From: Moorella thermoacetica
GTDB lineage: Bacteria > Bacillota > DSM-521 > Neomoorellales > Neomoorellaceae
Assembly (NCBI RefSeq): GCF_001267405.1
Contig: NZ_CP012369.1
Coordinates: 2,460,402-2,524,401 of the forward strand
DNA: 64,000 nucleotides
Reading direction: 5' to 3'
The notes beneath the pieces were generated by a model that was not told where the DNA came from, searched no databases, and saw only the letters and a list, made by a program, of their open reading frames with translations. The translations under genes were made by a program, and so were the position numbers. This document shows positions 1 through 64,000 of this stretch, piece by piece (the stretch's first letter is position 1; each line of letters begins with the position of its first letter).

Positions 1-206
1 CTCAAAGGACGGGTTTCCATAATCCTAACTTTATCGCCGATACGACACTCGTTCTTTTCGTCATGGGCCTTGAATTTCCTGGTGTGCCTAATAATTTTAT
101 TTAATAACGGGTGGCGTACCCGGTCTTCTACTGCTACCACAACCGTTTTATCCATTTTATCGCTGACTACACTGCCAACCCGGGTCTTACGATAGTTCCG
201 TTCCAA
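1..206 (-). CDS. rpsQ: 30S ribosomal protein S17 (partial, 3' end cut by window edge)
   Basis: S17 binds the 5' domain of 16S rRNA in the small subunit. The minus strand reads from a TTG start (204-206), with a GGAAGGGGGG Shine-Dalgarno just upstream, into the S17 N-terminal pattern [19 protein letters not shown] and on through the DKVRI segment. It runs off the left edge, so the C-terminus is missing. It follows rpmC in the S10 operon. No in-frame ATG gives a better start. Confidence 0.93.
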
Positions 207-237
207 AGAAGCTGCCCCCCTTCCTGGCCGGGCTGGT

Positions 238-441
238 TTAAGCCCGTTGCTGTTTTAATTCCCGTTCCCGCAGGATAGTTTTGGCCCGGGCGATGCTTCG
301 CCGGACTTCTTTGAGCCGCATGGGATTATCCATCTGGTTGGTTGCCAGCTGAAAACGCAGGTTAAAGAGTTCCTGCTTAAGTTCGTTTACCTTCTGCCGG
401 AGTTCCTCGGTGGTCAAATCACGAATTTCTTTAGCCTTCAT
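238..441 (-). CDS. rpmC: 50S ribosomal protein L29
   Basis: L29 is a small two-helix protein near the polypeptide exit tunnel and contributes to the SRP and trigger-factor docking site. The 67-residue product starts [10 protein letters not shown] and carries the family segment [12 protein letters not shown]. The open frame extends 27 codons further upstream, but that part lies inside rplP and looks nothing like L29, so the ATG at 439-441 is chosen. The start overlaps the rplP stop by 11 bases, suggesting translational coupling. Confidence 0.95.
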
Positions 442-865
442 TGGCGTCACCACCCAGTCCCGTACGTTTGATGAATTTAGTTTTGATGGGTAGCTTATGG
501 GCCGCCAGGCACATGGCTTCACGGGCTACTTCTTCAGAAACGCCGGCCATTTCAAAGAGTATCCGCCCGGGTTTGACTACTGCCACCCAGTATTCAGGAG
601 CCCCTTTACCGCTACCCATACGGGTTTCTGCCGGTTTGGCGGTGATAGGGGTATCGGGAAAGATCTTGATCCATACCTTGCCACCACGTTTGATATAACG
701 TGTCATGGCAATACGGGAAGCCTCAATCTGGCGACTGGTAATCCAAGCCGGTTCAAGGGCCTGCAAGCCATAATCGCCAAAGGTTACTTCGTTGCCCCGG
801 GTGGCCTTGCCCTGGGTTCCTGGCCGGTGAGGCTTACGATACTTTACTCTTTTGGGCATTAACAT
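431..865 (-). CDS. rplP: 50S ribosomal protein L16
   Basis: L16 binds 23S rRNA near the A-site tRNA elbow and helps organise the peptidyl-transferase region. The 144-residue length and N-terminus [14 protein letters not shown] are typical. The segment [17 protein letters not shown] is the family signature. It overlaps rpsC by one base at 865 and rpmC by 11 bases, as in most bacterial S10 operons. Nothing is unusual. Confidence 0.98.
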
Positions 866-1524
866 TATTTACTGCCCCCTTCCCGAACCCGTGCCCGCTC
901 GGGCAGGACTTCACCTTTATATATCCAAACCTTAACGCCAATTTTACCATAGGTTGTATTGGCCTCGGCAAAGCCGTAGTCAATATCAGCCCGGAGGGTA
1001 TGGAGGGGAACTTTACCCTCACTATACCATTCCGTCCGGGCGATCTCAGCTCCGGCCAGGCGGCCACCGCAGGCAATCTTGATGCCCTGAGCGCCCAGGC
1101 GCATGGCCCGGCCTACGGCCTGTTTCATGGCCCGCCGGAAGGCAATGCGCTTTTCTAATTGGGCAGCGACATTCTCGGCTACCAGCTGGGCATTGAGTTC
1201 CGGTTTTTTGATCTCAGCGATATTTAGATTTACCTGCTTGCCGGTTAACCGTTCCAGGTCTTTGCGGAGAGCTTCAACTTCGGCGCCACCCCGGCCGATA
1301 ACAATCCCCGGTTTTGCAGTATTTACAATTACTTTAATGCGATTGGCCGCCCGTTCAATTTCCACACTGGCAATACCCGCCTGGTAAAGACGCTTTTTAA
1401 TGAACTCGCGAATTTTGAGGTCCTCGTGGAGGAGAGTTTTATATTCTTTGCCAGCGTACCAGCGGGAGTCCCAATCGCGGATTATCCCCAGGCGTAACCC
1501 CTTGGGGTGCACTTTTTGGCCCAC
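865..1524 (-). CDS. rpsC: 30S ribosomal protein S3
   Basis: S3 sits at the mRNA entry pore of the small subunit and contributes to helicase activity. The 219-residue protein starts [13 protein letters not shown]. It has the KH-domain motif [16 protein letters not shown] near the middle and the S3 C-terminal domain [13 protein letters not shown] near the end. It is four bases downstream of rplV and overlaps rplP by one base. Length and order match the standard Firmicutes S10 operon. Confidence 0.98.
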
Positions 1525-1528
1525 GAAA

Positions 1529-1867
1529 TTAGTCCTCCTTTTCCCCGACCACTACGGTTATATGGCTGGTGCGTTTACGCCGGATATTTGCCCGGCCCAT
1601 AGCGCGCGGCTGGTAACGTTTCAGGGTCGGACCTTCATCCACATAGGCGCGGCTGACAACCAGGTTACTGGCGTCCAGGTCGTAGTTATGCTCAGCATTA
1701 GCTACGGCTGATTTCAAAACTTTGGCCACAACCCGGCTTCCCCTTTTGGGAGTCACCATTAAAATAGCTTCCGCTTCCCGTACTCCTTTACCACGGATCA
1801 GGTCAATTACCTGGCGTACCCGCCGCGGGGAGATCCGGATATATCTGGCCACTGCTTTAGCTTCCAT
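1529..1867 (-). CDS. rplV: 50S ribosomal protein L22
   Basis: L22 contacts all domains of 23S rRNA, and its extended loop lines the nascent-peptide tunnel. The 112-residue product has the signature [21 protein letters not shown] at the N-terminus and the tunnel loop [20 protein letters not shown] near the C-terminus. It lies between rpsS and rpsC with short spacers, in the normal order. Confidence 0.97.
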
Positions 1868-1883
1868 CCAGTTATTTACCCCC

Positions 1884-2168
1884 TTACTTCAGCGCCGTAG
1901 AGCGCTCCGTATGGGCGCCATGCCCCCGGAACACACGGGTGGGAGCAAATTCACCCAGCTTGTGGCCGACCATATCTTCGGTGATATAAATCGGTACGTG
2001 TTTGCGCCCGTCATGGACGGCTATTGTATGGCCCACCATTTCGGGAAAAATCGTCGACCGGCGGGACCAGGTCTTGATAACCCGTTTCTCGCCTTTCTCG
2101 TTCATGTCAATTATCTTTTTCAGGAGCTTTGCATCGCAGTACGGCCCTTTTTTCAGGGACCGGCCCAT
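1884..2168 (-). CDS. rpsS: 30S ribosomal protein S19
   Basis: S19 is in the head of the small subunit and contacts the A-site finger. The 94-residue protein begins [12 protein letters not shown] and includes the family block [20 protein letters not shown] and the GEFAPTR motif. It is 16 bases upstream of rplV and 23 bases downstream of rplB, with its own purine-rich ribosome-binding site (GAAAGGGGG). Confidence 0.98.
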
Positions 2169-2191
2169 ACCTGGGAACCCCCTTTCACCCC

Positions 2192-3022
2192 TTATTTATT
2201 CCGTGGCTTTACAATTAACTTATCGGATAGCTTCCGCTTCTTGCGGGTCTTGGCACCCATGGCCGGTTTGCCCCAGGGCGTAACCGGATGTTTGCGGCCG
2301 ACAGGAGCCCGGCCTTCACCGCCACCATGGGGGTGGTCAACCGGGTTCATTACCACACCGCGAACCGTCGGCCGGATGCCCAACCAGCGTTTGCGCCCGG
2401 CTTTACCAATGTTAATATTCTCCCAGTCCAGGTTGCCAACTTGCCCCACGGTGGCGCGGCAGCTTTCCTGAACCTTACGAACTTCGCCCGAGGGCAGCCG
2501 AAGCAGGGCATAGCCGCCTTCTTTGGCCATTAACTGGGCCCCGGCGCCGGCCGAACGGGCCATCTGGCCGCCCTTGCCAGGCTTAAGTTCGACATTATGC
2601 ACCATGGTGCCAACGGGTATCTGGCTCAGGGGCAAGGCATTGCCTACCTTAATATCAGCCTCCGGGCCGCTGATTACCTGGTCCCCAACCTGCAGGTTTT
2701 CCGGAGCCAGGATGTAGCGTTTTTCCCCGTCGGCGTAATTGATTAAGGCAATATTGGCCGAGCGGTTGGGATCATATTCTATAGTTGCCACGCGGCCGGG
2801 AATGCCATCTTTATCACGCTTGAAGTCAATCACGCGATAAAGACGCTTATGACCCCCGCCCCGGTGACGCACGGTCAGGCGGCCCTGGTTATTCCGCCCC
2901 CCTGTCTTCTTCAAGGGCTCAACCAGGGGTTTATAAGGTTCTGTTGCAGTGATCTCGGCAAAGGTGGAAACCGTCATCTGCCGCCTGCCAGGGGAAGTAG
3001 GTTTAAACTTCTTAATTGCCAT
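2192..3022 (-). CDS. rplB: 50S ribosomal protein L2
   Basis: L2 is essential for subunit joining and the peptidyl-transferase centre. The 276-residue protein starts [14 protein letters not shown]. It has the OB-fold and SH3-like domains, and the C-terminal motif [15 protein letters not shown] contains the conserved histidine region (about residues 225-240). It lies between rplW and rpsS in the standard order. Confidence 0.98.
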
Positions 3023-3042
3023 CCCTGTTCTCTCCTTTTAGG

Positions 3043-3333
3043 CTACTCCAGCCCTTCGAAGACCTGGATCTTATCACCCGGTCTCAAGGTAACAATGGCT
3101 TTTTTCCGGTCAGACTGGCGGCCCTGGAAACGGCCGACCCGGCGCAACTTACCTCTTTCCATCAGGGTATTGACCTTTAAAACCTTCACGTTGAAGAGTT
3201 TTTCAATGGCATGCTTGATTTCGATCTTATTGGCACCAGGATCGACCAGAAAGGTGTATTTGTTATCGGCCATTAAGCCGGTAGATTTCTCCGTTACCAG
3301 GGGCCGGATAATAATTTCTTCAGGAGTCCGCAT
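3043..3333 (-). CDS. rplW: 50S ribosomal protein L23
   Basis: L23 is at the exit of the peptide tunnel, where trigger factor and SRP dock. The 96-residue protein has the N-terminal [15 protein letters not shown] and the [18 protein letters not shown] motif. Its start overlaps the stop region of rplD at 3333, consistent with coupled translation. Confidence 0.97.
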
Positions 3334-3956
3334 CAGGCCAGCACCTCCTGTACCCTGGCCACCGCGTCTTTAGTAATGACCAGTTTATCATGGGCGAGCA
3401 GGTCGTAAACGTTTATGCCGTCGGAGGTTAAAAACCTGACTCCAGGGAGGTTGCGAGCTGACAATTCAACGTTGGGCTCCCTGGTGGCCGTGACTACCAG
3501 GGCTTTATTTTCCGCGTTCAGGTTCTTTAAGATATGAGCCATATCCTTGGTCCGGGGTTTTTCCATTTTAAGTTCGTCCAGAACTATGATATTACCGTCA
3601 CGTACTTTGCTGGCCAAGGCTGAACGCAGGGCCAGGCGTCGTACTTTCTTGGGCAACCTATAGCCATAATCCCGGGGCTGAGGCCCAAAAATAACCGCTC
3701 CGCCCCGCCACAGGGGTGAACGGATGCTGCCGGCGCGAGCCCGGCCGGTTCCTTTCTGCCGCCAGGGTTTGCGGCCGCCACCGCTGACATCGGCCCAGCC
3801 GCGGGTCGCTGCCGTGCCCCGCCGCCTGCTGGCTAGTTGCATAACCACCGCATCGTGAAGGACGGCTTCATTGACCTCGCCACCAAAGACGCTGTCGTCA
3901 AGATCGACTTCGCCCACCTGCTGGCCCTGGATATTATATAAGGCAACTCTGGGCAT
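3333..3956 (-). CDS. rplD: 50S ribosomal protein L4
   Basis: L4 is a tunnel-constriction protein of the large subunit. In some bacteria it also represses its own S10 operon; I see no E. coli-type S10 leader here. The 207-residue product carries the long internal loop [32 protein letters not shown] (residues about 43-74), which reaches into the tunnel and is typical of L4. It follows rplC by six bases. Confidence 0.97.
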
Positions 3957-3962
3957 CCCCTA

Positions 3963-4592
3963 TTAGCCCCCCTTTACAGAATTCTTGATAACCAGCAGCC
4001 CATGCCTGGGACCTGGTACAGAGCCCTTGATTAAAAGCAGGTTCCGCTCAGGATCGTTTCTAACGACCTCGAGTCCTTGTACAGTCACCCTAACCGCACC
4101 CAGGTGACCGGGCAACCGGCGTCCTTTGAAAACTCGGGCCGGTCCTTTAGCTGCCAGGGAGCCGGGCCGGCGATGATACTTGGACCCGTGCTCCATGGGA
4201 CCGCGGTGAAAGCCATGACGCTTGATACCCCCGGCAAACCCCTTGCCCTTGGAGATGCCTGTCACGTCAACCTTCTCACCGGGGCTAAAAACGTCCGCTT
4301 TAATCTCCTGGCCTACCTGGTATTCCCCCGAGTTTTCCAGGCGAAATTCGCGGATATAGCGAAAGGGGGTCACCCCTGCTTTGTTAAAGTAACCCAGGAG
4401 GGGCTTGTTGACCTTTCTTTCCTTGACCGGCTCGAAACCGACCTGAACAGCGTCGTAGCCATCGGTAGAAGTTTCCTTTTTACGAATTACGACACAGGGG
4501 CCTGCCTGGATAACGGTTACCGGGATAGCCCGCCCCGTCTCATCGAATACCTGGGTCATACCGATTTTTTTCCCTAAAATACCCTTGCGCAC
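3963..4592 (-). CDS. rplC: 50S ribosomal protein L3
   Basis: L3 nucleates large-subunit assembly, and its central loop reaches the peptidyl-transferase centre. The 209-residue protein starts [14 protein letters not shown] and has the conserved segment [20 protein letters not shown] (about residues 119-138). It is the second gene of the S10 operon after rpsJ, 13 bases downstream. Confidence 0.98.
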
Positions 4593-4605
4593 CTGATCTT
4601 ACCCC

Positions 4606-4914
4606 CTAGAGCTTGATCTCAATGTCGACCCCGGCCGGGAGATCCAGGCGCATCAAAGCATCCACCGTTTTCGGCGTCGGCTCGAGAATATCGATTAACC
4701 GCTTATGGGTCCGCATCTCAAACTGCTCCCGGGAATCCTTATTGACATGGGGTGAACGAAGAATTGTAAAAATGTTCTTCTCCGTCGGCAAAGGAATAGG
4801 ACCTGAGACAACCGCACCCGTCCGCCTGGCGGTGTCGACGATTTTTTGCGAGGATTGATCTAGCACCCGGTGATCAAAGGCCTTTAAGCGAATACGTATC
4901 TTCTGCCTCGCCAT
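4606..4914 (-). CDS. rpsJ: 30S ribosomal protein S10
   Basis: S10 is a small-subunit head protein, also known as NusE, the NusB partner in antitermination. The 102-residue product has the signature [20 protein letters not shown] and ends in VDIEIKL. It starts the S10 operon but lies only 65 bases downstream of tuf with no obvious promoter, so it is probably cotranscribed. A perfect hairpin stands in that gap (separate entry). The ribosome-binding site is GGAGGG. Confidence 0.98.
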
Positions 4915-4940
4915 GCGTTAATTACCCTCCTTCATGGCAC

Positions 4941-4965
4941 GGGATCAGGCGTAACGCCTGATCCC
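4941..4965 (-). other. Perfect hairpin between tuf and rpsJ
   Basis: An 11-bp perfect inverted repeat (GGGATCAGGCG against CGCCTGATCCC) with a three-base loop lies between the tuf stop and the rpsJ ribosome-binding site. No U-run follows on the minus strand, so it is not a simple intrinsic terminator. A role in mRNA processing, stability or protein binding is inference. Confidence 0.6.
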
Positions 4966-4979
4966 TTACCGCTCCTTAA

Positions 4980-6182
4980 TTATTCGATAATCCCGGTAAC
5001 AACGCCGGCGCCGACAGTACGACCACCTTCGCGGATAGCGAAACGCAGGCCTTCTTCAATAGCAATGGGGGTAATGAGCTCAATGGTCATACGGATGTTA
5101 TCGCCCGGCATGACCATCTCTACACCTTCGGGGAGGTTTACCACGCCGGTAACGTCGGTAGTCCGGAAATAGAACTGGGGCCGGTAGCCATTAAAGAAGG
5201 GAGTATGCCGGCCACCTTCCTCTTTGGTCAGGACGTAAACCTCGGCATTGAATTTGGTATGGGGTTTAATGCTGCCCGGTTTGGCCAGGACCATACCGCG
5301 CTCGACCTCTTTGCGGTCGACACCACGGAGGAGGGTGCCGATATTGTCACCAGCAACGGCTTCGTCGAGGATCTTGCGGAACATCTCCACACCGGTGACT
5401 ACCGTCTTGCGGATCTCGTCGCGCAGGCCGATAATCTCGACTTCATCCCCGACTTTGACCTTGCCCCTCTCCACCCTGCCGGTGGTCACGGTACCGCGGC
5501 CGGTAATGGTGAAGACGTCTTCAATGGGCATCAGGAAAGGTTTGTCGGTGTCACGCTCGGGTGTAGGAATATAGCTGTCTACGGCATCCATCAGCTCCCA
5601 CACCTTGCCGCACCATTCGCATTCCCGTTTGCCGCAACCGCATTCCATGGCTTTCAGGGCGCTGCCGGTGACAATAGGAATCTCATCGCCCGGGAATTCA
5701 TATTCAGTTAAAAGCTCCCGGACTTCCATCTCCACGAGTTCCAGGAGTTCGGGATCGTCTACCTGGTCAACTTTATTCAGGAAAACAACGATGTAAGGAA
5801 CGCCTACCTGGCGGGCCAGAAGGATGTGTTCACGGGTCTGGGGCATGGGACCGTCGGCCGCTGATACTACCAGGATGGCACCGTCCATCTGTGCCGCACC
5901 GGTAATCATGTTCTTGACGTAGTCGGCGTGACCCGGGCAGTCAACATGGGCATAGTGCCTTTTCTCGGTTTCGTACTCTACGTGGGCCGTGGCGATGGTA
6001 ATTCCACGTTCTCTCTCTTCCGGCGCCTTATCAATCTGATCGTAGGCCGTAGGTACAGCGCCGCCGGCCTTGGCCAGGCAGAAGGTAATGGCTGCCGTCA
6101 GGGTCGTCTTGCCATGGTCAACGTGCCCGATGGTACCAACGTTGACATGGGGTTTCGTGCGTTCATATTTTTGTTTGGCCAT
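4980..6182 (-). CDS. tuf: Elongation factor Tu
   Basis: EF-Tu delivers aminoacyl-tRNA to the ribosomal A site at the cost of GTP. The 400-residue protein has the P-loop GHVDHGKT (19-26), DCPGH (81-85) and NKVD (136-139), followed by the two beta-barrel domains. It carries an insertion in the G domain with four cysteines (181, 183, 188, 191; [11 protein letters not shown]) that E. coli EF-Tu lacks. From memory, similar insertions occur in other thermophilic clostridia. It lies between fusA and rpsJ. Confidence 0.98.
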
Positions 6183-6301
6183 AGTCTTTTAGCCTCCTTA
6201 AAATATAGCTCTTTTAGCTCTATAATTTGGGCTATGTTTCCAGGGGAGGGTATCTTCCTCCCCAACTCAAAACTAAATCGTCAGTAAGGTGACTACCTTC
6301 C

Positions 6302-8380
6302 TTAGGCACCCTGGCGCTTGCTGATAATCTCCTCAGCAATATTTTTGGGGACCTCTTCGTAGTGGTCAAATTGCATGACGTAGGTACCCCGACCCTGGGT
6401 GCGTGAACGCAGGTCAGTGGCATACCCGAACATCTCCGCCAGAGGTACGTGGGCGCGGATAACCTGGGCACCGGCCCGGGGTTCCATACCCTCGACCCGG
6501 CCCCGGCGCGAGTTCAGGTCGCCGATTACGTCACCCATATACTCATCGGGAACAACAACTTCAACCCTCATAACCGGTTCCAGCAGAACAGGCTGGGCCT
6601 TTTTGGCGGCATCCTTAAAGGCCAGGGAACCGGCAATCTTGAAGGCCATTTCCGACGAATCCACTTCATGGTAGGATCCGTCAACCAGGGTCGCCCGAAC
6701 GTCTACCACCGGGTAACCGGCCAGGACGCCGTTGGCCATAGCCTCCTGGATGCCGGCATCCACTGCCGGGATATATTCCTTGGGAATGACTCCGCCGACA
6801 ATTTTGTTGACAAACTCATAACCCTTGCCGGGTTCCTGCGGTTCTATCTCGATGATTACATGGCCGTACTGGCCGTGACCACCGGTCTGGCGAATAAATT
6901 TACCCTCGGCTTTAACAGGCCGGCGAATAGTCTCTTTATAAGCTACCTGGGGCCGGCCAACCTTGGCTCCGACTTTGAACTCCCGCAGGAGACGATCCAC
7001 GATAATCTCCAGATGTAGTTCGCCCATACCTGAAATAATGGTTTGTCCCGTCTCCTGGTCAGTGTACATTCTAAAGGTCAGGTCCTCTTCGGCCAGCTTT
7101 TGCAGCGCGATGCTCATTTTTTCCTGGTCAGCCTTGATTTTCGGTTCAATGGCCACCGAAATAACCGGCTCCGGAAATTCCATTGCTTCCAGGACAATAG
7201 GATGTTGCTCATCGCACAGGGTATCCCCGGTGGTGGTTTCTTTAAGCCCCACGGCCGCCGCGATATCGCCGGCATAGGCCTCATCTATCTCTTCCCGGTG
7301 ATTGGCGTGCATGCGTAAAATCCGGCCGATGCGTTCCCGGCGTCCCTTGGTCGAGTTGTAAACATAAGAGCCGGATTTCAGGGTGCCGGAATAAACCCTG
7401 AAGAAGGTTAGTTTGCCTACATAAGGATCGGCCATGATTTTAAAGGCCAAAGCCGCAAAAGGTTCGTTATCGCTGGAATGGCGTTCGTCTTCATCGCCGG
7501 TTTCCGGATCCACGCCTTGAATAGCCGGGACGTCAGTCGGTGCCGGCAGAAAATCAACTATGGCGTCCAGCAGGGGCTGAACTCCTTTGTTTTTAAAGGA
7601 AGATCCGCAGAGTACCGGCACCATTTTCACAGCAATGGTCGCTTTACGAATACCGGCTTTAATCTCCTCCGGCGTCAATTCCTCGCCTTCCAGGTATTTG
7701 ATCATTAGCTCCTCATCGCTTTCGGCTACAGCCTCCAGCAGTTTTTCCCGGTACTCCTGCACCAGGTCTTCCATCTCGGCAGGGATTGGTTCCTCATCCA
7801 GGGTGGTTCCTAATTCATCGGTATAATAAATGGCCTTCATGTTAATCAGGTCCACCATACCCTGGAAGCTATCCTCCGCGCCGATAGGCAACTGGATAGG
7901 CACCGGGTTGGCTCCCAGGCGTTCGGCAATCATCCGCACGCCCCGGAAGAAATCGGCCCCGACGCGATCCATCTTGTTGATGTAGGCAATTCTAGGTACA
8001 CCATATTTATCGGCCTGGCGCCAGACGGTTTCCGACTGGGGTTCTACCCCACCTACGGAACAAAAGACAGCCACAGCACCATCCAGGACCCGCAGGGAAC
8101 GTTCTACCTCAACGGTAAAATCCACGTGGCCTGGCGTGTCGATAATGTTAATGCGATGATTCCGCCAGAAACAGGTGGTTGCCGCTGAAGTAATGGTAAT
8201 TCCCCGTTCCTGTTCTTGAATCATCCAGTCCATGGTAGCATTACCATCATGGACTTCTCCCATACGGTGTTCCCGGCCAGTGTAAAAAAGTATTCGTTCG
8301 GTGGTAGTAGTTTTACCGGCATCAATATGGGCCATAATGCCGATATTTCTGGTTTTTTCTAGTGGGTATTCTCGAGCCAT
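6302..8380 (-). CDS. fusA: Elongation factor G
   Basis: EF-G is the GTPase that drives translocation and, with RRF, ribosome recycling. From the ATG at 8378-8380 (ribosome-binding site AAGGGATG) the protein is 692 residues, beginning [14 protein letters not shown]. It has the P-loop [18 protein letters not shown] and NKMDR, then domains II-V. The frame is open 12 codons further upstream, but that segment lacks a ribosome-binding site and family similarity. Downstream of rpsG in the str operon. Confidence 0.97.
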
Positions 8381-8414
8381 ATTTTCATCCCTTCTGTTAA
8401 TCAGGTTGCAGGAC

Positions 8415-8479
8415 ACCGGTGGTCACCGTGCGGCGAGCCCCCGGTCCCCGGGCCCCTGACCCCCACGCCTACCACCGGT
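8415..8479 (-). other. GC-rich intercistronic stem between rpsG and fusA
   Basis: A 9-bp perfect inverted repeat (ACCGGTGGT at 8415-8423 and ACCACCGGT at 8471-8479) closes a very G/C-rich interval with further internal complementarity (GGCG with CGCC, GGTC with GACC). One arm overlaps the last codons of rpsG. In E. coli, S7 regulates the str operon through an intercistronic site, but that site is between rpsL and rpsG. Any regulatory role here is inference. Confidence 0.5.
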
Positions 8480-8939
8480 AATGAGCGAAGGCTTTATTGG
8501 CTTCTGCCATCTTGTGGGTATCTTCCCGTTTCTTCACTGCCCCGCCAGTATTATTGGCAGCATCAATTAACTCGGCAGCCAGCTTTTCCTGCATACTCTT
8601 GCCGCTCCTGGCCCGCGCATAATTGACCAGCCAGCGGATTCCCAGAGTCTGCCGCCGTTCCGGCCGTACCTCAACTGGTACCTGATAGTTGGCGCCACCA
8701 ACCCGTCGAGCCTTGACTTCCAGGACCGGCATAACGTTTTTTAAGGCTTGTTCAAAAACTTCCACCGGGTCCTTACCGGTTTTGTTTTTGATTATTTCAA
8801 AGGCGTCATAACAAATCCGCTGGGCAAGAGACTTTTTACCATCAAGCATTACCTGGTTTATCAATTTGGTAACCTTGGTATTCCCGTAGAGCGGGTCCGC
8901 CAGCACGGCCCGTCGGGGAACTCTGCCTCGCCGTGGCAA
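8469..8939 (-). CDS. rpsG: 30S ribosomal protein S7
   Basis: S7 initiates assembly of the small-subunit head and lines the E site. The 156-residue protein has [19 protein letters not shown] at its start and the motif [19 protein letters not shown] (about 82-100). It ends HYRW, as usual. It follows rpsL by 19 bases. In other bacteria S7 autoregulates the str operon. Confidence 0.98.
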
Positions 8940-8958
8940 TCTTATCCCCCCTTACCTG

Positions 8959-9333
8959 CTACTTCTTGGGCCGTTTGGCCCCGTATTTGGAGCGACCCTG
9001 GTTGCGATTCTGCACTCCGGCGGCATCCAGGGTACCCCGTACAATATGGTATCTGACACCCGGAAGGTCCTTTACCCGGCCACCCCTTACCAGAACCACC
9101 GAGTGTTCCTGCAGGTTATGCCCAATGCCGGGGATGTAGGCGGTAACTTCAATGCCATTGGTCAAGCGGACCCGGGCGACTTTACGCAGGGCAGAATTCG
9201 GTTTCTTCGGTGTAGTTGTATAAACGCGGGTGCAGACGCCCCGTTTTTGGGGTGATTCTTTTAAAGCCGGGGCCGTTGACTTGCGCACGACCTTTTCCCT
9301 TGCCTGCCGCACCAGTTGCTGGATAGTCGGCAT
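8959..9333 (-). CDS. rpsL: 30S ribosomal protein S12
   Basis: S12 is at the decoding centre and controls fidelity; it is the streptomycin-resistance locus. The 124-residue protein has the block [19 protein letters not shown] (wild-type lysine pattern at the streptomycin position) and [29 protein letters not shown]. The wild-type motif implies no classical S12 streptomycin-resistance substitution here. Order L7Ae-rpsL-rpsG is typical of Firmicutes. Confidence 0.98.
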
Positions 9334-9360
9334 CCTCTCCTCTCCACCTCCTTCCCCGGT

Positions 9361-9612
9361 TTATTCTTCAAGGATAGCGGCTGAGGCCGAGCCAACCTCA
9401 ATGCTGCAGGCCCGCCCCAGCTCTTTCATTGAATCCACTTCGATTACTTCAATACCACGTTCACGGCAGAGCTGCCAGAGGGGCTCTGTTACATGGCTTT
9501 CGGCGTCCCGGGCTATGAAAACTACCCTGGCCTTCCCCTGGCTGACAGCCTTGGTTACCTGTTTGGTACCCACGGCCCTTTTCTTGGCCGTCCGTAAACG
9601 TTCATAGGGCAT
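9361..9612 (-). CDS. L7Ae/L30e-family ribosomal protein (YbxF type)
   Basis: This is an 83-residue kink-turn RNA-binding protein of the L7Ae/L30e/S12e/Gadd45 family. In Bacillus the equivalent gene (ybxF, also called rplGB) lies in the same place between rpoC and rpsL. The segment VTKAVSQGKARVVFIARDAE matches the family core. YbxF and YlxQ bind k-turns in vitro. A stable ribosomal role is not certain. Confidence 0.9.
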   Translation of the reverse strand: MPYERLRTAKKRAVGTKQVTKAVSQGKARVVFIARDAESHVTEPLWQLCRERGIEVIEVDSMKELGRACSIEVGSASAAILEE

Positions 9613-9650
9613 AAATCAACCCCCCCGGGCAGTCACACTAATAGATATTA

Positions 9651-13145
<3,495 letters not shown>

Positions 13146-13171
13146 TGGACCAGCCCCCTTAAAGACCAGGA

Positions 13172-16100
13172 TTATTCTTCGTCGCCATAGGCCTCGTCAG
13201 GTACTACCAGGTCATCATTCAAGTCGGCATCGAGTTCCAGTTCCGAGGGATCCAGGTCGGCCGGATCAAAATCTTCGTCCGCCTCCGCCTCTTTATCTTC
13301 CTCATTCCCGCCTTCGGACTCAGGCGCCGTATTCGGCTGGCCATGGACATCCAGTCCCAGTTCCTGGGCGGATTCGGACACATCGTCATCGTCCTCTTTA
13401 ATCTCGATTTCTTCGTTTTCCTCGGAGAGGACCTTGACGTCCAGGCCCAGGCTCTGGAGTTCCTTGATCAGGACCTTGAAGGATTCCGGGACTCCCGGCT
13501 CGGGTACGTTTTCGCCCTTGACAATGGCTTCGTAGGTCTTGACCCGGCCGACGACGTCATCGGACTTCACAGTTAAAATCTCCTGGAGGGTATAGGCAGC
13601 GCCATAGGCCTCCAGAGCCCAGACTTCCATTTCGCCGAAGCGCTGGCCACCGAACTGGGCCTTGCCGCCCAGGGGTTGCTGGGTGACCAGGGAGTAAGGA
13701 CCGGTGGACCGGGCGTGAATCTTATCATCAACCAGGTGGGCGAGCTTGAGCATATACATATATCCCACTGTAATGGGCCGGTCAAATGGTTCCCCGGTGC
13801 GACCGTCATAGAGGATGGTTTTGCCGTCTTCGGGCAGGCCGGCCTTACGGAACGCTTCTTTGATCTCCTCTTCCGTCGCCCCGTCGAAAACGGGGGTGGC
13901 CACGGTAATCCCCAGAGCCCGGGCTGCCCGGCCCAGGTGGGTCTCCAGGATCTGGCCCAGGTTCATACGTGAGGGCACACCCAGGGGGTTCAGGACAATC
14001 TCGATGGGCGTACCATCGGGGAGGAAGGGCATATCCTCTTCCGGCAGGATGCGCGAAATAACTCCCTTGTTGCCGTGACGGCCGGCCATCTTGTCGCCCA
14101 CGGATATCTTGCGTTTCTGGGCGATGTAGACCCGCACCAGTTCATTGACTCCTGGTGCGAGTTCGTCCCCATTTTCCCGGGAGAATACCTTGACGTCAAC
14201 GACAATACCGGATTCTCCGTGGGGGACCCGCAGGGAAGTATCCCTTACCTTCCTGGCCTTCTCGCCGAAGATCGCCCGCAAGAGGCGTTCCTCGGCCGTC
14301 AGCTCCGTTTCGCCCTTGGGGGTAACCTTGCCGACCAGGATGTCTCCCGGCCGCACTTCGGCGCCAATGCGGATAATGCCCCGCTCATCCAGGTCCTTTA
14401 AAACATCCTCGCTCACATTGGGAATGTCCCGGGTGATTTCTTCCGGTCCCAGCTTGGTGTCACGGGCGTCGCATTCGTACTCTTCAATATGAATGGAAGT
14501 GAAGATATCGTCTTTGACCAGTTTCTCGCTGATCAGGATGGCGTCTTCATAGTTATAGCCCTCCCACGTCATGAAGGCAACCAGGATGTTGCGGCCCAGG
14601 GCCAGTTCGCCCTGGTCAGTGGAAGGACCGTCGGCAATGGTCTGGCCGGCACTGACCCGCTCACCCTTGCGGACAATTGGTTTCTGGTTGATGCAGGTGC
14701 CCTGGTTGGAATGAACAAACTTCTGCAGGCGGTAGGTTTCCAAATGGCCGTTGTCGGTACGGATGACAATCTCGCGGGCAGTGACCCTTTCTACCACGCC
14801 GTTATTCCGGGCTAAAACTACAGTGCCGGAATCGCGTGCTGCCCGCCATTCCATCCCCGTCCCCACTATAGGTGCTTCTGTTCTCAGGAGGGGGACGGCC
14901 TGGCGCTGCATGTTAGCCCCCATCAGGGCCCGGTTGGCATCATCATGTTCCAGGAAGGGGATCAGGGCCGTAGCTACACTGACCATCTGCTTGGGCGAGA
15001 CGTCCATGTAATCCACCTGGCTGGCCGGGACCACCAGGATTTCACCGCCATGGCGGGCATTGACCCTTTTCTCCAGGAAGTGGCCCTCTTCATCCAGGGG
15101 GGCATTGGCCTGAGCTATGAAATACTTGTCCTCTTCATCGGCAGTCAGGTAATCAACCTGATTGGTAACAATCCCCTTTTCCTTGTCTACCCGCCGGTAA
15201 GGGGTCTCAATAAAACCGAATTCGTTGATCCGGGCATAGGTACTAAGAGAGCCGATTAGCCCGATATTTGGCCCTTCAGGGGTCTCAATGGGACACATGC
15301 GCCCATAGTGGGAGGTATGGACGTCCCGGACCTCGAAACCGGCCCGTTCCCGGGAAAGACCCCCCGGTCCCAGGGCCGACAGCCGTCGTTTGTGGGTCAA
15401 TTCCGCCAGGGGGTTAGTCTGATCCATGAATTGGGAGAGCTGGCTGGACCCAAAAAACTCTTTAATGGCCGCCACTACCGGGCGAATGTTGATTAAAACC
15501 TGGGGTGTGATAACGTCAACATCCTGGATGGTCATCCGTTCGCGTACCACTCGTTCCATCCGCGCCAGACCGATACGAAACTGGTTCTGTAAGAGTTCTC
15601 CGACCGAACGCAGGCGCCGGTTACCCAGGTGGTCGATATCATCGGGTTTTACCTCGCCATCCATGAGGCGAAGGAGATATTTGATGGTATAGATAATGTC
15701 CTCTTTGGTTAAGGTGCGGATGTACTCTTCCCGACCGTCAACCTCCCGGGTCAGGATGCCGTGATTAAATTTCTTGTGGAGCTTATAGCGGCCGACATTG
15801 CCCAGATCATAACGTCTGGGGTCAAAGAAGAGGGATTCCAGCAAGTTTCTGGCGCTGTCCACCGTCGGCGGTTCACCTGGCCGCAGGCGTTTATAGATTT
15901 CAACCAGGGCCTCTTCTTCAGATTCCGTGTTATCCTTTTCCAGGGTGTTCTGGATACGGCCGTCGTAATCAAAAAGCTCAAGAATTCGGGCATTGGTGTT
16001 GTAGCCCAGGGCACGGAGGAGGATTGTTACCGGTATTTTACGGGTACGATCAATGCGGACATAAATGCTCTCCGTATTATCGGTTTCAAACTCCAGCCAG

Positions 16101-16597
16101 GCGCCCCGGTTGGGGATCACCGTGGCTCCGTAAACCTTGGTTCCGCTGGCATCAATACCTTCAGCATAATAGGCACCCGGCGAACGGACCAGTTGGCTGA
16201 CAATAACCCTCTCGGCGCCATTGATGATAAAGGTGCCCTTATCGGTCATCAGGGGGAAATCCCCCATGAAGACCTCCTGTTCCTTAACCTCGCCGGTTTC
16301 TCTGTTAATCAAGCGTACCTTGACCCGCAGGGGGGCAGCGTAGGTCATATCCCGCTCTTTGCATTCGTCCTCTGAATACTTGGGCTCGCCCAGGGAATAA
16401 TCTACAAATTGCAGAATCAGGTTGCCGGTGAAGTCCTGAATAGGCGAGATATCGTGAAAGAGCTCCCGCAGTCCAGTATCAATAAACCACTGATAGGAGT
16501 TACGCTGGATTTCAATAAGGTTTGGTAACTCCAGGGTCTCTTTGATCTTGGCAAAGGTCCACCGTTCCCTGGCCCCAACCTTGACTGGATAAGCCAA
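13172..16597 (-). CDS. rpoB: DNA-directed RNA polymerase beta subunit
   Basis: RpoB forms the active-site cleft of RNA polymerase with beta'. The 1141-residue protein starts at a TTG (GGGGGG ribosome-binding site, nine-base spacing). The rifampicin-region motif [20 protein letters not shown] is intact, with no obvious resistance substitution. The last 85 or so residues (about 1057-1141) form a strongly acidic tail rich in Asp and Glu. A sigma-A-like promoter lies about 140 bases upstream. Confidence 0.99.
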
Positions 16598-16734
16598 AGT
16601 TCAAGTCCCCCCCACAAGAAATTCAAAAGCAAGGCACTAAAAAACCTCGCTTTTGTCATCTAAAATTCCTGCTACCTATTATTTCCGTATGAGGTAATAC
16701 TTAATCCTCTGCCCACAATTAATGGCATTTTATT

Positions 16735-16763
16735 ATGCTAGCACAAGGGGTGATAAATGTCAA
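16735..16763 (-). promoter_or_regulatory. Sigma-A-type promoter for rpoBC
   Basis: On the minus strand a perfect -35 TTGACA (16758-16763) is followed after 17 bases by TAGCAT (16735-16740). It sits between the rplJL terminator and rpoB, with an AT-rich 5' leader of about 130 bases. The -10 matches the consensus at only four of six positions. Confidence 0.65.
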
Positions 16764-16775
16764 GGAAAATTGCGG

Positions 16776-16815
16776 GCAAAAAATGATAAGCCGGGGAACC
16801 CAGGGTTCCCCGGCT
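16776..16815 (-). terminator. Intrinsic terminator downstream of rplL
   Basis: A long GC-rich hairpin (AGCCGGGGAACC paired with GGTTCCCCGGCT, 16790-16815) is followed on the minus strand by TATCATTTTTT. It lies 11 bases after the rplL stop and ends the rplJL unit or reduces readthrough into rpoBC. Confidence 0.85.
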
Positions 16816-16825
16816 GCCAGCCCGA

Positions 16826-17206
16826 CTATTTAATCTCGACGGTGGCGCCGGCCTCTTCGAGTTTGGCCTTGATGCTCTCAGCTTCCTCTTTGCTGACCTT
16901 TTCTTTAACCGGCTTGGGTGCTTCGTCGACCAGGGCCTTCGCCTCTTTTAGCCCCAGTGCGGTAATCTCCCGGACGACTTTGATAACGTTGATCTTCTTG
17001 TCACCGGCTTCCTTCAAGATGACGTCGAACTCGGTTTGCTCTTCAGCCGGTGCTTCAGCCGGGGCGGCGGCACCGGGGGCTACAGCCATGGCCACCGGAG
17101 CGGCGGCGCTGACGCCGAATTCATCCTCCAGGGCTTTCACCAGCTCAGACAATTCCAGAACCGTCAATCCTTTTACGGCTTCAATGATTTCCTGTACTTT
17201 GCTCAT
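16826..17206 (-). CDS. rplL: 50S ribosomal protein L7/L12
   Basis: L7/L12 forms the flexible stalk that recruits GTPase factors. The 126-residue protein has the N-terminal dimerisation helix, an Ala/Pro/Glu-rich hinge (about residues 35-57) and the C-terminal globular domain, with [21 protein letters not shown] and a final VEIK. It follows rplJ by about 20 bases. Confidence 0.98.
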
Positions 17207-17226
17207 GATGTAAATTCCTCCTTATG

Positions 17227-17757
17227 TTAAGCTACTGCTTCCTTTTGCTTGCGGATGGCTTCGAGGGCGTAGACCAGGTTGCGCATGTTACCAGCCAGGA
17301 CATTGACCAGGCCGGACAGGGGCGCCTGGAAACCGCCTACCATTTTAGCCAGGAGCTCCTCGCGGGACGGCAGGTCGGAAAGGGCCTTGATCTCGTTGAT
17401 GCCAATAATTTTGCCCTGCAATACACCGACCTTGATCTGGAAAGTCTTGCTGTTGCGCACTACCTCATTCAATATTTTCGCAGGGGCCACAGGATCAGTA
17501 GCGCTGAAGGCTATCGCTGTTGGACCCTGGAGGTGAGGTTCGAGGCCATCCAGGCCAAGTTCTCGGGCCGCCCGGGCCGTCAGGGTGTTCTTTACTACCT
17601 TGAACTCTACTCCGGCCTCCCGCAATTGCCGGCGGAGTTTAGTCATCTCCGCTACATTTAGTCCCCGGTAATCAGCCAAGATGGAAAGAATAGAGGTTCC
17701 CAATTTATCTTTTATCTCCTGCGTAGCTGCCACCTTGGCCTCACGTTGCTTATTCAT
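17227..17757 (-). CDS. rplJ: 50S ribosomal protein L10
   Basis: L10 anchors the L7/L12 stalk dimers to 23S rRNA. The 176-residue protein has the segment [21 protein letters not shown] near the N-terminus and a C-terminal helix that binds L7/L12. It is directly preceded by an L10-leader RNA and a terminator-like stem, so the L10-L7/L12 complex probably controls its own expression. Confidence 0.98.
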
Positions 17758-17759
17758 TT

Positions 17760-17893
17760 AGTCACCTCCTGTCTGCTTAAAAAGTTAAAGCCCCCGCAGA
17801 CAGGCGAGGGCAATAGCTGACTAACCGTTTAGACGGTTAACTTTTTTACCTCGGCAGGCAAATTTAAGCCGATGGCACCTGCTGTCTACGGCA
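17760..17893 (-). promoter_or_regulatory. L10 ribosomal-protein leader RNA with attenuator
   Basis: The minus-strand leader of rplJ contains the L10-leader pattern: GTAGACAGCAGGTGCC, then a CTTAAATTTGCCTGCCGAGGT element that pairs back with the 5' part. It is followed by a 7-bp stem (CCCTCGC with GCGGGGG) and an interrupted U-run just before the rplJ ribosome-binding site. The family binds the L10-L7/L12 complex as feedback control. Recognition is by eye. Confidence 0.85.
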
Positions 17894-17919
17894 AACCAAT
17901 ATTTAGTTAACTGGTATAT

Positions 17920-18615
17920 TTATTTAACAGCCCGCAAGGGATTGACCCTGATTCCCGGTCCCATGGTAGTGGCCAGGCTGACGCTCTTTAAATACTGACC
18001 CTTGGCCGTGGCCGGTTTGGCCCTTAAAAGGGCGTCCATCAAGGCCTGAAAGTTTTCTTTTAATTTGCTGGCTTCAAAGCTGGCCTTACCGATTGGGGCA
18101 TGGATAATGGCTGTCTTATCAACCCGGAATTCGATTTTACCTGCTTTCACTTCTTTGACAGCCCGGGCTATATCCATGGTAACTGTGCCTGCCTTGGGGT
18201 TGGGCATTAAACCCCGGGGGCCCAGGATGCGGCCCAGTCTACCGACCAGGCCCATCATATCCGGAGTGGCGATGGCGACATCAAAGTCCAGCCAGCCCCC
18301 CTGGATCTTTTCTACCAGGTCTTCAGCGCCGACAAAGTCAGCCCCGGCCTCTTCTGCTTCTTTTGCCTTATCGCCCTTGGCAAAAACCAGGACGCGCCGG
18401 GTCTTCCCGGTACCGTTGGGCAGGACCACCGTACCCCGTACCTGCTGATCGGCGTGGCGGGGGTCGACGCCAAGTTTTACCGCCACTTCTACCGTTTCAT
18501 CGAATTTGGCGCTGGCTGTTTTTTTCAGGAGTTCAATAGCCTCATCTGGCTCGTAGAGTTCCTGTCGGGAAACCAGTTTGCTAACTTCTCGATATCTCTT
18601 ACCGTGCTTGGGCAT
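17920..18615 (-). CDS. rplA: 50S ribosomal protein L1
   Basis: L1 forms the mobile stalk that moves E-site tRNA and is a translational repressor of its own operon in many bacteria. The 231-residue protein has the family signature [21 protein letters not shown] (about 123-143). It follows rplK by 53 bases. The spacing before the rplJ leader suggests two sub-operons, rplKA and rplJL. Confidence 0.98.
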
Positions 18616-18668
18616 ATACTATTCCTCCTTGTGGTACTAGCGGATTGCTCCTCCCACCGGGTTAAAGG

Positions 18669-19094
18669 TCAGGCCTCTACTTCCACGCCCATGCTCCGGG
18701 CAGTTCCCTCAATCATGCGCATGGCAGCCTCAATACTGGCAGCATTGAGGTCTTTCATTTTCATCTCGGCAATTTCCCGGATTTTCTCCCGAGAAACCTT
18801 GCCCACCTTCTTGCGATTGGGCTCGCCCGAGGCCGTCTCTATACCCAGGGCTTTTTTCAGCAAAACGGCTGCTGGCGGCGTTTTAGTGATAAATGTAAAG
18901 GAACGATCCTCATAAACGGTGATTTCTACCGGGATAATCAGACCAGCCTGGGAAGCCGTCCGGTCGTTAAACTCCTTTACAAAGGCCATAATATTAACCC
19001 CGTGCTGGCCCAGGGCCGGGCCCACCGGTGGGGCTGGCGTTGCTTTGCCTGCCGGTACTTGCAATTTGACTATAGCTGCTACTTTCTTGGCCAT
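18669..19094 (-). CDS. rplK: 50S ribosomal protein L11
   Basis: L11 with its 23S rRNA partner forms the GTPase-associated centre and the thiostrepton site, and is needed for RelA-type stringent sensing. The 141-residue protein contains [20 protein letters not shown] near the N-terminus and the C-terminal [17 protein letters not shown]. It follows nusG by about 18 bases. Confidence 0.98.
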
Positions 19095-19111
19095 CTTTCA
19101 CCACCTCCCTG

Positions 19112-19639
19112 CTAGCCTATTTTTTCAATCTGGTTAAAATCCAGCTCAATGGGCGTCTCGCGGCCGAACATGGATACCAGGACCCTTAATTTGCCTTTAT
19201 CAGGCATAATTTCTTCTATCGAACCAATGAAATTTTCAAAGGGCCCGCTAGTCACCCTGACGTTTTCGCCAACAGTAACGTCAATACGTGGCCGCGGTTC
19301 CTCAACGCCCATCTGCTGTAAAATCTGGTCGACTTCTTCTTCGCGCAAGGGTATGGGTTTATTACCCGTACCCACAAAACCGGTAACCCCGGGTGTGTTA
19401 CGAACCACATACCAGGAGGCATCCGTTAAAACCATTTCCACCATGACATAGCCCGGGTAAACCTTGCGCTTGACTATCTTACGCTTGCCGTCCTTGATCT
19501 GGACCTCGTCTTCCATGGGCACTACAACCCGGAAGATCTTATCGCCCATATTCATGGACTCAACGCGTTTTTCCAGATTGGCTTTTACTTTATTTTCGTA
19601 GCCAGAATAAGTGTGGATAACATACCAAGCCTTTTCCAT
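19112..19639 (-). CDS. nusG: Transcription termination/antitermination protein NusG
   Basis: NusG binds the RNA polymerase clamp, modulates pausing and links polymerase to ribosomes or Rho. The 175-residue protein has the NGN domain (WYVIHTYSGYENKVKANLEKR) and a C-terminal KOW domain (VRVTSGPFENFIGSIEEI, about 127-144). It lies between secE and rplK as in most bacteria. Confidence 0.98.
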   Translation of the reverse strand: MEKAWYVIHTYSGYENKVKANLEKRVESMNMGDKIFRVVVPMEDEVQIKDGKRKIVKRKVYPGYVMVEMVLTDASWYVVRNTPGVTGFVGTGNKPIPLREEEVDQILQQMGVEEPRPRIDVTVGENVRVTSGPFENFIGSIEEIMPDKGKLRVLVSMFGRETPIELDFNQIEKIG

Positions 19640-19658
19640 GGTATACCTCGTTTAGCCT

Positions 19659-19892
19659 CTAGCGCAGGATCAATTTACCCAGCAGGAAACTAAAGGCCGA
19701 GTCGAATACGGATAATAAAGCGGCCACGATCAGCACCGATACCAACACCACGGTAGTATAGGTTACCAATTCTCGCCGAGTCGGCCAATGGACCTTCTTC
19801 AATTCGGCCCAGGAACCCTTGAGAAATTTGGTAACCCGTTCATTGAAGGCTACCTTGTTTGCGCTCGGTTTAGCCACACTCTTGGTTACCAT
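19659..19892 (-). CDS. secE: Preprotein translocase subunit SecE
   Basis: SecE is the small clamp subunit of the SecYEG channel in the cytoplasmic membrane. The product is 77 residues, with the motif SWAELKKVHWPTRRELVTYTTVVLVSVLIVAALL, an amphipathic helix followed by a single membrane segment. The ATG at 19890-19892 has AGGAG seven bases upstream. An in-frame TTG two codons earlier is too close to that ribosome-binding site. Confidence 0.95.
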   Translation of the reverse strand: MVTKSVAKPSANKVAFNERVTKFLKGSWAELKKVHWPTRRELVTYTTVVLVSVLIVAALLSVFDSAFSFLLGKLILR

Positions 19893-19907
19893 TTGCAAGC
19901 TCCTATC

Positions 19908-20057
19908 TTATTTCGTTTCCTTATGGACCGTATGCCTGCCGCAGAAGCTGCAATACTTCTTCAACTCGATGCGATCGGGATCGTTCTTTTTGTTTTTGGT
20001 GCTTATATAATTACGCCGTTTGCATTCGGTACAGGCTAGGGTAATTCCTACCCGCAT
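19908..20057 (-). CDS. rpmG: 50S ribosomal protein L33
   Basis: L33 is a small large-subunit protein near the E site. The minus strand encodes 49 residues starting [19 protein letters not shown] and ending in a [14 protein letters not shown] pattern. Two CxxC pairs make this the zinc-binding form. The ribosome-binding site GGAGGTG lies eight bases upstream, and the stop is 15 bases from secE. It is the first gene of the rpmG-secE-nusG-rplKA transcript. Confidence 0.96.
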
Positions 20058-20090
20058 TGCCGGCCACCTCCTCAGAAAGACACTCAAGAT

Positions 20091-20119
20091 AATTTAGCAT
20101 AAATATTAAACCCTGTCAA
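20091..20119 (-). promoter_or_regulatory. Sigma-A promoter for rpmG-secE-nusG-rplKA
   Basis: The minus strand has TTGACA (20114-20119), a 17-base spacer and TAAATT (20091-20096), about 35 bases before the rpmG start. This is a near-consensus housekeeping promoter placed as expected for this operon. Confidence 0.8.
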
Positions 20120-20241
20120 TGTTTGTTTGGTGATTTCCATTTATGATACGGTCTTAAATTATTTTCTACGCGAAGGACGCTTTTCCCTGCTTGTCCGTTC
20201 TATATTATTGCCCCGGACCTGGAAATTAACTCCTCCCGGGG

Positions 20242-20269
20242 TTGCTTCCGGCAGGTAATAGGATATATT
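20242..20269 (+). promoter_or_regulatory. Probable promoter for the DMT transporter gene
   Basis: The plus strand has TTGCTT (20242-20247), a 16-base spacer and TATATT (20264-20269), about 35 bases upstream of the ATG at 20305. The match is reasonable but unproven. Confidence 0.5.
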
Positions 20270-20304
20270 AGAAGGGTAAGTATGTAAAGGAAAGGAAGTA
20301 CGTC

Positions 20305-20658
20305 ATGCCTGTCCTACTTTTGATCCTGCTTTCGGTATTCCTGGGGGCTGTAGCCCAGGTATTGTTCAAAGTCGGGGTCCAGCACCTGGGCCAGTTGGTT
20401 TTTGATTTCCAGGGGCTGGCCCGCCTGGTCTTCAGTCCCTTTGTCCTGTCCGGTCTGATTGCCTTTGCTTCCAGCTTTCTCCTGTGGCTTAAAGTTCTGG
20501 CCGAGGTTCCTTTGAGCTACGCCTACCCCATGGTCAGCTTGGGTTATGTCTTTGTTTTCCTGGCTGCCTGGCTCTTTTTGGGGGAAAGTCTACCACCCTT
20601 GCGGATCATGGGTCTGGCCCTGATTGTGGCCGGCATCCTGGCTATTGCCCGCAGTTAA
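20305..20658 (+). CDS. Small EamA/DMT-superfamily membrane protein
   Basis: This is a 117-residue membrane protein with four predicted membrane segments (about 2-22, 36-60, 68-93 and 97-115). It resembles half-size drug/metabolite transporters such as SMR or ArnE-like flippase subunits (pattern LSYAYPMVSLGYVFVFLAAWLFLGE). Such proteins usually act as dimers, and the substrate cannot be predicted. The ribosome-binding site is AAAGGAAG. It is a lone plus-strand gene facing away from rpmG and is followed by a terminator. Confidence 0.85.
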   Translation: MPVLLLILLSVFLGAVAQVLFKVGVQHLGQLVFDFQGLARLVFSPFVLSGLIAFASSFLLWLKVLAEVPLSYAYPMVSLGYVFVFLAAWLFLGESLPPLRIMGLALIVAGILAIARS

Positions 20659-20665
20659 AAGAGAG

Positions 20666-20692
20666 GGGGCGCCTAACGCGCCCCAGTTTTTT
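20666..20692 (+). terminator. Intrinsic terminator after the DMT transporter
   Basis: A 7-bp GC stem (GGGGCGC with GCGCCCC) with a five-base loop is followed by AGTTTTTT, directly after the stop at 20658. Confidence 0.9.
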
Positions 20693-20696
20693 ATAA

Positions 20697-20774
20697 CTAG
20701 TTACCAAAGAAGAGAAGAATCAATACCAGAAAGAGGATAAAAGCCCAGTTGCCAAAAACAAAGCCGTCTGCCAT
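20697..20774 (-). CDS. Tiny single-pass membrane peptide (25 aa)
   Basis: This is a 25-codon minus-strand frame, MADGFVFGNWAFILFLVLILLFFGN. AAGGGGG lies eight bases before the ATG, and an almost wholly hydrophobic segment follows a short glycine- and aromatic-rich start. Very small YjcZ-type spore peptides have this general form, but I cannot assign it to a family. Convergent with the DMT transporter gene; its stop lies just beyond that gene's terminator. Confidence 0.6.
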   Translation of the reverse strand: MADGFVFGNWAFILFLVLILLFFGN

Positions 20775-20849
20775 TACATGAACCCCCTTTCCGAATCCCC
20801 CCAGGTTTTAGTTTAGTCTATGCTACCGGCCAGTAGTCGGTTACTGGCA

Positions 20850-20872
20850 AAAAAACACCCGGCTGGTACCGG
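20850..20872 (-). terminator. Intrinsic terminator after the 36-aa peptide gene
   Basis: On the minus strand the stem CCCGG/CCGGG (GCCCGGTACCAGCCGGG) is followed by TGTTTTTTTG, immediately after the TAG at 20874-20876. Confidence 0.8.
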
Positions 20873-20873
20873 G

Positions 20874-20984
20874 CTAAATAAAGATTATCAGGCCGATTAG
20901 CAAGAGGAGAAAGAGAAATAAAAGGCCGCCATCGGCAATAATATCCCTTGCCTCAACATCCGGTTGCATCTGCACTTCCGTCAT
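20874..20984 (-). CDS. Tiny single-pass membrane peptide (36 aa)
   Basis: This 36-codon minus-strand frame begins MTEVQMQPDVEARDIIADGG and ends in 16 hydrophobic residues. GGAGGGG stands six bases before the ATG and an intrinsic terminator follows the stop, so it has all the marks of an independently expressed small gene. The acidic N-terminal part plus one membrane helix suggests a membrane-attached regulatory or spore peptide. No family was recognised. Confidence 0.65.
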   Translation of the reverse strand: MTEVQMQPDVEARDIIADGGLLFLFLLLLIGLIIFI

Positions 20985-21103
20985 GGGTATCCCCTCCATT
21001 GCGTAGGATTTGATAAGTAAACCTGACTAGCACTGTTTTTACAACATAGCCATTTAACTGGCTACTGGTATTTTATGTGGCTTTCCCTTCACAAGTTACC
21101 AAA

Positions 21104-21131
21104 TAAAAAATCCCCCGTTCAGGGGGGTGAT
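21104..21131 (-). terminator. Intrinsic terminator after ychF
   Basis: On the minus strand CCCCCCTGAACGGGGG is followed by ATTTTTTATT, ten bases after the ychF stop. Confidence 0.9.
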
Positions 21132-21140
21132 AAAGATTAA

Positions 21141-22214
21141 CTAAACATTAAAGCGGAAGTTGATGATATCGCCGTCCTGCACAATATAATCCTTGCCTTC
21201 CAGGCGCGCCAGACCTTGTTCCTTGACTTTATTCATATTGCCGCACCGCTCCAGGTCGGCAAAGTTAACCACCTCGGCGCGGATAAAGCCTCGCTCGATA
21301 TCGCTATGGATTTTACCGGCCGCCGCCCGGGCGTTGGTGCCGGCCTGGATGGTCCAGGCCCGGACTTCGTCTTCGCCAGCGGTTAAGAAAGAGATTAATC
21401 CCAGGCGGTGGTAAATGGCCCGGGCCAGACGGTCGATGCCCGGTTCGGTAATGCCCATTTCCCGCAGGAAGTCTTCCCTGTCGCCCGGTTCCAGGCGGGC
21501 AATCTCCGCTTCCAGTTCGGCGCAGAGAGTCAATATCGGTAAACCCTTCGGTTGGGCATAGGCCTTGACCTCTTCTTCACCGGCATAATGCCCGGAGCGG
21601 AGCTGGTCTTCATCGATATTGACCACTATGATCATGGGCTTAGTTGTCAAAAAGCCCATATGGCGCAGGGTCTGCCATTCCTCTTCCGTTAGGCCGGCTT
21701 CCAGCAGGGGCTTTTCGGCTTCCAGGGCTTGGCGGCAATGCTCCAGGGCCTCCCGTTCGGCCTGCATTTCCGGCTTGATTTTCTTGCTGGCGGCAATTCG
21801 CTCCAGACGGGTTTCGACCAGTTGCAGATCGGCCAGGAGGAGCTCGGCATTAATAGTCTCCAGGTCCCGCACCGGGTTGAGGTTACCTTCTACGTGGATT
21901 ATACTATCGTTCCGAAAGGCCCGGACTACATGGATCAGGGCGTCTACTTCCCGGACAGCGGCCAGGAAGGCCGCACCGGCCCCCCGGGTCAACCCCGGGA
22001 CATCGATAATCTCCAAGGTGGCGGGGGTAACCTTGCGGGGATGGTAAAGGGCCGCCAGGAAATCCAGGCGGGCATCGGGTATGGGCGCCGTCCGGATGTT
22101 GGTTTTAGTACGGCCGGCAAAGGCCGAGGTTTCCGCCTCAGCCTGGGTTAAAAGGTTAAACAGGGTCGTTTTGCCTACCAGGGGTAAACCAATAATACCA
22201 CAGGTCAGGGGCAA
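21141..22214 (-). CDS. ychF: YchF/OLA1-family nucleotide-binding protein
   Basis: YchF is a conserved P-loop NTPase of the Obg group that usually prefers ATP and associates with ribosomes; it is linked to redox stress control. In the 357-residue protein the P-loop is GLPLVGKTTLF (9-19). The specificity motif NIDE replaces the classical NKxD, as expected for YchF. The C-terminal TGS domain ends ...YIVQDGDIINFRFNV. It is flanked by minus-strand small genes and the permease island. Confidence 0.95.
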   Translation of the reverse strand: MPLTCGIIGLPLVGKTTLFNLLTQAEAETSAFAGRTKTNIRTAPIPDARLDFLAALYHPRKVTPATLEIIDVPGLTRGAGAAFLAAVREVDALIHVVRAFRNDSIIHVEGNLNPVRDLETINAELLLADLQLVETRLERIAASKKIKPEMQAEREALEHCRQALEAEKPLLEAGLTEEEWQTLRHMGFLTTKPMIIVVNIDEDQLRSGHYAGEEEVKAYAQPKGLPILTLCAELEAEIARLEPGDREDFLREMGITEPGIDRLARAIYHRLGLISFLTAGEDEVRAWTIQAGTNARAAAGKIHSDIERGFIRAEVVNFADLERCGNMNKVKEQGLARLEGKDYIVQDGDIINFRFNV

Positions 22215-22337
22215 TTTACTTCACCTCGGCTCAAGTATATCAGTTCAGATAGCAAAAGGGAAGGCCATCTCGGGACACCGGCGAGGCTAATCTAGATTAA
22301 CCAAAAAGAAAGCCCGGCGGACAGCCGAAATTATTCC

Positions 22338-22363
22338 GGAGCCCATAACCGGGAATGAGCCGG
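22338..22363 (-). repeat. Partial copy of the tRNA-Thr 3' end (possible att site)
   Basis: GGAGCCCATAACCGGGA here (22338-22354) is identical to 24342-24358 inside tRNA-Thr. Similarity continues to 24 of 26 positions and covers the acceptor 3' strand and the T arm. The rest of the tRNA is absent or decayed. It is a direct repeat bounding the permease segment and looks like the second attachment site of an element integrated in the tRNA gene. Confidence 0.6.
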
Positions 22364-22397
22364 GATCCCAGGTGGACCTTGATCAAGGGGAACCGGA

Positions 22398-23720
22398 TCA
22401 ATTAGTGAAAGACTTTTTATACAACGTTAATGAGTTGGGATAGTTAAAGAAAATGTTGAGAATGATCGCAGTTAAGGAGCCAAGAGTAATACCACTGTGG
22501 AGTATAATCTGACTCCAGGCGGGGAACATTTTGAAGAAGTCTGGTGCAACCATTGGGATCAGGCCAACACCTATACTAATGGCCACGATGAAGATATTAT
22601 GGGGGTTGTTTTCGAAATCAACGCGAGAAAGGGTTTTTATCCCGTTGGCTGCCACAACCCCGAACATGGCAATACCGGCTCCCCCCAAAACAGCATAAGG
22701 TATGGAGGCAATGATAGTGGCCAGTTTCGGAAATAATCCCAGGGCAGCCAGAATAATACCAGATGTTGCCACTACAAAACGACTTTTCACGCCACTCAAA
22801 CCTACCAGTCCAACGTTTTGTGCAAAGGCAGTATAGGGGAAGGCATTCAGTACCCCACCGAGCATGGTGGCAAACCCATCGCCTCTTAAGCCCCGCGCTA
22901 AATCTTCTTCATCGATTTGCTTACCAACAATCTCCCCCAGGGCCAAGAAATCACCTGTGGATTCCACCATCGTTACCAGCATAACCAGTATCATGGCTCC
23001 AATAGCTCCCCAATCAAACTTGGGGAATCCGAAATAAAATGGTCTGTCGATTCCCAACCAGGGGGCTGTGGTTACGCCGGAAAAGTTGACCAAGCCCAGG
23101 GGAATTGCAATAAGCATACCGATAAATAGACCTAATAAGACGGAAATATTGGCAATAAAGCCTTTAAAATACTTTTGGATCAAAAGAATGGCCAGAAGGA
23201 CAATTCCTGCTATAAAAAGATTAGTTAGCGCCCCGTAATTTGCATTACCTGTGCCTCCAGCAGCCCATTCCACACCAACCGGAAGCAAGGATATTCCAAT
23301 AATAGTTATTACACTGCCGGTGACAACTGGGGGAAAGAAATGCAAAAGCTTGCTAAAATAAGGCGCAAGGAAAAACGCAATCAGACCGGCAACTATTACC
23401 GCACCATAAACAGCTTCCATCCCCATGCTCCTGGCGATAATAACCATGGGTGCTACAGCGGCAAAGGAAACTCCTTGAATGACTGGTAAACGGATACCCA
23501 GTTTCCAGAAGCCAAGGGTTTGAATCAAAGTCGCAATACCGCAGGTAAACATATCGGCATTGATTAAAAACGCCGTTTCCGCTTTCGTTAAGTGAGCAGC
23601 ACCGGCAATGATCAGCGGTACAGCGACAGCTCCAGCATACATAGCCAGTACATGCTGTAACCCGTACAGAAAAAGTTGTCCGGTCGGTAACATTTGATCA
23701 ACCGAATGTTTTGTTTGCAA
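22398..23720 (-). CDS. NCS2-family xanthine/uracil-type permease
   Basis: This is a 440-residue membrane transporter with about 12-14 segments. The nucleobase:cation symporter-2 motif FAQNVGLVGLSGVKSR (about 290-305) carries the QN pair typical of the xanthine/urate branch rather than UraA. A TTG at 23718-23720 with GGGGGAG seven bases upstream is the likely start. Codon use is more AT-rich than in neighbouring genes, suggesting acquisition. It sits alone inside the tRNA-Thr-bounded segment. Confidence 0.9.
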   Translation of the reverse strand: MQTKHSVDQMLPTGQLFLYGLQHVLAMYAGAVAVPLIIAGAAHLTKAETAFLINADMFTCGIATLIQTLGFWKLGIRLPVIQGVSFAAVAPMVIIARSMGMEAVYGAVIVAGLIAFFLAPYFSKLLHFFPPVVTGSVITIIGISLLPVGVEWAAGGTGNANYGALTNLFIAGIVLLAILLIQKYFKGFIANISVLLGLFIGMLIAIPLGLVNFSGVTTAPWLGIDRPFYFGFPKFDWGAIGAMILVMLVTMVESTGDFLALGEIVGKQIDEEDLARGLRGDGFATMLGGVLNAFPYTAFAQNVGLVGLSGVKSRFVVATSGIILAALGLFPKLATIIASIPYAVLGGAGIAMFGVVAANGIKTLSRVDFENNPHNIFIVAISIGVGLIPMVAPDFFKMFPAWSQIILHSGITLGSLTAIILNIFFNYPNSLTLYKKSFTN

Positions 23721-23757
23721 TTAGCATCTCCCCCTGCAGGATGATCTCTGTAAAGTT

Positions 23758-23892
23758 CTAGTTGATGGGCATTGGGGTTAATAAATTGTAGTTTGGTTTT
23801 GTCCCGTCCTTCATCCCCTCCATGATCTGCCGGAACTTTTTCCGGCCTGGGCATTCCTTGATCCTATACCCGCTTTGACATTGTTGACTCAT
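23758..23892 (-). CDS. Small hypothetical protein upstream of the permease (44 aa)
   Basis: This 44-codon minus-strand frame starts MSQQCQSGYRIKECPGRKKF and ends LLTPMPIN. AAGGGGGG lies two bases before the ATG, which is rather close. It is 40 bases upstream of the permease and downstream of a good promoter, so it would be cotranscribed. It is basic, with two cysteines, and has no recognised family. It may be an upstream regulatory frame or chance. Confidence 0.4.
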   Translation of the reverse strand: MSQQCQSGYRIKECPGRKKFRQIMEGMKDGTKPNYNLLTPMPIN

Positions 23893-23948
23893 AGCCCCCC
23901 TTATTGTTGTTTTGTGTATCTTAAATCTTTTAATGTTTTTTTAGTCTT

Positions 23949-23978
23949 ATTATACCATAAAGGGGAAGGTACCGCCAA
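23949..23978 (-). promoter_or_regulatory. Sigma-A promoter for the permease transcript
   Basis: The minus strand has TTGGCG (23973-23978), an 18-base spacer and a perfect TATAAT (23949-23954), about 60 bases upstream of the 44-aa frame. Confidence 0.75.
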
Positions 23979-24340
23979 CTTAAATTTTAACTACGACTAA
24001 TTGGGAATAAAATACAGATGATAGCGTCAGATAGCATTAAATTCTATAATTTCACCACTATGACAGGGTAAATTTGAGCCAATTTTCGCTAAAGTAAGCT
24101 GACCCAATTTAGATTCACCTTAAAAAAAGAGGTTTCGCCAACAACCTTCCAGGGCACAAACACGAAACAAACTAAGTTAAAATGACATCACGATATTCTT
24201 TCCTGCAAAGAAAAAAGGTCGCCAAAAATGTTGACGACCTGTTTCCTTATTGATGATTGTGCCCGGATTGTGCCCGAATCTCTACTTCGGATGGTTAGTT
24301 TAAATTACCAACCCACAACCCGTTGCACTATTGACTTTTC
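23979..24340. other. AT-rich gene-poor stretch with possible integrase remnant
   Basis: Between the permease promoter and tRNA-Thr no intact gene is visible. A minus-strand fragment (about 24170-24277) reads FGHNPGTIINKETG, ending at TAA. This pattern recalls the end of tyrosine-recombinase genes, but a stop lies one codon upstream of the FGHNPGT segment, so at most it is a remnant. It includes a hairpin (AGGTCG with CGACCT, about 24217-24240). Base composition is clearly poorer in G and C than the flanks. Confidence 0.35.
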
Positions 24341-24416
24341 TGGAGCCCATAACCGGGATTGAACCGGTGACCTCCGCCTTACCAAGGCGACGCTCTACCT
24401 ACTGAGCTATATGGGC
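24341..24416 (-). tRNA. tRNA-Thr (GGU anticodon)
   Basis: A complete cloverleaf of 76 bases: acceptor GCCCATA pairs with TATGGGC, followed by discriminator T and encoded CCA. The anticodon loop TTGGTAA gives anticodon GGU. The T arm is ACCGG-TTCAATC-CCGGT. Its 3' part is repeated at 22338, so it may be the target of an integration event. Confidence 0.95.
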
Positions 24417-24417
24417 A

Positions 24418-24493
<76 letters not shown>

Positions 24494-24509
24494 ATAATAG
24501 AAGTTATTT

Positions 24510-24595
24510 TGGTGGAGGGGGCTGGATTTGAACCAGCGAAGGCTGCGCCAGCAGATTTACAGTCTGCCCCCTTTGGCCAACTCGGGAACCCCTCC
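24510..24595 (-). tRNA. tRNA-Tyr (GUA anticodon)
   Basis: An 86-base class II tRNA with acceptor GGAGGGG/CCCCTCC, an anticodon loop containing GTA, a long variable arm and encoded CCA. It is first of the three-tRNA cluster read leftward after sigH. Confidence 0.95.
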
Positions 24596-24669
24596 ATATC
24601 CTCTTTCCAAAATGCGAAGTTTATTTTATCACCCTTTGGGGTTTACGTCAAGACCTGTTTTCATGTAAA

Positions 24670-25323
24670 TTACTGGGTATCGTCGTCCCGCCGCTCCAGG
24701 TAACGCTCTAATTTGCGTTTAACCCGCTGGAGGGCGTTATCAATGGATTTGACATGGCGTTTCAGGTCAACGGCGATCTCCTGATAGGATTTACCTTCCA
24801 GGTAGGACATCAGGACCTTCCATTCCAGGGAACTTAGAATCTCCCCCATCTTCTCCTCGATGTCCCCGAATTCCTCCCGGCTGATAATCAGTTCCTCCGG
24901 ATCGGTAATCCTTGTGCCGGAGATAATGTCCAGCAAGGTCCGGTCCGAATCCTCGTCGTAAATGGGCTTATTCAAGGAAACATATGAGTTTAAGGGAATA
25001 TGTTTTTGCCGGGTAGCCGTTTTAATGGCCGTGATAATCTGGCGGGTAATACACAGCTCCGCAAAGGCCCGGAAGGAAGACAGTTTATCCCCCCGAAAAT
25101 CGCGGATGGCCTTATACAGACCAATCATGCCTTCCTGGACGATATCTTCCCGGTCGGCGCCAATCAAGAAGTAAGACCGGGCTTTGGCCCGCACAAAATT
25201 CCGGTATTTATTTATCAAATACTCTTGGGCTACTTCATCACCCTCCTGGGCCTGGTAAACAATGTCCTCATCACCCATTAACTCATATGGTTGCCAGGAT
25301 TCCTGCTGTACATTAACGCTCAT
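24670..25323 (-). CDS. sigH: RNA polymerase sigma factor SigH (Spo0H)
   Basis: Sigma-H directs early stationary-phase and sporulation genes. The 217-residue product starts at the ATG at 25321-25323 (GGAGG, seven-base spacing). The open frame is 20 codons longer, but that part is unlike the family. Region 2 reads YFLIGADREDIVQEGMIGLYKAIRDF, and region 4 is a helix-turn-helix with SYQEIAVDLKRHVKSIDNAL. Position beside rlmB-yacP is standard for Firmicutes. Confidence 0.96.
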   Translation of the reverse strand: MSVNVQQESWQPYELMGDEDIVYQAQEGDEVAQEYLINKYRNFVRAKARSYFLIGADREDIVQEGMIGLYKAIRDFRGDKLSSFRAFAELCITRQIITAIKTATRQKHIPLNSYVSLNKPIYDEDSDRTLLDIISGTRITDPEELIISREEFGDIEEKMGEILSSLEWKVLMSYLEGKSYQEIAVDLKRHVKSIDNALQRVKRKLERYLERRDDDTQ

Positions 25324-25444
25324 GTCAACGCCTCCACTCTGGATTTCCAAAGGATAAATCAAGGAGGCCGAAATCTTGTCCAACGACAGTTCTAATTATA
25401 CAAGAAACCTCTCTGAACCGCAAGAGTTAACCCCCGCCACCTGG

Positions 25445-25945
25445 TCATCCCCGGCGCCATCTCTCCAGGATCTTGCGCGTTGCCTGGTGAATCCGCGTAT
25501 CCAGGCGTCCGTTCCCGGGATCCCCCTCGCTGGCCCTCGCTATCTCCTGCCGGGCCTGTTCCAGGTAAACCTTTAGCTCACTGACAGGTAAACGTAAGGC
25601 CCCCTTCCCCAGGATCATCCGCTGTTCGGCCCAATCGGAAGTAGCAACATAGACCTGACCTGTTTCAGTTATATCCCCCACCAGCCTCTCGATAACTGCA
25701 TCAGCCGTTTCTCCCTCGCCGCTGTAGATTACCTCCACGCCTCCCAATTTCTCCCTTTTTTCTACGGCCCCGGGAACCTTATGGGCGTCAAAGACAACAA
25801 TGACTTTACCGCCCCAGTAGGCCTGGTAGTTAATCAGCTCTGTTATTAGTTTATCGCGGGCATGGTCAAAACTTGACTCTTTTAAGCGGGTTAATTCTGG
25901 CCAGTTATGCAAAAAATTATAGCCGTCCACAATCAGAACGTCCAT
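25445..25945 (-). CDS. yacP: NYN-domain ribonuclease (YacP/Rae1 type)
   Basis: This 166-residue protein starts MDVLIVDGYNFLHNW, with the acidic residues of the PIN/NYN nuclease fold (DGYN at the start, then VVFDAHKVPG, AD and TSDWAEQ). The Bacillus homologue Rae1 cleaves mRNA in the ribosomal A site. The internal ATG at 25943-25945 is chosen because GGGGGTG precedes it and it aligns with the family start. It begins 17 bases after the rlmB stop region, last gene of the T-box operon. Confidence 0.92.
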   Translation of the reverse strand: MDVLIVDGYNFLHNWPELTRLKESSFDHARDKLITELINYQAYWGGKVIVVFDAHKVPGAVEKREKLGGVEVIYSGEGETADAVIERLVGDITETGQVYVATSDWAEQRMILGKGALRLPVSELKVYLEQARQEIARASEGDPGNGRLDTRIHQATRKILERWRRG

Positions 25946-25961
25946 GGGCTGCACCCCCACT

Positions 25962-26702
25962 TTAAGGCCGGGCCTGGCCACGCTGGCGCAAGACTTCATA
26001 CATCAACACCGTCGCCGCGGTAGCCACATTGAGGGAGTTAATCCTGCCCCGCATGGGCAGGTGCACTGTAAAATCACACCGGGAACGCACCAGGGGTGAG
26101 AGGCCCCGGCCTTCGCTGCCTAAAACCAGGACCAGGGGCACAGTAAAATCTGCGTTGAAGGCTTCCTGGCCGGCATCGCCGGCGGCACCGATGGCCCAGA
26201 GCCCCTTACCCTTAAGCTCCTCCAGGGTCCGGGCCAGGTTTGTCACCCGGGCCACCGGTACGTATTCCTGGGCGCCCACCGCCGCCCGCGCTACAGCCGC
26301 TGTTAACCCTACCCCCCGTCGCCGGGGGATAATAACACCGTGGGCGCCGACGGCTTCCGCTGAACGCAGGATAGCTCCCAGGTTATGGGGGTCTTCCACC
26401 CGGTCGAGCATAATTAAAAAAGGGGGCTCCCCCGCTTCCCCGGCCCGGGCCAGGAGATCCTCCAGGTCAGCATACTCCCGGGCCGCGGCCAGGGCCACTA
26501 CCCCCTGGTGGTGGTGGCCAGCCAGCTTCTCCAGGGCGGCCCTGTTGACCCGCTGCAGGGGTACCCCCCTCTCCCGGGCCAGGTTGATAATCTCTCCGAT
26601 GGCCTGACCTTCCAGGTGGGGAGCCAGTAAAATCTTGTTCAGGGGCCGACCGGCCCGCAGGGCTTCCCGGACCTGGTTACGGCCGGCCAGAGTCTCGGTC
26701 AT
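25962..26702 (-). CDS. rlmB: 23S rRNA (guanosine-2'-O-)-methyltransferase RlmB
   Basis: A SpoU-family enzyme that 2'-O-methylates a guanosine in the 23S rRNA peptidyl-transferase loop (G2251 in E. coli). The 246-residue protein has an N-terminal L30e-like substrate-binding domain and a C-terminal SPOUT knot with DRVEDPHNLGAILRSAEAVG, VLGSEGRGLSPLVRSRCD and INSLNVATAATVLMYE. It abuts thyX without a gap, and yacP follows. The typical cysS-mrnC-rlmB-yacP order holds apart from the thyX insertion. Confidence 0.95.
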   Translation of the reverse strand: MTETLAGRNQVREALRAGRPLNKILLAPHLEGQAIGEIINLARERGVPLQRVNRAALEKLAGHHHQGVVALAAAREYADLEDLLARAGEAGEPPFLIMLDRVEDPHNLGAILRSAEAVGAHGVIIPRRRGVGLTAAVARAAVGAQEYVPVARVTNLARTLEELKGKGLWAIGAAGDAGQEAFNADFTVPLVLVLGSEGRGLSPLVRSRCDFTVHLPMRGRINSLNVATAATVLMYEVLRQRGQARP

Positions 26703-27401
26703 TTAGAGTTCCTCCCGGCCAATTTCATGGAAAAAGTCATCCGTAATAATTACCCGGGCATAGTATTTCCCCGGGAAATTCTGGTCGTAATTAATATCTT
26801 CAAATAGCACAGGCAATCTCTTCCTGAAAAGCAACAGTAGCGGTATGGCTATCTGTCGCATTTGGGGGTGAGCCGAACTGGAGCAGCGCAGGCGGAAAAA
26901 ATGCCGCCATTCCCTTAAATTGTACGTAACGACCAGCTCGGTTTTTAGGGAATTGGGGAGGACAGAGCGCGCTTCCTGGGGCGAGCTATACTTTAGTAAC
27001 TCCAGGTAGCTCTTCTCGGCAACCCGACAGGCTTTTTCCCATAGATTATAAGCTTCCCTGCCGGCGAAAAAGAAGGGCTCGATAACCGTTATCTCGTTGC
27101 CAAAGCTATCTTTACTATAGTTGCAATACCTGGTCGATTCCTGGCTGTAAGATCCAATGCGGTGCCTGACAATTTCATGGGATATACCCCGGTCGGCAAT
27201 GATCAAAACGGTGATCTTCTCGTGCTCAATAACTGATTCGTGGCCCCGTTCAAGGAGCTTTTTTAAAAAAGGGGCGGCCGTATCCGCCCCAGTTCTGGCT
27301 TCAGATTTATAGCAGACCCGGGCGTAACGCTCGAGCCTTAAGATAAGGTTGGCATCTAGGGCCTTTTCGGGTACAAGTACCCGGGGTTGTTCAATTATCA
27401 T
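26703..27401 (-). CDS. thyX: FAD-dependent thymidylate synthase
   Basis: ThyX makes dTMP from dUMP using methylene-tetrahydrofolate and FAD. The ThyX motif RHRIGSYSQESTRY is present. The likely start is the ATG at 27399-27401 (232 residues); a GTG four codons upstream lies directly on the GGGAG. It stands between mrnC and rlmB inside the cysteine T-box operon. The product ends ...EIGREEL immediately before rlmB. Confidence 0.96.
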   Translation of the reverse strand: MIIEQPRVLVPEKALDANLILRLERYARVCYKSEARTGADTAAPFLKKLLERGHESVIEHEKITVLIIADRGISHEIVRHRIGSYSQESTRYCNYSKDSFGNEITVIEPFFFAGREAYNLWEKACRVAEKSYLELLKYSSPQEARSVLPNSLKTELVVTYNLREWRHFFRLRCSSSAHPQMRQIAIPLLLLFRKRLPVLFEDINYDQNFPGKYYARVIITDDFFHEIGREEL

Positions 27402-27457
27402 TGTCTCTTCCACTCCCGCCAGGCGGTCTTTACTCTCGCCGGTGGTAATTAGTCCCT

Positions 27458-27862
27458 TTAGTCTTGTTCCGCCAGTTTAAAAATCAGGTGCGCCAGTTCC
27501 TCCACCCTGGCCCAGTCGCCCTGCAGATAAAGGTAACCCAGGAGGCTCTCCAGGGCCGTGCTGGAATGATATTCCGCCGGGGCGGCGGTACGGGGCAGGT
27601 GTCCCGGCCGGGCGTTGCGGCCGCGGCGAAGGATGTCCTTTTCGGCAGGGGTTAAATATTCCTCCAGGGCCGGGACCACCCGGGCCTGGGCAGTGGCCCG
27701 GACGTACTTCAGGGCCTCCCGGTGCAGTTGCTCCGGCTTCGCCGGTCCCCGGCCTACCAGGTGGGCCCGGACTAATAATTCATAAACGGCATCGCCGACA
27801 TAAGCCAGGGCCAGGGGAGAGAGGTTGGCAACGAAATCCACAACCTTTAACTCCTTTTCCAA
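27458..27862 (-). CDS. mrnC: Mini-ribonuclease III
   Basis: Mini-III has the RNase III catalytic domain without the dsRNA-binding domain and matures 23S rRNA precursors. The 134-residue protein has the motif [16 protein letters not shown] (about 17-32) and a second acidic motif [16 protein letters not shown] (about 98-113). It overlaps cysS by 16 bases, implying coupling, which is the usual arrangement in Firmicutes. Confidence 0.95.
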
Positions 27863-29283
27863 CGCGGGCCGCGGGGGGTATCCTCCAGGACGATCCCCAG
27901 CTCCTTCAACCGGTCCCGGATGGTATCGGCCGTGGCCCAGTCGCGCCGCTGGCGGGCCTCCTGGCGAACCTGTAGGATGAGGTCCATAAGCCCGCTTAGG
28001 AGTTCGTCATCTACCTGCTGCCGGGCCTGACCAAAGAGGCCCAGTACTTCTCCCCCCAGTTGCTCAAAGGTTATAGCCGCCGTTCTCAGGGCCGCTGGGT
28101 CGATGGTTGTTGTCCCGTTGAGGTAGGAGTTGATCTCCCGGGCCAGGTCATAAAGGGCTGCCAGGGCCCGGGCGGTATTAAAGTCGTCGTCCATGGCGGA
28201 GATGAACTCCTGGCGTAATTCTTCCGCCCTTCCGGCCAGGGCCGACGTTCTTGCTGGCACCGTGGTCTCCGCCCCGGTGCCAGTTAGCTGGCAGCGGGCT
28301 TCGCCCAGGAGACGGCGGGTATTTTCCAGACGCTCCAGGCCCCTCTCCGCCGCCAGCAGGCCCGCATCATCGAAGTCAATGGGACTGCGGTAATGGGTCG
28401 CCAGCAGGTAGAGGCGCACCGCCAGGGGCCGGAAACGTTTGAGGATGTCCCGCACCAGGAAGAAGTTACCCTTGGACTTGGACATTTTTTCCTGGTTTAC
28501 AGTTATAAAGCCGTTGTGGAGCCAGAAGCGGGCAAAGGTGCACCCTGTCTGGGCCTCAGCCTGGGCAATTTCATTCTCGTGATGAGGGAAAATGAGGTCG
28601 GCGCCGCCTCCATGGATATCGAAGCCCGGGCCCAGGTATTTGAGGGCCATGGTCGAGCACTCAATATGCCATCCCGGTCGCCCCGGTCCCCATGGGCTTT
28701 CCCATGATGGTTCGCCGGGGCAGGCCGCCTTCCACAGGGCGAAATCCAGGGGATTGCGTTTGCTGGTATTGACCTCCACCCGTGCCCCCGCCCGCATCTC
28801 CCCCGGGGTGCGCTTTGACAGGCGGCCGTAGGCAGGAAACTTTTCGACTTCGAAATAAACATCCCCATCGGCGACATAGGCGAAACCACGCTCAACAAGG
28901 GTGGCTATGGCCGCGATAATGGCGTCGATATGCTGGCTAACGCGGGGATAAAGGGTAGCCCGCTTGACGTTCAGGGCATCGGCGTCCTTGAAGAATTCCT
29001 CAATATACCGTTCGGCAATGACCAGGGGAGCCTGGTGCTCCTCCCGGGCCCGGTTAATCACCTTATCGTCAATGTCAGTAAAGTTCTGTACGTATAAAAC
29101 ATCATAGTTCCGGTACTCCAGGTAACGTCGCAGGGTATCGAAGACCACCATGGGCCGGGCGTTACCCAGATGGATATAGTTGTAGGTTGTCGGGCCACAG
29201 ACATACATTCGTACCCGGCCCGGTTCAACTGGGGTGAACTCTTCCTTGCGTCCCGTCAGCGTATTGTAGAGATACATGCCCAT
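27847..29283 (-). CDS. cysS: Cysteinyl-tRNA synthetase
   Basis: A class I synthetase charging tRNA-Cys. The 478-residue protein has the HIGH-like HLGN (about 38-41) with the zinc cysteine in YVCGPT just before it. The KMSKS loop reads [16 protein letters not shown] (about 266-281), and GWHIECS supplies further zinc ligands. Its start overlaps cysE by 59 bases, an unusually long overlap. It is under the Cys T-box with cysE. Confidence 0.97.
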
Positions 29284-29950
29284 CCTTTTCGGCCTCCAGT
29301 TCTTCTACCCGTTGCTCCAGACGCTGGATCTGGCGTTGCAGGCAGAGGAGCATCTCCGCCATCGGGTCCGGTAATTCTTCATGGCGGAGGTCTACTTCGC
29401 TTACTTCGGCGTCGGCAATCTTGCGACCGTTACGCACAACCACCTTCCCCGGAACGCCGACTACCGTGCAGTTGGCCGGCACATCCCGGAGGACAACGGA
29501 ACCGGCGCCGATCTTGACGTTGTCACCGATGGTAATATTGCCTAAAACCTTGGCCCCGGCACTGATAACTACATTATTGCCAATAGTTGGGTGGCGTTTC
29601 CCCTTTTCTTTACCGGTTCCCCCCAGGGTTACTCCCTGATAGAGGGTAACGTTATTACCCACTTCAGCCGTCTCGCCGATGACTACTCCCATACCGTGAT
29701 CGATAAAGATCCCCTCTCCCAACTTGGCCCCAGGGTGGATCTCTATACCGGTCAGGAAACGGTTGAACTGGGATATGAGTCGGGCCAGCAAAACCAGCCC
29801 CCGGCGATAACAGGCGTGGGCCAAGCGATGGAGGATCAGGGCATGAAAGCCGGGATAGCAGAGGATCACCTCCAGGACGCTACGGGCCGCAGGGTCCCTC
29901 TCGAAGACCACTTCAATGTCCCTTTTTATCCGCCGCCACAAAGCTCTCAT
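29225..29950 (-). CDS. cysE: Serine O-acetyltransferase
   Basis: CysE makes O-acetyl-serine from serine and acetyl-CoA, the first step of cysteine synthesis. The 241-residue protein has the left-handed beta-helix hexapeptide repeats ([20 protein letters not shown], then [17 protein letters not shown]) with the catalytic Asp-His context DHG. The C-terminal coiled segment (about 195-225) extends beyond typical short CysE. It is the first gene after the T-box. Confidence 0.96.
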
Positions 29951-29984
29951 CTCCTTCTCCTCCTCCTAAAAATAGCTCTTCGGA

Positions 29985-30262
29985 AAATAAAAGAGCCTCT
30001 CTCCGGTCAGGGACGAGGGGCTCTCGCGGTTCCACCCTGTTTGAGGATTACTCCTCCACTCAACGGGCAATAACTTCCCGGGCCGTAACGGGGCCTGCCG
30101 GCAGGGCCTACTTTTCCTTTTCTTGAATTTCAGCCCTGCAGCTAACGGGTGCATTTCAGCGCCCGCTATCCAGGACCACTTCCAGCCGCTGATGGCCCCT
30201 CTCTGGGGATTTACGGTACGCTTACTCTCCCGCTCATCGCAGTTATTATTTTCATCTCAATC
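29985..30262 (-). promoter_or_regulatory. Cysteine T-box riboswitch of the cysE-cysS operon
   Basis: The leader has the T-box core AGGGTGGAACCGCG (30025-30038) and a stem I with specifier codon TGC (Cys; 30151-30153) in a GAAATGCAC context. A terminator (AGAGCC with GGCTCT, then TTTATTTT, 29984-30024) precedes cysE. Uncharged tRNA-Cys should favour the antiterminator and turn on the six-gene operon. Confidence 0.93.
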
Positions 30263-30268
30263 AGAGTC

Positions 30269-30298
30269 ATTATAAACCGGCTCCGGCTTCCCTGTCAA
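30269..30298 (-). promoter_or_regulatory. Sigma-A promoter for the T-box operon, inside the end of ispF
   Basis: The minus strand has consensus TTGACA (30293-30298), an 18-base spacer and TATAAT (30269-30274). The -10 overlaps the ispF stop codon, and transcription would start about seven bases later at the beginning of the T-box leader. Confidence 0.85.
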
Positions 30299-30761
30299 GC
30301 AACAATACGACCGCCTGGGCGCTGATACCTTCGCCCCGTCCGGTAAAACCCAGCCCCTCGGTAGTAGTGGCCTTGACACTTATTTGCTCTTTTGTGACCC
30401 CCAGGGCTGCAGCAATTCTTTCCCGCATGGCATCAATATAAGGGGCCAACCGGGGCTCCTGGGCCGTGATCGTGGCATCGGCGTTGGCCAGGCGGTATCC
30501 GGCCGTCTGGACGTGGCGGTAAACTTCCCGCAGCAGGAGCATACTATCGGCGTCTTTATAGCGAGGATCCCCTGGGGGGAAGTAATGACCGATATCACCC
30601 AACGCTGCTGCCCCCAGGAGGGCGTCGGCCAAGGCGTGGAGTAGGACATCAGCGTCAGAGTGTCCTGCAAGGCCCCGGTCATAAGGTATGGTTACTCCCC
30701 CCAGGACCAGTTTCCGGCCCGGTACCAGGCCATGAACGTCATAGCCATAACCAATGCGCAT
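30270..30761 (-). CDS. ispF: 2-C-methyl-D-erythritol 2,4-cyclodiphosphate synthase
   Basis: IspF is the fifth enzyme of the MEP isoprenoid pathway, cyclising CDP-methylerythritol phosphate. The 163-residue trimer subunit has the metal motif GYDVHG (5-10) and the [17 protein letters not shown] signature (about 36-52). It overlaps ispD by one base, so the two are translationally coupled. The cysE promoter is embedded in its 3' end. Confidence 0.96.
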
Positions 30762-31450
30762 TACTTTTCACCTGCCAGTAAGGCCCCGGCCAGGACCAGG
30801 TCGCCGGGGGTGGTAATCTTGATATTCGTCTCCTCCCCGGGTACCAGCTTTACCGGGTAACCCAACCTTTCAACCAGGGCGGCGTCGTCGGTGGCCTGCC
30901 AACCCTTTTCTGCTGCCTCACGGTAAGCGTCTACCAGCCACTCCCGGCGGAAAACCTGGGGAGTCTGGGCCGACCAGAGACCCTTCCGGTCCAGGGTCGC
31001 CGCCACGATCCCGGCTTCACCTCCCTGTTTAATGGTCTCTTTTACCGGCAGGGCGGCGATGGCTGCCCCAGTGTTCCGGGCGGCCAGAATTGTTTTTTCT
31101 AGTAAGGCCGGTGTTAAAAAAGGCCGCGCACCATCGTGCACGGCCACCCATTCTGCTGCCCGTGCCACGGCTTTGAGACCCTCAGCAATAGAATCCTGTC
31201 TTTCGGCCCCCCCGGCTACTATAGCCTTTACCTTGCCAGCCCCTTCCCCGGCCACCACCTGTCGGCAGAGGGGAATGTCATCCGGCCGGGTAACAATTAT
31301 TATCTCATCCACCAGGGGAGAAGCAACAGCTACGGCCAGGCTATAGGCCAGCATGGGTTTACCCGCCAGGGGCAAAAAAACTTTGTTTACTTCGCGGCCC
31401 AGGCGCCGTCCACGGCCGGCAGCGGCTATAATCATGCTCAGGAAAGGCAC
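30761..31450 (-). CDS. ispD: 2-C-methyl-D-erythritol 4-phosphate cytidylyltransferase
   Basis: IspD is the third enzyme of the MEP pathway, coupling CTP and methylerythritol phosphate. The 229-residue protein has the nucleotide-binding [10 protein letters not shown] (about 9-18) and the VHDGARPFL motif (about 104-112). The first codon is GTG, with an ATG five codons later as an alternative. It overlaps the 3' end of the PIN-TRAM gene by 13 bases. Confidence 0.96.
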
Positions 31451-32589
31451 TGGTACTCGCTCCGTTCCAGGGCCTGGTGATGGGCACCAAGTTTGCGGTC
31501 AGCAGCCTTGGGCCGGGCAAAGATCATCCGCCCGGCGGCAGTCTGTAAAACGCTGGTTACCAGGACGGCAATTGTCTGGCCGATAAACCGGCGGCCGTTC
31601 TCAACGACAATCATGGTGCCGTCATCTAAGTAAGCTACCCCCTGGCCCATCTCCTTACCGTCTTTAATCACCTGAACAGTCATTTCTTCTCCCGGTAAAA
31701 CTACCGGCTTAACGGCATTGGCCAGTTCGTTGATGTTCAACACCCGGACACCCTGGAGCTCGGCCACCTTGTTCAGGTTATAATCATTGGTCAGGACCGG
31801 AGCGCCCATCTTCTGGGCCAGGCGGACAAGTTTGCTATCTACCTCCGTCAGATCGTCAAAATCAACCTCGGAAACCTTTACGGTAATGCCGGTTTCCTTA
31901 CGGATTTTGTTCAGGATATCAAGCCCGCGCCGGCCGCGGTTGCGTTTTAGCAGATCGGAAGAATCGGCTATGTGGCGTAACTCCTCCAGGACAAAGGCCG
32001 GAATAACTATCGTTCCCTCTATAAAGCCACTCTTAATAATATCAGCGATCCGGCCGTCGATAATGACGCTGGTATCAAGGATCTTGGCCCCGGATCGGAC
32101 GCTTTCACCCTTGCCTTTATCCCGTTCTTTTCCCCCCCAGCGGGGGAAAATATTAAAGAGGGACCAGACTTCGTCCCTGCGCTTGGTACCCAGGCTCCAG
32201 CCCAGGTAGCCAAAGAGAATACTCCCAACCATGGGAATATAGGGTCCCACCAGGGGTAAATGAAAGAAGGAGGCCCCCAATAAATTAGCAATTATAAGTC
32301 CACAGATTAGTCCCAGGGCACCGCTTATTATCTCCTGGGCCGGGGTGCGTTGCAACCTCCCTTCCAGCCAGCGCATGGATTGGGTCACCAGGTTAATAAT
32401 ATGTTGGGCCACACCGTATCCCACGAGGCCGGCCACGAAAGTCACCAGGGCCAGTAGCGTCCAACTCAACCCCGGGGGCGGGTTCACTCCCCCGCCCACC
32501 TGCCAGAGGTTTAAGCCTGCCCGACCTACATAGAAGCCGGCTGCCGCTCCCAGCAGGCCAAAGGCCCCACGTAAAATGCGCAATAACAT
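31438..32589 (-). CDS. PIN-TRAM membrane protein (YacL family)
   Basis: This 383-residue protein has about four N-terminal membrane segments (roughly 1-135), then a PIN nuclease-like domain ([19 protein letters not shown], about 171-189, with conserved acidic residues) and a TRAM RNA-binding domain (about 295-355). B. subtilis YacL has the same plan and place, near radA and ispD. The function is unproven; membrane-bound RNA processing is a family-based guess. Confidence 0.92.
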
Positions 32590-32660
32590 CTTTTCACCTT
32601 CTTTACTTCCTTTCCCTTTGATTCTGTCTCCGGAACCGCCATCTTATACCATCCTTAACC

Positions 32661-33137
32661 TCAGGCTAAAAGTTTTTCCAGCATATTTTCTACCTGATTT
32701 TTTTCAGCGTTCCGGGCTAGAGCCAGTTCACTGATTAACATCTGGCGGGCGTTTTCTAGCATTTTCCTTTCCCCTGTTGAAAGGCCCTGATCATGTTCCC
32801 GCCGGGAAAGGTTTCCCACCACTTCGGCCAGCTGATAAATATTGCCGCTACGCATCTTTTCCAGGTTGGCACGGTAGCGCCGGTTCCAGTTGCCGCTGCC
32901 GTTGCTCCTGGGCTCTTTGAGAATCTTGATTACCTCCTGGATTTCCTTCTCGTCAATCACTTCCCTCAAGCCTACGGCTTGTTCGCTCTCCAGGGGTATC
33001 ATCACCTTCATGTCGCCCAGCGGTAAACGGAGGATATAGTACTTCCTCTTCTTGCCCAGGACTTCCCGCTCCTCGATGGCCTCGATGACCCCGGCCCCAT
33101 GCATTGGGTACACCACTTTATCGCCAACTTTAAACAT
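32661..33137 (-). CDS. carD: CarD-family transcriptional regulator
   Basis: CarD proteins bind the RNA polymerase beta subunit through an N-terminal RID/Tudor domain and stabilise open complexes. The 158-residue product starts MFKVGDKVVYPMHGAGVIEAIEE. An upstream in-frame ATG only adds five residues covering the GGAGGG ribosome-binding site. The C-terminal part (about 75-155) is helical and DNA-binding in homologues. It lies between radA and the PIN-TRAM gene, as in many clostridia. Confidence 0.93.
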   Translation of the reverse strand: MFKVGDKVVYPMHGAGVIEAIEEREVLGKKRKYYILRLPLGDMKVMIPLESEQAVGLREVIDEKEIQEVIKILKEPRSNGSGNWNRRYRANLEKMRSGNIYQLAEVVGNLSRREHDQGLSTGERKMLENARQMLISELALARNAEKNQVENMLEKLLA

Positions 33138-33158
33138 TAAGCGACCCTCCATTTATGA

Positions 33159-34628
33159 CTAAGAGTATTTATAAAACGGGTTACTCAACGTATTATCGCC
33201 TGCCCCTGAGCCGGTATTAACGAGGGCCAGTCGCAGGGCCTCATTTATTGTAGATACTTTATATATTTCGCAGCCGCTCTGCCCTTTAAGACCCCCCCTA
33301 TTGCCAGCCGGAATTATAAAGCGGTTAAAACCCAGCCTGGCTGCTTCCTCAACGCGCCTTTCCAGCTGGGTGACGGCCCTTACCTCTCCAGCAAGGCCAA
33401 CCTCCCCCAGGACAAGGGTCCGGGATTCCAGGGGACGATCCTTCAAACCAGAGGCAATGGCCAGGCATATACCCAGGTCGGCTGCCGGTTCATTGATGGC
33501 AATACCACCGGCCACGTTAAGGTATATATCGTAGCCCCCCAGGGGCAGGCCGGCCCGTTTCTCCAGGACCGCTGCCAGCAGGAGGGCCCGGTTGAAATCA
33601 ATACCGGTAGCTAGTCGCCGCGGGTTTCCAAAGGCAGTCTTACTCACCAGGGCCTGGATCTCCAGTAGAAGGGGCCGGGTGCCTTCCAGGCAGGCGACGA
33701 CACTGGAGCCCGCCACTCCGGCCGGGCGCTCGGCCATAAGCATGGCCGAGGGGTTGGTTACTTCCTGCAAACCGGAGCCGGTCATCTCAAAAACGCCAAT
33801 CTCATTGGTGGAGCCGAAGCGATTTTTAACGGACCGCAGAATGCGGTAGGCCTGGTAGCGTTCACCCTCCAGGTAGAGGACACAATCCACCAGGTGTTCC
33901 AGGACCTTCGGGCCGGCCAGGAATCCTTCCTTGGTGACGTGACCCACCAGAATTACTGCCGGGCCGCCATCCTTGGCCAGGCGTAAAAAGCGGGCCGCTC
34001 CTTCCCGCACCTGGGAAACGCTGCCCGGGGCAGCCTGGATATCAGGAAGAAGCATCGTCTGGATAGAATCCACCATAACTACTACCGGCTGCAGCCGTTC
34101 TATCTGCAGGAGGATCCCTTCAATATTAGTTTCCGCCAGTAAGTAGATCTCGCCTTCCTCGGCGCCCAGGCGTCGAGCCCTTAACCGGGTCTGGCTGGCG
34201 GATTCTTCTCCGGTGACATAGAGTATTTTACCGTACCTCGAAGAGAGTAAGTGGGCCACCTGGAGAAGGAGGGTAGACTTACCAATCCCGGGAGCCCCGC
34301 CAACCAGGACCAGGGAACCGGGAACTAGCCCGCCTCCCAGGACCCGGTCCCATTCGCCCAGGGTAGTCACCAGCCTCTTTTCACTGATATCATTTACCCG
34401 GGATAGCAGGACGGGGACTTCCCCGGAGCCTGCCGCTTTTTTTATACCCTCTGGAATTATGGCCTCGGCCACCAGGCTATTCCAACTACCACACGCCGGG
34501 CATCGGCCCAGGAAGCCCTGGGATTCATAACCGCACTGCTGGCAAACGAAGCGTTCTTTGATCCTGGTCAGGAGTTCTGCCCCCTTGCTTTTATCAGCCC
34601 CGCTATTTTCATTCACCGATGGTGGCAC
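33159..34628 (-). CDS. radA: DNA repair protein RadA
   Basis: RadA (Sms) is a RecA-like helicase that processes recombination intermediates. Its zinc motif is CxxC...CxxC (Cys29, 32, 43, 46). Walker A is GGAPGIGKST (110-119), the RadA-specific motif KNRFG is present, and a C-terminal Lon-like domain follows. The first GTG lacks a clear ribosome-binding site, so the true start may lie slightly downstream, before the zinc motif. Confidence 0.95.
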   Translation of the reverse strand: MPPSVNENSGADKSKGAELLTRIKERFVCQQCGYESQGFLGRCPACGSWNSLVAEAIIPEGIKKAAGSGEVPVLLSRVNDISEKRLVTTLGEWDRVLGGGLVPGSLVLVGGAPGIGKSTLLLQVAHLLSSRYGKILYVTGEESASQTRLRARRLGAEEGEIYLLAETNIEGILLQIERLQPVVVMVDSIQTMLLPDIQAAPGSVSQVREGAARFLRLAKDGGPAVILVGHVTKEGFLAGPKVLEHLVDCVLYLEGERYQAYRILRSVKNRFGSTNEIGVFEMTGSGLQEVTNPSAMLMAERPAGVAGSSVVACLEGTRPLLLEIQALVSKTAFGNPRRLATGIDFNRALLLAAVLEKRAGLPLGGYDIYLNVAGGIAINEPAADLGICLAIASGLKDRPLESRTLVLGEVGLAGEVRAVTQLERRVEEAARLGFNRFIIPAGNRGGLKGQSGCEIYKVSTINEALRLALVNTGSGAGDNTLSNPFYKYS

Positions 34629-34694
34629 TTGGCCAAGGGAGGCTGTCGAAGATAATTATATCACCGCCGACCCGCTCTGGGAAGTCCTACCAAT

Positions 34695-35441
34695 CTAGGT
34701 CCCTTCTTCCTGTAAGGCCTGCCCCCGGCGACGATGCCAACCCAGGTATTCTTTCACCCGGTCGGCGGTTTTATTGATTACTTGATCTTCACTAATACCG
34801 GCGCTGCGGGCGACCTGCCAGGCGCGGGCGAAATTACCTACCGAACTGAAGATATGGGCATCACTATTCACTGCTACCTGCACTTTATGTTTTTGGGCCA
34901 GTTTGGCCAGGAGTTGACAACGGGGCAGGCTGCCCTGGCGACTGATGCTAAAGGAGTTATTGTTGATCTCCAGGGCTTTATGTTCGCGGGCCGCTGCCAG
35001 GACCAATTTTTCTATGTCCACAGGAAAGTCAGGATTTCCGGGATGAACGATAAGGTGGACCCTGGGATTGGCTATGGCCGCCAGCACGGCCCGGGTGTAA
35101 TCCTCCGCGGGACGATTATCAAAACCAGTGCCAGTATGGAAGCCAGCCAGGACAATATCAAGTTCCTCCAGGAGGCGTTCGGGGAGATCCAGATTCCCGT
35201 CAACGTCGATGATGTTGGCCTCTACGCCCCGGAGAATTTCTACTCCTCCTATCTTTCTGGGCAGGGCTACCAGGTTACCAAAGTGGTACTCATGGGGACC
35301 GCCGGGCATCTTCAGGCCATGATCCGTAATGGCGATCATCTTTAAGCCACGTTTCTCGGCTGCCTCGGCCAGTTCTTTAACGGTACTATAGGCATGACCG
35401 CTGGCAACAGTATGGGTGTGGAGATCGGCTTCAAACAGCAT
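34695..35441 (-). CDS. PHP-domain phosphatase (YcdX-like)
   Basis: The PHP metal site is visible: DLHTHTVASGHA (near residue 8), ITDHG, HTG and the late NSDAH. These trinuclear zinc proteins hydrolyse phosphoesters; E. coli YcdX is a close pattern match. The ATG at 35439-35441 (248 residues) has AAGGGAG ten bases upstream; an in-frame TTG three codons earlier sits on that site. The substrate is unknown. It lies between radA and the noncoding region. Confidence 0.88.
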   Translation of the reverse strand: MLFEADLHTHTVASGHAYSTVKELAEAAEKRGLKMIAITDHGLKMPGGPHEYHFGNLVALPRKIGGVEILRGVEANIIDVDGNLDLPERLLEELDIVLAGFHTGTGFDNRPAEDYTRAVLAAIANPRVHLIVHPGNPDFPVDIEKLVLAAAREHKALEINNNSFSISRQGSLPRCQLLAKLAQKHKVQVAVNSDAHIFSSVGNFARAWQVARSAGISEDQVINKTADRVKEYLGWHRRRGQALQEEGT

Positions 35442-35579
35442 TTTTTGCAACTCCCTTCTTATTGCTCTTATTTATTATAGCAATAAGTTATTAACCCAAT
35501 ATTAAAACCCTTTTGCTGTAGGTTTAATTTAACCCTGGATAAGTTATCCTTCAATGGTTAATAAAAAAATTGAACCCAC

Positions 35580-35609
35580 TTAAATAATATTCTCCTGAAT
35601 GGATATAAT
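35580..35609 (+). promoter_or_regulatory. Promoter-like element before the structured noncoding RNA
   Basis: A perfect TATAAT (35604-35609) lies in an AT-rich stretch. The best -35 is weak (TTAAAT, 18-base spacing). It directly precedes a long G/C-richer noncoding stretch that ends in a strong plus-strand terminator. Confidence 0.55.
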
Positions 35610-35615
35610 AGAAAC

Positions 35616-36050
35616 AACAGGGTCGGCCGGGACCGAGTCCAGAAAATTACCGGGTCTAAAACGGGTTTGGTAATTTTCGGCCAAAGGTAACCAGCAGGTC
35701 GAAAGGCTTACTGGTCAGCCGGCGGGCAGATCAGTAGCTGTTCGTCACGGCTTGGCGTTGGTCTGCAGGGATTAATGTCAGGTCGGCAAAGATAGTTGCT
35801 GGTCGAGCTAAGATGGTTATAGGTGCCGCAGGCTTTTGACAAAAAAGCTCGAGGTTCGTCGAGGTCGAGAGATCTCTGCGGGCTTCTCAGGTATTTATGA
35901 CCATCGAGCAAAGGTTATTGTAGTTATCGTAATGGTCTATGGTAGCCGCAAGGTTGCCGTGGGCTATGCAGGTAGCTGCAGTAGCCGGCGTTAAGGTCCT
36001 GGTCGGCTTTGTAAAATGGAGGCTGCTCCCTCGGAGCGGCCTCCATTTTT
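35616..36050 (+). ncRNA. Candidate large structured noncoding RNA (about 435 nt), unassigned
   Basis: No credible reading frame exists on either strand. The segment has many local helices. GAAAATTACC (35642-35651) pairs perfectly with GGTAATTTTC (35669-35678). GCAGATCA pairs with TGGTCTGC (about 35726-35766), GACCAT with ATGGTC (about 35900-35937), TAGCC with GGCTA, and TGCAG with CTGCA (near 35967-35980). GGTC/GGTCG words recur throughout. A promoter-like -10 precedes it and an excellent terminator ends it. I find no tmRNA, RNase P, SRP or riboswitch core. It may be a known class I do not recognise, or new. Confidence 0.6.
36013..36050 (+). terminator. Strong intrinsic terminator of the structured RNA
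   Basis: AAATGGAGGC-T-GCTCC pairs with GGAGC-G-GCCTCCATTT around a three-base loop. The stem is about 15 bp with one symmetric mismatch and ends in a run of five T. No coding gene on the plus strand needs it, which supports an independent RNA. Confidence 0.92.
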
Positions 36051-36054
36051 AGCT

Positions 36055-36080
36055 AAAAAAGTGGCCCAGAAAATCTGGGC
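36055..36080 (-). terminator. Terminator for the HD-GYP gene
   Basis: GCCCAG/CTGGGC stem (36064-36080) followed on the minus strand by CACTTTTTT. It would end leftward transcription from the HD-GYP gene about 130 bases after its stop, tail to tail with the structured RNA. Confidence 0.75.
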
Positions 36081-36206
36081 TAAAGGTATATATATTAAGG
36101 AGGTCAGAGGACACCTGCTTGGAGGGTATCAGGTATTCCCTCTATTGATAGTATAACTCATTACTGTTAAAAATCAATAATTACCGTGTTAAGGTTAGAT
36201 TAATTT

Positions 36207-36818
36207 TCATGGTCTGATTAGTGGCAGGGAGGAGGCTGTTTTCATTAGCTTGTGGATCATTGTAAAGAATACGGGTACCAGTCCCGGGTCAAACTGGGTC
36301 CCGGCGTTATTTTCGACTTCCGCTAGGGCATTTGGCAACGTACGAATTTGCTGGTAGGGTCGTTGGGAGGTCATGGCCTCAAAGGCATCGGCCAGGGCGA
36401 TAATCCTGGCCCCCAGGGGAATATCCGGCCCCTTTAAACCATTATATCCTCCACCATCCCAGCGTTCGTGGTGATAGGCAACAAATTCCAGAATACCAGG
36501 GCTAATACCTGAAGCTGTCAGCAACTCTACCCCGGCCCGGGGGTGATTTTTGATTACCAGCCATTCCTCCCGGGTTAAAGGACCTTTTTTCATAAGCAGC
36601 GCATTGGTTATAGTAATCTTGCCGACATCATGGAGCAAAGCCCCGGCATAAATAGCCTGGCACTCTCCCTGGTCCATCCCATAGATCCGGGCCAGGTTCA
36701 ATGCCAGGCTAGCAACGCCCAGGGAATGGCGATAGGTAAAAGGAGAATGGGCCGCCAGCCGACCCAACCAGTTATGTATCGCCTGCCATTCCAAACCATA
36801 GTCATCCTCTCCCAGCAC
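36207..36818 (-). CDS. HD-GYP domain protein, predicted c-di-GMP phosphodiesterase
   Basis: HD-GYP enzymes hydrolyse cyclic di-GMP. Up to 203 residues, with HDxGK at 63-67 and HHERWDGGGYNG at 116-127; the canonical GYP proline is asparagine. The GTG at 36818 has no ribosome-binding site; a TTG eight codons in, after GGGAGAGG, may be the real start. It lies directly downstream of a c-di-GMP-I riboswitch, which suggests ligand-linked control. No sensory domain is seen. Confidence 0.9.
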   Translation of the reverse strand: MLGEDDYGLEWQAIHNWLGRLAAHSPFTYRHSLGVASLALNLARIYGMDQGECQAIYAGALLHDVGKITITNALLMKKGPLTREEWLVIKNHPRAGVELLTASGISPGILEFVAYHHERWDGGGYNGLKGPDIPLGARIIALADAFEAMTSQRPYQQIRTLPNALAEVENNAGTQFDPGLVPVFFTMIHKLMKTASSLPLIRP

Positions 36819-36834
36819 TGCTAAATCCGGTAAT

Positions 36835-36861
36835 AAAAAAAGCCTTGCTCCTCAACAAGAC
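36835..36861 (-). terminator. Expression-platform terminator of the c-di-GMP riboswitch
   Basis: A stem GTCTTG/CAAGGC with an eight-base loop is followed on the minus strand by TTTTTTTATT, between the aptamer and the HD-GYP start. It is short, with one GxU pair, as expected for a regulated terminator. Confidence 0.7.
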
Positions 36862-36871
36862 TAGGCCGCTT

Positions 36872-36966
36872 CCTGGAGCCGGCAGCCTGGCGATCATAGC
36901 CCTTTTAAGGACCTTAGACCCATGGCTTTGTGTCCCCACCTTTCGATGGGTTTACCCTTTTGAGCA
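36872..36966 (-). promoter_or_regulatory. Cyclic di-GMP-I (GEMM) riboswitch
   Basis: The minus strand shows the GEMM-I core: GGGTAAACC, a GAAA-capped hairpin (CCCATC/GGTGGG), then GACACAAAGCC (consensus GACGCAAAGCC), ATGGGTCTAA, and the 3' part with GCCAGGCTGCC. The order and spacing fit the class. The next gene on this strand is the HD-GYP protein, with a terminator between them. Confidence 0.9.
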
Positions 36967-37008
36967 GCTCTGGTTCAAAATTATTATTTTTAACCTTTAC
37001 TTCGACAT

Positions 37009-37362
37009 CTATCGCTTGTTTCCTCTTTTATTATCCAAATTCCCACCCTTTCCCACATTACCCAAGCCCAGCTTTTTTCCCAGGGCCCGGTAATACTTCT
37101 CAGCGCACTCACGGCACATGGTATCCTTCCTGATAGTTACAAGGTTTACCTGGCGGCCACAGCAACGACAGTTAGATTGAATGTCAACCCTCCTGACGTA
37201 CCATTTACCATCTTCGCCGGCCAAAAACTCAATTTCTGCGCCAGGGTATAGATCCAGTTGCTGCCTTAATTTAGCAGGTAGAGTTACCCGCCCTTTGCAA
37301 TCAACTATGCGTCTGTTGCCACCAGGAGTTTTACGGTCAGGTGCCCGGTTCTTCCTGGTAAT
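37009..37362 (-). CDS. AbrB/SpoVT-domain regulator with C-terminal zinc finger
   Basis: This is a small DNA-binding protein: a swapped-hairpin AbrB/MazE domain (RRIVDCKGRVTLPAKLRQQL onward) followed by two CxxC pairs that likely bind zinc, and a Gly/Asn/Lys-rich tail. The best ribosome-binding site, AAGGGGGG, stands seven bases before an ATT codon (37360-37362). The only conventional in-frame start is a TTG at 37389 with no such site. It overlaps the end of the sensor-kinase gene. Confidence 0.8.
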   Translation of the reverse strand: MTRKNRAPDRKTPGGNRRIVDCKGRVTLPAKLRQQLDLYPGAEIEFLAGEDGKWYVRRVDIQSNCRCCGRQVNLVTIRKDTMCRECAEKYYRALGKKLGLGNVGKGGNLDNKRGNKR

Positions 37363-38806
37363 TGCTTCGCCCCCCTTCCTCAGCGGCAATGGGGAGGGTA
37401 AAGAAGAAATGGCTGCCCTGGCCCGGCCTGCTGGTCACACTGATACTGCCACCATGGGACTCGACTATATGCTTGACGATAGCCAGGCCCAGACCGGTGC
37501 CTCCCATCTCCCGGGAACGCGCCTTATCTACCCGGTAGAATCGTTCAAATACGCGGGGAAGGCTCTCGGGGGGGATGCCTATGCCGGTATCTGCCACCTC
37601 TACCTGAACTAATTCCCCTAACCGGGCAGCACGTATAGTTACCCTGCCACTGGCGGGGGTATACTTAATGCCATTATCAATCAGATTAAGGAGCACTTGG
37701 TTCAGATAGCTCTCACTGATGGCCAACTCCGGTATCTCCGCCGGTATCTCCTTCTCCAGGGCGACTCCTTTCTCCCTTGCTAACTGGTTAATAGTAGTGA
37801 GGACCCGGTCCAAGGTGGCCGCCAGGTCCGCACGCCCAGCATCCTGTCGCTTTGGTTGGCTCTCCAGTCGTGACAGGGAGAGAAGGTCTTCGATTAATTG
37901 CTGCAATCGCTGGGCTTCATGGTTGATAATTCCCAGGAAGCGCCGGCTGACCTCCGGGTCTTCAAGGGCCCCCTCCAGCAGAGTCTCAACAAAGCCCCGG
38001 ATTGAGGTCAGGGGGGTACGTAATTCATGGGAGACGTTGGCCACAAACTCCGTCCGCATCTGCTCCAGGCGGCGGATGTCGGTAATATCCCGGATGGTGA
38101 GCACGGCCCCGATTATTCGTCCCTGTTCGCTGGTGATGGGCGTACCATAGATTCTGAATAACTGACTGGTAGTCGGGAAGAGCCGGACCTCATTCTCCAG
38201 GGGCAGGCCACTGGCCAGGATCTCCTTTACCATGGCATCGATTTCATGGTTACGGACAACCTTGAGGAGATACTTGTGCTCGACCTCTGCCCCCTTTTTA
38301 CCGAACATCTTCTCTGCCGCCGGATTGAGCATTATAACCCGGCCCACCTGGTCAACAGCTACCAGGCCGTCGGTTATACTGGCCAGGATAGCCTTCATTT
38401 TATTGCGCTCGTCTGCTATTTCCCGGAAATTATTGCGTAGAGTTTCCACCATGATATTTAGATGATGGCTTAATAAACCCACCTCATCGTCACTCTGGAT
38501 CTCTACCCGCTGTTCCAGGTCACCGGCGGCAATCCTGCGGGTCAGGGGCAGGAGGGCCGTCAGGGGGGTTATAATCCCCCGGGCCAGGATAAAGGTGCCA
38601 ATGCCCATTATAATCAAAACTAGGATCATGACGGCCAGCAGTTGTCCCTCTAACCTGGCAGCCAGGAACCCGGCCCGGAAGGGGGGTAACCATGGTAATC
38701 CCATGGCCTTCAAGATAGCCTGGTGTAAGTAGAGATAGGCCCCCAACAGAGTGAAGAAAAGGAGGGTCAAAAAGTTTAGGGTAATCTTCCAGCGTAGTGA
38801 ATGCAT
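37337..38806 (-). CDS. Membrane sensor histidine kinase (PhoR/WalK-like)
   Basis: This 489-residue protein has membrane segments at about 8-30 and 56-76, HAMP (about 77-130), PAS (about 136-245), HisKA with the phospho-acceptor His260 in NVSHELRTPL, and a HATPase domain with N, G1 and G2 boxes. Domain order matches PhoR-type kinases. No response regulator adjoins it, so its partner is unknown. It overlaps the AbrB-type gene and follows the tandem HD-GYP gene by 16 bases. Confidence 0.93.
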   Translation of the reverse strand: MHSLRWKITLNFLTLLFFTLLGAYLYLHQAILKAMGLPWLPPFRAGFLAARLEGQLLAVMILVLIIMGIGTFILARGIITPLTALLPLTRRIAAGDLEQRVEIQSDDEVGLLSHHLNIMVETLRNNFREIADERNKMKAILASITDGLVAVDQVGRVIMLNPAAEKMFGKKGAEVEHKYLLKVVRNHEIDAMVKEILASGLPLENEVRLFPTTSQLFRIYGTPITSEQGRIIGAVLTIRDITDIRRLEQMRTEFVANVSHELRTPLTSIRGFVETLLEGALEDPEVSRRFLGIINHEAQRLQQLIEDLLSLSRLESQPKRQDAGRADLAATLDRVLTTINQLAREKGVALEKEIPAEIPELAISESYLNQVLLNLIDNGIKYTPASGRVTIRAARLGELVQVEVADTGIGIPPESLPRVFERFYRVDKARSREMGGTGLGLAIVKHIVESHGGSISVTSRPGQGSHFFFTLPIAAEEGGRSNYQEEPGT

Positions 38807-38822
38807 AATCCCGTCCCCCCTG

Positions 38823-40025
38823 TCAGGCTAGCAGGCAGGAGGCAACTGCTGTCACCTCCGGGTCAAACTGAGTGCCGGCCCCCCCTGCCAGGATTTTTAA
38901 AGCCTCTTCCGGCGTACGGGTAGGCTGATAGGGCCGGTTAGAAGTCATGGCGTCAAAGGCATCGGCCACGGCGATGATCCTGGCCCCCAAGGGAATTTCA
39001 CCATCATGGAGGCCATAGGGATATCCTTTACCATCATAACGTTCGTGATGCAGGCCGGCGTCCCGGGCAATATCCTTGAGGCTAGTCACCCCCTCCAGGA
39101 GTTCTATCGTCCAGGCCGGGTGGCGGCGTACCACTTTTAATTCTTCGCTGTTGAGCCGGCCCCGTTTATCCAGAATAGCGCGGGGAACGGCGATTTTGCC
39201 GAAATCGTGGAGGAGGCCGGCGATCTCCAGACGCCGCAATTTAGCATCATTATATCCGAGGCAGCGGGCCAGGTTTAAAGCATAAGCAGCTACCCGGTGG
39301 GAATGGCCGGCAGTATAGGCATGTTTGGCGTCAATTATCCGGGCGAAGAGATCGATAGTGATCTTCATCGGATCGGGTACCTGGAAATTAATAGGCGGCA
39401 GGTCCAAAATCACCTTAAACATCTTTAATTCCAGGGCCGTATTGGTGGCAATTTCGGCGTACAAGGGACCATTCATCATTTTATCCAGGATAGCCAGTAG
39501 TTCCGGCGGAAACCCACCCTGAACCCTGCGGTTCAGGGTCTCCCTCAGCCTGGCCCAAGAAGTACCCGGATGGACCCGCAGGACCAGGTCCAGTTCATCG
39601 GCCAGTCCCAGGAGCATAGCTCCCGTGACGATATGATTCCCGGCAATACCCCGGGGGTACCCGGAGCCATTCCAGCGCTCATGATGGTCCCGGATCATGG
39701 CCGCAACCTTTTCCCCAAGACCCGGAATGGCTGCCACCATATCCGCCCCCCGCAGGGGGTGGTTTACGACCTCGGGATTATTTCTGCTACCACGCTGGAG
39801 GGCCAGATGAACCAAGTGGTCATCCAGCCCCATGGCGCCTATATCGTGGAGCAGCCCACCATAAAACACCAGGGTCGCCTCGTCGGGGATGACCCTCCGG
39901 GCCAGTTCCTGGGCTACCAGGGCTACCCGCCAGGCATGATAGAGTTTGGTTTCTTCCTCGATATCAAGGATTGTTGATAGTGCTACCACCAGCTCACAAA
40001 AGGATCGATCCGGCGGGCAACCCAT
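38823..40025 (-). CDS. Tandem HD / HD-GYP domain protein
   Basis: This 400-residue protein has two HD-type halves. The first has HD at 60-61 and HHERWNGSGYPRG at 114-126, but HDIGAMG lacks the usual lysine after HDxG. The second has HDFGK at 273-277 and HHERYDGKGYPYG at 326-338 and looks fully catalytic. Likely a c-di-GMP phosphodiesterase with a degenerate sensing half. It is in an operon with the sensor kinase. The ribosome-binding site is AAGGAGTG. Confidence 0.9.
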   Translation of the reverse strand: MGCPPDRSFCELVVALSTILDIEEETKLYHAWRVALVAQELARRVIPDEATLVFYGGLLHDIGAMGLDDHLVHLALQRGSRNNPEVVNHPLRGADMVAAIPGLGEKVAAMIRDHHERWNGSGYPRGIAGNHIVTGAMLLGLADELDLVLRVHPGTSWARLRETLNRRVQGGFPPELLAILDKMMNGPLYAEIATNTALELKMFKVILDLPPINFQVPDPMKITIDLFARIIDAKHAYTAGHSHRVAAYALNLARCLGYNDAKLRRLEIAGLLHDFGKIAVPRAILDKRGRLNSEELKVVRRHPAWTIELLEGVTSLKDIARDAGLHHERYDGKGYPYGLHDGEIPLGARIIAVADAFDAMTSNRPYQPTRTPEEALKILAGGAGTQFDPEVTAVASCLLA

Positions 40026-40216
40026 CGGTTTTCCACTCCTTAGCTCTTTCTATGGCCGGCCTTGCATGTGCTTTACAAAGATATGCCAGCCAGGAATTTG
40101 CATTCCTTCGTTGACGGCGGACGGCCGCCACCATTGGCTCCTTCAAATATAACTCTTGTAAAAACTGATATTTCCTGCCCTGGGTTTCTTCCCGGCGGAG
40201 GCGGATTTCTCTTTAT

Positions 40217-40255
40217 AAAAAAATCGCCCTTTATGTTAAATAAAGAGCGATTCCC
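40217..40255 (-). terminator. Intrinsic terminator after the DUF1858 gene
   Basis: On the minus strand ATCGC...TTTAT pairs with ATAAA...GCGAT and is followed by TTTTTTTAT, 19 bases after the stop. Confidence 0.88.
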
Positions 40256-40273
40256 TATAGCATTGTCCAGCCT

Positions 40274-40480
40274 TTATTCAGCCTTGTTAGCTACTTTATT
40301 CAGGTCGGCAATCAGGCCATCTACGTCAATGCCGTGGGCCAAGGCTCCCTGCTCAATGTTCTCAAAGCGCGCCGCGGCACAACCCAGGCAGCCCATCCCG
40401 TGTTCCATGAAAACCGGTACTGTCTGGGGGTATTTACTCACTACCTCCGTGATGCTCATTTCCTTGGTAATAGTGGCCAA
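40274..40480 (-). CDS. DUF1858 redox-disulfide domain protein
   Basis: This is a 68-residue protein with the motif GMGCLGC (a CxxC pair) in the DUF1858 fold, often found with hybrid-cluster proteins or Fe-S enzymes and presumed to be redox-active. A TTG at 40478-40480 preceded by GGAGGTG (six-base spacing) is the likely start. The longer open frame upstream has no ribosome-binding site. It is monocistronic, with a terminator. Confidence 0.88.
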   Translation of the reverse strand: MATITKEMSITEVVSKYPQTVPVFMEHGMGCLGCAAARFENIEQGALAHGIDVDGLIADLNKVANKAE

Positions 40481-40716
40481 GGGTTTCACCTCCTCCATAT
40501 AAAATGCCAAAGTGAAAAGTCGGAGGTGGGATTTGTTAATCCGTCTCCTTAACACTTTTATCTATGGTATTCATTATAAACGGTAACTACCCTTTTGTAA
40601 AGAATAGCGCGCCGGTTGTCAGGAAATATCTCCCAAATTTTATTGCGACCCGGCTTAAAATAGCCAAAATGTCCAAGGACCGCCGAACTTTTTCGCCTTC
40701 TCCTCCAGCTTTTCTA

Positions 40717-41031
40717 TCACGATGATGCTAACGCCAGTTTTTCTTCCACCGATTTGAGCTTGCCTTCCATAGTCAATTCCTTGTCGCGGCGATCATCGAT
40801 GCGAATAATGGTCATGGACCGCCGGGCACCCCTGGCAAAAGGTACTTCGTGCAAGCGCTGCAAAAGGGGAAATAAGACATCCGGTTCCCCTTCAATAATG
40901 GTACCCATGGGTGTCAACTGGTACTTGATTCCCGACGTCTCCTTAAGGACTTTGTGGACGTCGGCTACATACGGGCTGATGCTGGTACTGCCTGTACCCA
41001 AGGGAGCTATAACTACTTCCAGAATGGCCAT
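40717..41031 (-). CDS. MTH1187-family thiamine-binding protein
   Basis: This is a 104-residue ferredoxin-fold protein of the MTH1187/YkoF-like family, with the N-terminal [19 protein letters not shown] and the central [10 protein letters not shown]. Family members bind thiamine or related ligands, and the role is unproven. AGGAGGTC lies eight bases upstream of the ATG. It is downstream of selC on the same strand, with a terminator between. Confidence 0.9.
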
Positions 41032-41120
41032 CCTGGCATGACCTCCTCTTAAAAAGCGTGCAATAAATAAATACTCTATCAGGCAAGAAAACCCTGCCGT
41101 CTCCGCCCAGGGTACAAATA

Positions 41121-41157
41121 AAAGACCGCCCTGTTCCTGGAGAACAGTACGGCCTTT
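41121..41157 (-). terminator. Intrinsic terminator after selC
   Basis: A long stem (AAGGCCGTACTGTTCT with AACAGGGCGGTCTT, two mismatches) is followed on the minus strand by TTATTTG, about 18 bases after the tRNA 3' end. Confidence 0.85.
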
Positions 41158-41174
41158 ACCGGCAGCTATATTTC

Positions 41175-41274
41175 TGGCGGGAGTGTGTGGGAATCGAACC
41201 CACCGCGCCCGGGGTTAGCCCGCGCGCCAACTGGATTTGAAGTCCAGGCAAGCCACCAGGCCCGATCCACCCCC
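41175..41274 (-). tRNA. selC: tRNA-Sec (UCA anticodon)
   Basis: A tRNA of about 100 bases with anticodon loop CTTCAAA (UCA, reads UGA), a very long GC-rich variable arm, a discriminator G and encoded CCA. The acceptor begins GGGGGTG and pairs with CACTCCC, with a possible GxA at the eighth pair. It is the selenocysteine tRNA; selA and selB lie 5-8 kb away on the same strand. Confidence 0.95.
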
Positions 41275-41373
41275 AGGACATTATACAATCGTCAGCATAC
41301 CCAGTCAAGGTACCGCTCCCCCAGGATAACCCCTGCAGTAAGCCCAATGCCCCCTAACCCCGGTGGAGTACAC

Positions 41374-42081
41374 TTATCCGCCCAGATAAGCCTTCTTTAC
41401 CGCCGCATTGACGGCCAGTTCAGCTGCTTTACCCTGAAGGGTGATTCGCCCCGTTTCCAGGACATAGCCCCGGTGGGCCACGCTCAGGGCCATATTGGCG
41501 TTTTGCTCAACCAGCAAGATGGTCGTTCCTTGCTGGTTAATTTCCTTAATAATATTAAAGATCTCCTGAACCAGGAGGGGGGCCAGTCCCATGGAGGGCT
41601 CATCCAGGAGCATTAATTTGGGCCGGGACATGAGGGCGCGGCCAATGGCCAGCATTTGCTGTTCACCGCCGCTCAGGGTACCGGCCATCTGTTTCTGGCG
41701 TTCCTCCAGGCGAGGAAAGCGCCGGAAAACATCCTGCATGCTTCTGCGTATACCCTCCCGGTCCCGGCGCAGGTAGGCACCCAGTTCCAGGTTTTCCTTA
41801 ACAGTTAAATTGGGGAAAATCCGTCGTCCCTCTGGTACCTGGGAGATACCAAGTTTAACAATGGCTGGCGCCGATAAACCGTTCAGGGCCTGCCCCTGGA
41901 AGGTGATTCTACCGCTGCGGGGGCGTAACAATCCGCAAATGGTATTTAATGTGGTGCTTTTTCCGGCACCGTTGGCCCCGATGAGGGTGACTATCTCGCC
42001 CTCGTTGACCTCCAGGGAAATACCCTTCAGGGCATGGATAGCGCCGTAATAAACGTCAAGATTCTCTACCTTGAGGAGCAT
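41374..42081 (-). CDS. livF: Branched-chain amino acid ABC transporter ATPase LivF
   Basis: LivF is one of two ATPases powering the Liv importer. Walker A is GANGAGKST, the signature LSGGEQQMLAIGRAL, and Walker B LMLLDEPS. The start at the second ATG (42079-42081) fits the GGAGGTG spacing better than the ATG two codons earlier; this gives 235 residues. It overlaps livG at its start and is the last gene of livK-H-M-G-F. Confidence 0.94.
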   Translation of the reverse strand: MLLKVENLDVYYGAIHALKGISLEVNEGEIVTLIGANGAGKSTTLNTICGLLRPRSGRITFQGQALNGLSAPAIVKLGISQVPEGRRIFPNLTVKENLELGAYLRRDREGIRRSMQDVFRRFPRLEERQKQMAGTLSGGEQQMLAIGRALMSRPKLMLLDEPSMGLAPLLVQEIFNIIKEINQQGTTILLVEQNANMALSVAHRGYVLETGRITLQGKAAELAVNAAVKKAYLGG

Positions 42082-42850
42082 TGCCATTCACCTCCCGGCC
42101 CAGGTAGGCTTCGATAACCAGTTCATTATTACGGATAGCTTCCGGCGGCCCTTCGGCAATCACCTTGCCGTAATCCAGGACATAAATCCGTTCACAGATG
42201 CCCATGACCAGGGACATATCGTGTTCAATTAAAAGAAAGGTCAACCCGAATTCTTGCCGTACCCAGTTAATCAACTCCATTAGCTCCCTGGTCTCCTGGG
42301 GGTTCATTCCGGCGGCAGGTTCATCGAGGAGAAGCAGTTTAGGCTTTGCCGCCAGGGCGCGGGCTATTTCCAGGCGGCGCTGTTCACCATAGGGAAGGTT
42401 CCTGGCCTTTTCGTTACGGTAGGGAGCCAGTTTAAAGATCTCCAACAGTTTTTCACTTTCCGCTAGTATCTCCCCTTCGCCATGGTGAAAGGAGGGCAGG
42501 CGCAGAATAGCGCTGGTGACCCCGTAGCGGGCATGGGAGTGATAGGCTATCCACACGTTATCCAGGACACTTAAATCGTTAAAGAGGCGAATATTTTGGA
42601 AGGTCCTGGCAATTCCCCTGCGGGTAATCTGGTAGGGTTTCAAACCTACCAGGCTCCGATCGTCAAAAATAATCTCTCCCCTGGTAGGGCGATAAACCCC
42701 CGTCAGGAGATTAAAAATCGTCGTTTTCCCGGCACCATTGGGCCCGATAAGGCCCACCAATTCCCCCGTTTCCAGGGACAGGTCCACATTGGCTACCGCC
42801 GTCAGGCCGCCAAAGGAAATGGTTAAATCCCTAGTTACCAGCAGGGCCAC
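42056..42850 (-). CDS. livG: Branched-chain amino acid ABC transporter ATPase LivG
   Basis: LivG is the second ATPase of the Liv importer. Walker A is GPNGAGKTT, the LivG-type signature LPYGEQRRLEIARAL, and Walker B LLLLDEPAAGMNP. A GTG at 42848-42850, six bases after GAGGTG, is the likely start (about 264 residues). It overlaps the end of livM by 20 bases and livF by 26 bases, indicating tight coupling. Confidence 0.94.
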   Translation of the reverse strand: MALLVTRDLTISFGGLTAVANVDLSLETGELVGLIGPNGAGKTTIFNLLTGVYRPTRGEIIFDDRSLVGLKPYQITRRGIARTFQNIRLFNDLSVLDNVWIAYHSHARYGVTSAILRLPSFHHGEGEILAESEKLLEIFKLAPYRNEKARNLPYGEQRRLEIARALAAKPKLLLLDEPAAGMNPQETRELMELINWVRQEFGLTFLLIEHDMSLVMGICERIYVLDYGKVIAEGPPEAIRNNELVIEAYLGREVNGNAPQGRES

Positions 42851-43793
42851 TGACTGCACCTCGTTTCTTTAGCCACCGGTCCAGGGTAAATTCTTTATTC
42901 CCCATTAACCCCTGGGGGCGAAAAACCATGATAATAATCAGGAGCACGGCGTAAATTACCATCCGCAAAACGGCCAGGTCCTGGAGGGCCGCATTGACAA
43001 AGGTGATGCCTGCCGCAGCAATGATGGAACCGGTTATACTTCCCAGGCCGCCAAAAACAACCATGACTAGGATATCGAAGGAGCGGAAAAAGGTAAAGGT
43101 AGTGGGCTGGATAAGATAAAAGTAGTGGGCATAGAGGGCCCCGGCTATACCGGCAAAAAAGGCGCCCATGGCAAAGGCCAGGACCTTGTAATAGGTGGTA
43201 TTGATGCCCATGGTTTCGGCAGCGATCTCATTCTCCCGGATGGCCACGCAGGCCCGGCCATGGGTAGAATTAATAAAGTTGGTAGTAACCAGGATTGTTA
43301 GGACCATCATCGCGTAGAGCCAGGTCCAGTTGGTCAATTGCGGAATACCAATCATCCCGGCGGCACCGCCGATATAATTGATATTGTTGGCTGCCCCCCG
43401 GATAATTTCCCCGAAACCAAGGGTGGCAATGGCCAGGTAATCTCCCCGCAAACGCAGGGTGGGCAACCCGATGACAATCCCGGCAACGGCCGCAGCACAG
43501 GCACCGGCCAGAAGGGCTACCGGAAAAGGCTGGTTGAAGTTTGTGCTCAGGATGGCGGATACATAGGCCCCCACGGCCATGAATCCCGCATGACCGAGGG
43601 CCAGCTGGCCGGTAAAACCGACAATGAGATTCAAGCTGACCGCCAGGATGATGTTGATCCCCAGCATCATCAAGTTAATCTCCTGAAAAGCGCTGATCAC
43701 ACCCGCTGCCTGCAGCTCGTAAACCAAAAAATAAATAAGGATGACGCCGGCCAAGACAATTAGATTCTTTTTATTAAATCGCACCTCAATCAC
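42831..43793 (-). CDS. livM: Branched-chain amino acid ABC transporter permease LivM
   Basis: A membrane permease of 320 residues with about ten hydrophobic segments and the family motif LNLIVGFTGQLALGHAGFMAVGAY (about 54-77). The reading frame begins with a GTG immediately after the livH stop; a second GTG three codons later is equally plausible. It forms the channel with LivH. Confidence 0.93.
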   Translation of the reverse strand: MIEVRFNKKNLIVLAGVILIYFLVYELQAAGVISAFQEINLMMLGINIILAVSLNLIVGFTGQLALGHAGFMAVGAYVSAILSTNFNQPFPVALLAGACAAAVAGIVIGLPTLRLRGDYLAIATLGFGEIIRGAANNINYIGGAAGMIGIPQLTNWTWLYAMMVLTILVTTNFINSTHGRACVAIRENEIAAETMGINTTYYKVLAFAMGAFFAGIAGALYAHYFYLIQPTTFTFFRSFDILVMVVFGGLGSITGSIIAAAGITFVNAALQDLAVLRMVIYAVLLIIIMVFRPQGLMGNKEFTLDRWLKKRGAVSGPAGN

Positions 43794-44687
43794 CTACACC
43801 TTCTCGGTATTGTTTTTTCCCAGCAGGCCGGCCGGCTTGACCAGCAAAATTAAGATTAGCAGGAGGAAAACAATGGGATCCCGTAAATTACTGCTCCAAT
43901 AACCGCTGACCATGGTTTCAAAGATGCCCAGGGCGAAGCCCCCAACCATGGCGCCGGGAATCAGGCCGATACCTCCAATAACTGCCGCCACGAAGGCCTT
44001 TAGGCCGGGCATAATGCCCATTAAAGGCTGGATGGTGTTGTAATATAGCCCCAGCAGGATGCCAGCCACGGCCGCAAAGGCCGAACCCAGGGCAAAGGTA
44101 AGGGAAATAGTGTTATCAACATTAATACCCATGAGCCTGGCCGCATCTGCATCGTAGGATACGGCACGCATGGCTTTACCCGCCCTGGTATAATGGACAA
44201 TATACTGCAATATGATCATCATTACGATGGTAATGGCCAGTATCAAAAGCTGCAGGGTAGTAGCCGTGAGTCTCATCCCAAAAATTACTAAGGGCAGCTG
44301 TGCATTGGTGATTAGACCCCCAGGGTAGGAACGAATATCGGTACCGAGGACCATCAGGCCCCCGTTTTCCAGAAATAAGGACATGCCAATAGCTGTAATC
44401 AGGGGTGCCAGGCGGGTAGCGTTGCGTAAAGGTTTATAGGCGATCCGCTCGATGAGAACCCCCAGGAGGGCGGATCCGATCATGGAGATGAGAAAGGCCC
44501 ACCAGATATTAAGTTTGAGGTAAACTACCACAAAAAAGGCAATATAGGCCCCTGCCATCATAATGTCGCCGTGGGCAAAATTAATTAGCTGGATAATGCC
44601 ATAAACCATGGTATAGCCCAGGGCAATAAGGGCGTAGATACTGCCCAGAGACAGGCCGTTGATTATTTGCTGGAGAAGTACGGCCAT
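43794..44687 (-). CDS. livH: Branched-chain amino acid ABC transporter permease LivH
   Basis: LivH is the second channel subunit. From the internal ATG at 44685-44687 it is 297 residues, starting MAVLLQQIINGLSLGSIYALIALG, which matches the family. About eight or nine membrane segments follow. It abuts livM with no gap and follows livK by some 90 bases. Confidence 0.93.
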   Translation of the reverse strand: MAVLLQQIINGLSLGSIYALIALGYTMVYGIIQLINFAHGDIMMAGAYIAFFVVVYLKLNIWWAFLISMIGSALLGVLIERIAYKPLRNATRLAPLITAIGMSLFLENGGLMVLGTDIRSYPGGLITNAQLPLVIFGMRLTATTLQLLILAITIVMMIILQYIVHYTRAGKAMRAVSYDADAARLMGINVDNTISLTFALGSAFAAVAGILLGLYYNTIQPLMGIMPGLKAFVAAVIGGIGLIPGAMVGGFALGIFETMVSGYWSSNLRDPIVFLLLILILLVKPAGLLGKNNTEKV

Positions 44688-44777
44688 GCTGCCAACTCCC
44701 ATCCTACCCTAAAATAACTCCAATGAGGGGATCGGAACCCCCCCATTGGTCGATTTTGGCCAGCTTTCGGCCAGGGT

Positions 44778-45977
44778 TTAATGCGTAATCTTTTTCTTTA
44801 AGGTCTGCTTGCCGTCTACCATGGCAATAATGGCTACATCTTTAACAGGGTTGTGGTTTTGATCTATGGTGATCTTACTGGTAATGCCTTCAAAATCCTT
44901 CGTACTGGCCAAGGCATTGCGGATGGCCTCCGGATCGGCCGACCCGGCCCGATTGATGGCATCAGCCAGCAGGTAGGCTGTATCGTAGGCAAGGGCAGCG
45001 AAGGCGTCCGGCTCTTTGTTGTATTTTGCTTTAAAGGCCTTGATGAAGGCCTGAAGCCGCGGGTTGGGGTCGCTGGCGGCGTAATGGTTGGTGAAGTAGG
45101 TATTATTCAGGTTGGCTGCTCCGCCGGCGTACTCAGCCAGCTTGGGGGAATCCCAGCCGTCGGCACCCAGCATGGGGACCTTGATACCCAGCTCCCGGGC
45201 CTGGTTAACGATTTTTCCAACATCACCGTAATAGGCCGGTACATAGATCAGGTCGGCGCCGGCATCCTTGACCCTGGTCAGGGCGGGGCGGAAATCCTGA
45301 TCGCCGGAGTTAAAGCTCTCTTCCGCCACTACCTGGCCGCCGTCTTTGGCGAATTCCTCTTTGAAGACCTTGTATAACCCCTTGCTGTACTCATCAGAGT
45401 TGCTATAAATAATGGCTGCCTTTTTGGCCCCCAGATCCTTGGTAGCGAATTCTGCGCCCACAATGGCCTGGGTGGGATCGATAAAGCAAACGCGGAAAAC
45501 GTAGTCGCGAACCTTCTTGCTCTGGGGATCGACAGTCACATCGGGACTCGTCGCCGAAGGGCTGATAATCGGTACTTTATATTTTGTAGCCATAGTCGAA
45601 GCCGCCATGGTGGCGCCGGATGTAGCCGGGCCCAGGAGGGCGACGACCTTATTCTCGGTAATCAATTTCGCGGCCGCACTCATGGCTTCTTCTTTTTTAC
45701 CGCCATTGTCCAGGACGATGGCATTAATCTTTTTGCCGCCCAGGACACCACCCTTCTGGTTAATCTCTTCAAAGGCCAGCAGGATGGCGTCCTTGGAATT
45801 AGTACCATAAGTAGCTACATCGCCTGAGAGTTCATAATTGACGCCGATATTAATTGTATTGCCGCCCGTAGCACCCTGTTTTTCTGCCTCCGATTTTTGC
45901 TGGCCGCAGCCGGCGATTAAAGCTACTGCCAGGATTAAGGCCAGGGCCATCAAAGCAACTTTTTTCAGTCTCCCCAC
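44778..45977 (-). CDS. livK: Branched-chain amino acid-binding lipoprotein LivK/LivJ type
   Basis: The solute receptor of the Liv importer, anchored outside the membrane. A GTG at 45975-45977, preceded by GGAGGAGG, begins a signal peptide ending in the lipobox LIAGC. The mature protein is a type I periplasmic-binding fold (INIGVNYELSGDVATYGTN, then a long bilobed domain). The frame is open 13 codons further, with no ribosome-binding site there. Product about 399 residues. First gene of the operon. Confidence 0.93.
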   Translation of the reverse strand: MGRLKKVALMALALILAVALIAGCGQQKSEAEKQGATGGNTINIGVNYELSGDVATYGTNSKDAILLAFEEINQKGGVLGGKKINAIVLDNGGKKEEAMSAAAKLITENKVVALLGPATSGATMAASTMATKYKVPIISPSATSPDVTVDPQSKKVRDYVFRVCFIDPTQAIVGAEFATKDLGAKKAAIIYSNSDEYSKGLYKVFKEEFAKDGGQVVAEESFNSGDQDFRPALTRVKDAGADLIYVPAYYGDVGKIVNQARELGIKVPMLGADGWDSPKLAEYAGGAANLNNTYFTNHYAASDPNPRLQAFIKAFKAKYNKEPDAFAALAYDTAYLLADAINRAGSADPEAIRNALASTKDFEGITSKITIDQNHNPVKDVAIIAMVDGKQTLKKKITH

Positions 45978-46052
45978 TTCTCCGGAACCTCCTCCGTTTT
46001 TTGCCTCCTCAGGCATATTTAAAATTATTATAAACCTGCCCGTAAATGACTG

Positions 46053-47957
46053 TCAATTACCAACAACTACCCGCTTGTCCCCCACGCGCCGGGTAAATTT
46101 CACCTGATCCAGGTATTCCAGCAGGGGCAAAACATACTTCCGGGAACTGCCCAGAGCGTCCCTGGCCTCGGCCAGCCCAAAGGGACCCGTGCTGGCAAGG
46201 TTTTTAATCACTTCCCGGGCTTCCCCCAGTGCCTGCCGGTGCCAGTAAAACTCGTCATTAATTTTTACCAGGACACCCTCCCGCACCAGGTAGTGAAGGA
46301 GTTCCTCCAGTTCTGACGGGTCGAGATTAAAGCTTCCCGCCACTTCCTTAAAGGAAGGCGGTTGCCAGCGGGAAACCCGGTATTTATCTTCCAGGTCTTT
46401 TAGAAGCTTCTTTTGCGTCTCGCTGAAACTGGGAGTAAAGCCGGCCAGGGCTACAGTGTTGGCCGCGAGCTGCAGGCGGCCTTCCCTGGACCACTCTTCC
46501 AACAAAGCCTGATAAACCCGGGCCGGGAGGCGGGAGAAATACCGCGAACGCAACTCCTCCCTGGCCAGGCCAGGCCGCAGGGGATAACGGCTGTGAAACT
46601 CTTCCAGGGCCCGGGTCACCGCCTGCCACCAGGCCTGATAACGCTCGGTACTGATGGCGTAGAGATCATTCTCCACCCGTAGCAGAGTAACCTGACCGGC
46701 TGCGGCCATCGACTGAAGCAGTTTCCGGGTTTCTTCCAGGGATAGTGAGGCCCTGGTTGCTGCCTCCTGCCAGTCCAGTCCCTCCCGGTGTTCCTGGATT
46801 ATCTGGGCCAGAATTTTTTCCGGGGAACCCTCCAGGCGCCTCTGGAGAGAGACCAGAACCTCCGGTTGAAAGCGCCGGTGCTTGGGGGGAACGGGGTCAA
46901 TAATAATGCCCCCGCCGATGGTCTCCATGGGCGAATAGCTCCTCAAGATAAAGCGATCCTCACGGCTGGCCACCACCGGTTTTTCCATCAGAAGCTGAAT
47001 CAGGGCTTCTTCCCCCCCGTTCAACTCGTCCCGGTCGAGTAATACTACCCGTCCCAGGGCTTCGCTGGTGCCAAGGTAGAAATGTACTCGATCGCGATTG
47101 GCCAGAGGACGGGCCCCGTTAAGTAGTTTAAAGCTGGCGTCCAGGCGATAGGTGGGGGTTAAAAAGCCTGGTGTCAGGAGCGAACTGCCCCTGTGGACGG
47201 CCTCCGTTTCGATACCAGCCAGGTTCACCGCGACCCGCTGGCCGGCTCGGGCCTCCTTTACCGTTCGTCCGTGAACCTGGAGGTTCCTGGCCCTGGTCTT
47301 AAGGCCTTCCGGTTGAACCTCCAGTTCATCCCCGACCTTAATGGTTCCCGACCAGAGGGTTCCGGTGACTACGGTGCCGAAACCGGTAACTGAAAAGACA
47401 CGATCAATGGGTAACCGGACCCGGCCTGCGGCCGGCCGGGGCGGGGTGACTGCCGCCAGGGCATCCAGTTGCTCCCGTAATTCTGCTATTCCTTCACCCG
47501 TCAGGGCGGATACCTCTACCAGGGGCGCATCCTCCAGGACTGTTCCCTTTACGGCCTGGCGGACTTCTTCCCGGACCAGTTCCAGCCAGTCGGCTTCTAC
47601 CAGGTCGATTTTCGTAATGACAATAATACCCTTTTTAATCTGGAGTAGGTCGATAATGGCCAGGTGCTCCCGTGTCTGGGGCATGACACCTTCGTCGGCG
47701 GCTACTACCAGCATAACCAGGTCCATACCGCCGACACCAGCCAGCATCTGGCGGATAAACCGCTCATGGCCGGGTACGTCTACCAGGCCCAGCTGGCGAC
47801 CGCTGGGCAGGGTCAGGGGGGCAAAACCCAGTTCGATGGATATGCCCCGTTCCTTTTCTTCCTTCAGCCGGTCAGTGTCAACACCGGTCAGGGCTTTGAC
47901 CAGTACAGTTTTACCATGGTCGACATGGCCTGCAGTGCCGACAACAATATAGTCCAC
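46053..47957 (-). CDS. selB: Selenocysteine-specific elongation factor SelB
   Basis: SelB delivers Sec-tRNA to UGA codons marked by a SECIS element. The 634-residue protein has an EF-Tu-like GTPase ([11 protein letters not shown] at about 7-17, then DVPGHERF and TKID), domains II-III, and C-terminal winged-helix repeats (about 370-634) for SECIS binding. It follows selA by about 145 bases, and selC lies further downstream beyond the liv genes. Confidence 0.96.
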
Positions 47958-48103
47958 TTAAATACGCTCCCTTGGAAAAGCTTATCAAACCATTATCATT
48001 GTTGGTGTTCTTGTTTAATGCAGGTCCCCAGAAGGCGCCTTTGTAAAAGATACCAAAAATATCCATGCTACCCATACAGCACCATATTTTGCTCGCTAGC
48101 CAG

Positions 48104-49516
48104 TTACGACTCACCACCATGGACGGCTCCCTCCAGGGCCTGAACCAGGGCCCGGGCGAGTTCCTCGCCCTCGCCCGGCAACAGAGTCCTGACGTCAAGG
48201 AGCAGGAGGTCGTCCTGGACCCGCGCCAGGACCGGTGGGTCCGTCCGGCGGAGGGCAGTTACCAGTCCGGCTGCTCCTCCTTGTTCAGGACGGATGGTTA
48301 TGGCCCAGGATGGTAGTTCAGTTACAGGCAGGGAACCGCCGCCGGCCTGAGAGGTAGTAGGCATCAACCCAACCCTGGCCCGGGAACCAAGTACGCTGGT
48401 CAGCAATTTTTGTAGCTCCTCGGCCCGGAGGCGCAGGTCCTCCGGTAAAGCCACCAGGGCCGCCAGGGTGGGGATCTCTTTAACGGCCCGGTCCGGATTG
48501 CGGTAAGCCCGCAAGGTCGCCTCCAGGGCGGCCAGGTTCATTTTATCAATCCGCAGGGCTCTGGTGAGAGGATGGCCGGCCATGGCCGCTACCAGGTCCC
48601 GGCGGCCGACAATAATGCCCGCCTGGGGTCCTCCCAGTAATTTATCGCCGCTGAAGGTTACTACGTCTACTCCCTGGTTTATTTCTGCCTGGACTGTCGG
48701 TTCTCCGGTTATACCATAGGCCTCCAGGTCGATAAGAAAGCCGCTGCCCAGGTCTTCCATGACCGGCACCCCCACACGGCGCCCCAGTTCCACCAGTTCA
48801 GCAGTGGTGACTTCCCGGGTAAACCCCTGGATACGATAGTTACTGGGATGGACCTTGAGCAGTAGAGCCGTATCCGGACCCACAGCTCTTTCATAATCAT
48901 GGATGTAGGTTTTATTAGTCGTACCCACTTCCACCAGTCTGGTACCGCTCTGGCCCATGACCTCCGGTATTCGGAAGGAACCCCCGATCTCCACCAGCTG
49001 GCCCCGGGAAATAATGGTCTCCCGTCCTGCCGCCAGGGTCGACAGGGCCAGGAGGACGGCGGCGGCATTATTGTTGACCACCAGGGCTTCTTCCGCCCCT
49101 GTAAGTTCCTTCAACAGCCCTGTTACATGGCTGTAGCGATTGCCGCGCTGCCCCTTCTCCAGATCATATTCCAGGTTGGTATAGCGCCCGGCTGCCGTCA
49201 GGGCTGCTGCCCGGGCGGCCGGGCTTAAAATAGCCCGGCCCAGGTTGGTATGTAAAACCACACCGGTGGCGTTGATTACCGGCCGTAAACTACTGCGGCC
49301 TGCCTCATGGTATCTATTTTCTATTTCCCGTGCTAATTGACCTGGATCAGGTATGGTGGTAGCCCCGTTTTTTATCTTCAGGCGCCAATCATCCAGGACC
49401 TGGCGGGTAAGAGCCAGTACCATTTTATAGTTTTCCCGGCTAAGATCCTTTAGCCGGGGATGCTGTAATAATTGATCTACCGCCGGCAATTGCCGCAATA
49501 AGTTCCTGGATTCCAT
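48104..49516 (-). CDS. selA: L-seryl-tRNA(Sec) selenium transferase
   Basis: SelA is a PLP enzyme that converts Ser-tRNA(Sec) to Sec-tRNA(Sec) using selenophosphate. The 470-residue protein has the N-terminal RQLPAVDQLLQHP helix region, VINATGVVLHTNLGRA, and the PLP-lysine context SGDKLLGGPQAGII. It lies upstream of selB on the same strand, the common bacterial order. selD is not in the window. Confidence 0.96.
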   Translation of the reverse strand: MESRNLLRQLPAVDQLLQHPRLKDLSRENYKMVLALTRQVLDDWRLKIKNGATTIPDPGQLAREIENRYHEAGRSSLRPVINATGVVLHTNLGRAILSPAARAAALTAAGRYTNLEYDLEKGQRGNRYSHVTGLLKELTGAEEALVVNNNAAAVLLALSTLAAGRETIISRGQLVEIGGSFRIPEVMGQSGTRLVEVGTTNKTYIHDYERAVGPDTALLLKVHPSNYRIQGFTREVTTAELVELGRRVGVPVMEDLGSGFLIDLEAYGITGEPTVQAEINQGVDVVTFSGDKLLGGPQAGIIVGRRDLVAAMAGHPLTRALRIDKMNLAALEATLRAYRNPDRAVKEIPTLAALVALPEDLRLRAEELQKLLTSVLGSRARVGLMPTTSQAGGGSLPVTELPSWAITIRPEQGGAAGLVTALRRTDPPVLARVQDDLLLLDVRTLLPGEGEELARALVQALEGAVHGGES

Positions 49517-49563
49517 TGATGTGCCTCCGCTTATATACTTAATTGTTATTATAACCCGCCGCT

Positions 49564-49606
49564 AAAAAAGTTGGAACTGGACAACCCAGTTCCAACTTTT
49601 TTTACC
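49564..49606. terminator. Symmetric terminator-like hairpin between selA and hsp20
   Basis: AAAAAAGTTGGAACTG is followed by a short loop and CAGTTCCAACTTTTTTT, a perfect inverted repeat with A- and T-runs on both sides. It would terminate in either direction, yet it lies between two divergent genes, 50 bases from the selA start. Confidence 0.75.
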
Positions 49607-49714
49607 CGTTTCCTTCCGGCGGCACCAGCACACCAGCAAAGGTGTATAAAGTTGATAACCCGGATTAAAAATACAAGAGGAGCAATAAAATATCAACCTC
49701 CGGAGGTGTCTTCC

Positions 49715-50131
49715 ATGAGTATCGGACCCTGGCGCCCCTGGCGCGATCTGGTCACTACCCGTAATGAAGTACTCCGCAACCTTTTTTCCGGTTTCGGGGA
49801 AATAGGGCCCCGCATCGATGTCTACCAGACGGATAAGGAGGTAGTAGCAACCGTCGAATTACCCGGCCTGATTTCCAGAGATGACGTGGAGATAACGGCT
49901 ACTGACGATGCCCTGACCGTCCGGGGCGAGATTCGCCGGAACGAAGAAGGCGAAGAGCGCAACTACTACCACTCCGAGCGCTTCTATGGTACCTTTTCCA
50001 GGACAGTTAGCCTGCCGGCCCAGGTGCAGCCGGAAAAGGCTACAGCCACTTACAAAGACGGCATCCTGGATATTCGCATCCCTAAAGCCGCAAACCAGAA
50101 ACAACGACGCATCCCTATCGATCTGCATTAG
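49715..50131 (+). CDS. Small heat-shock protein, Hsp20/alpha-crystallin family
   Basis: An ATP-independent holdase chaperone. From the ATG at 49715 (GGAGGTG ribosome-binding site) the product is 138 residues: MSIGPWRPWRDL, then an alpha-crystallin domain (PRIDVYQTDKEVVATVELPG to TYKDGILDIRIPK). The longer upstream frame is not similar to Hsp20. Its ribosome-binding site is half of a 12-base palindrome. Its stop overlaps the GerM stop tail to tail. Confidence 0.94.
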   Translation: MSIGPWRPWRDLVTTRNEVLRNLFSGFGEIGPRIDVYQTDKEVVATVELPGLISRDDVEITATDDALTVRGEIRRNEEGEERNYYHSERFYGTFSRTVSLPAQVQPEKATATYKDGILDIRIPKAANQKQRRIPIDLH

Positions 50132-51160
50132 TGATTAAGGGGATTGAGGAGTTCCGGCCTGGACAGGGGTTTATCGATAGCCGTACCTTCAGGTAAATAC
50201 TCCTTCTTCTTCCCGTCAATAAGAATCTGTACCCGGTCAATATCTGGGAACTGGGTCAGGGTAAAGAGGAGGGATTTTAGCAGGGCGGTCTCGGCGGCAC
50301 TGCCTCCGCCGTAACCGGTGACCTGGCGGCTGAAATTAACCGTGGCCAGGCCTCCCTCAACCTTAAAGTCCAGGAGCCTGGTCCCGGGCCAGATAGTCCG
50401 AATAAGACCGCTATCTGCAGGAGGACCGGCCAAGAGGGCCAGAACTGCCGCCCGGGGTAGATTATCTGCACTGGACCCCGGCGGCATAGCAACTGTTACC
50501 GGGACGAAAAAGCGGGCATCAGCATCGTTGAAAAACACCTGAACCCCCTTTTGATTGCCGTCCTTCAGCAGGCTATTAACACTGTCAGGGCGGTGTAGAG
50601 GGGCATCCAATTTTACCCCTGCTACCTCAGGTACTTTATTGCCCTCTACCAGGATCTGAACTTCCTTGACGTTGGTGAGGTTCGTCATCGTTAGAACCAG
50701 GGCTTTAACGGCTAGGTCCGCCTGCCTGGCATCTTTGATATCCAGAAATTCCCTGGTCAAATTTACATAGACAGTTTGCTGGTTGTTTAAAAGATAGATA
50801 TCTTAAAGCTTGACACCCTCAGGAAAGACCGGTTTCAGCCCGTCACCCTGGGGGGCCGGCCAATAACTTCTCTACTGCTATCTTGGCAACTTCCCTGGTC
50901 GGATTAAAATTAACGGTCACCGGTACCAGGTAGCGACCATCTCCGGTCAGGTAATAGACGATGACCCGGTCCAGCTCCCGGTCATAGAGCAACGGTCTGA
51001 TTTCCTTGGGACCTTCGCTGGCACCAGGATTAATTGCTGCAGGAGCTTGAGCTTTCCTACCACAACCATTAATAACTAAAACCAGGCTTAACAGCAGGAC
51101 TGTGAAAAGTACCATCCGGGGCCACCCCCTGCGCCAATTACCCGGGGGGGCTGATGCCAT
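50128..51160 (-). pseudogene. gerM: Broken GerM-like germination/sporulation lipoprotein
   Basis: The first part (51160-50843, ATG with AAGGAGTG) encodes a lipoprotein signal ending LVINGC and the start of a GerMN domain, ...VEKLLAGPPG, then stops. Restoring the frame after a run of six C (near 50857) continues DGLKPVFPEGVKL, meets an in-frame TAA, and then DIYLLNNQQTVYVN leads into the second part (50760-50128), with a further GerMN domain. So one frameshift and one nonsense codon split a two-domain GerM protein, unless these are sequencing errors. Confidence 0.8.
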
Positions 51161-51295
51161 ATCCTTCACTCCTTTCCATAAGATTTTACTAGAGTTTTTC
51201 GACAGGCTGAAGCTAAAATCCTTCCTGGTTTCCCTTAAAAATAAGCCAGCTGGCTCCCTATCCATGCCTGCCGCAGCCACCGGCAGCACGGATGC

Positions 51296-52321
51296 CTAAA
51301 ATCTCAAAAATAACAGGAGCCTTCGCCCCATGACCAGGATTAACAATAGTAACCCCAGGTAACCAAAAAAAGGATAGATAAGGCCCACCAGGTTGGCAAA
51401 ACCAAAACTTGCCATGGGCACTGCCAGGACAAGAACCGGTACGGCAGCCGGCAAAGGCAGGCGGGATGAACTACCCAGCCTTTCTGCCAGGCCGTAGAGA
51501 TTGCTGGCGGCTGTTGTTACCATCGCCAGCCATAGGGACAGGGCATAGGCACCCTGTAACTCGGGATGACGGCTCTTCACCAGGCTCAGAAGGGGTAATT
51601 CAGTTACCAGGATTTCCTTGGGCAGCCGGCCCAGGGCCTGCACCAGCACGAAGACCAGTATTCCCAGCAAAAGCCCCCCCAGGGCCGCGCCGGCGGTGCC
51701 CCTCCTGGAGTTAGGCAGGGAAGCGAGCAAAACCATAAGGCCCACCATGTTATAAGTTACATAGAGGCAGGCATTGAGGACCCAGTTGCTCCCGACCAGA
51801 GGGCCAGCGGGGACGGTGGTTAAAGGCCCAACAGTTGGTGCCCAGTTGAGGCCTACTATCAAAACTATGATCCCCAGCATTACCGGTACCAGCAAAGAAT
51901 TAAGGATCAACACACCCCGGCCCCGGCCCAGGCTCCCTAAAAGGGCTAAACCGCTGCAGGCTAAAATACCGGCAAGGGGAGGCCAGCCAAAGTATTGCCG
52001 GGCGACAGCCCCGGCACCGGCCAGCATAATGGCCAGCCCGCCGAAAAGGAAGGCGGTGATGGCCACGTCTGCCGGCCGATACCAGTTACCAAGCAGCATG
52101 ATCATCAAATCACGATAAGAAGCAGTCCGCCACTTGAGGGCCAGATGGCGCACCAGAAATGAACTAGTCATCAATAAGCCGGTCATAAGGACCACAGCCG
52201 CGGGAGCCCCGGTGCCAAGGGTGAGAAAAAATTGTACCAGTTCCTGGCCGGAAGCAAAACCGGCCCCAATCATCGTACCCATCAGAGCCCCGGCTACTGC
52301 CAGCTCCATAAGTAGCGCCAC
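51296..52321 (-). CDS. YkvI-family membrane transporter-like protein
   Basis: A 341-residue membrane protein with about ten segments. The N-terminal GTMIGAGFASGQELVQFF matches the YkvI family of the LeuT/APC fold. Substrate and role are unknown. A GTG start (52319-52321) follows GGAGGGG by six bases. It is upstream of the broken gerM on the same strand and divergent from yyaC. Confidence 0.88.
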   Translation of the reverse strand: MALLMELAVAGALMGTMIGAGFASGQELVQFFLTLGTGAPAAVVLMTGLLMTSSFLVRHLALKWRTASYRDLMIMLLGNWYRPADVAITAFLFGGLAIMLAGAGAVARQYFGWPPLAGILACSGLALLGSLGRGRGVLILNSLLVPVMLGIIVLIVGLNWAPTVGPLTTVPAGPLVGSNWVLNACLYVTYNMVGLMVLLASLPNSRRGTAGAALGGLLLGILVFVLVQALGRLPKEILVTELPLLSLVKSRHPELQGAYALSLWLAMVTTAASNLYGLAERLGSSSRLPLPAAVPVLVLAVPMASFGFANLVGLIYPFFGYLGLLLLILVMGRRLLLFLRF

Positions 52322-52374
52322 AGGCCGCCCCTCCCACCCTCTACATTATATGAAGGAGAGACAGACCTTTAGTA

Positions 52375-52408
52375 TAAAAAAACCTCATCTGGCATATACT
52401 CTAGCCAC
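52375..52408 (+). promoter_or_regulatory. Possible sporulation (sigma-G/F type) promoter for yyaC
   Basis: A GTATA element and a CATATACT element about 16 bases apart precede the gene by about 25-30 bases, resembling forespore -35/-10 boxes. The match is loose and rests partly on the gene's family. Confidence 0.3.
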
Positions 52409-52430
52409 AAGGATTTCCAGGAGGTTAGGT

Positions 52431-53060
52431 ATGGCACCAATTCCCTTTATCTCGCGTTCCTCAAACGAAAAAAACCTGCCACCAAAGTTAAAATACAACT
52501 ACCAGGACCCCCTGGCAGTAGAAAAGCTGAGCGAAGCCCTGGCCGAACACCTCCAGTGGCTCAACCCCGATGGTAGTCGCCCTCTGGTAGTGGTCGGTAT
52601 AGGTACCGACCGTTCAACCGGAGACTGCTTGGGCCCCCTGGTCGGCAGTAATTTATTACACCGGGCTAATTTACCTTTTGCTGTTTACGGGACCCTGGAT
52701 GAACCAGTTCATGCCAGCAACCTGGCTGAAAAAATGACCCAGATCAAGACCCTCTACCGGGACCCCCTGATCATTGCCGTCGATGCTTGCCTGGGGCAAT
52801 CGGAAAATGTCGGCGCCATTACCCTGGCCCCCGGGGCTTTAAAACCTGGTGCCGGTGTTAATAAAAATCTCCCAGCGGTGGGAGATATTCATTTTACGGG
52901 AATAGTCAATGTAGGAGGGTATATGGAGTATTTTGTCCTCCAGAATACTCGCTTGAGCATTGTCATGGGCATGGCCAGGCAAATCGCTGCCGCCATTTAT
53001 CAGGGAATAAGCCTGGTCTATCAGTACCGCAACCAGGCCGTTGCCCAGGGGTTACAATAG
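52431..53060 (+). CDS. yyaC: Spore protease YyaC family protein
   Basis: YyaC resembles the GPR spore-protease fold and is found only in spore formers. The 209-residue product starts at the ATG at 52431 (GGAGGTTAGG upstream). The conserved core reads VVVGIGTDRSTGDCLGPLVG (about 53-72), YGTLDEPVHASNL, IAVDACLGQ and NVGGYMEYFVLQNTRL. The reading frame is open upstream, but without a ribosome-binding site. Possible roles in forespore protein turnover are inferred. Confidence 0.92.
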   Translation: MAPIPFISRSSNEKNLPPKLKYNYQDPLAVEKLSEALAEHLQWLNPDGSRPLVVVGIGTDRSTGDCLGPLVGSNLLHRANLPFAVYGTLDEPVHASNLAEKMTQIKTLYRDPLIIAVDACLGQSENVGAITLAPGALKPGAGVNKNLPAVGDIHFTGIVNVGGYMEYFVLQNTRLSIVMGMARQIAAAIYQGISLVYQYRNQAVAQGLQ

Positions 53061-53063
53061 TTA

Positions 53064-53693
53064 TCAACATCCCTCCAGGCAGGCCTTTACTTCGGCATCA
53101 GATACCTGGCGAAAGTCCCTATAAAACTGGCCCACGGCGTAAAAGGGCTCCGGGGCGGCCAGGCAAACCAGGTCTTCAACCATGGGCCTGAGGACTGTCA
53201 GGGTATCCGGCGGCGCCACGGGAACGGCCAGAACCAGGCGACGGGGTTTATACTTGCGTACGGACTTGAGGGCCGCCTTTATTGTTAACCCGGTAGCTAT
53301 TCCATCGTCAACAATTATAACAAGGCGCCCCCTCATGACCGGAAGAGGCCGGTTTCCCCTGTAAAGGGTCAGCCGGCGTTTAATTTCTGCTAGTTCGCGG
53401 TCAACGGCTGCCTGCAGGTCGGCTGGTGTCAGATGACAGGCCTCAAGGACTTTATCGTTATAGAGAACCGTCCCGTCCGGGGCCACGGCTGCCGCAGCCA
53501 CCTCAGGGTTGGCCGGCAGGCCAACCTTGCGGGGGATAATTAAATCCATTTCCGCGTCCAGGGCTTTAACTACTGGTACGGCTACCAGCACACCGCCCCT
53601 GGGAACAGCTAGGATCAAGGCCCCCTGGCCCAGGTAACCCTGCAGGGCGCCAGCTAACTGCTGGCCGGCATCCCGGCGATCTTTAAAAAGCAT
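53064..53693 (-). CDS. Phosphoribosyltransferase-domain protein
   Basis: This 209-residue type I PRTase-fold protein has the PRPP-binding motif VIIVDDGIATG (about 124-134) and an N-terminal LILAVPRGGVLVAVPVVKAL. The family of lone PRTase-like proteins has no fixed substrate. Its stop faces the yyaC stop three bases away. Upstream lies the 650-base noncoding remnant region. Confidence 0.88.
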   Translation of the reverse strand: MLFKDRRDAGQQLAGALQGYLGQGALILAVPRGGVLVAVPVVKALDAEMDLIIPRKVGLPANPEVAAAAVAPDGTVLYNDKVLEACHLTPADLQAAVDRELAEIKRRLTLYRGNRPLPVMRGRLVIIVDDGIATGLTIKAALKSVRKYKPRRLVLAVPVAPPDTLTVLRPMVEDLVCLAAPEPFYAVGQFYRDFRQVSDAEVKACLEGC

Positions 53694-54347
53694 AGAAAAC
53701 CTGCCTTCGTCCCTTCAAACTATTGCCCTGACTGGCGGGACAGGTCACCTTCAGGCACCGATTACGCCCTTAGCGTCATACAACCGGCTAGCATCGTTTG
53801 ATCTCATTCCATGGTCTTGGCAACAAGCGAAGACCGGCTCGGATTTCTCCAGCTTTAGCTGCTGGCGCTACAGCGCCCCATTGGGGACGCTTCCTCTTGG
53901 GCTTGACGCAGAAAGTAGACCTGCCTAAAGGTAGTTTGTCCACATAGTTCCGTAATTATGTAACGCCGGCGTGTATTTTTTCTGCTGTACCAGGGTACTG
54001 TTTTTACCTCTCTGGACGTCTCCCGTTCCAGGCCACCTCACACAGAAGCGTCTGTCCGTGGCCCAAGAGCAGGCCCACCGCCTCTACTATTAGCCTGGCC
54101 GGTCGGAGACCCCCCTCCCCTTCCCGGTGGGGGTAATCTCCGGTTGCCCTCTCGCCCTTACATCCACCTTTGATACTCCCACCACCAGGAGTTGCTGGCC
54201 ACGACGCTGTCCACAGTTTGCGCCGATTCTTCTACCCCCATGTCCCTGGCGGTGGTTACCTCCCCTTCAAAGGCGCCGTCATTGCGCACGGTCCTTTCGG
54301 AAACCAGTAATAACAATCCCTACGGGTCTTCTTCGATCCCCCTCACC
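53694..54347 (-). other. 650-bp intergenic region with strong inverted repeats; possible IS/TnpB remnant
   Basis: No intact gene. Minus-strand frames end in LLVVGVSKVDVRARGQPE followed by ITPTGKGRGVSDRPG (about 54093-54200), which resembles the tail of IS200/IS605-type TnpB proteins but is broken upstream. Hairpins: AGCGCCCC/GGGGACGCT (53872-53891), GGTCTT/AAGACC (53813-53835) and a GC-rich stem GGAGA...TCTCC (54105-54141). It could be a decayed transposon end, a structured RNA, or both. Confidence 0.35.
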
Positions 54348-54923
54348 CTAACTGGCAGCCTTTTCCGGCGTCAGCAGGCCCAGGGCCATGGCCAGGGCTT
54401 TCTCTTCCTCTTCGCTCAGGCGATACCGGGAGCGACCATCCTGGACCGGTTTAATGAAGATACGGGTTTCATCCCTGGCGTAGAGGCTGGTAAGGATAAA
54501 GCCGTTCCCTTCATGGGTCAGGAGGGCCAGAGCGAAACTCAGGTCACTGCCTGTATCCGGGAAGGCATTAAAGCGAACCAGGCCCATACGGCTGAGACAA
54601 CCTTCAAAGCCTACCCGGAGGTCGGCCACCCTTTCCTGCAGTTGGTCCAGGACCTTCCGGACTTCTCCCAGGTCGTGAAAACGCTCCAGCACTTCGGCCA
54701 GGTCCTGGCCTTCGCCGGTTTCTGCCAGCCTGCGGATACGCCCGTTCAAGCGACGTATTTCGCCATGGTTATGCAAAAGCCAGAGAATCAATACGACCTG
54801 GAAGGCAAGCAGCCCTGCCAGGATGGGCGCATAATAGGGCGACAGGAAAGTATTTAATGATGCCAATTCAACGGCCTCCCCATTAAAGTACAGCAACAGA
54901 TATATTTCCACGCTAAACGCCAT
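54348..54923 (-). CDS. DUF4446 family protein
   Basis: A 191-residue protein with one N-terminal membrane helix (about 33-51), a coiled-coil stretch (about 52-100) and a globular C-terminal part (VRFNAFPDTGSDLSFALALL, about 114-133) typical of DUF4446. The family is often near parAB in Firmicutes; here parB is 4 kb away. The function is unknown. The ribosome-binding site GAGAGG is close to the ATG. Confidence 0.88.
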   Translation of the reverse strand: MAFSVEIYLLLYFNGEAVELASLNTFLSPYYAPILAGLLAFQVVLILWLLHNHGEIRRLNGRIRRLAETGEGQDLAEVLERFHDLGEVRKVLDQLQERVADLRVGFEGCLSRMGLVRFNAFPDTGSDLSFALALLTHEGNGFILTSLYARDETRIFIKPVQDGRSRYRLSEEEEKALAMALGLLTPEKAAS

Positions 54924-55119
54924 TTTCCTCTCAGAGGACCAATTTTTTCTGGCCCAGCTATACCCGGAAATGTTAATATTTTCTTGCGTAAAAATAGAAT
55001 TCGAGGAAGGATTTATACCTCAGGGGCGCGAAACAATATTAACTTGCCGTGGATAAAACTCTATTTCCAGGGAAATAATCGCTGTGGCTAAAAAATAAAA
55101 TTAGAGGGTGATACAAAAT

Positions 55120-55935
55120 ATGCTACCCGCTGATTTAACCGCCAAACTGGAACAGTTAAAAAAGAATCTCACGGAATTAGAGAGCATCCTGGTGGCTTAT
55201 TCAGGTGGCGTGGACAGCAGCCTGCTCCTCAAGGTTGCCAGCACAACGCCGGTAAAAGTCCTGGCTGTAACCGCCGCCTCATCAACTTACCCCCAAGCTG
55301 AAATCGAAGCTGCAACCCGGCTGGCCCGGGAATTGGGAGTACAACATATGGTAATAAATACCAATGAAATGGACAACCCGGAATTCTGTGCCAATCCGCC
55401 GGAGCGCTGCTATCATTGTAAGAAGGAGTTGTTTGCCACCCTGCAGGAGCTGGCCCGTGAGCATGGGCTGAAAGCCATTGTTGACGGGGCCAACGCCGAC
55501 GATCGCAGCGACTTCCGTCCCGGCAGCCAAGCCGCCCGGGAATACGGAGTCAAAAGCCCCCTGCAGGAAGCAGGCCTGACCAAGGACGACATCCGGCAGC
55601 TGGCTCGGCATCTGGGCCTGCCAAACTGGGACAAGCCATCCATGGCCTGCCTTTCCTCCCGCATTCCCTATGGCCAGGCTATTACCGCGGAGAAACTCAA
55701 ACAGGTCGCCGCTGCCGAAGACTACCTCCGTCAGTTCGGAATAAAGGAGATCCGGGTGCGCCACCACGGGACCATAGCCAGGATTGAGGTTAATCCTTCC
55801 GCCTTTGCCCTCCTTATTGACAGCAAGGTAAGGGCAAACCTGGTCAACTACTTTCACACGCTCGGGTTTACCTATATCACCATGGATCTGGAAGGCTTCC
55901 GGAGCGGCAGTATGAATGCTGTCCTGAATAAATAA
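55120..55935 (+). CDS. larE: ATP-dependent sacrificial sulfur transferase LarE
   Basis: LarE adds sulfur to the nicotinic-acid-derived precursor of the nickel-pincer nucleotide. The PP-loop SGGVDSS is near the N-terminus. Cys in the PSMACLSSR block corresponds in position to the sacrificial cysteine of L. plantarum LarE, and CYHC is also present. The ATG at 55120 (AGAGGGTG upstream) is preferred over a GTG four codons earlier; length 271. It is followed by a structured RNA and larC. Confidence 0.94.
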   Translation: MLPADLTAKLEQLKKNLTELESILVAYSGGVDSSLLLKVASTTPVKVLAVTAASSTYPQAEIEAATRLARELGVQHMVINTNEMDNPEFCANPPERCYHCKKELFATLQELAREHGLKAIVDGANADDRSDFRPGSQAAREYGVKSPLQEAGLTKDDIRQLARHLGLPNWDKPSMACLSSRIPYGQAITAEKLKQVAAAEDYLRQFGIKEIRVRHHGTIARIEVNPSAFALLIDSKVRANLVNYFHTLGFTYITMDLEGFRSGSMNAVLNK

Positions 55936-56002
55936 AACCTCAGTCCCTCATGGAGCTAGCACCCCCGCCGCCACGAACAATAAAATGTGGATGCTAGGAG
56001 GG

Positions 56003-56178
56003 GGTGAGGCAGTTCCCGGTGAGCACTTTTACGCGTGAGTATCACAAATCCGGCTGAGGATAAGCGCGACCATTAAGTTTCTCGGCCCGCAGGGGCCGGG
56101 CGGTGCCAAACCCGAAGCCGGCCGGGTCGATACAAGTATAACGGCGAGAAGTGGCGCCCGAAGGGAACCTGCCTCACC
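56003..56178 (+). ncRNA. Structured RNA between larE and larC, class unassigned
   Basis: A long closing stem pairs GGTGAGGC (56003-56010) with GCCTCACC (56171-56178) and GTTCCC (56012-56017) with GGGAAC (56163-56168). Inside are TTCTCG/CGAGAA, a hairpin CGGCCC-GCA-GGGGCCG, ACCCG/CGGGT, ATCC/GGAT and ATAC/GTAT. There is no open reading frame of note. It ends 66 bases before the larC start. It may be a cis-regulatory RNA for larC or an independent ncRNA; raiA-type RNA is one family to test. Confidence 0.6.
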
Positions 56179-56244
56179 CTGGAGGCTGCTTAACCAGCAA
56201 TCACCATTGGGAGTAGAGCCCTATTTTCGTAGGAGTGAAGCTAA

Positions 56245-57435
<1,191 letters not shown>

Positions 57436-57450
57436 ATCACGGGAATATAA

Positions 57451-57480
57451 GATAACCCTACCCGCTCGTGTAGGGTTATC
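57451..57480. repeat. 10-bp perfect inverted repeat after larC
   Basis: GATAACCCTA and TAGGGTTATC are separated by ten bases. No T-run follows. It could be a binding site or mRNA 3' structure, and it is followed 30 bases later by a true terminator-like stem. Confidence 0.6.
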
Positions 57481-57510
57481 AACGGTCTGAATATAGCGCA
57501 AGGGATAAGT

Positions 57511-57553
57511 TTAACCCCTGCCTTAAAATAGGGCAGGGGTTAAACTTTTATTG
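57511..57553 (+). terminator. Terminator-like stem after larC
   Basis: TTAACCCCTGCC pairs with GGGCAGGGGTTAA around an eight-base loop, followed on the plus strand by ACTTTTATT. It is convergent with the DUF554 gene and symmetric enough to act in both directions. Confidence 0.75.
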
Positions 57554-57564
57554 CCTTAAAGTTG

Positions 57565-58245
57565 TTAGTGCCACCATAATGCCAGGAGGGCAGCGAAAAA
57601 GAGGGAAGGTAGTAGGTTCCCGATATGTAACTCCTTTATCTTCAGCACCCCCAGGGAAATAGCAATAATCAAGAGACCGCCTGTAGCCGTGATCTCAGTC
57701 ACCGCTGCCGGCGTGAGGTAGTTCTGCAGCCAGGCAGCCATGAGGGTCAGGCTACCCTGGTAAATAAGAACTGGAAGGGCGGCAAGGGCAACTCCCCAGC
57801 CCTGGGTGGTGCTCATGGTAACCGCCAGGATACCATCCAGCAAAGCCTTGGCGTAAAGGATATTGTAATTACCCCGTAATCCAGCTTCCAGGGAGCCCAT
57901 AACTGCCATGGCCCCCACACAATAGAGGAGACTGGCGCTAACAAAGGCCCGGGTTAATTGCCAGCTACTACCGCTGGTAAACAGACGTTCCAGGCGTCTG
58001 CCCAGGCCCGTCAGGTGATCCTCAATATCCAGGGCTTCGCCAGTAATACCACCGGCGGCCAGGCTAACAATGACCAGGACAATATTACGGCTCTGGATGG
58101 CCATGGAAAGACCCACCAGTAAAATACCCAGGCCGGTAGCCTGGGTAACTGTAGCTTGTAACCGCTGGGGCAGGTACTTGCCGATAATGATACCAAAGGC
58201 TGTACCGGCCAGAATAGCCAGGACATTAACCCATGTTCCCCACAA
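57565..58245 (-). CDS. DUF554 membrane protein (YdfK/YqgA type)
   Basis: An integral membrane protein of about 226 residues with six or seven segments. The conserved pattern GTWVNVLAILAGTAFGIIIGKYLP is at the start. A TTG at 58243-58245 after GGGAGTGGAG fits the family start. The 36 codons upstream are Arg/Gly/Pro-rich and look noncoding. Function unknown. Confidence 0.87.
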   Translation of the reverse strand: MWGTWVNVLAILAGTAFGIIIGKYLPQRLQATVTQATGLGILLVGLSMAIQSRNIVLVIVSLAAGGITGEALDIEDHLTGLGRRLERLFTSGSSWQLTRAFVSASLLYCVGAMAVMGSLEAGLRGNYNILYAKALLDGILAVTMSTTQGWGVALAALPVLIYQGSLTLMAAWLQNYLTPAAVTEITATGGLLIIAISLGVLKIKELHIGNLLPSLFFAALLALWWH

Positions 58246-58430
58246 ATTTCTCCACTCCCAATTTAAGATGCCTCTCCCGCCTCCACCCGGAGAGGTCCTG
58301 CCAATGGGGCGCCGCCTTTCCTGCACATTGCCGTACACCTTGGGGGCAGGCATCCGGCTTGCCAGCCCCCGTCCTCACCCGTCGCTGTAATTATATCTTT
58401 GATACTGGCTTTGGCAACCCACTGCCAGTC

Positions 58431-58985
58431 CTAAAACTCCCGCGGTTTACAAATAATCTCTTTGATTTTAGTAGCGAAAAAGTCCTGGGAATGGGCCGGG
58501 CGTAAAACCAGGGCCGTATCTACTCCCTCACTGCTGCCACCCAGGGAGACGATATCCACCCCTGCCGGTATCAGCCCGGCATCCAGGGCCATGCAGGCTA
58601 CTTCCACCGCAACTTTGGTGCCCTGGCCGAAGAGGCGCAAGGTATTGGCAATAATCTCAGCCGGATAGATACCCTGAAAGCTAAATCGCAGGGCCCGATC
58701 CAGCCCAGCGAGCAGATGGGTGGTGGTCAGAACCTTTATGCCACCATCTTCCAACCGTTGGCGTATAGCTGTATCCATTTCTATTTCTCCCGGTTTTTTA
58801 AACCCGGCCTGGTGGGTAACACAAACAATATTCAAATCGTTTATACCCAGGCACAGGTTGGCGGTATAACCACTAACAGAAGGAATAACCACATCCTTCA
58901 GGCCGAGCTCCCTGGCACGTTTCAGGGCCAATTTGACTGTAGCTTCGGTATTAGACTTGCCTTTTTGCTGCCAGTAGGTTGTCAT
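58431..58985 (-). CDS. Pyruvate kinase C-terminal-domain-like protein
   Basis: A stand-alone protein of about 184 residues resembling the alpha/beta C-terminal domain of pyruvate kinase (PK_C): YWQQKGKSNTEATVKLALKRA, VIPSVSGYTANLCLG and VALGG-like loops. There is no catalytic TIM barrel, so it is not an active pyruvate kinase. Three closely spaced starts (GTG, ATG, ATG) follow GGAGGG; the third ATG is used here with low certainty. It lies downstream of parB. Confidence 0.85.
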   Translation of the reverse strand: MTTYWQQKGKSNTEATVKLALKRARELGLKDVVIPSVSGYTANLCLGINDLNIVCVTHQAGFKKPGEIEMDTAIRQRLEDGGIKVLTTTHLLAGLDRALRFSFQGIYPAEIIANTLRLFGQGTKVAVEVACMALDAGLIPAGVDIVSLGGSSEGVDTALVLRPAHSQDFFATKIKEIICKPREF

Positions 58986-59100
58986 GATCGTCATCACCCT
59001 CCAAAAGTTTTTTCGTGATTATTTTTCCTGGCGGCGCCGCTTCCCTTTACAAGCTGGTTGGGCTTAACGGTCGTGTCCCTCGCTCACAGGCTATAAATAG

Positions 59101-59985
59101 CTAAAATGTTTCACGTGAAACATTTTCTCCTGTTAATACCATAATAATTCTCTCCAGGTCTTCAGGTCCGAAATAAAAAATTTCTATTTTACCGCTTTTT
59201 TTGCCGTGTTTTAGCTTCACCCTGGTACTTAATACCTGCTGGAGTCTTTCTTCCACCTGGCGTACCTCGAGGCTTTCCCTTTTCTCGGGATTTTGTTTTT
59301 TCCGCGCTAATTCGCCTTCGGACTGGATCTTCTTTATTATGGCCTCTGTTTCCCGGACCGAAAGGTTTTCCTCTTTAATTTTTTTTGCCAGGGCAACTTG
59401 ATGCTCTGCATCCTTCAGGGCCAGCAATGCCCGGGCATGGCCGGAGGATATTTCATTTGACCGGAGCATTTTTTGAATTTCGGTCGGCAATTGCAGGAGA
59501 CGCAAAGCATTGGCAATTACCGGCCTGCTTTTGCCGACCCGCCCGGCGATTTCCTCCTGGGTAAGGTGATGTTCTGTTATGAGAGCCTCGTAGGCCTCTG
59601 CTTCTTCCAGGGGGTTTAAATCCTCTCGTTGCAGGTTTTCAATCAGGGATATTTCTGCTGTCGCCCTGTCGTCCAGGGTTTTAATTATGGCCGGGATTTC
59701 CTTCAATCCAGCCTGGCGACAGGCGCGCCAGCGCCGTTCCCCGGCTATAATTTCATACTTCCCACTTCCTGCCGGTTTTACTACAATCGGCTGAATAACG
59801 CCATGGACCTTGATGGACTGGGCCAGTTCTTCTAGCTTGGCGTTATCGAAATCCTTGCGGGGCTGATGTTTTCCGGCAACAATCCGGTCAATGGCTATTC
59901 TGGTGATTGCTGCGTGGGTTTCAGGGTCGACCTCCTTTGGGGGCAAGAGGGCTTCCAGGCCCCGGCCCAGGCCCCTTTTAGCCAT
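59101..59985 (-). CDS. parB: Chromosome-partitioning protein ParB (Spo0J)
   Basis: ParB is a CTPase clamp that loads at parS and recruits SMC near the origin. The 294-residue protein has the ParB/Srx motif [13 protein letters not shown] (about 77-89), the helix-turn-helix [25 protein letters not shown], and a C-terminal dimerisation region. Its last codons contain a perfect parS. It overlaps parA by eight bases. Confidence 0.97.
59107..59122. promoter_or_regulatory. parS centromere site
   Basis: The 16-bp palindrome TGTTTCACGTGAAACA matches the parS consensus perfectly. It is inside parB and encodes VSRET within the final residues. B. subtilis also carries a parS inside its parB gene. Confidence 0.95.
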
Positions 59986-60739
59986 TGGCTATCACCTCCC
60001 TGGCTAGTTCTTGATAGGCTTCGGCACCCCGGGAGCGGGGATCGTAAAGGTTTATAGGCTGACCGTAACTGGGGGCTTCACTCAGACGTACATTCCGGGG
60101 GATAATGCTCTTAAATACCTTCTCCGGGAAGTGTTTCTTGACTTCATCCACCACCTGGAGGGAGAGGTTGGTCCGGGGATCAAACATGGTTAAAACAACG
60201 CCTTCAACCTCCAGACTGGGATTTAAATGACGGGCTACCAGGTGAATAGTATTCATTAACTGGCCCAGGCCTTCCAGGGCATAATACTCGCACTGGATAG
60301 GGATGATTACGCCGCCGGCGGCGGTCAGGGCATTTAGGGTCAAAAGGCCCAGGGAAGGTGGACAATCAATGATTATGTAGTCGTAGCGTGTCCTGACCTC
60401 ATCCAGGGCCCGGTTTAATTTTTGTTCCCTGGCAATGGCAGTTGCCAGTTCCACTTCAGCGCCGGCCAGCTCAATTGTCGCCGGCACCAGGTCCAGATTG
60501 GTTATGGCTGTGGCAGTAATGACACTGCCCAGGGGAGCGCCGTTGATAATGACATCATATATACAGTGTTCAATCTTAAACCGGTCAACACCCAGCCCGC
60601 TGGTGGCATTACCTTGGGGATCGATATCTACCAGGAGAACCTTCAACCCCTCCTGGGCGATAAAGGCACTCAAGTTTACGGCGGTAGTTGTTTTACCTAC
60701 ACCGCCCTTTTGATTGGCAATGGCTAATACCTTACCCAT
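59978..60739 (-). CDS. parA: Chromosome-partitioning ATPase ParA (Soj)
   Basis: A deviant Walker ATPase working with ParB in origin segregation and replication control. The 253-residue protein has the deviant Walker [10 protein letters not shown] (10-18), Walker [11 protein letters not shown] (about 118-127) and the short Soj length. The start ATG at 60737-60739 follows GGAGAGG. It overlaps parB by eight bases. Downstream of rsmG, as in most Firmicutes origins. Confidence 0.97.
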
Positions 60740-60816
60740 GGGCCGGTCCTCTCTCCTGTGTTTTTTCTTTTATTCGGCAGGGAATGTCCTACTTCCTCCC
60801 AATTAAAAATAACTTT

Positions 60817-61539
60817 TTATTGCAAGGGGCGTTTAGCCGGGAGACCAGGACGCCTGGGGTAGACCGGGGGAGTTGGATGTTCCTTCTGGATTATAATTAA
60901 CTGTCTCACTTCCTGGCCTCCCGTCAGGCTACCACGCCAGACTTTTTTCGTCCCACCACCTAAAATCTCAATCGCCCTGGCGGCGGCATTTAATTCTCCT
61001 TCCCCGCCGGGCCCTTTATAGGCTATCATGAAACCACCAACCCGGACAAAGGGCAGGCAGTACTCTGCCAGGGTGTTCATCCCCGCCAGCCCCCGTGATA
61101 CGGCCAAATCGAAACTTTCCCGGTAGTTCTTTTGCCGGCCGATATCCTCGGCCCGTCCCCAGAGGCATTCTATCCCTTGCAGGCCAAGGGTGGCAACTGC
61201 TTTTTTAAGGAAGGCCACTTTCTTGTTCTGGGATTCCAGCAGGGCCATCTCCAGGTCCGGCCGGTAAATTTTTAGGATAAGGCCGGGAATTCCAGCCCCT
61301 GTGCCTATATCGATAACCTTAGCCGCTGGTGGTATTTCCAGGGCCAAAAAAAGAAGGAGGGAATCCAGTACATGTTTGCGCCAGATTTCCTCCCTGTCTG
61401 TTATAGCTGTCAGGTTTACCCTTTGGTTATAGTCCAGCAGCAACCCGGTATAAGCCTCTATCATGGCGATCTGCTCCGGTTTCAAGGTTATACCGGTATC
61501 CTTGCTGAAAGCTGCCAGGAGGCGATCCCTATCCCGCAC
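60817..61539 (-). CDS. rsmG: 16S rRNA (guanine527-N7)-methyltransferase RsmG
   Basis: RsmG (GidB) methylates G527 of 16S rRNA, and its loss gives low-level streptomycin resistance. The 240-residue protein has the SAM-binding motif [16 protein letters not shown] (about 75-90) and [21 protein letters not shown] before it. A proline/arginine-rich C-terminal tail extends past the usual end. It overlaps mnmG by 11 bases. Confidence 0.95.
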
Positions 61540-63421
61540 AGGCTTTGGCCCCTTCCCGCTTCTTCTGCTCCAGGTAAACTAAAAGGACACTGATGTCAGC
61601 TGGGGTAACCCCGGGGATGCGCAGGGCCTGCCCCAGGGAACGCGGCTTTACCCTTTCCAGGTGGTCGATACTTTCCCTGGAAAGACCGCGAATTTCACTA
61701 TAATTCAGATCCGCCGGCAACACCCGGGCTTCAAGTTTGGCCAACCTTTCAACCTGGATCTTCTCTTTAGCGATATAACCCTCGTACTTGACCATCATTT
61801 CTATCTCCGCGGCAATTTCCGGTGGCAGTTCAGGTACCAGGCCGGCGGCAGCCAGATCTTGATACTTTATCCGGGGCCGCCGCATGAGATCCTTTAAACT
61901 CGTGGTACCCTTCAGGGGGGGTTCACCGCAGGCGACTATTATTTCCTGTATTTTTGGGTTATTACCGCCTACATGTTGCTTACCAAGGTAAACAAGGCCG
62001 TCATTTATGGCTTTTTCCTTGGCTTCCAGCTTTCGGAAACGCTGCTCATCCAGCAAACCGATCTCATAACCGATTCTACCCAGGCGCAGGTCGGCATTAT
62101 CCTCCCGCAGGAGCAAACGGTGTTCGGCACGGGAAGTCAACAGGCGGTACGGCTCGGTTACACCCCTGGTAACCAGGTCGTCAATAAGGACGCCAATATA
62201 GGCCTGGTCACGCCTTAAAATCAGGGGCTCCTGCTCCCGCACCAGGCGGGCGGCATTGATGCCGGCCACCAGCCCCTGGGCCGCCGCCTCCTCATATCCG
62301 GAGGTGCCGTTAATCTGGCCGGCTGTAAAGAGACCGGCGATGTGCTTACACTCAAGGGAGGCCTTGAGCTGGGTAGGATCAATATAGTCATACTCAATAG
62401 CATAGCCCGGCCGCATCATCTCGGCCTGCTCCAATCCCGGCACACTGTGGAGCACTGCCAGCTGCACATCCTCCGGCAAGCTGGTCGACAGACCCTGGAC
62501 ATACCATTCTTCTGTCCCCATGCCTTCCGGCTCCAGGAAAATCTGGTGGCCGGGTTTATCGGCAAAGCGCACTACCTTGTCCTCGATGGAAGGACAGTAT
62601 CTCGGCCCTTTACCCTCTATTAAACCGCTGAATAAAGGTGCCCGGTGGAGATTGTCCTTGATAATATTATGGGTCGTAGTATTGGTATGGGTGAGCCAGC
62701 AGGATACATTTGGTCGCTCCGGTCCCTCTTCCCAGAAAGAAAACCGCAAGGGGCCAGGGTCCCCTGGCTGCTCCGTCATTTTATCCCAGTTAATGGAACG
62801 ACCGCTCACCCGGGGCGGCGTGCCTGTCTTGAAACGTCCCATACGCAGGCCAAGTTCCTTCAAGCTGGCCGCCAGCTCGATGGCCGGGAACTGGCCATTG
62901 GGCCCGCCAGCATAGGCTACCTCGCCAATGATAATCCGGCCGCGGAGATAAGTCCCGGTAGTCAAAACTATGGCCCGGCAGGCAAAATAGGCCCCTGTCC
63001 TGGTCAAGACACCCTTCACTCGTCCGCTTTCTGTCAGGATGCGGATAACTTCCGCCTGTTTAACATCTAGATGTTCCTGGCGCTCCAGGGTCAGGGTCAT
63101 TTCCCGCTGGTAGAGTTTTTTATCGGCCTGGGCCCGCAGGGCCCTCACCGCCGGTCCTTTACCGCTATTGAGGCGGCGGATCTGGATACGACTCCGGTCG
63201 ATATTAAGGCCCATGATACCGCCAAGGGCATCGATCTCCCTTACCAGGTGGCCCTTGGCGGGACCGCCAATTGAGGGGTTGCAGGGCATCATGGCGATAC
63301 TCTCCAGGCTAATGGTCAGCATCAGGGTCCGGCATCCCAGTTTGGCCGCCGCCAGGGCTGCTTCGCAACCAGCGTGACCGGCGCCGATAACAATAACATC
63401 ATAATTACCGGCGTTGTACAT
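61529..63421 (-). CDS. mnmG: tRNA uridine 5-carboxymethylaminomethyl modification enzyme MnmG
   Basis: MnmG (GidA) with MnmE modifies U34 of certain tRNAs using FAD. The dinucleotide-binding motif [19 protein letters not shown] is at the N-terminus, followed by [22 protein letters not shown]. The C-terminal helical domain binds MnmE and tRNA. The ATG at 63419-63421 (630 residues) has AAGGATGG upstream; the ATG four codons earlier sits on its own ribosome-binding site. Confidence 0.96.
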
Positions 63422-63456
63422 CCCTTTCACCATCCTTTCTTTTTTATTTTACTTGT

Positions 63457-64000
63457 TTACTTGCCGATGCAGAAATCGCTGAATATCCGGTCCAGAAGAT
63501 CCTCCCGGGCAGTGGTTCCGATGATTTCTCCCAGGTAATCTGCTGCTGACCAGAGGTCAATGGCGATTAAATCCTCAGGTAATCCTTCTTCCCAGGCTTT
63601 AATGGCGCTGGCCAGGTGCTCCCGGCAATTTTCCAGGGCAGCCCGGTGACGGGCATTGGTGATTAAGGGTTCATCGCTACCTGCCAGGGCTCTTCCACCC
63701 AGGACAATCTCCTGGACTTTTCTGGCCAGTTCATCTAATCCTTTACCTTTGAGGGCGGAAACAGCTACCCGGGGATAATTTCCGGCAAAGGATTCGAGGT
63801 CAGCCAATTTTTTATTTATATCGTGGGCTACAAGATCCAGCTTGTTGCCTATGATTATCAAAACCTTATCCCTGACACTCTCCAAAACGCGCCGGTCTTC
63901 ATCCTGGATTCCTGTTTGCAGGTCAACAACCACCAGCACCAGGTCAGCCGCTGCAATGGCCTTCTTACTTCTGGCTACGCCGATGCTCTCCAATTCATCC
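63457..64000 (-). CDS. mnmE: tRNA modification GTPase MnmE (partial, 5' part beyond window)
   Basis: The right edge cuts this gene. The visible C-terminal 180 or so residues hold the end of the G domain (GNKLDL, about one third in, then VSALKGKGLDEL) and the helical domain ending in the family-specific FCIGK, whose cysteine is conserved. MnmE works with MnmG, encoded immediately downstream, in wobble-uridine modification. Confidence 0.96.
   Translation of the reverse strand, partial: DELESIGVARSKKAIAAADLVLVVVDLQTGIQDEDRRVLESVRDKVLIIIGNKLDLVAHDINKKLADLESFAGNYPRVAVSALKGKGLDELARKVQEIVLGGRALAGSDEPLITNARHRAALENCREHLASAIKAWEEGLPEDLIAIDLWSAADYLGEIIGTTAREDLLDRIFSDFCIGK

Follow-up and report, generated by a model that had tools for sequence, protein, structure and literature searches.

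The locus and its transcript unit

Within the window (the whole 64,000-nt stretch of Moorella thermoacetica DNA that was analysed), the interval 35616-36010 on the forward strand, together with a terminator reaching to about 36050, is a gene for a large structured noncoding RNA. A PHP-domain gene and an HD-domain gene flank it, each encoded on the opposite strand, and the next gene, beyond the terminator, points towards the RNA. The unit comprises the following features:

35584-35589 (+), putative -35 element ATAATA; family consensus GNATA (two-block motif search)
35601-35610 (+), putative -10 element GGATATAATA of the forespore sigma-F/sigma-G type; family consensus GGNCATAMTA (motif search; PMC3789822)
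35616-36010 (+), six-arm RNA (fold, covariation and homologues; the 5' end is inferred, about 6 nt past the -10 element)
36013-36050 (+), intrinsic terminator, a 17-bp stem (36013-36049) followed by a T-run (sequence and fold)

An earlier note on this DNA had read 35616-36050 as a 435-nt transcript, rich in helices and devoid of a usable reading frame, whose own promoter and strong terminator serve a noncoding RNA of a class that it did not recognise. This interpretation is supported. The unit is compact and of transcript size, no conserved reading frame was found, and both fold and covariation substantiate the helices in the interval. The terminator stem proved to be 17 bp rather than 15 bp, and the hairpin noticed at 35642-35678 as 10 bp long corresponds to a 16-bp arm, P2. 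The minimum free energy of the 440 nt starting at 35616 is -246 kcal/mol, compared with -147.9 +/- 5.5 kcal/mol for dinucleotide shuffles (z = -17.9), well outside what chance would give.

None of the 4227 Rfam 15 families, scanned as the earlier note had proposed, matches the interval at its gathering score; even at E <= 10 there were only chance matches, on the terminator and the flank. ROOL, GOLLD, raiA, HEARO and other large Rfam RNAs do not reach threshold in the interval, and neither ARAGORN nor Rfam calls the six-arm RNA a tmRNA or tRNA. Identity with OLE (RF01071) was rejected: its model has no match in the interval, and the true OLE of this genome lies at 1453247-1453867. The earlier comparison with OLE therefore holds for size and style only: this genome has OLE at a locus of its own, as do 36 of the 41 genomes examined. 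Likewise, the 6S RNA model (RF00013) does not match, and 6S RNA is found elsewhere in all 41 genomes. We found no earlier description of the RNA in the open-access literature, although one published elsewhere is not excluded; the main text of two papers on bacterial ncRNAs from GC-IGR analysis (PMC8632094, PMC11109978) mentions neither Moorella nor Thermoanaerobacter.

Several other RNA features occur in the window: a c-di-GMP-I riboswitch at 36878-36966 (-), which scores 83 bits and immediately precedes the HD-domain gene 36207-36818; a selenocysteine tRNA gene at 41175-41274 (-); a T-box leader at 30006-30246 (-); and a ribosomal protein L10 leader at 17775-17909 (-).

Architecture of the six-arm RNA

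In single-sequence folds, 87 of the 90 homologues form a central six-way junction with six arms. P1 closes the structure, P2 and P3 are hairpins, P4 and P6 consist of two parts, and P5 is also two-part, usually with an additional side hairpin, P5a. The architecture maps onto the window copy as follows:

35619-35634 (+), P1 5' strand, closing arm, pairs with 35995-36010; GNU/GNU at 35621-35623/36006-36008 (covariation)
35635-35641 (+), junction linker J12; family consensus CGAGCCAAGA including flanking pairs (linker comparison)
35642-35678 (+), arm P2, 16-bp hairpin; GNU/GNU at 35653-35655/35665-35667 (fold and covariation)
35679-35685 (+), junction linker J23 (linker comparison)
35686-35720 (+), arm P3, hairpin; GNU/GNU at 35697-35699/35706-35708 (covariation)
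35721-35728 (+), junction linker J34 (linker comparison)
35729-35804 (+), arm P4: lower helix 35729-35743/35790-35804, then an internal loop (covariation)
35749-35763/35770-35784 (+), upper helix of P4; GNU/GNU at 35750-35752/35781-35783 (covariation)
35805-35811 (+), junction linker J45 (linker comparison)
35812-35905 (+), arm P5: lower helix 35812-35827/35890-35905; side hairpin P5a at 35828-35850 (covariation)
35851-35866/35871-35886 (+), P5b of arm P5; GNU/GNU at 35853-35855/35882-35884 (covariation)
35906-35912 (+), junction linker J56 (linker comparison)
35913-35986 (+), arm P6: lower helix 35913-35928/35971-35986, then a 3x3 internal loop (covariation)
35932-35947/35952-35967 (+), upper helix of P6 with a GNRA-type tetraloop; GNU/GNU at 35934-35936/35963-35965 (covariation)
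35987-35994 (+), junction linker J61, runs into the P1 3' strand (linker comparison)

Covariation, which the earlier note had named as a test, is massive. It was measured on 57 aligned copies, with the RNAalifold consensus of the same alignment taken as the structure. Both sides have changed at 106 of the 150 base pairs, and 97.2% of the 8521 cells are paired. Pairing falls to 42-44% once partners are slid by one column. This control is biased towards the structure, because the consensus was derived from the same alignment; the count of double changes is independent of that bias. The alignment contains 1515 double-change cells as against 416 +/- 23 in shuffles, and none of 500 shuffles matches the observed value. 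Two natural truncations were also encountered, both retaining the junction and the lower arms: one (L017:3615-3940) lacks upper P5 and P6, the other (L021:3470-3831) lacks upper P3, P4 and P6.

The arms are internal repeats. A covariance model built on P6 alone (R1) also matches other arms of the same RNA, with E-values down to about 1e-13. The internal duplication suspected earlier is thus real, but the repeat unit is larger than the short module proposed: it is a whole arm plus its linker. Taken with their flanking pairs, the six linkers (CGAGCCAAGA, CGGCCAAAGG, CGGCGGGCAGA, CGAGCUAAGA, CGAGCAAAGG and CGGAGCGAAGG) have CGAGCNAAGR in common. The recurring GGTC/GGTCG words, noticed in the earlier note and confirmed here, are explained by a GGUC/GGCU element carried by the arms.

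Wobble pairs occupy the same heights across the arms. With pairs numbered from the junction outwards, U.G stands at pairs 3 and 14 and G.U at pair 12. P2 shows only a weak signal at pair 3, and the signal at pair 14 is weak or missing in P4 and P5. In the 57 sequences, permuting positions within arms never gave as much agreement as was observed (p <= 5e-5), and the register appeared again in 33 further, independent sequences, all below 88% identity to the first set. In the symmetric element GNU/GNU two wobbles flank a single pair; the element is kept in 86-100% of copies at its six sites, and its middle pair varies (G-C, A-U or C-G) while the wobbles stay. At the DNA level a G.U pair is a mismatch, and therefore selection on the conserved wobbles acts on the RNA. 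A G.U pair allows minor-groove packing of a second helix and attracts divalent ions (PMC8793689). Wobbles in register on arms leaving one junction suggest that the arms pack in parallel; this is an inference without direct evidence, and descent of the arms from one ancestor could account in part for the matching positions.

Promoter, spread and association with sporulation

A two-block motif search in 62 upstream regions revealed GNATA-N14/15-GGNCATAMTA, with only these two spacings and 13.95 bits, compared with 7.0-7.4 bits for shuffled sets. The window copy scores 17.9 bits (in-sample), even though its -35 element lacks the consensus G; its -10 region happens to spell TATAAT. The earlier note had taken this word, present at 35604-35609, as the promoter. 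Judged by its sequence, a promoter is present, but one of the forespore sigma-F/G type and not a housekeeping one. TATAAT is not a conserved promoter element (a 94%-identical sister copy has CATAAT), no sigma-70 type -35/-10 pair was found at it in the window, and the element conserved in homologues is the forespore-type one at 35584-35610.

At a threshold of >=10 bits, the promoter matrix detects 98% of RNA copies (the training set), 2% of neighbour genes and 4.7% of shuffles. It also detects 73% of the spore-protein (SASP) genes of the same genomes, which were outside training and have a closely similar element. SASP genes are classical sigma-G targets; in the window's own genome a SASP promoter reads GCATAAAA-N11-GAACATACTA. 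Among those listed, RNA loci outside training have sites of >=9.5 bits, directly before the predicted P1 in those inspected. A GNATA-like -35 element and a (GG)NCATANTA-like -10 element at fixed spacing before the transcript meet the sequence criterion for the forespore regulon. The sigma-F and sigma-G elements of C. difficile resemble each other, and a G upstream of the -10 element marks sigma-F (PMC3789822). The conserved GG therefore indicates sigma-F, perhaps along with sigma-G. Judged from sequence and in the absence of expression data, the promoter appears to be of the forespore type, and the RNA is very probably transcribed in the forespore.

Only one other site in the window is as strong, at 53959(-) with 18.2 bits. 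It lies within 53694-53990 (-), and a phosphoribosyltransferase-like ORF (53064-53693) follows about 240 nt later. We rejected 53694-53990 as a second such RNA: it is absent from the relatives searched, and its fold is close to that of shuffles (z = -1.25). The occurrence of an equally strong but unconserved site, like the missing G and the TATAAT spelling of the window copy, weighs against the forespore reading. A weak forespore-like site (10.2 bits, GCATATAA-N11-GGACTAAATA) was also seen at an OLE copy (L080), upstream of 1501; another OLE copy reaches no more than 5.4 bits.

Conservation, which the earlier note had proposed to check by BLASTN, is extensive. The RNA was recovered from every one of the ten congeners and from 22 of the 41 related genomes, and the matches cover most of the RNA in nearly all matching genomes. 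A degenerate DNA pattern retrieved 56 loci among 84,980 species genomes. A profile search confirmed all of them except one from Sphingobium (L068), a chance pattern match without the RNA. Titles among the loci include Moorella, Thermanaeromonas, Carboxydocella, Desulfofundulus, Desulforudis, Pelotomaculum, Propionispora and Lucifera; the MAG titles Deltaproteobacteria (L058) and Armatimonadetes (L075) may be binning errors. With R1, the RNA was detected in 32 of the 41 relatives and in 173 of 398 genomes sampled from the phylum (121 of 267 genera), although a few of the 173 rest on weak matches (E near 1e-4). At the sensitivity used, searches of 50,697 phages, 72,556 plasmids and IMG/VR yielded nothing. 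Some genomes have more than one copy: one contig bears two, 2.6 kb apart (L024:1325-1735 and L024:3938-4339), two loci are also present in Lucifera, Propionispora and some Selenomonadales, and several genomes match on two or three contigs.

The sporulation gene spoIIR is present in 332 of the 398 genomes. It accompanies the RNA in 167 of 173 RNA-bearing genomes, compared with 165 of 225 genomes without the RNA (Fisher p = 7e-11, uncorrected for ancestry). Of the six RNA-bearing genomes without spoIIR, at least one is plainly incomplete and a further one was assigned the RNA on a weak match only. In roughly half of the sampled genomes with spoIIR no copy of the RNA was detected, so sporulation does not in general depend on it.

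The neighbours of the RNA vary between clades. A conserved adjacent partner gene was considered and rejected: radA-like and PHP-domain genes adjoin the RNA only in the Moorella family, and other neighbours are found elsewhere. Since the neighbours vary and the flanking genes lie on the opposite strand, the RNA gene is free-standing and its product trans-acting. A fixed place upstream of one gene family, as expected of a cis-regulatory leader or riboswitch, is not observed. A 73-76-aa CxxC protein (GMGCLGC) occurs beside or near the RNA at four loci (L011, L021, L023 and L078), in four different contexts; this is too few to name it a partner.

Proposed role and relation to known RNAs

The six-arm RNA is a new class of large RNA, whose molecular role is open. 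We lean, without great assurance, towards a structural RNA that has a free-standing gene, acts in trans and is made in the forespore as endospores form. It would be transcribed by RNA polymerase carrying sigma-F, possibly also sigma-G, from its own promoter up to the intrinsic terminator. The product would fold into a pseudo-sixfold star, six arms of one repeated module round one junction, each module consisting of the linker CGAGCNAAGR and an arm with wobble pairs at fixed heights. The arms might then pack side by side in register via their wobble-marked faces, through minor-groove helix packing or bound divalent ions, and the resulting compact, stable particle might scaffold or organise something in the spore core. 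What the computation shows is the fold with its repeats, the register of the wobbles, the type of promoter, a gene that stands alone and the spoIIR link. Forespore transcription, arm packing and the scaffold role are all inferred, without expression data and without direct evidence for packing, scaffolding or a partner. The full version of the proposal is more tentative: a pseudo-sixfold RNA that arose by duplication of a single arm and that exists only in the forespore as an in-register packed particle, serving as a structural component of the spore or a six-valent scaffold, is possible, but we would not count on it.

A structural particle or scaffold is our leading reading, and its main rival is a multi-site decoy, a forespore RNA in which each GNU/GNU binds and titrates one copy of a dsRNA-binding regulator, much as CsrB titrates CsrA via repeated GGA hairpins. 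Six strongly conserved copies of a symmetric helix element per molecule, and the lack of a fixed genomic partner, are what such a trans-acting decoy would have. However, a decoy needs many sites but has no need for them to be equally far from a single six-way junction; the wobble register and the conserved linkers point to a defined architecture and hence against a decoy. Moreover, we know of no dsRNA-binding regulator of this type. On balance, the decoy is unlikely, though worth keeping in mind. A ribozyme or a similar catalyst, active in spores or during germination, would be in keeping with an RNA as large, intricate and widely conserved as the known large ribozymes. We find it quite improbable, as conserved unpaired letters are confined mainly to the repeated linkers and small internal loops, there is no single irregular core like that of RNase P or group I/II introns, and the arms are equivalent rather than specialised.

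That the RNA is an ordinary regulator under sigma-A housekeeping control, or else OLE or 6S in variant form, was suggested by the TATAAT spelled in the window copy and by a size within the OLE range. This is already disfavoured and very improbable, given that the spelling is neither conserved nor part of a sigma-70 type pair, that the same genomes carry OLE and 6S elsewhere and that no credible Rfam similarity appears even at E = 10. Long inverted repeats in an intergenic location could also mark a riboswitch or other cis-acting leader, a mobile element, or a palindrome under selection as DNA, but we regard these as barely credible. The RNA ends in a terminator, with the next gene pointing towards it and the neighbours changing between clades, which does not fit a leader; the absence of matches in the phage, plasmid and IMG/VR sets searched argues against a mobile element; and a DNA palindrome would not conserve G.U pairs, mismatches in DNA.

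The six-arm RNA is a bigger finding than the earlier note supposed. It matches no Rfam 15 family and yet occurs in more than 40% of the genomes sampled from the phylum. Six near-equivalent arms with wobbles at equal heights offer a direct, testable design rule for RNA helix packing. The promoter implies a large, stable, forespore-specific RNA, which raises the question of whether bacterial spores hold dedicated structural RNA, and the locus provides a concrete gene for deletion, imaging and structure solution.

Among known systems, OLE is similar in being large, highly structured and widespread in anaerobic and extremophilic Bacillota. It works as an RNA particle, a membrane RNP (PMC10898510), but differs in sequence and fold; the six-arm RNA has a forespore-type promoter and six equivalent arms. 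The raiA motif/ModT RNA, studied in C. difficile (PMC11706538), is another widely conserved structured RNA of Bacillota; there is no Rfam match between the two. Among sporulation-specific ncRNAs, csfG, which is forespore-specific, and Bvs196 are shorter than the six-arm RNA, and to our knowledge neither has a six-arm architecture. The length of Bvs196 is 294 nt (PMC9147052). ROOL and GOLLD, ornate RNAs that assemble via RNA-RNA contacts without protein (PMC12286853), set a precedent for the arm packing proposed here. Their dihedral symmetry is built from 8 or 14 copies, held mainly by kissing loops and A-minor contacts, whereas in the six-arm RNA the pseudo-symmetry lies inside one molecule and is marked by wobble pairs. 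In the along-groove packing motif, G.U reshapes the minor groove for a second helix (Gagnon and Steinberg 2002, cited in PMC8793689). That motif is known as a local contact; in the six-arm RNA the register is repeated on six arms.
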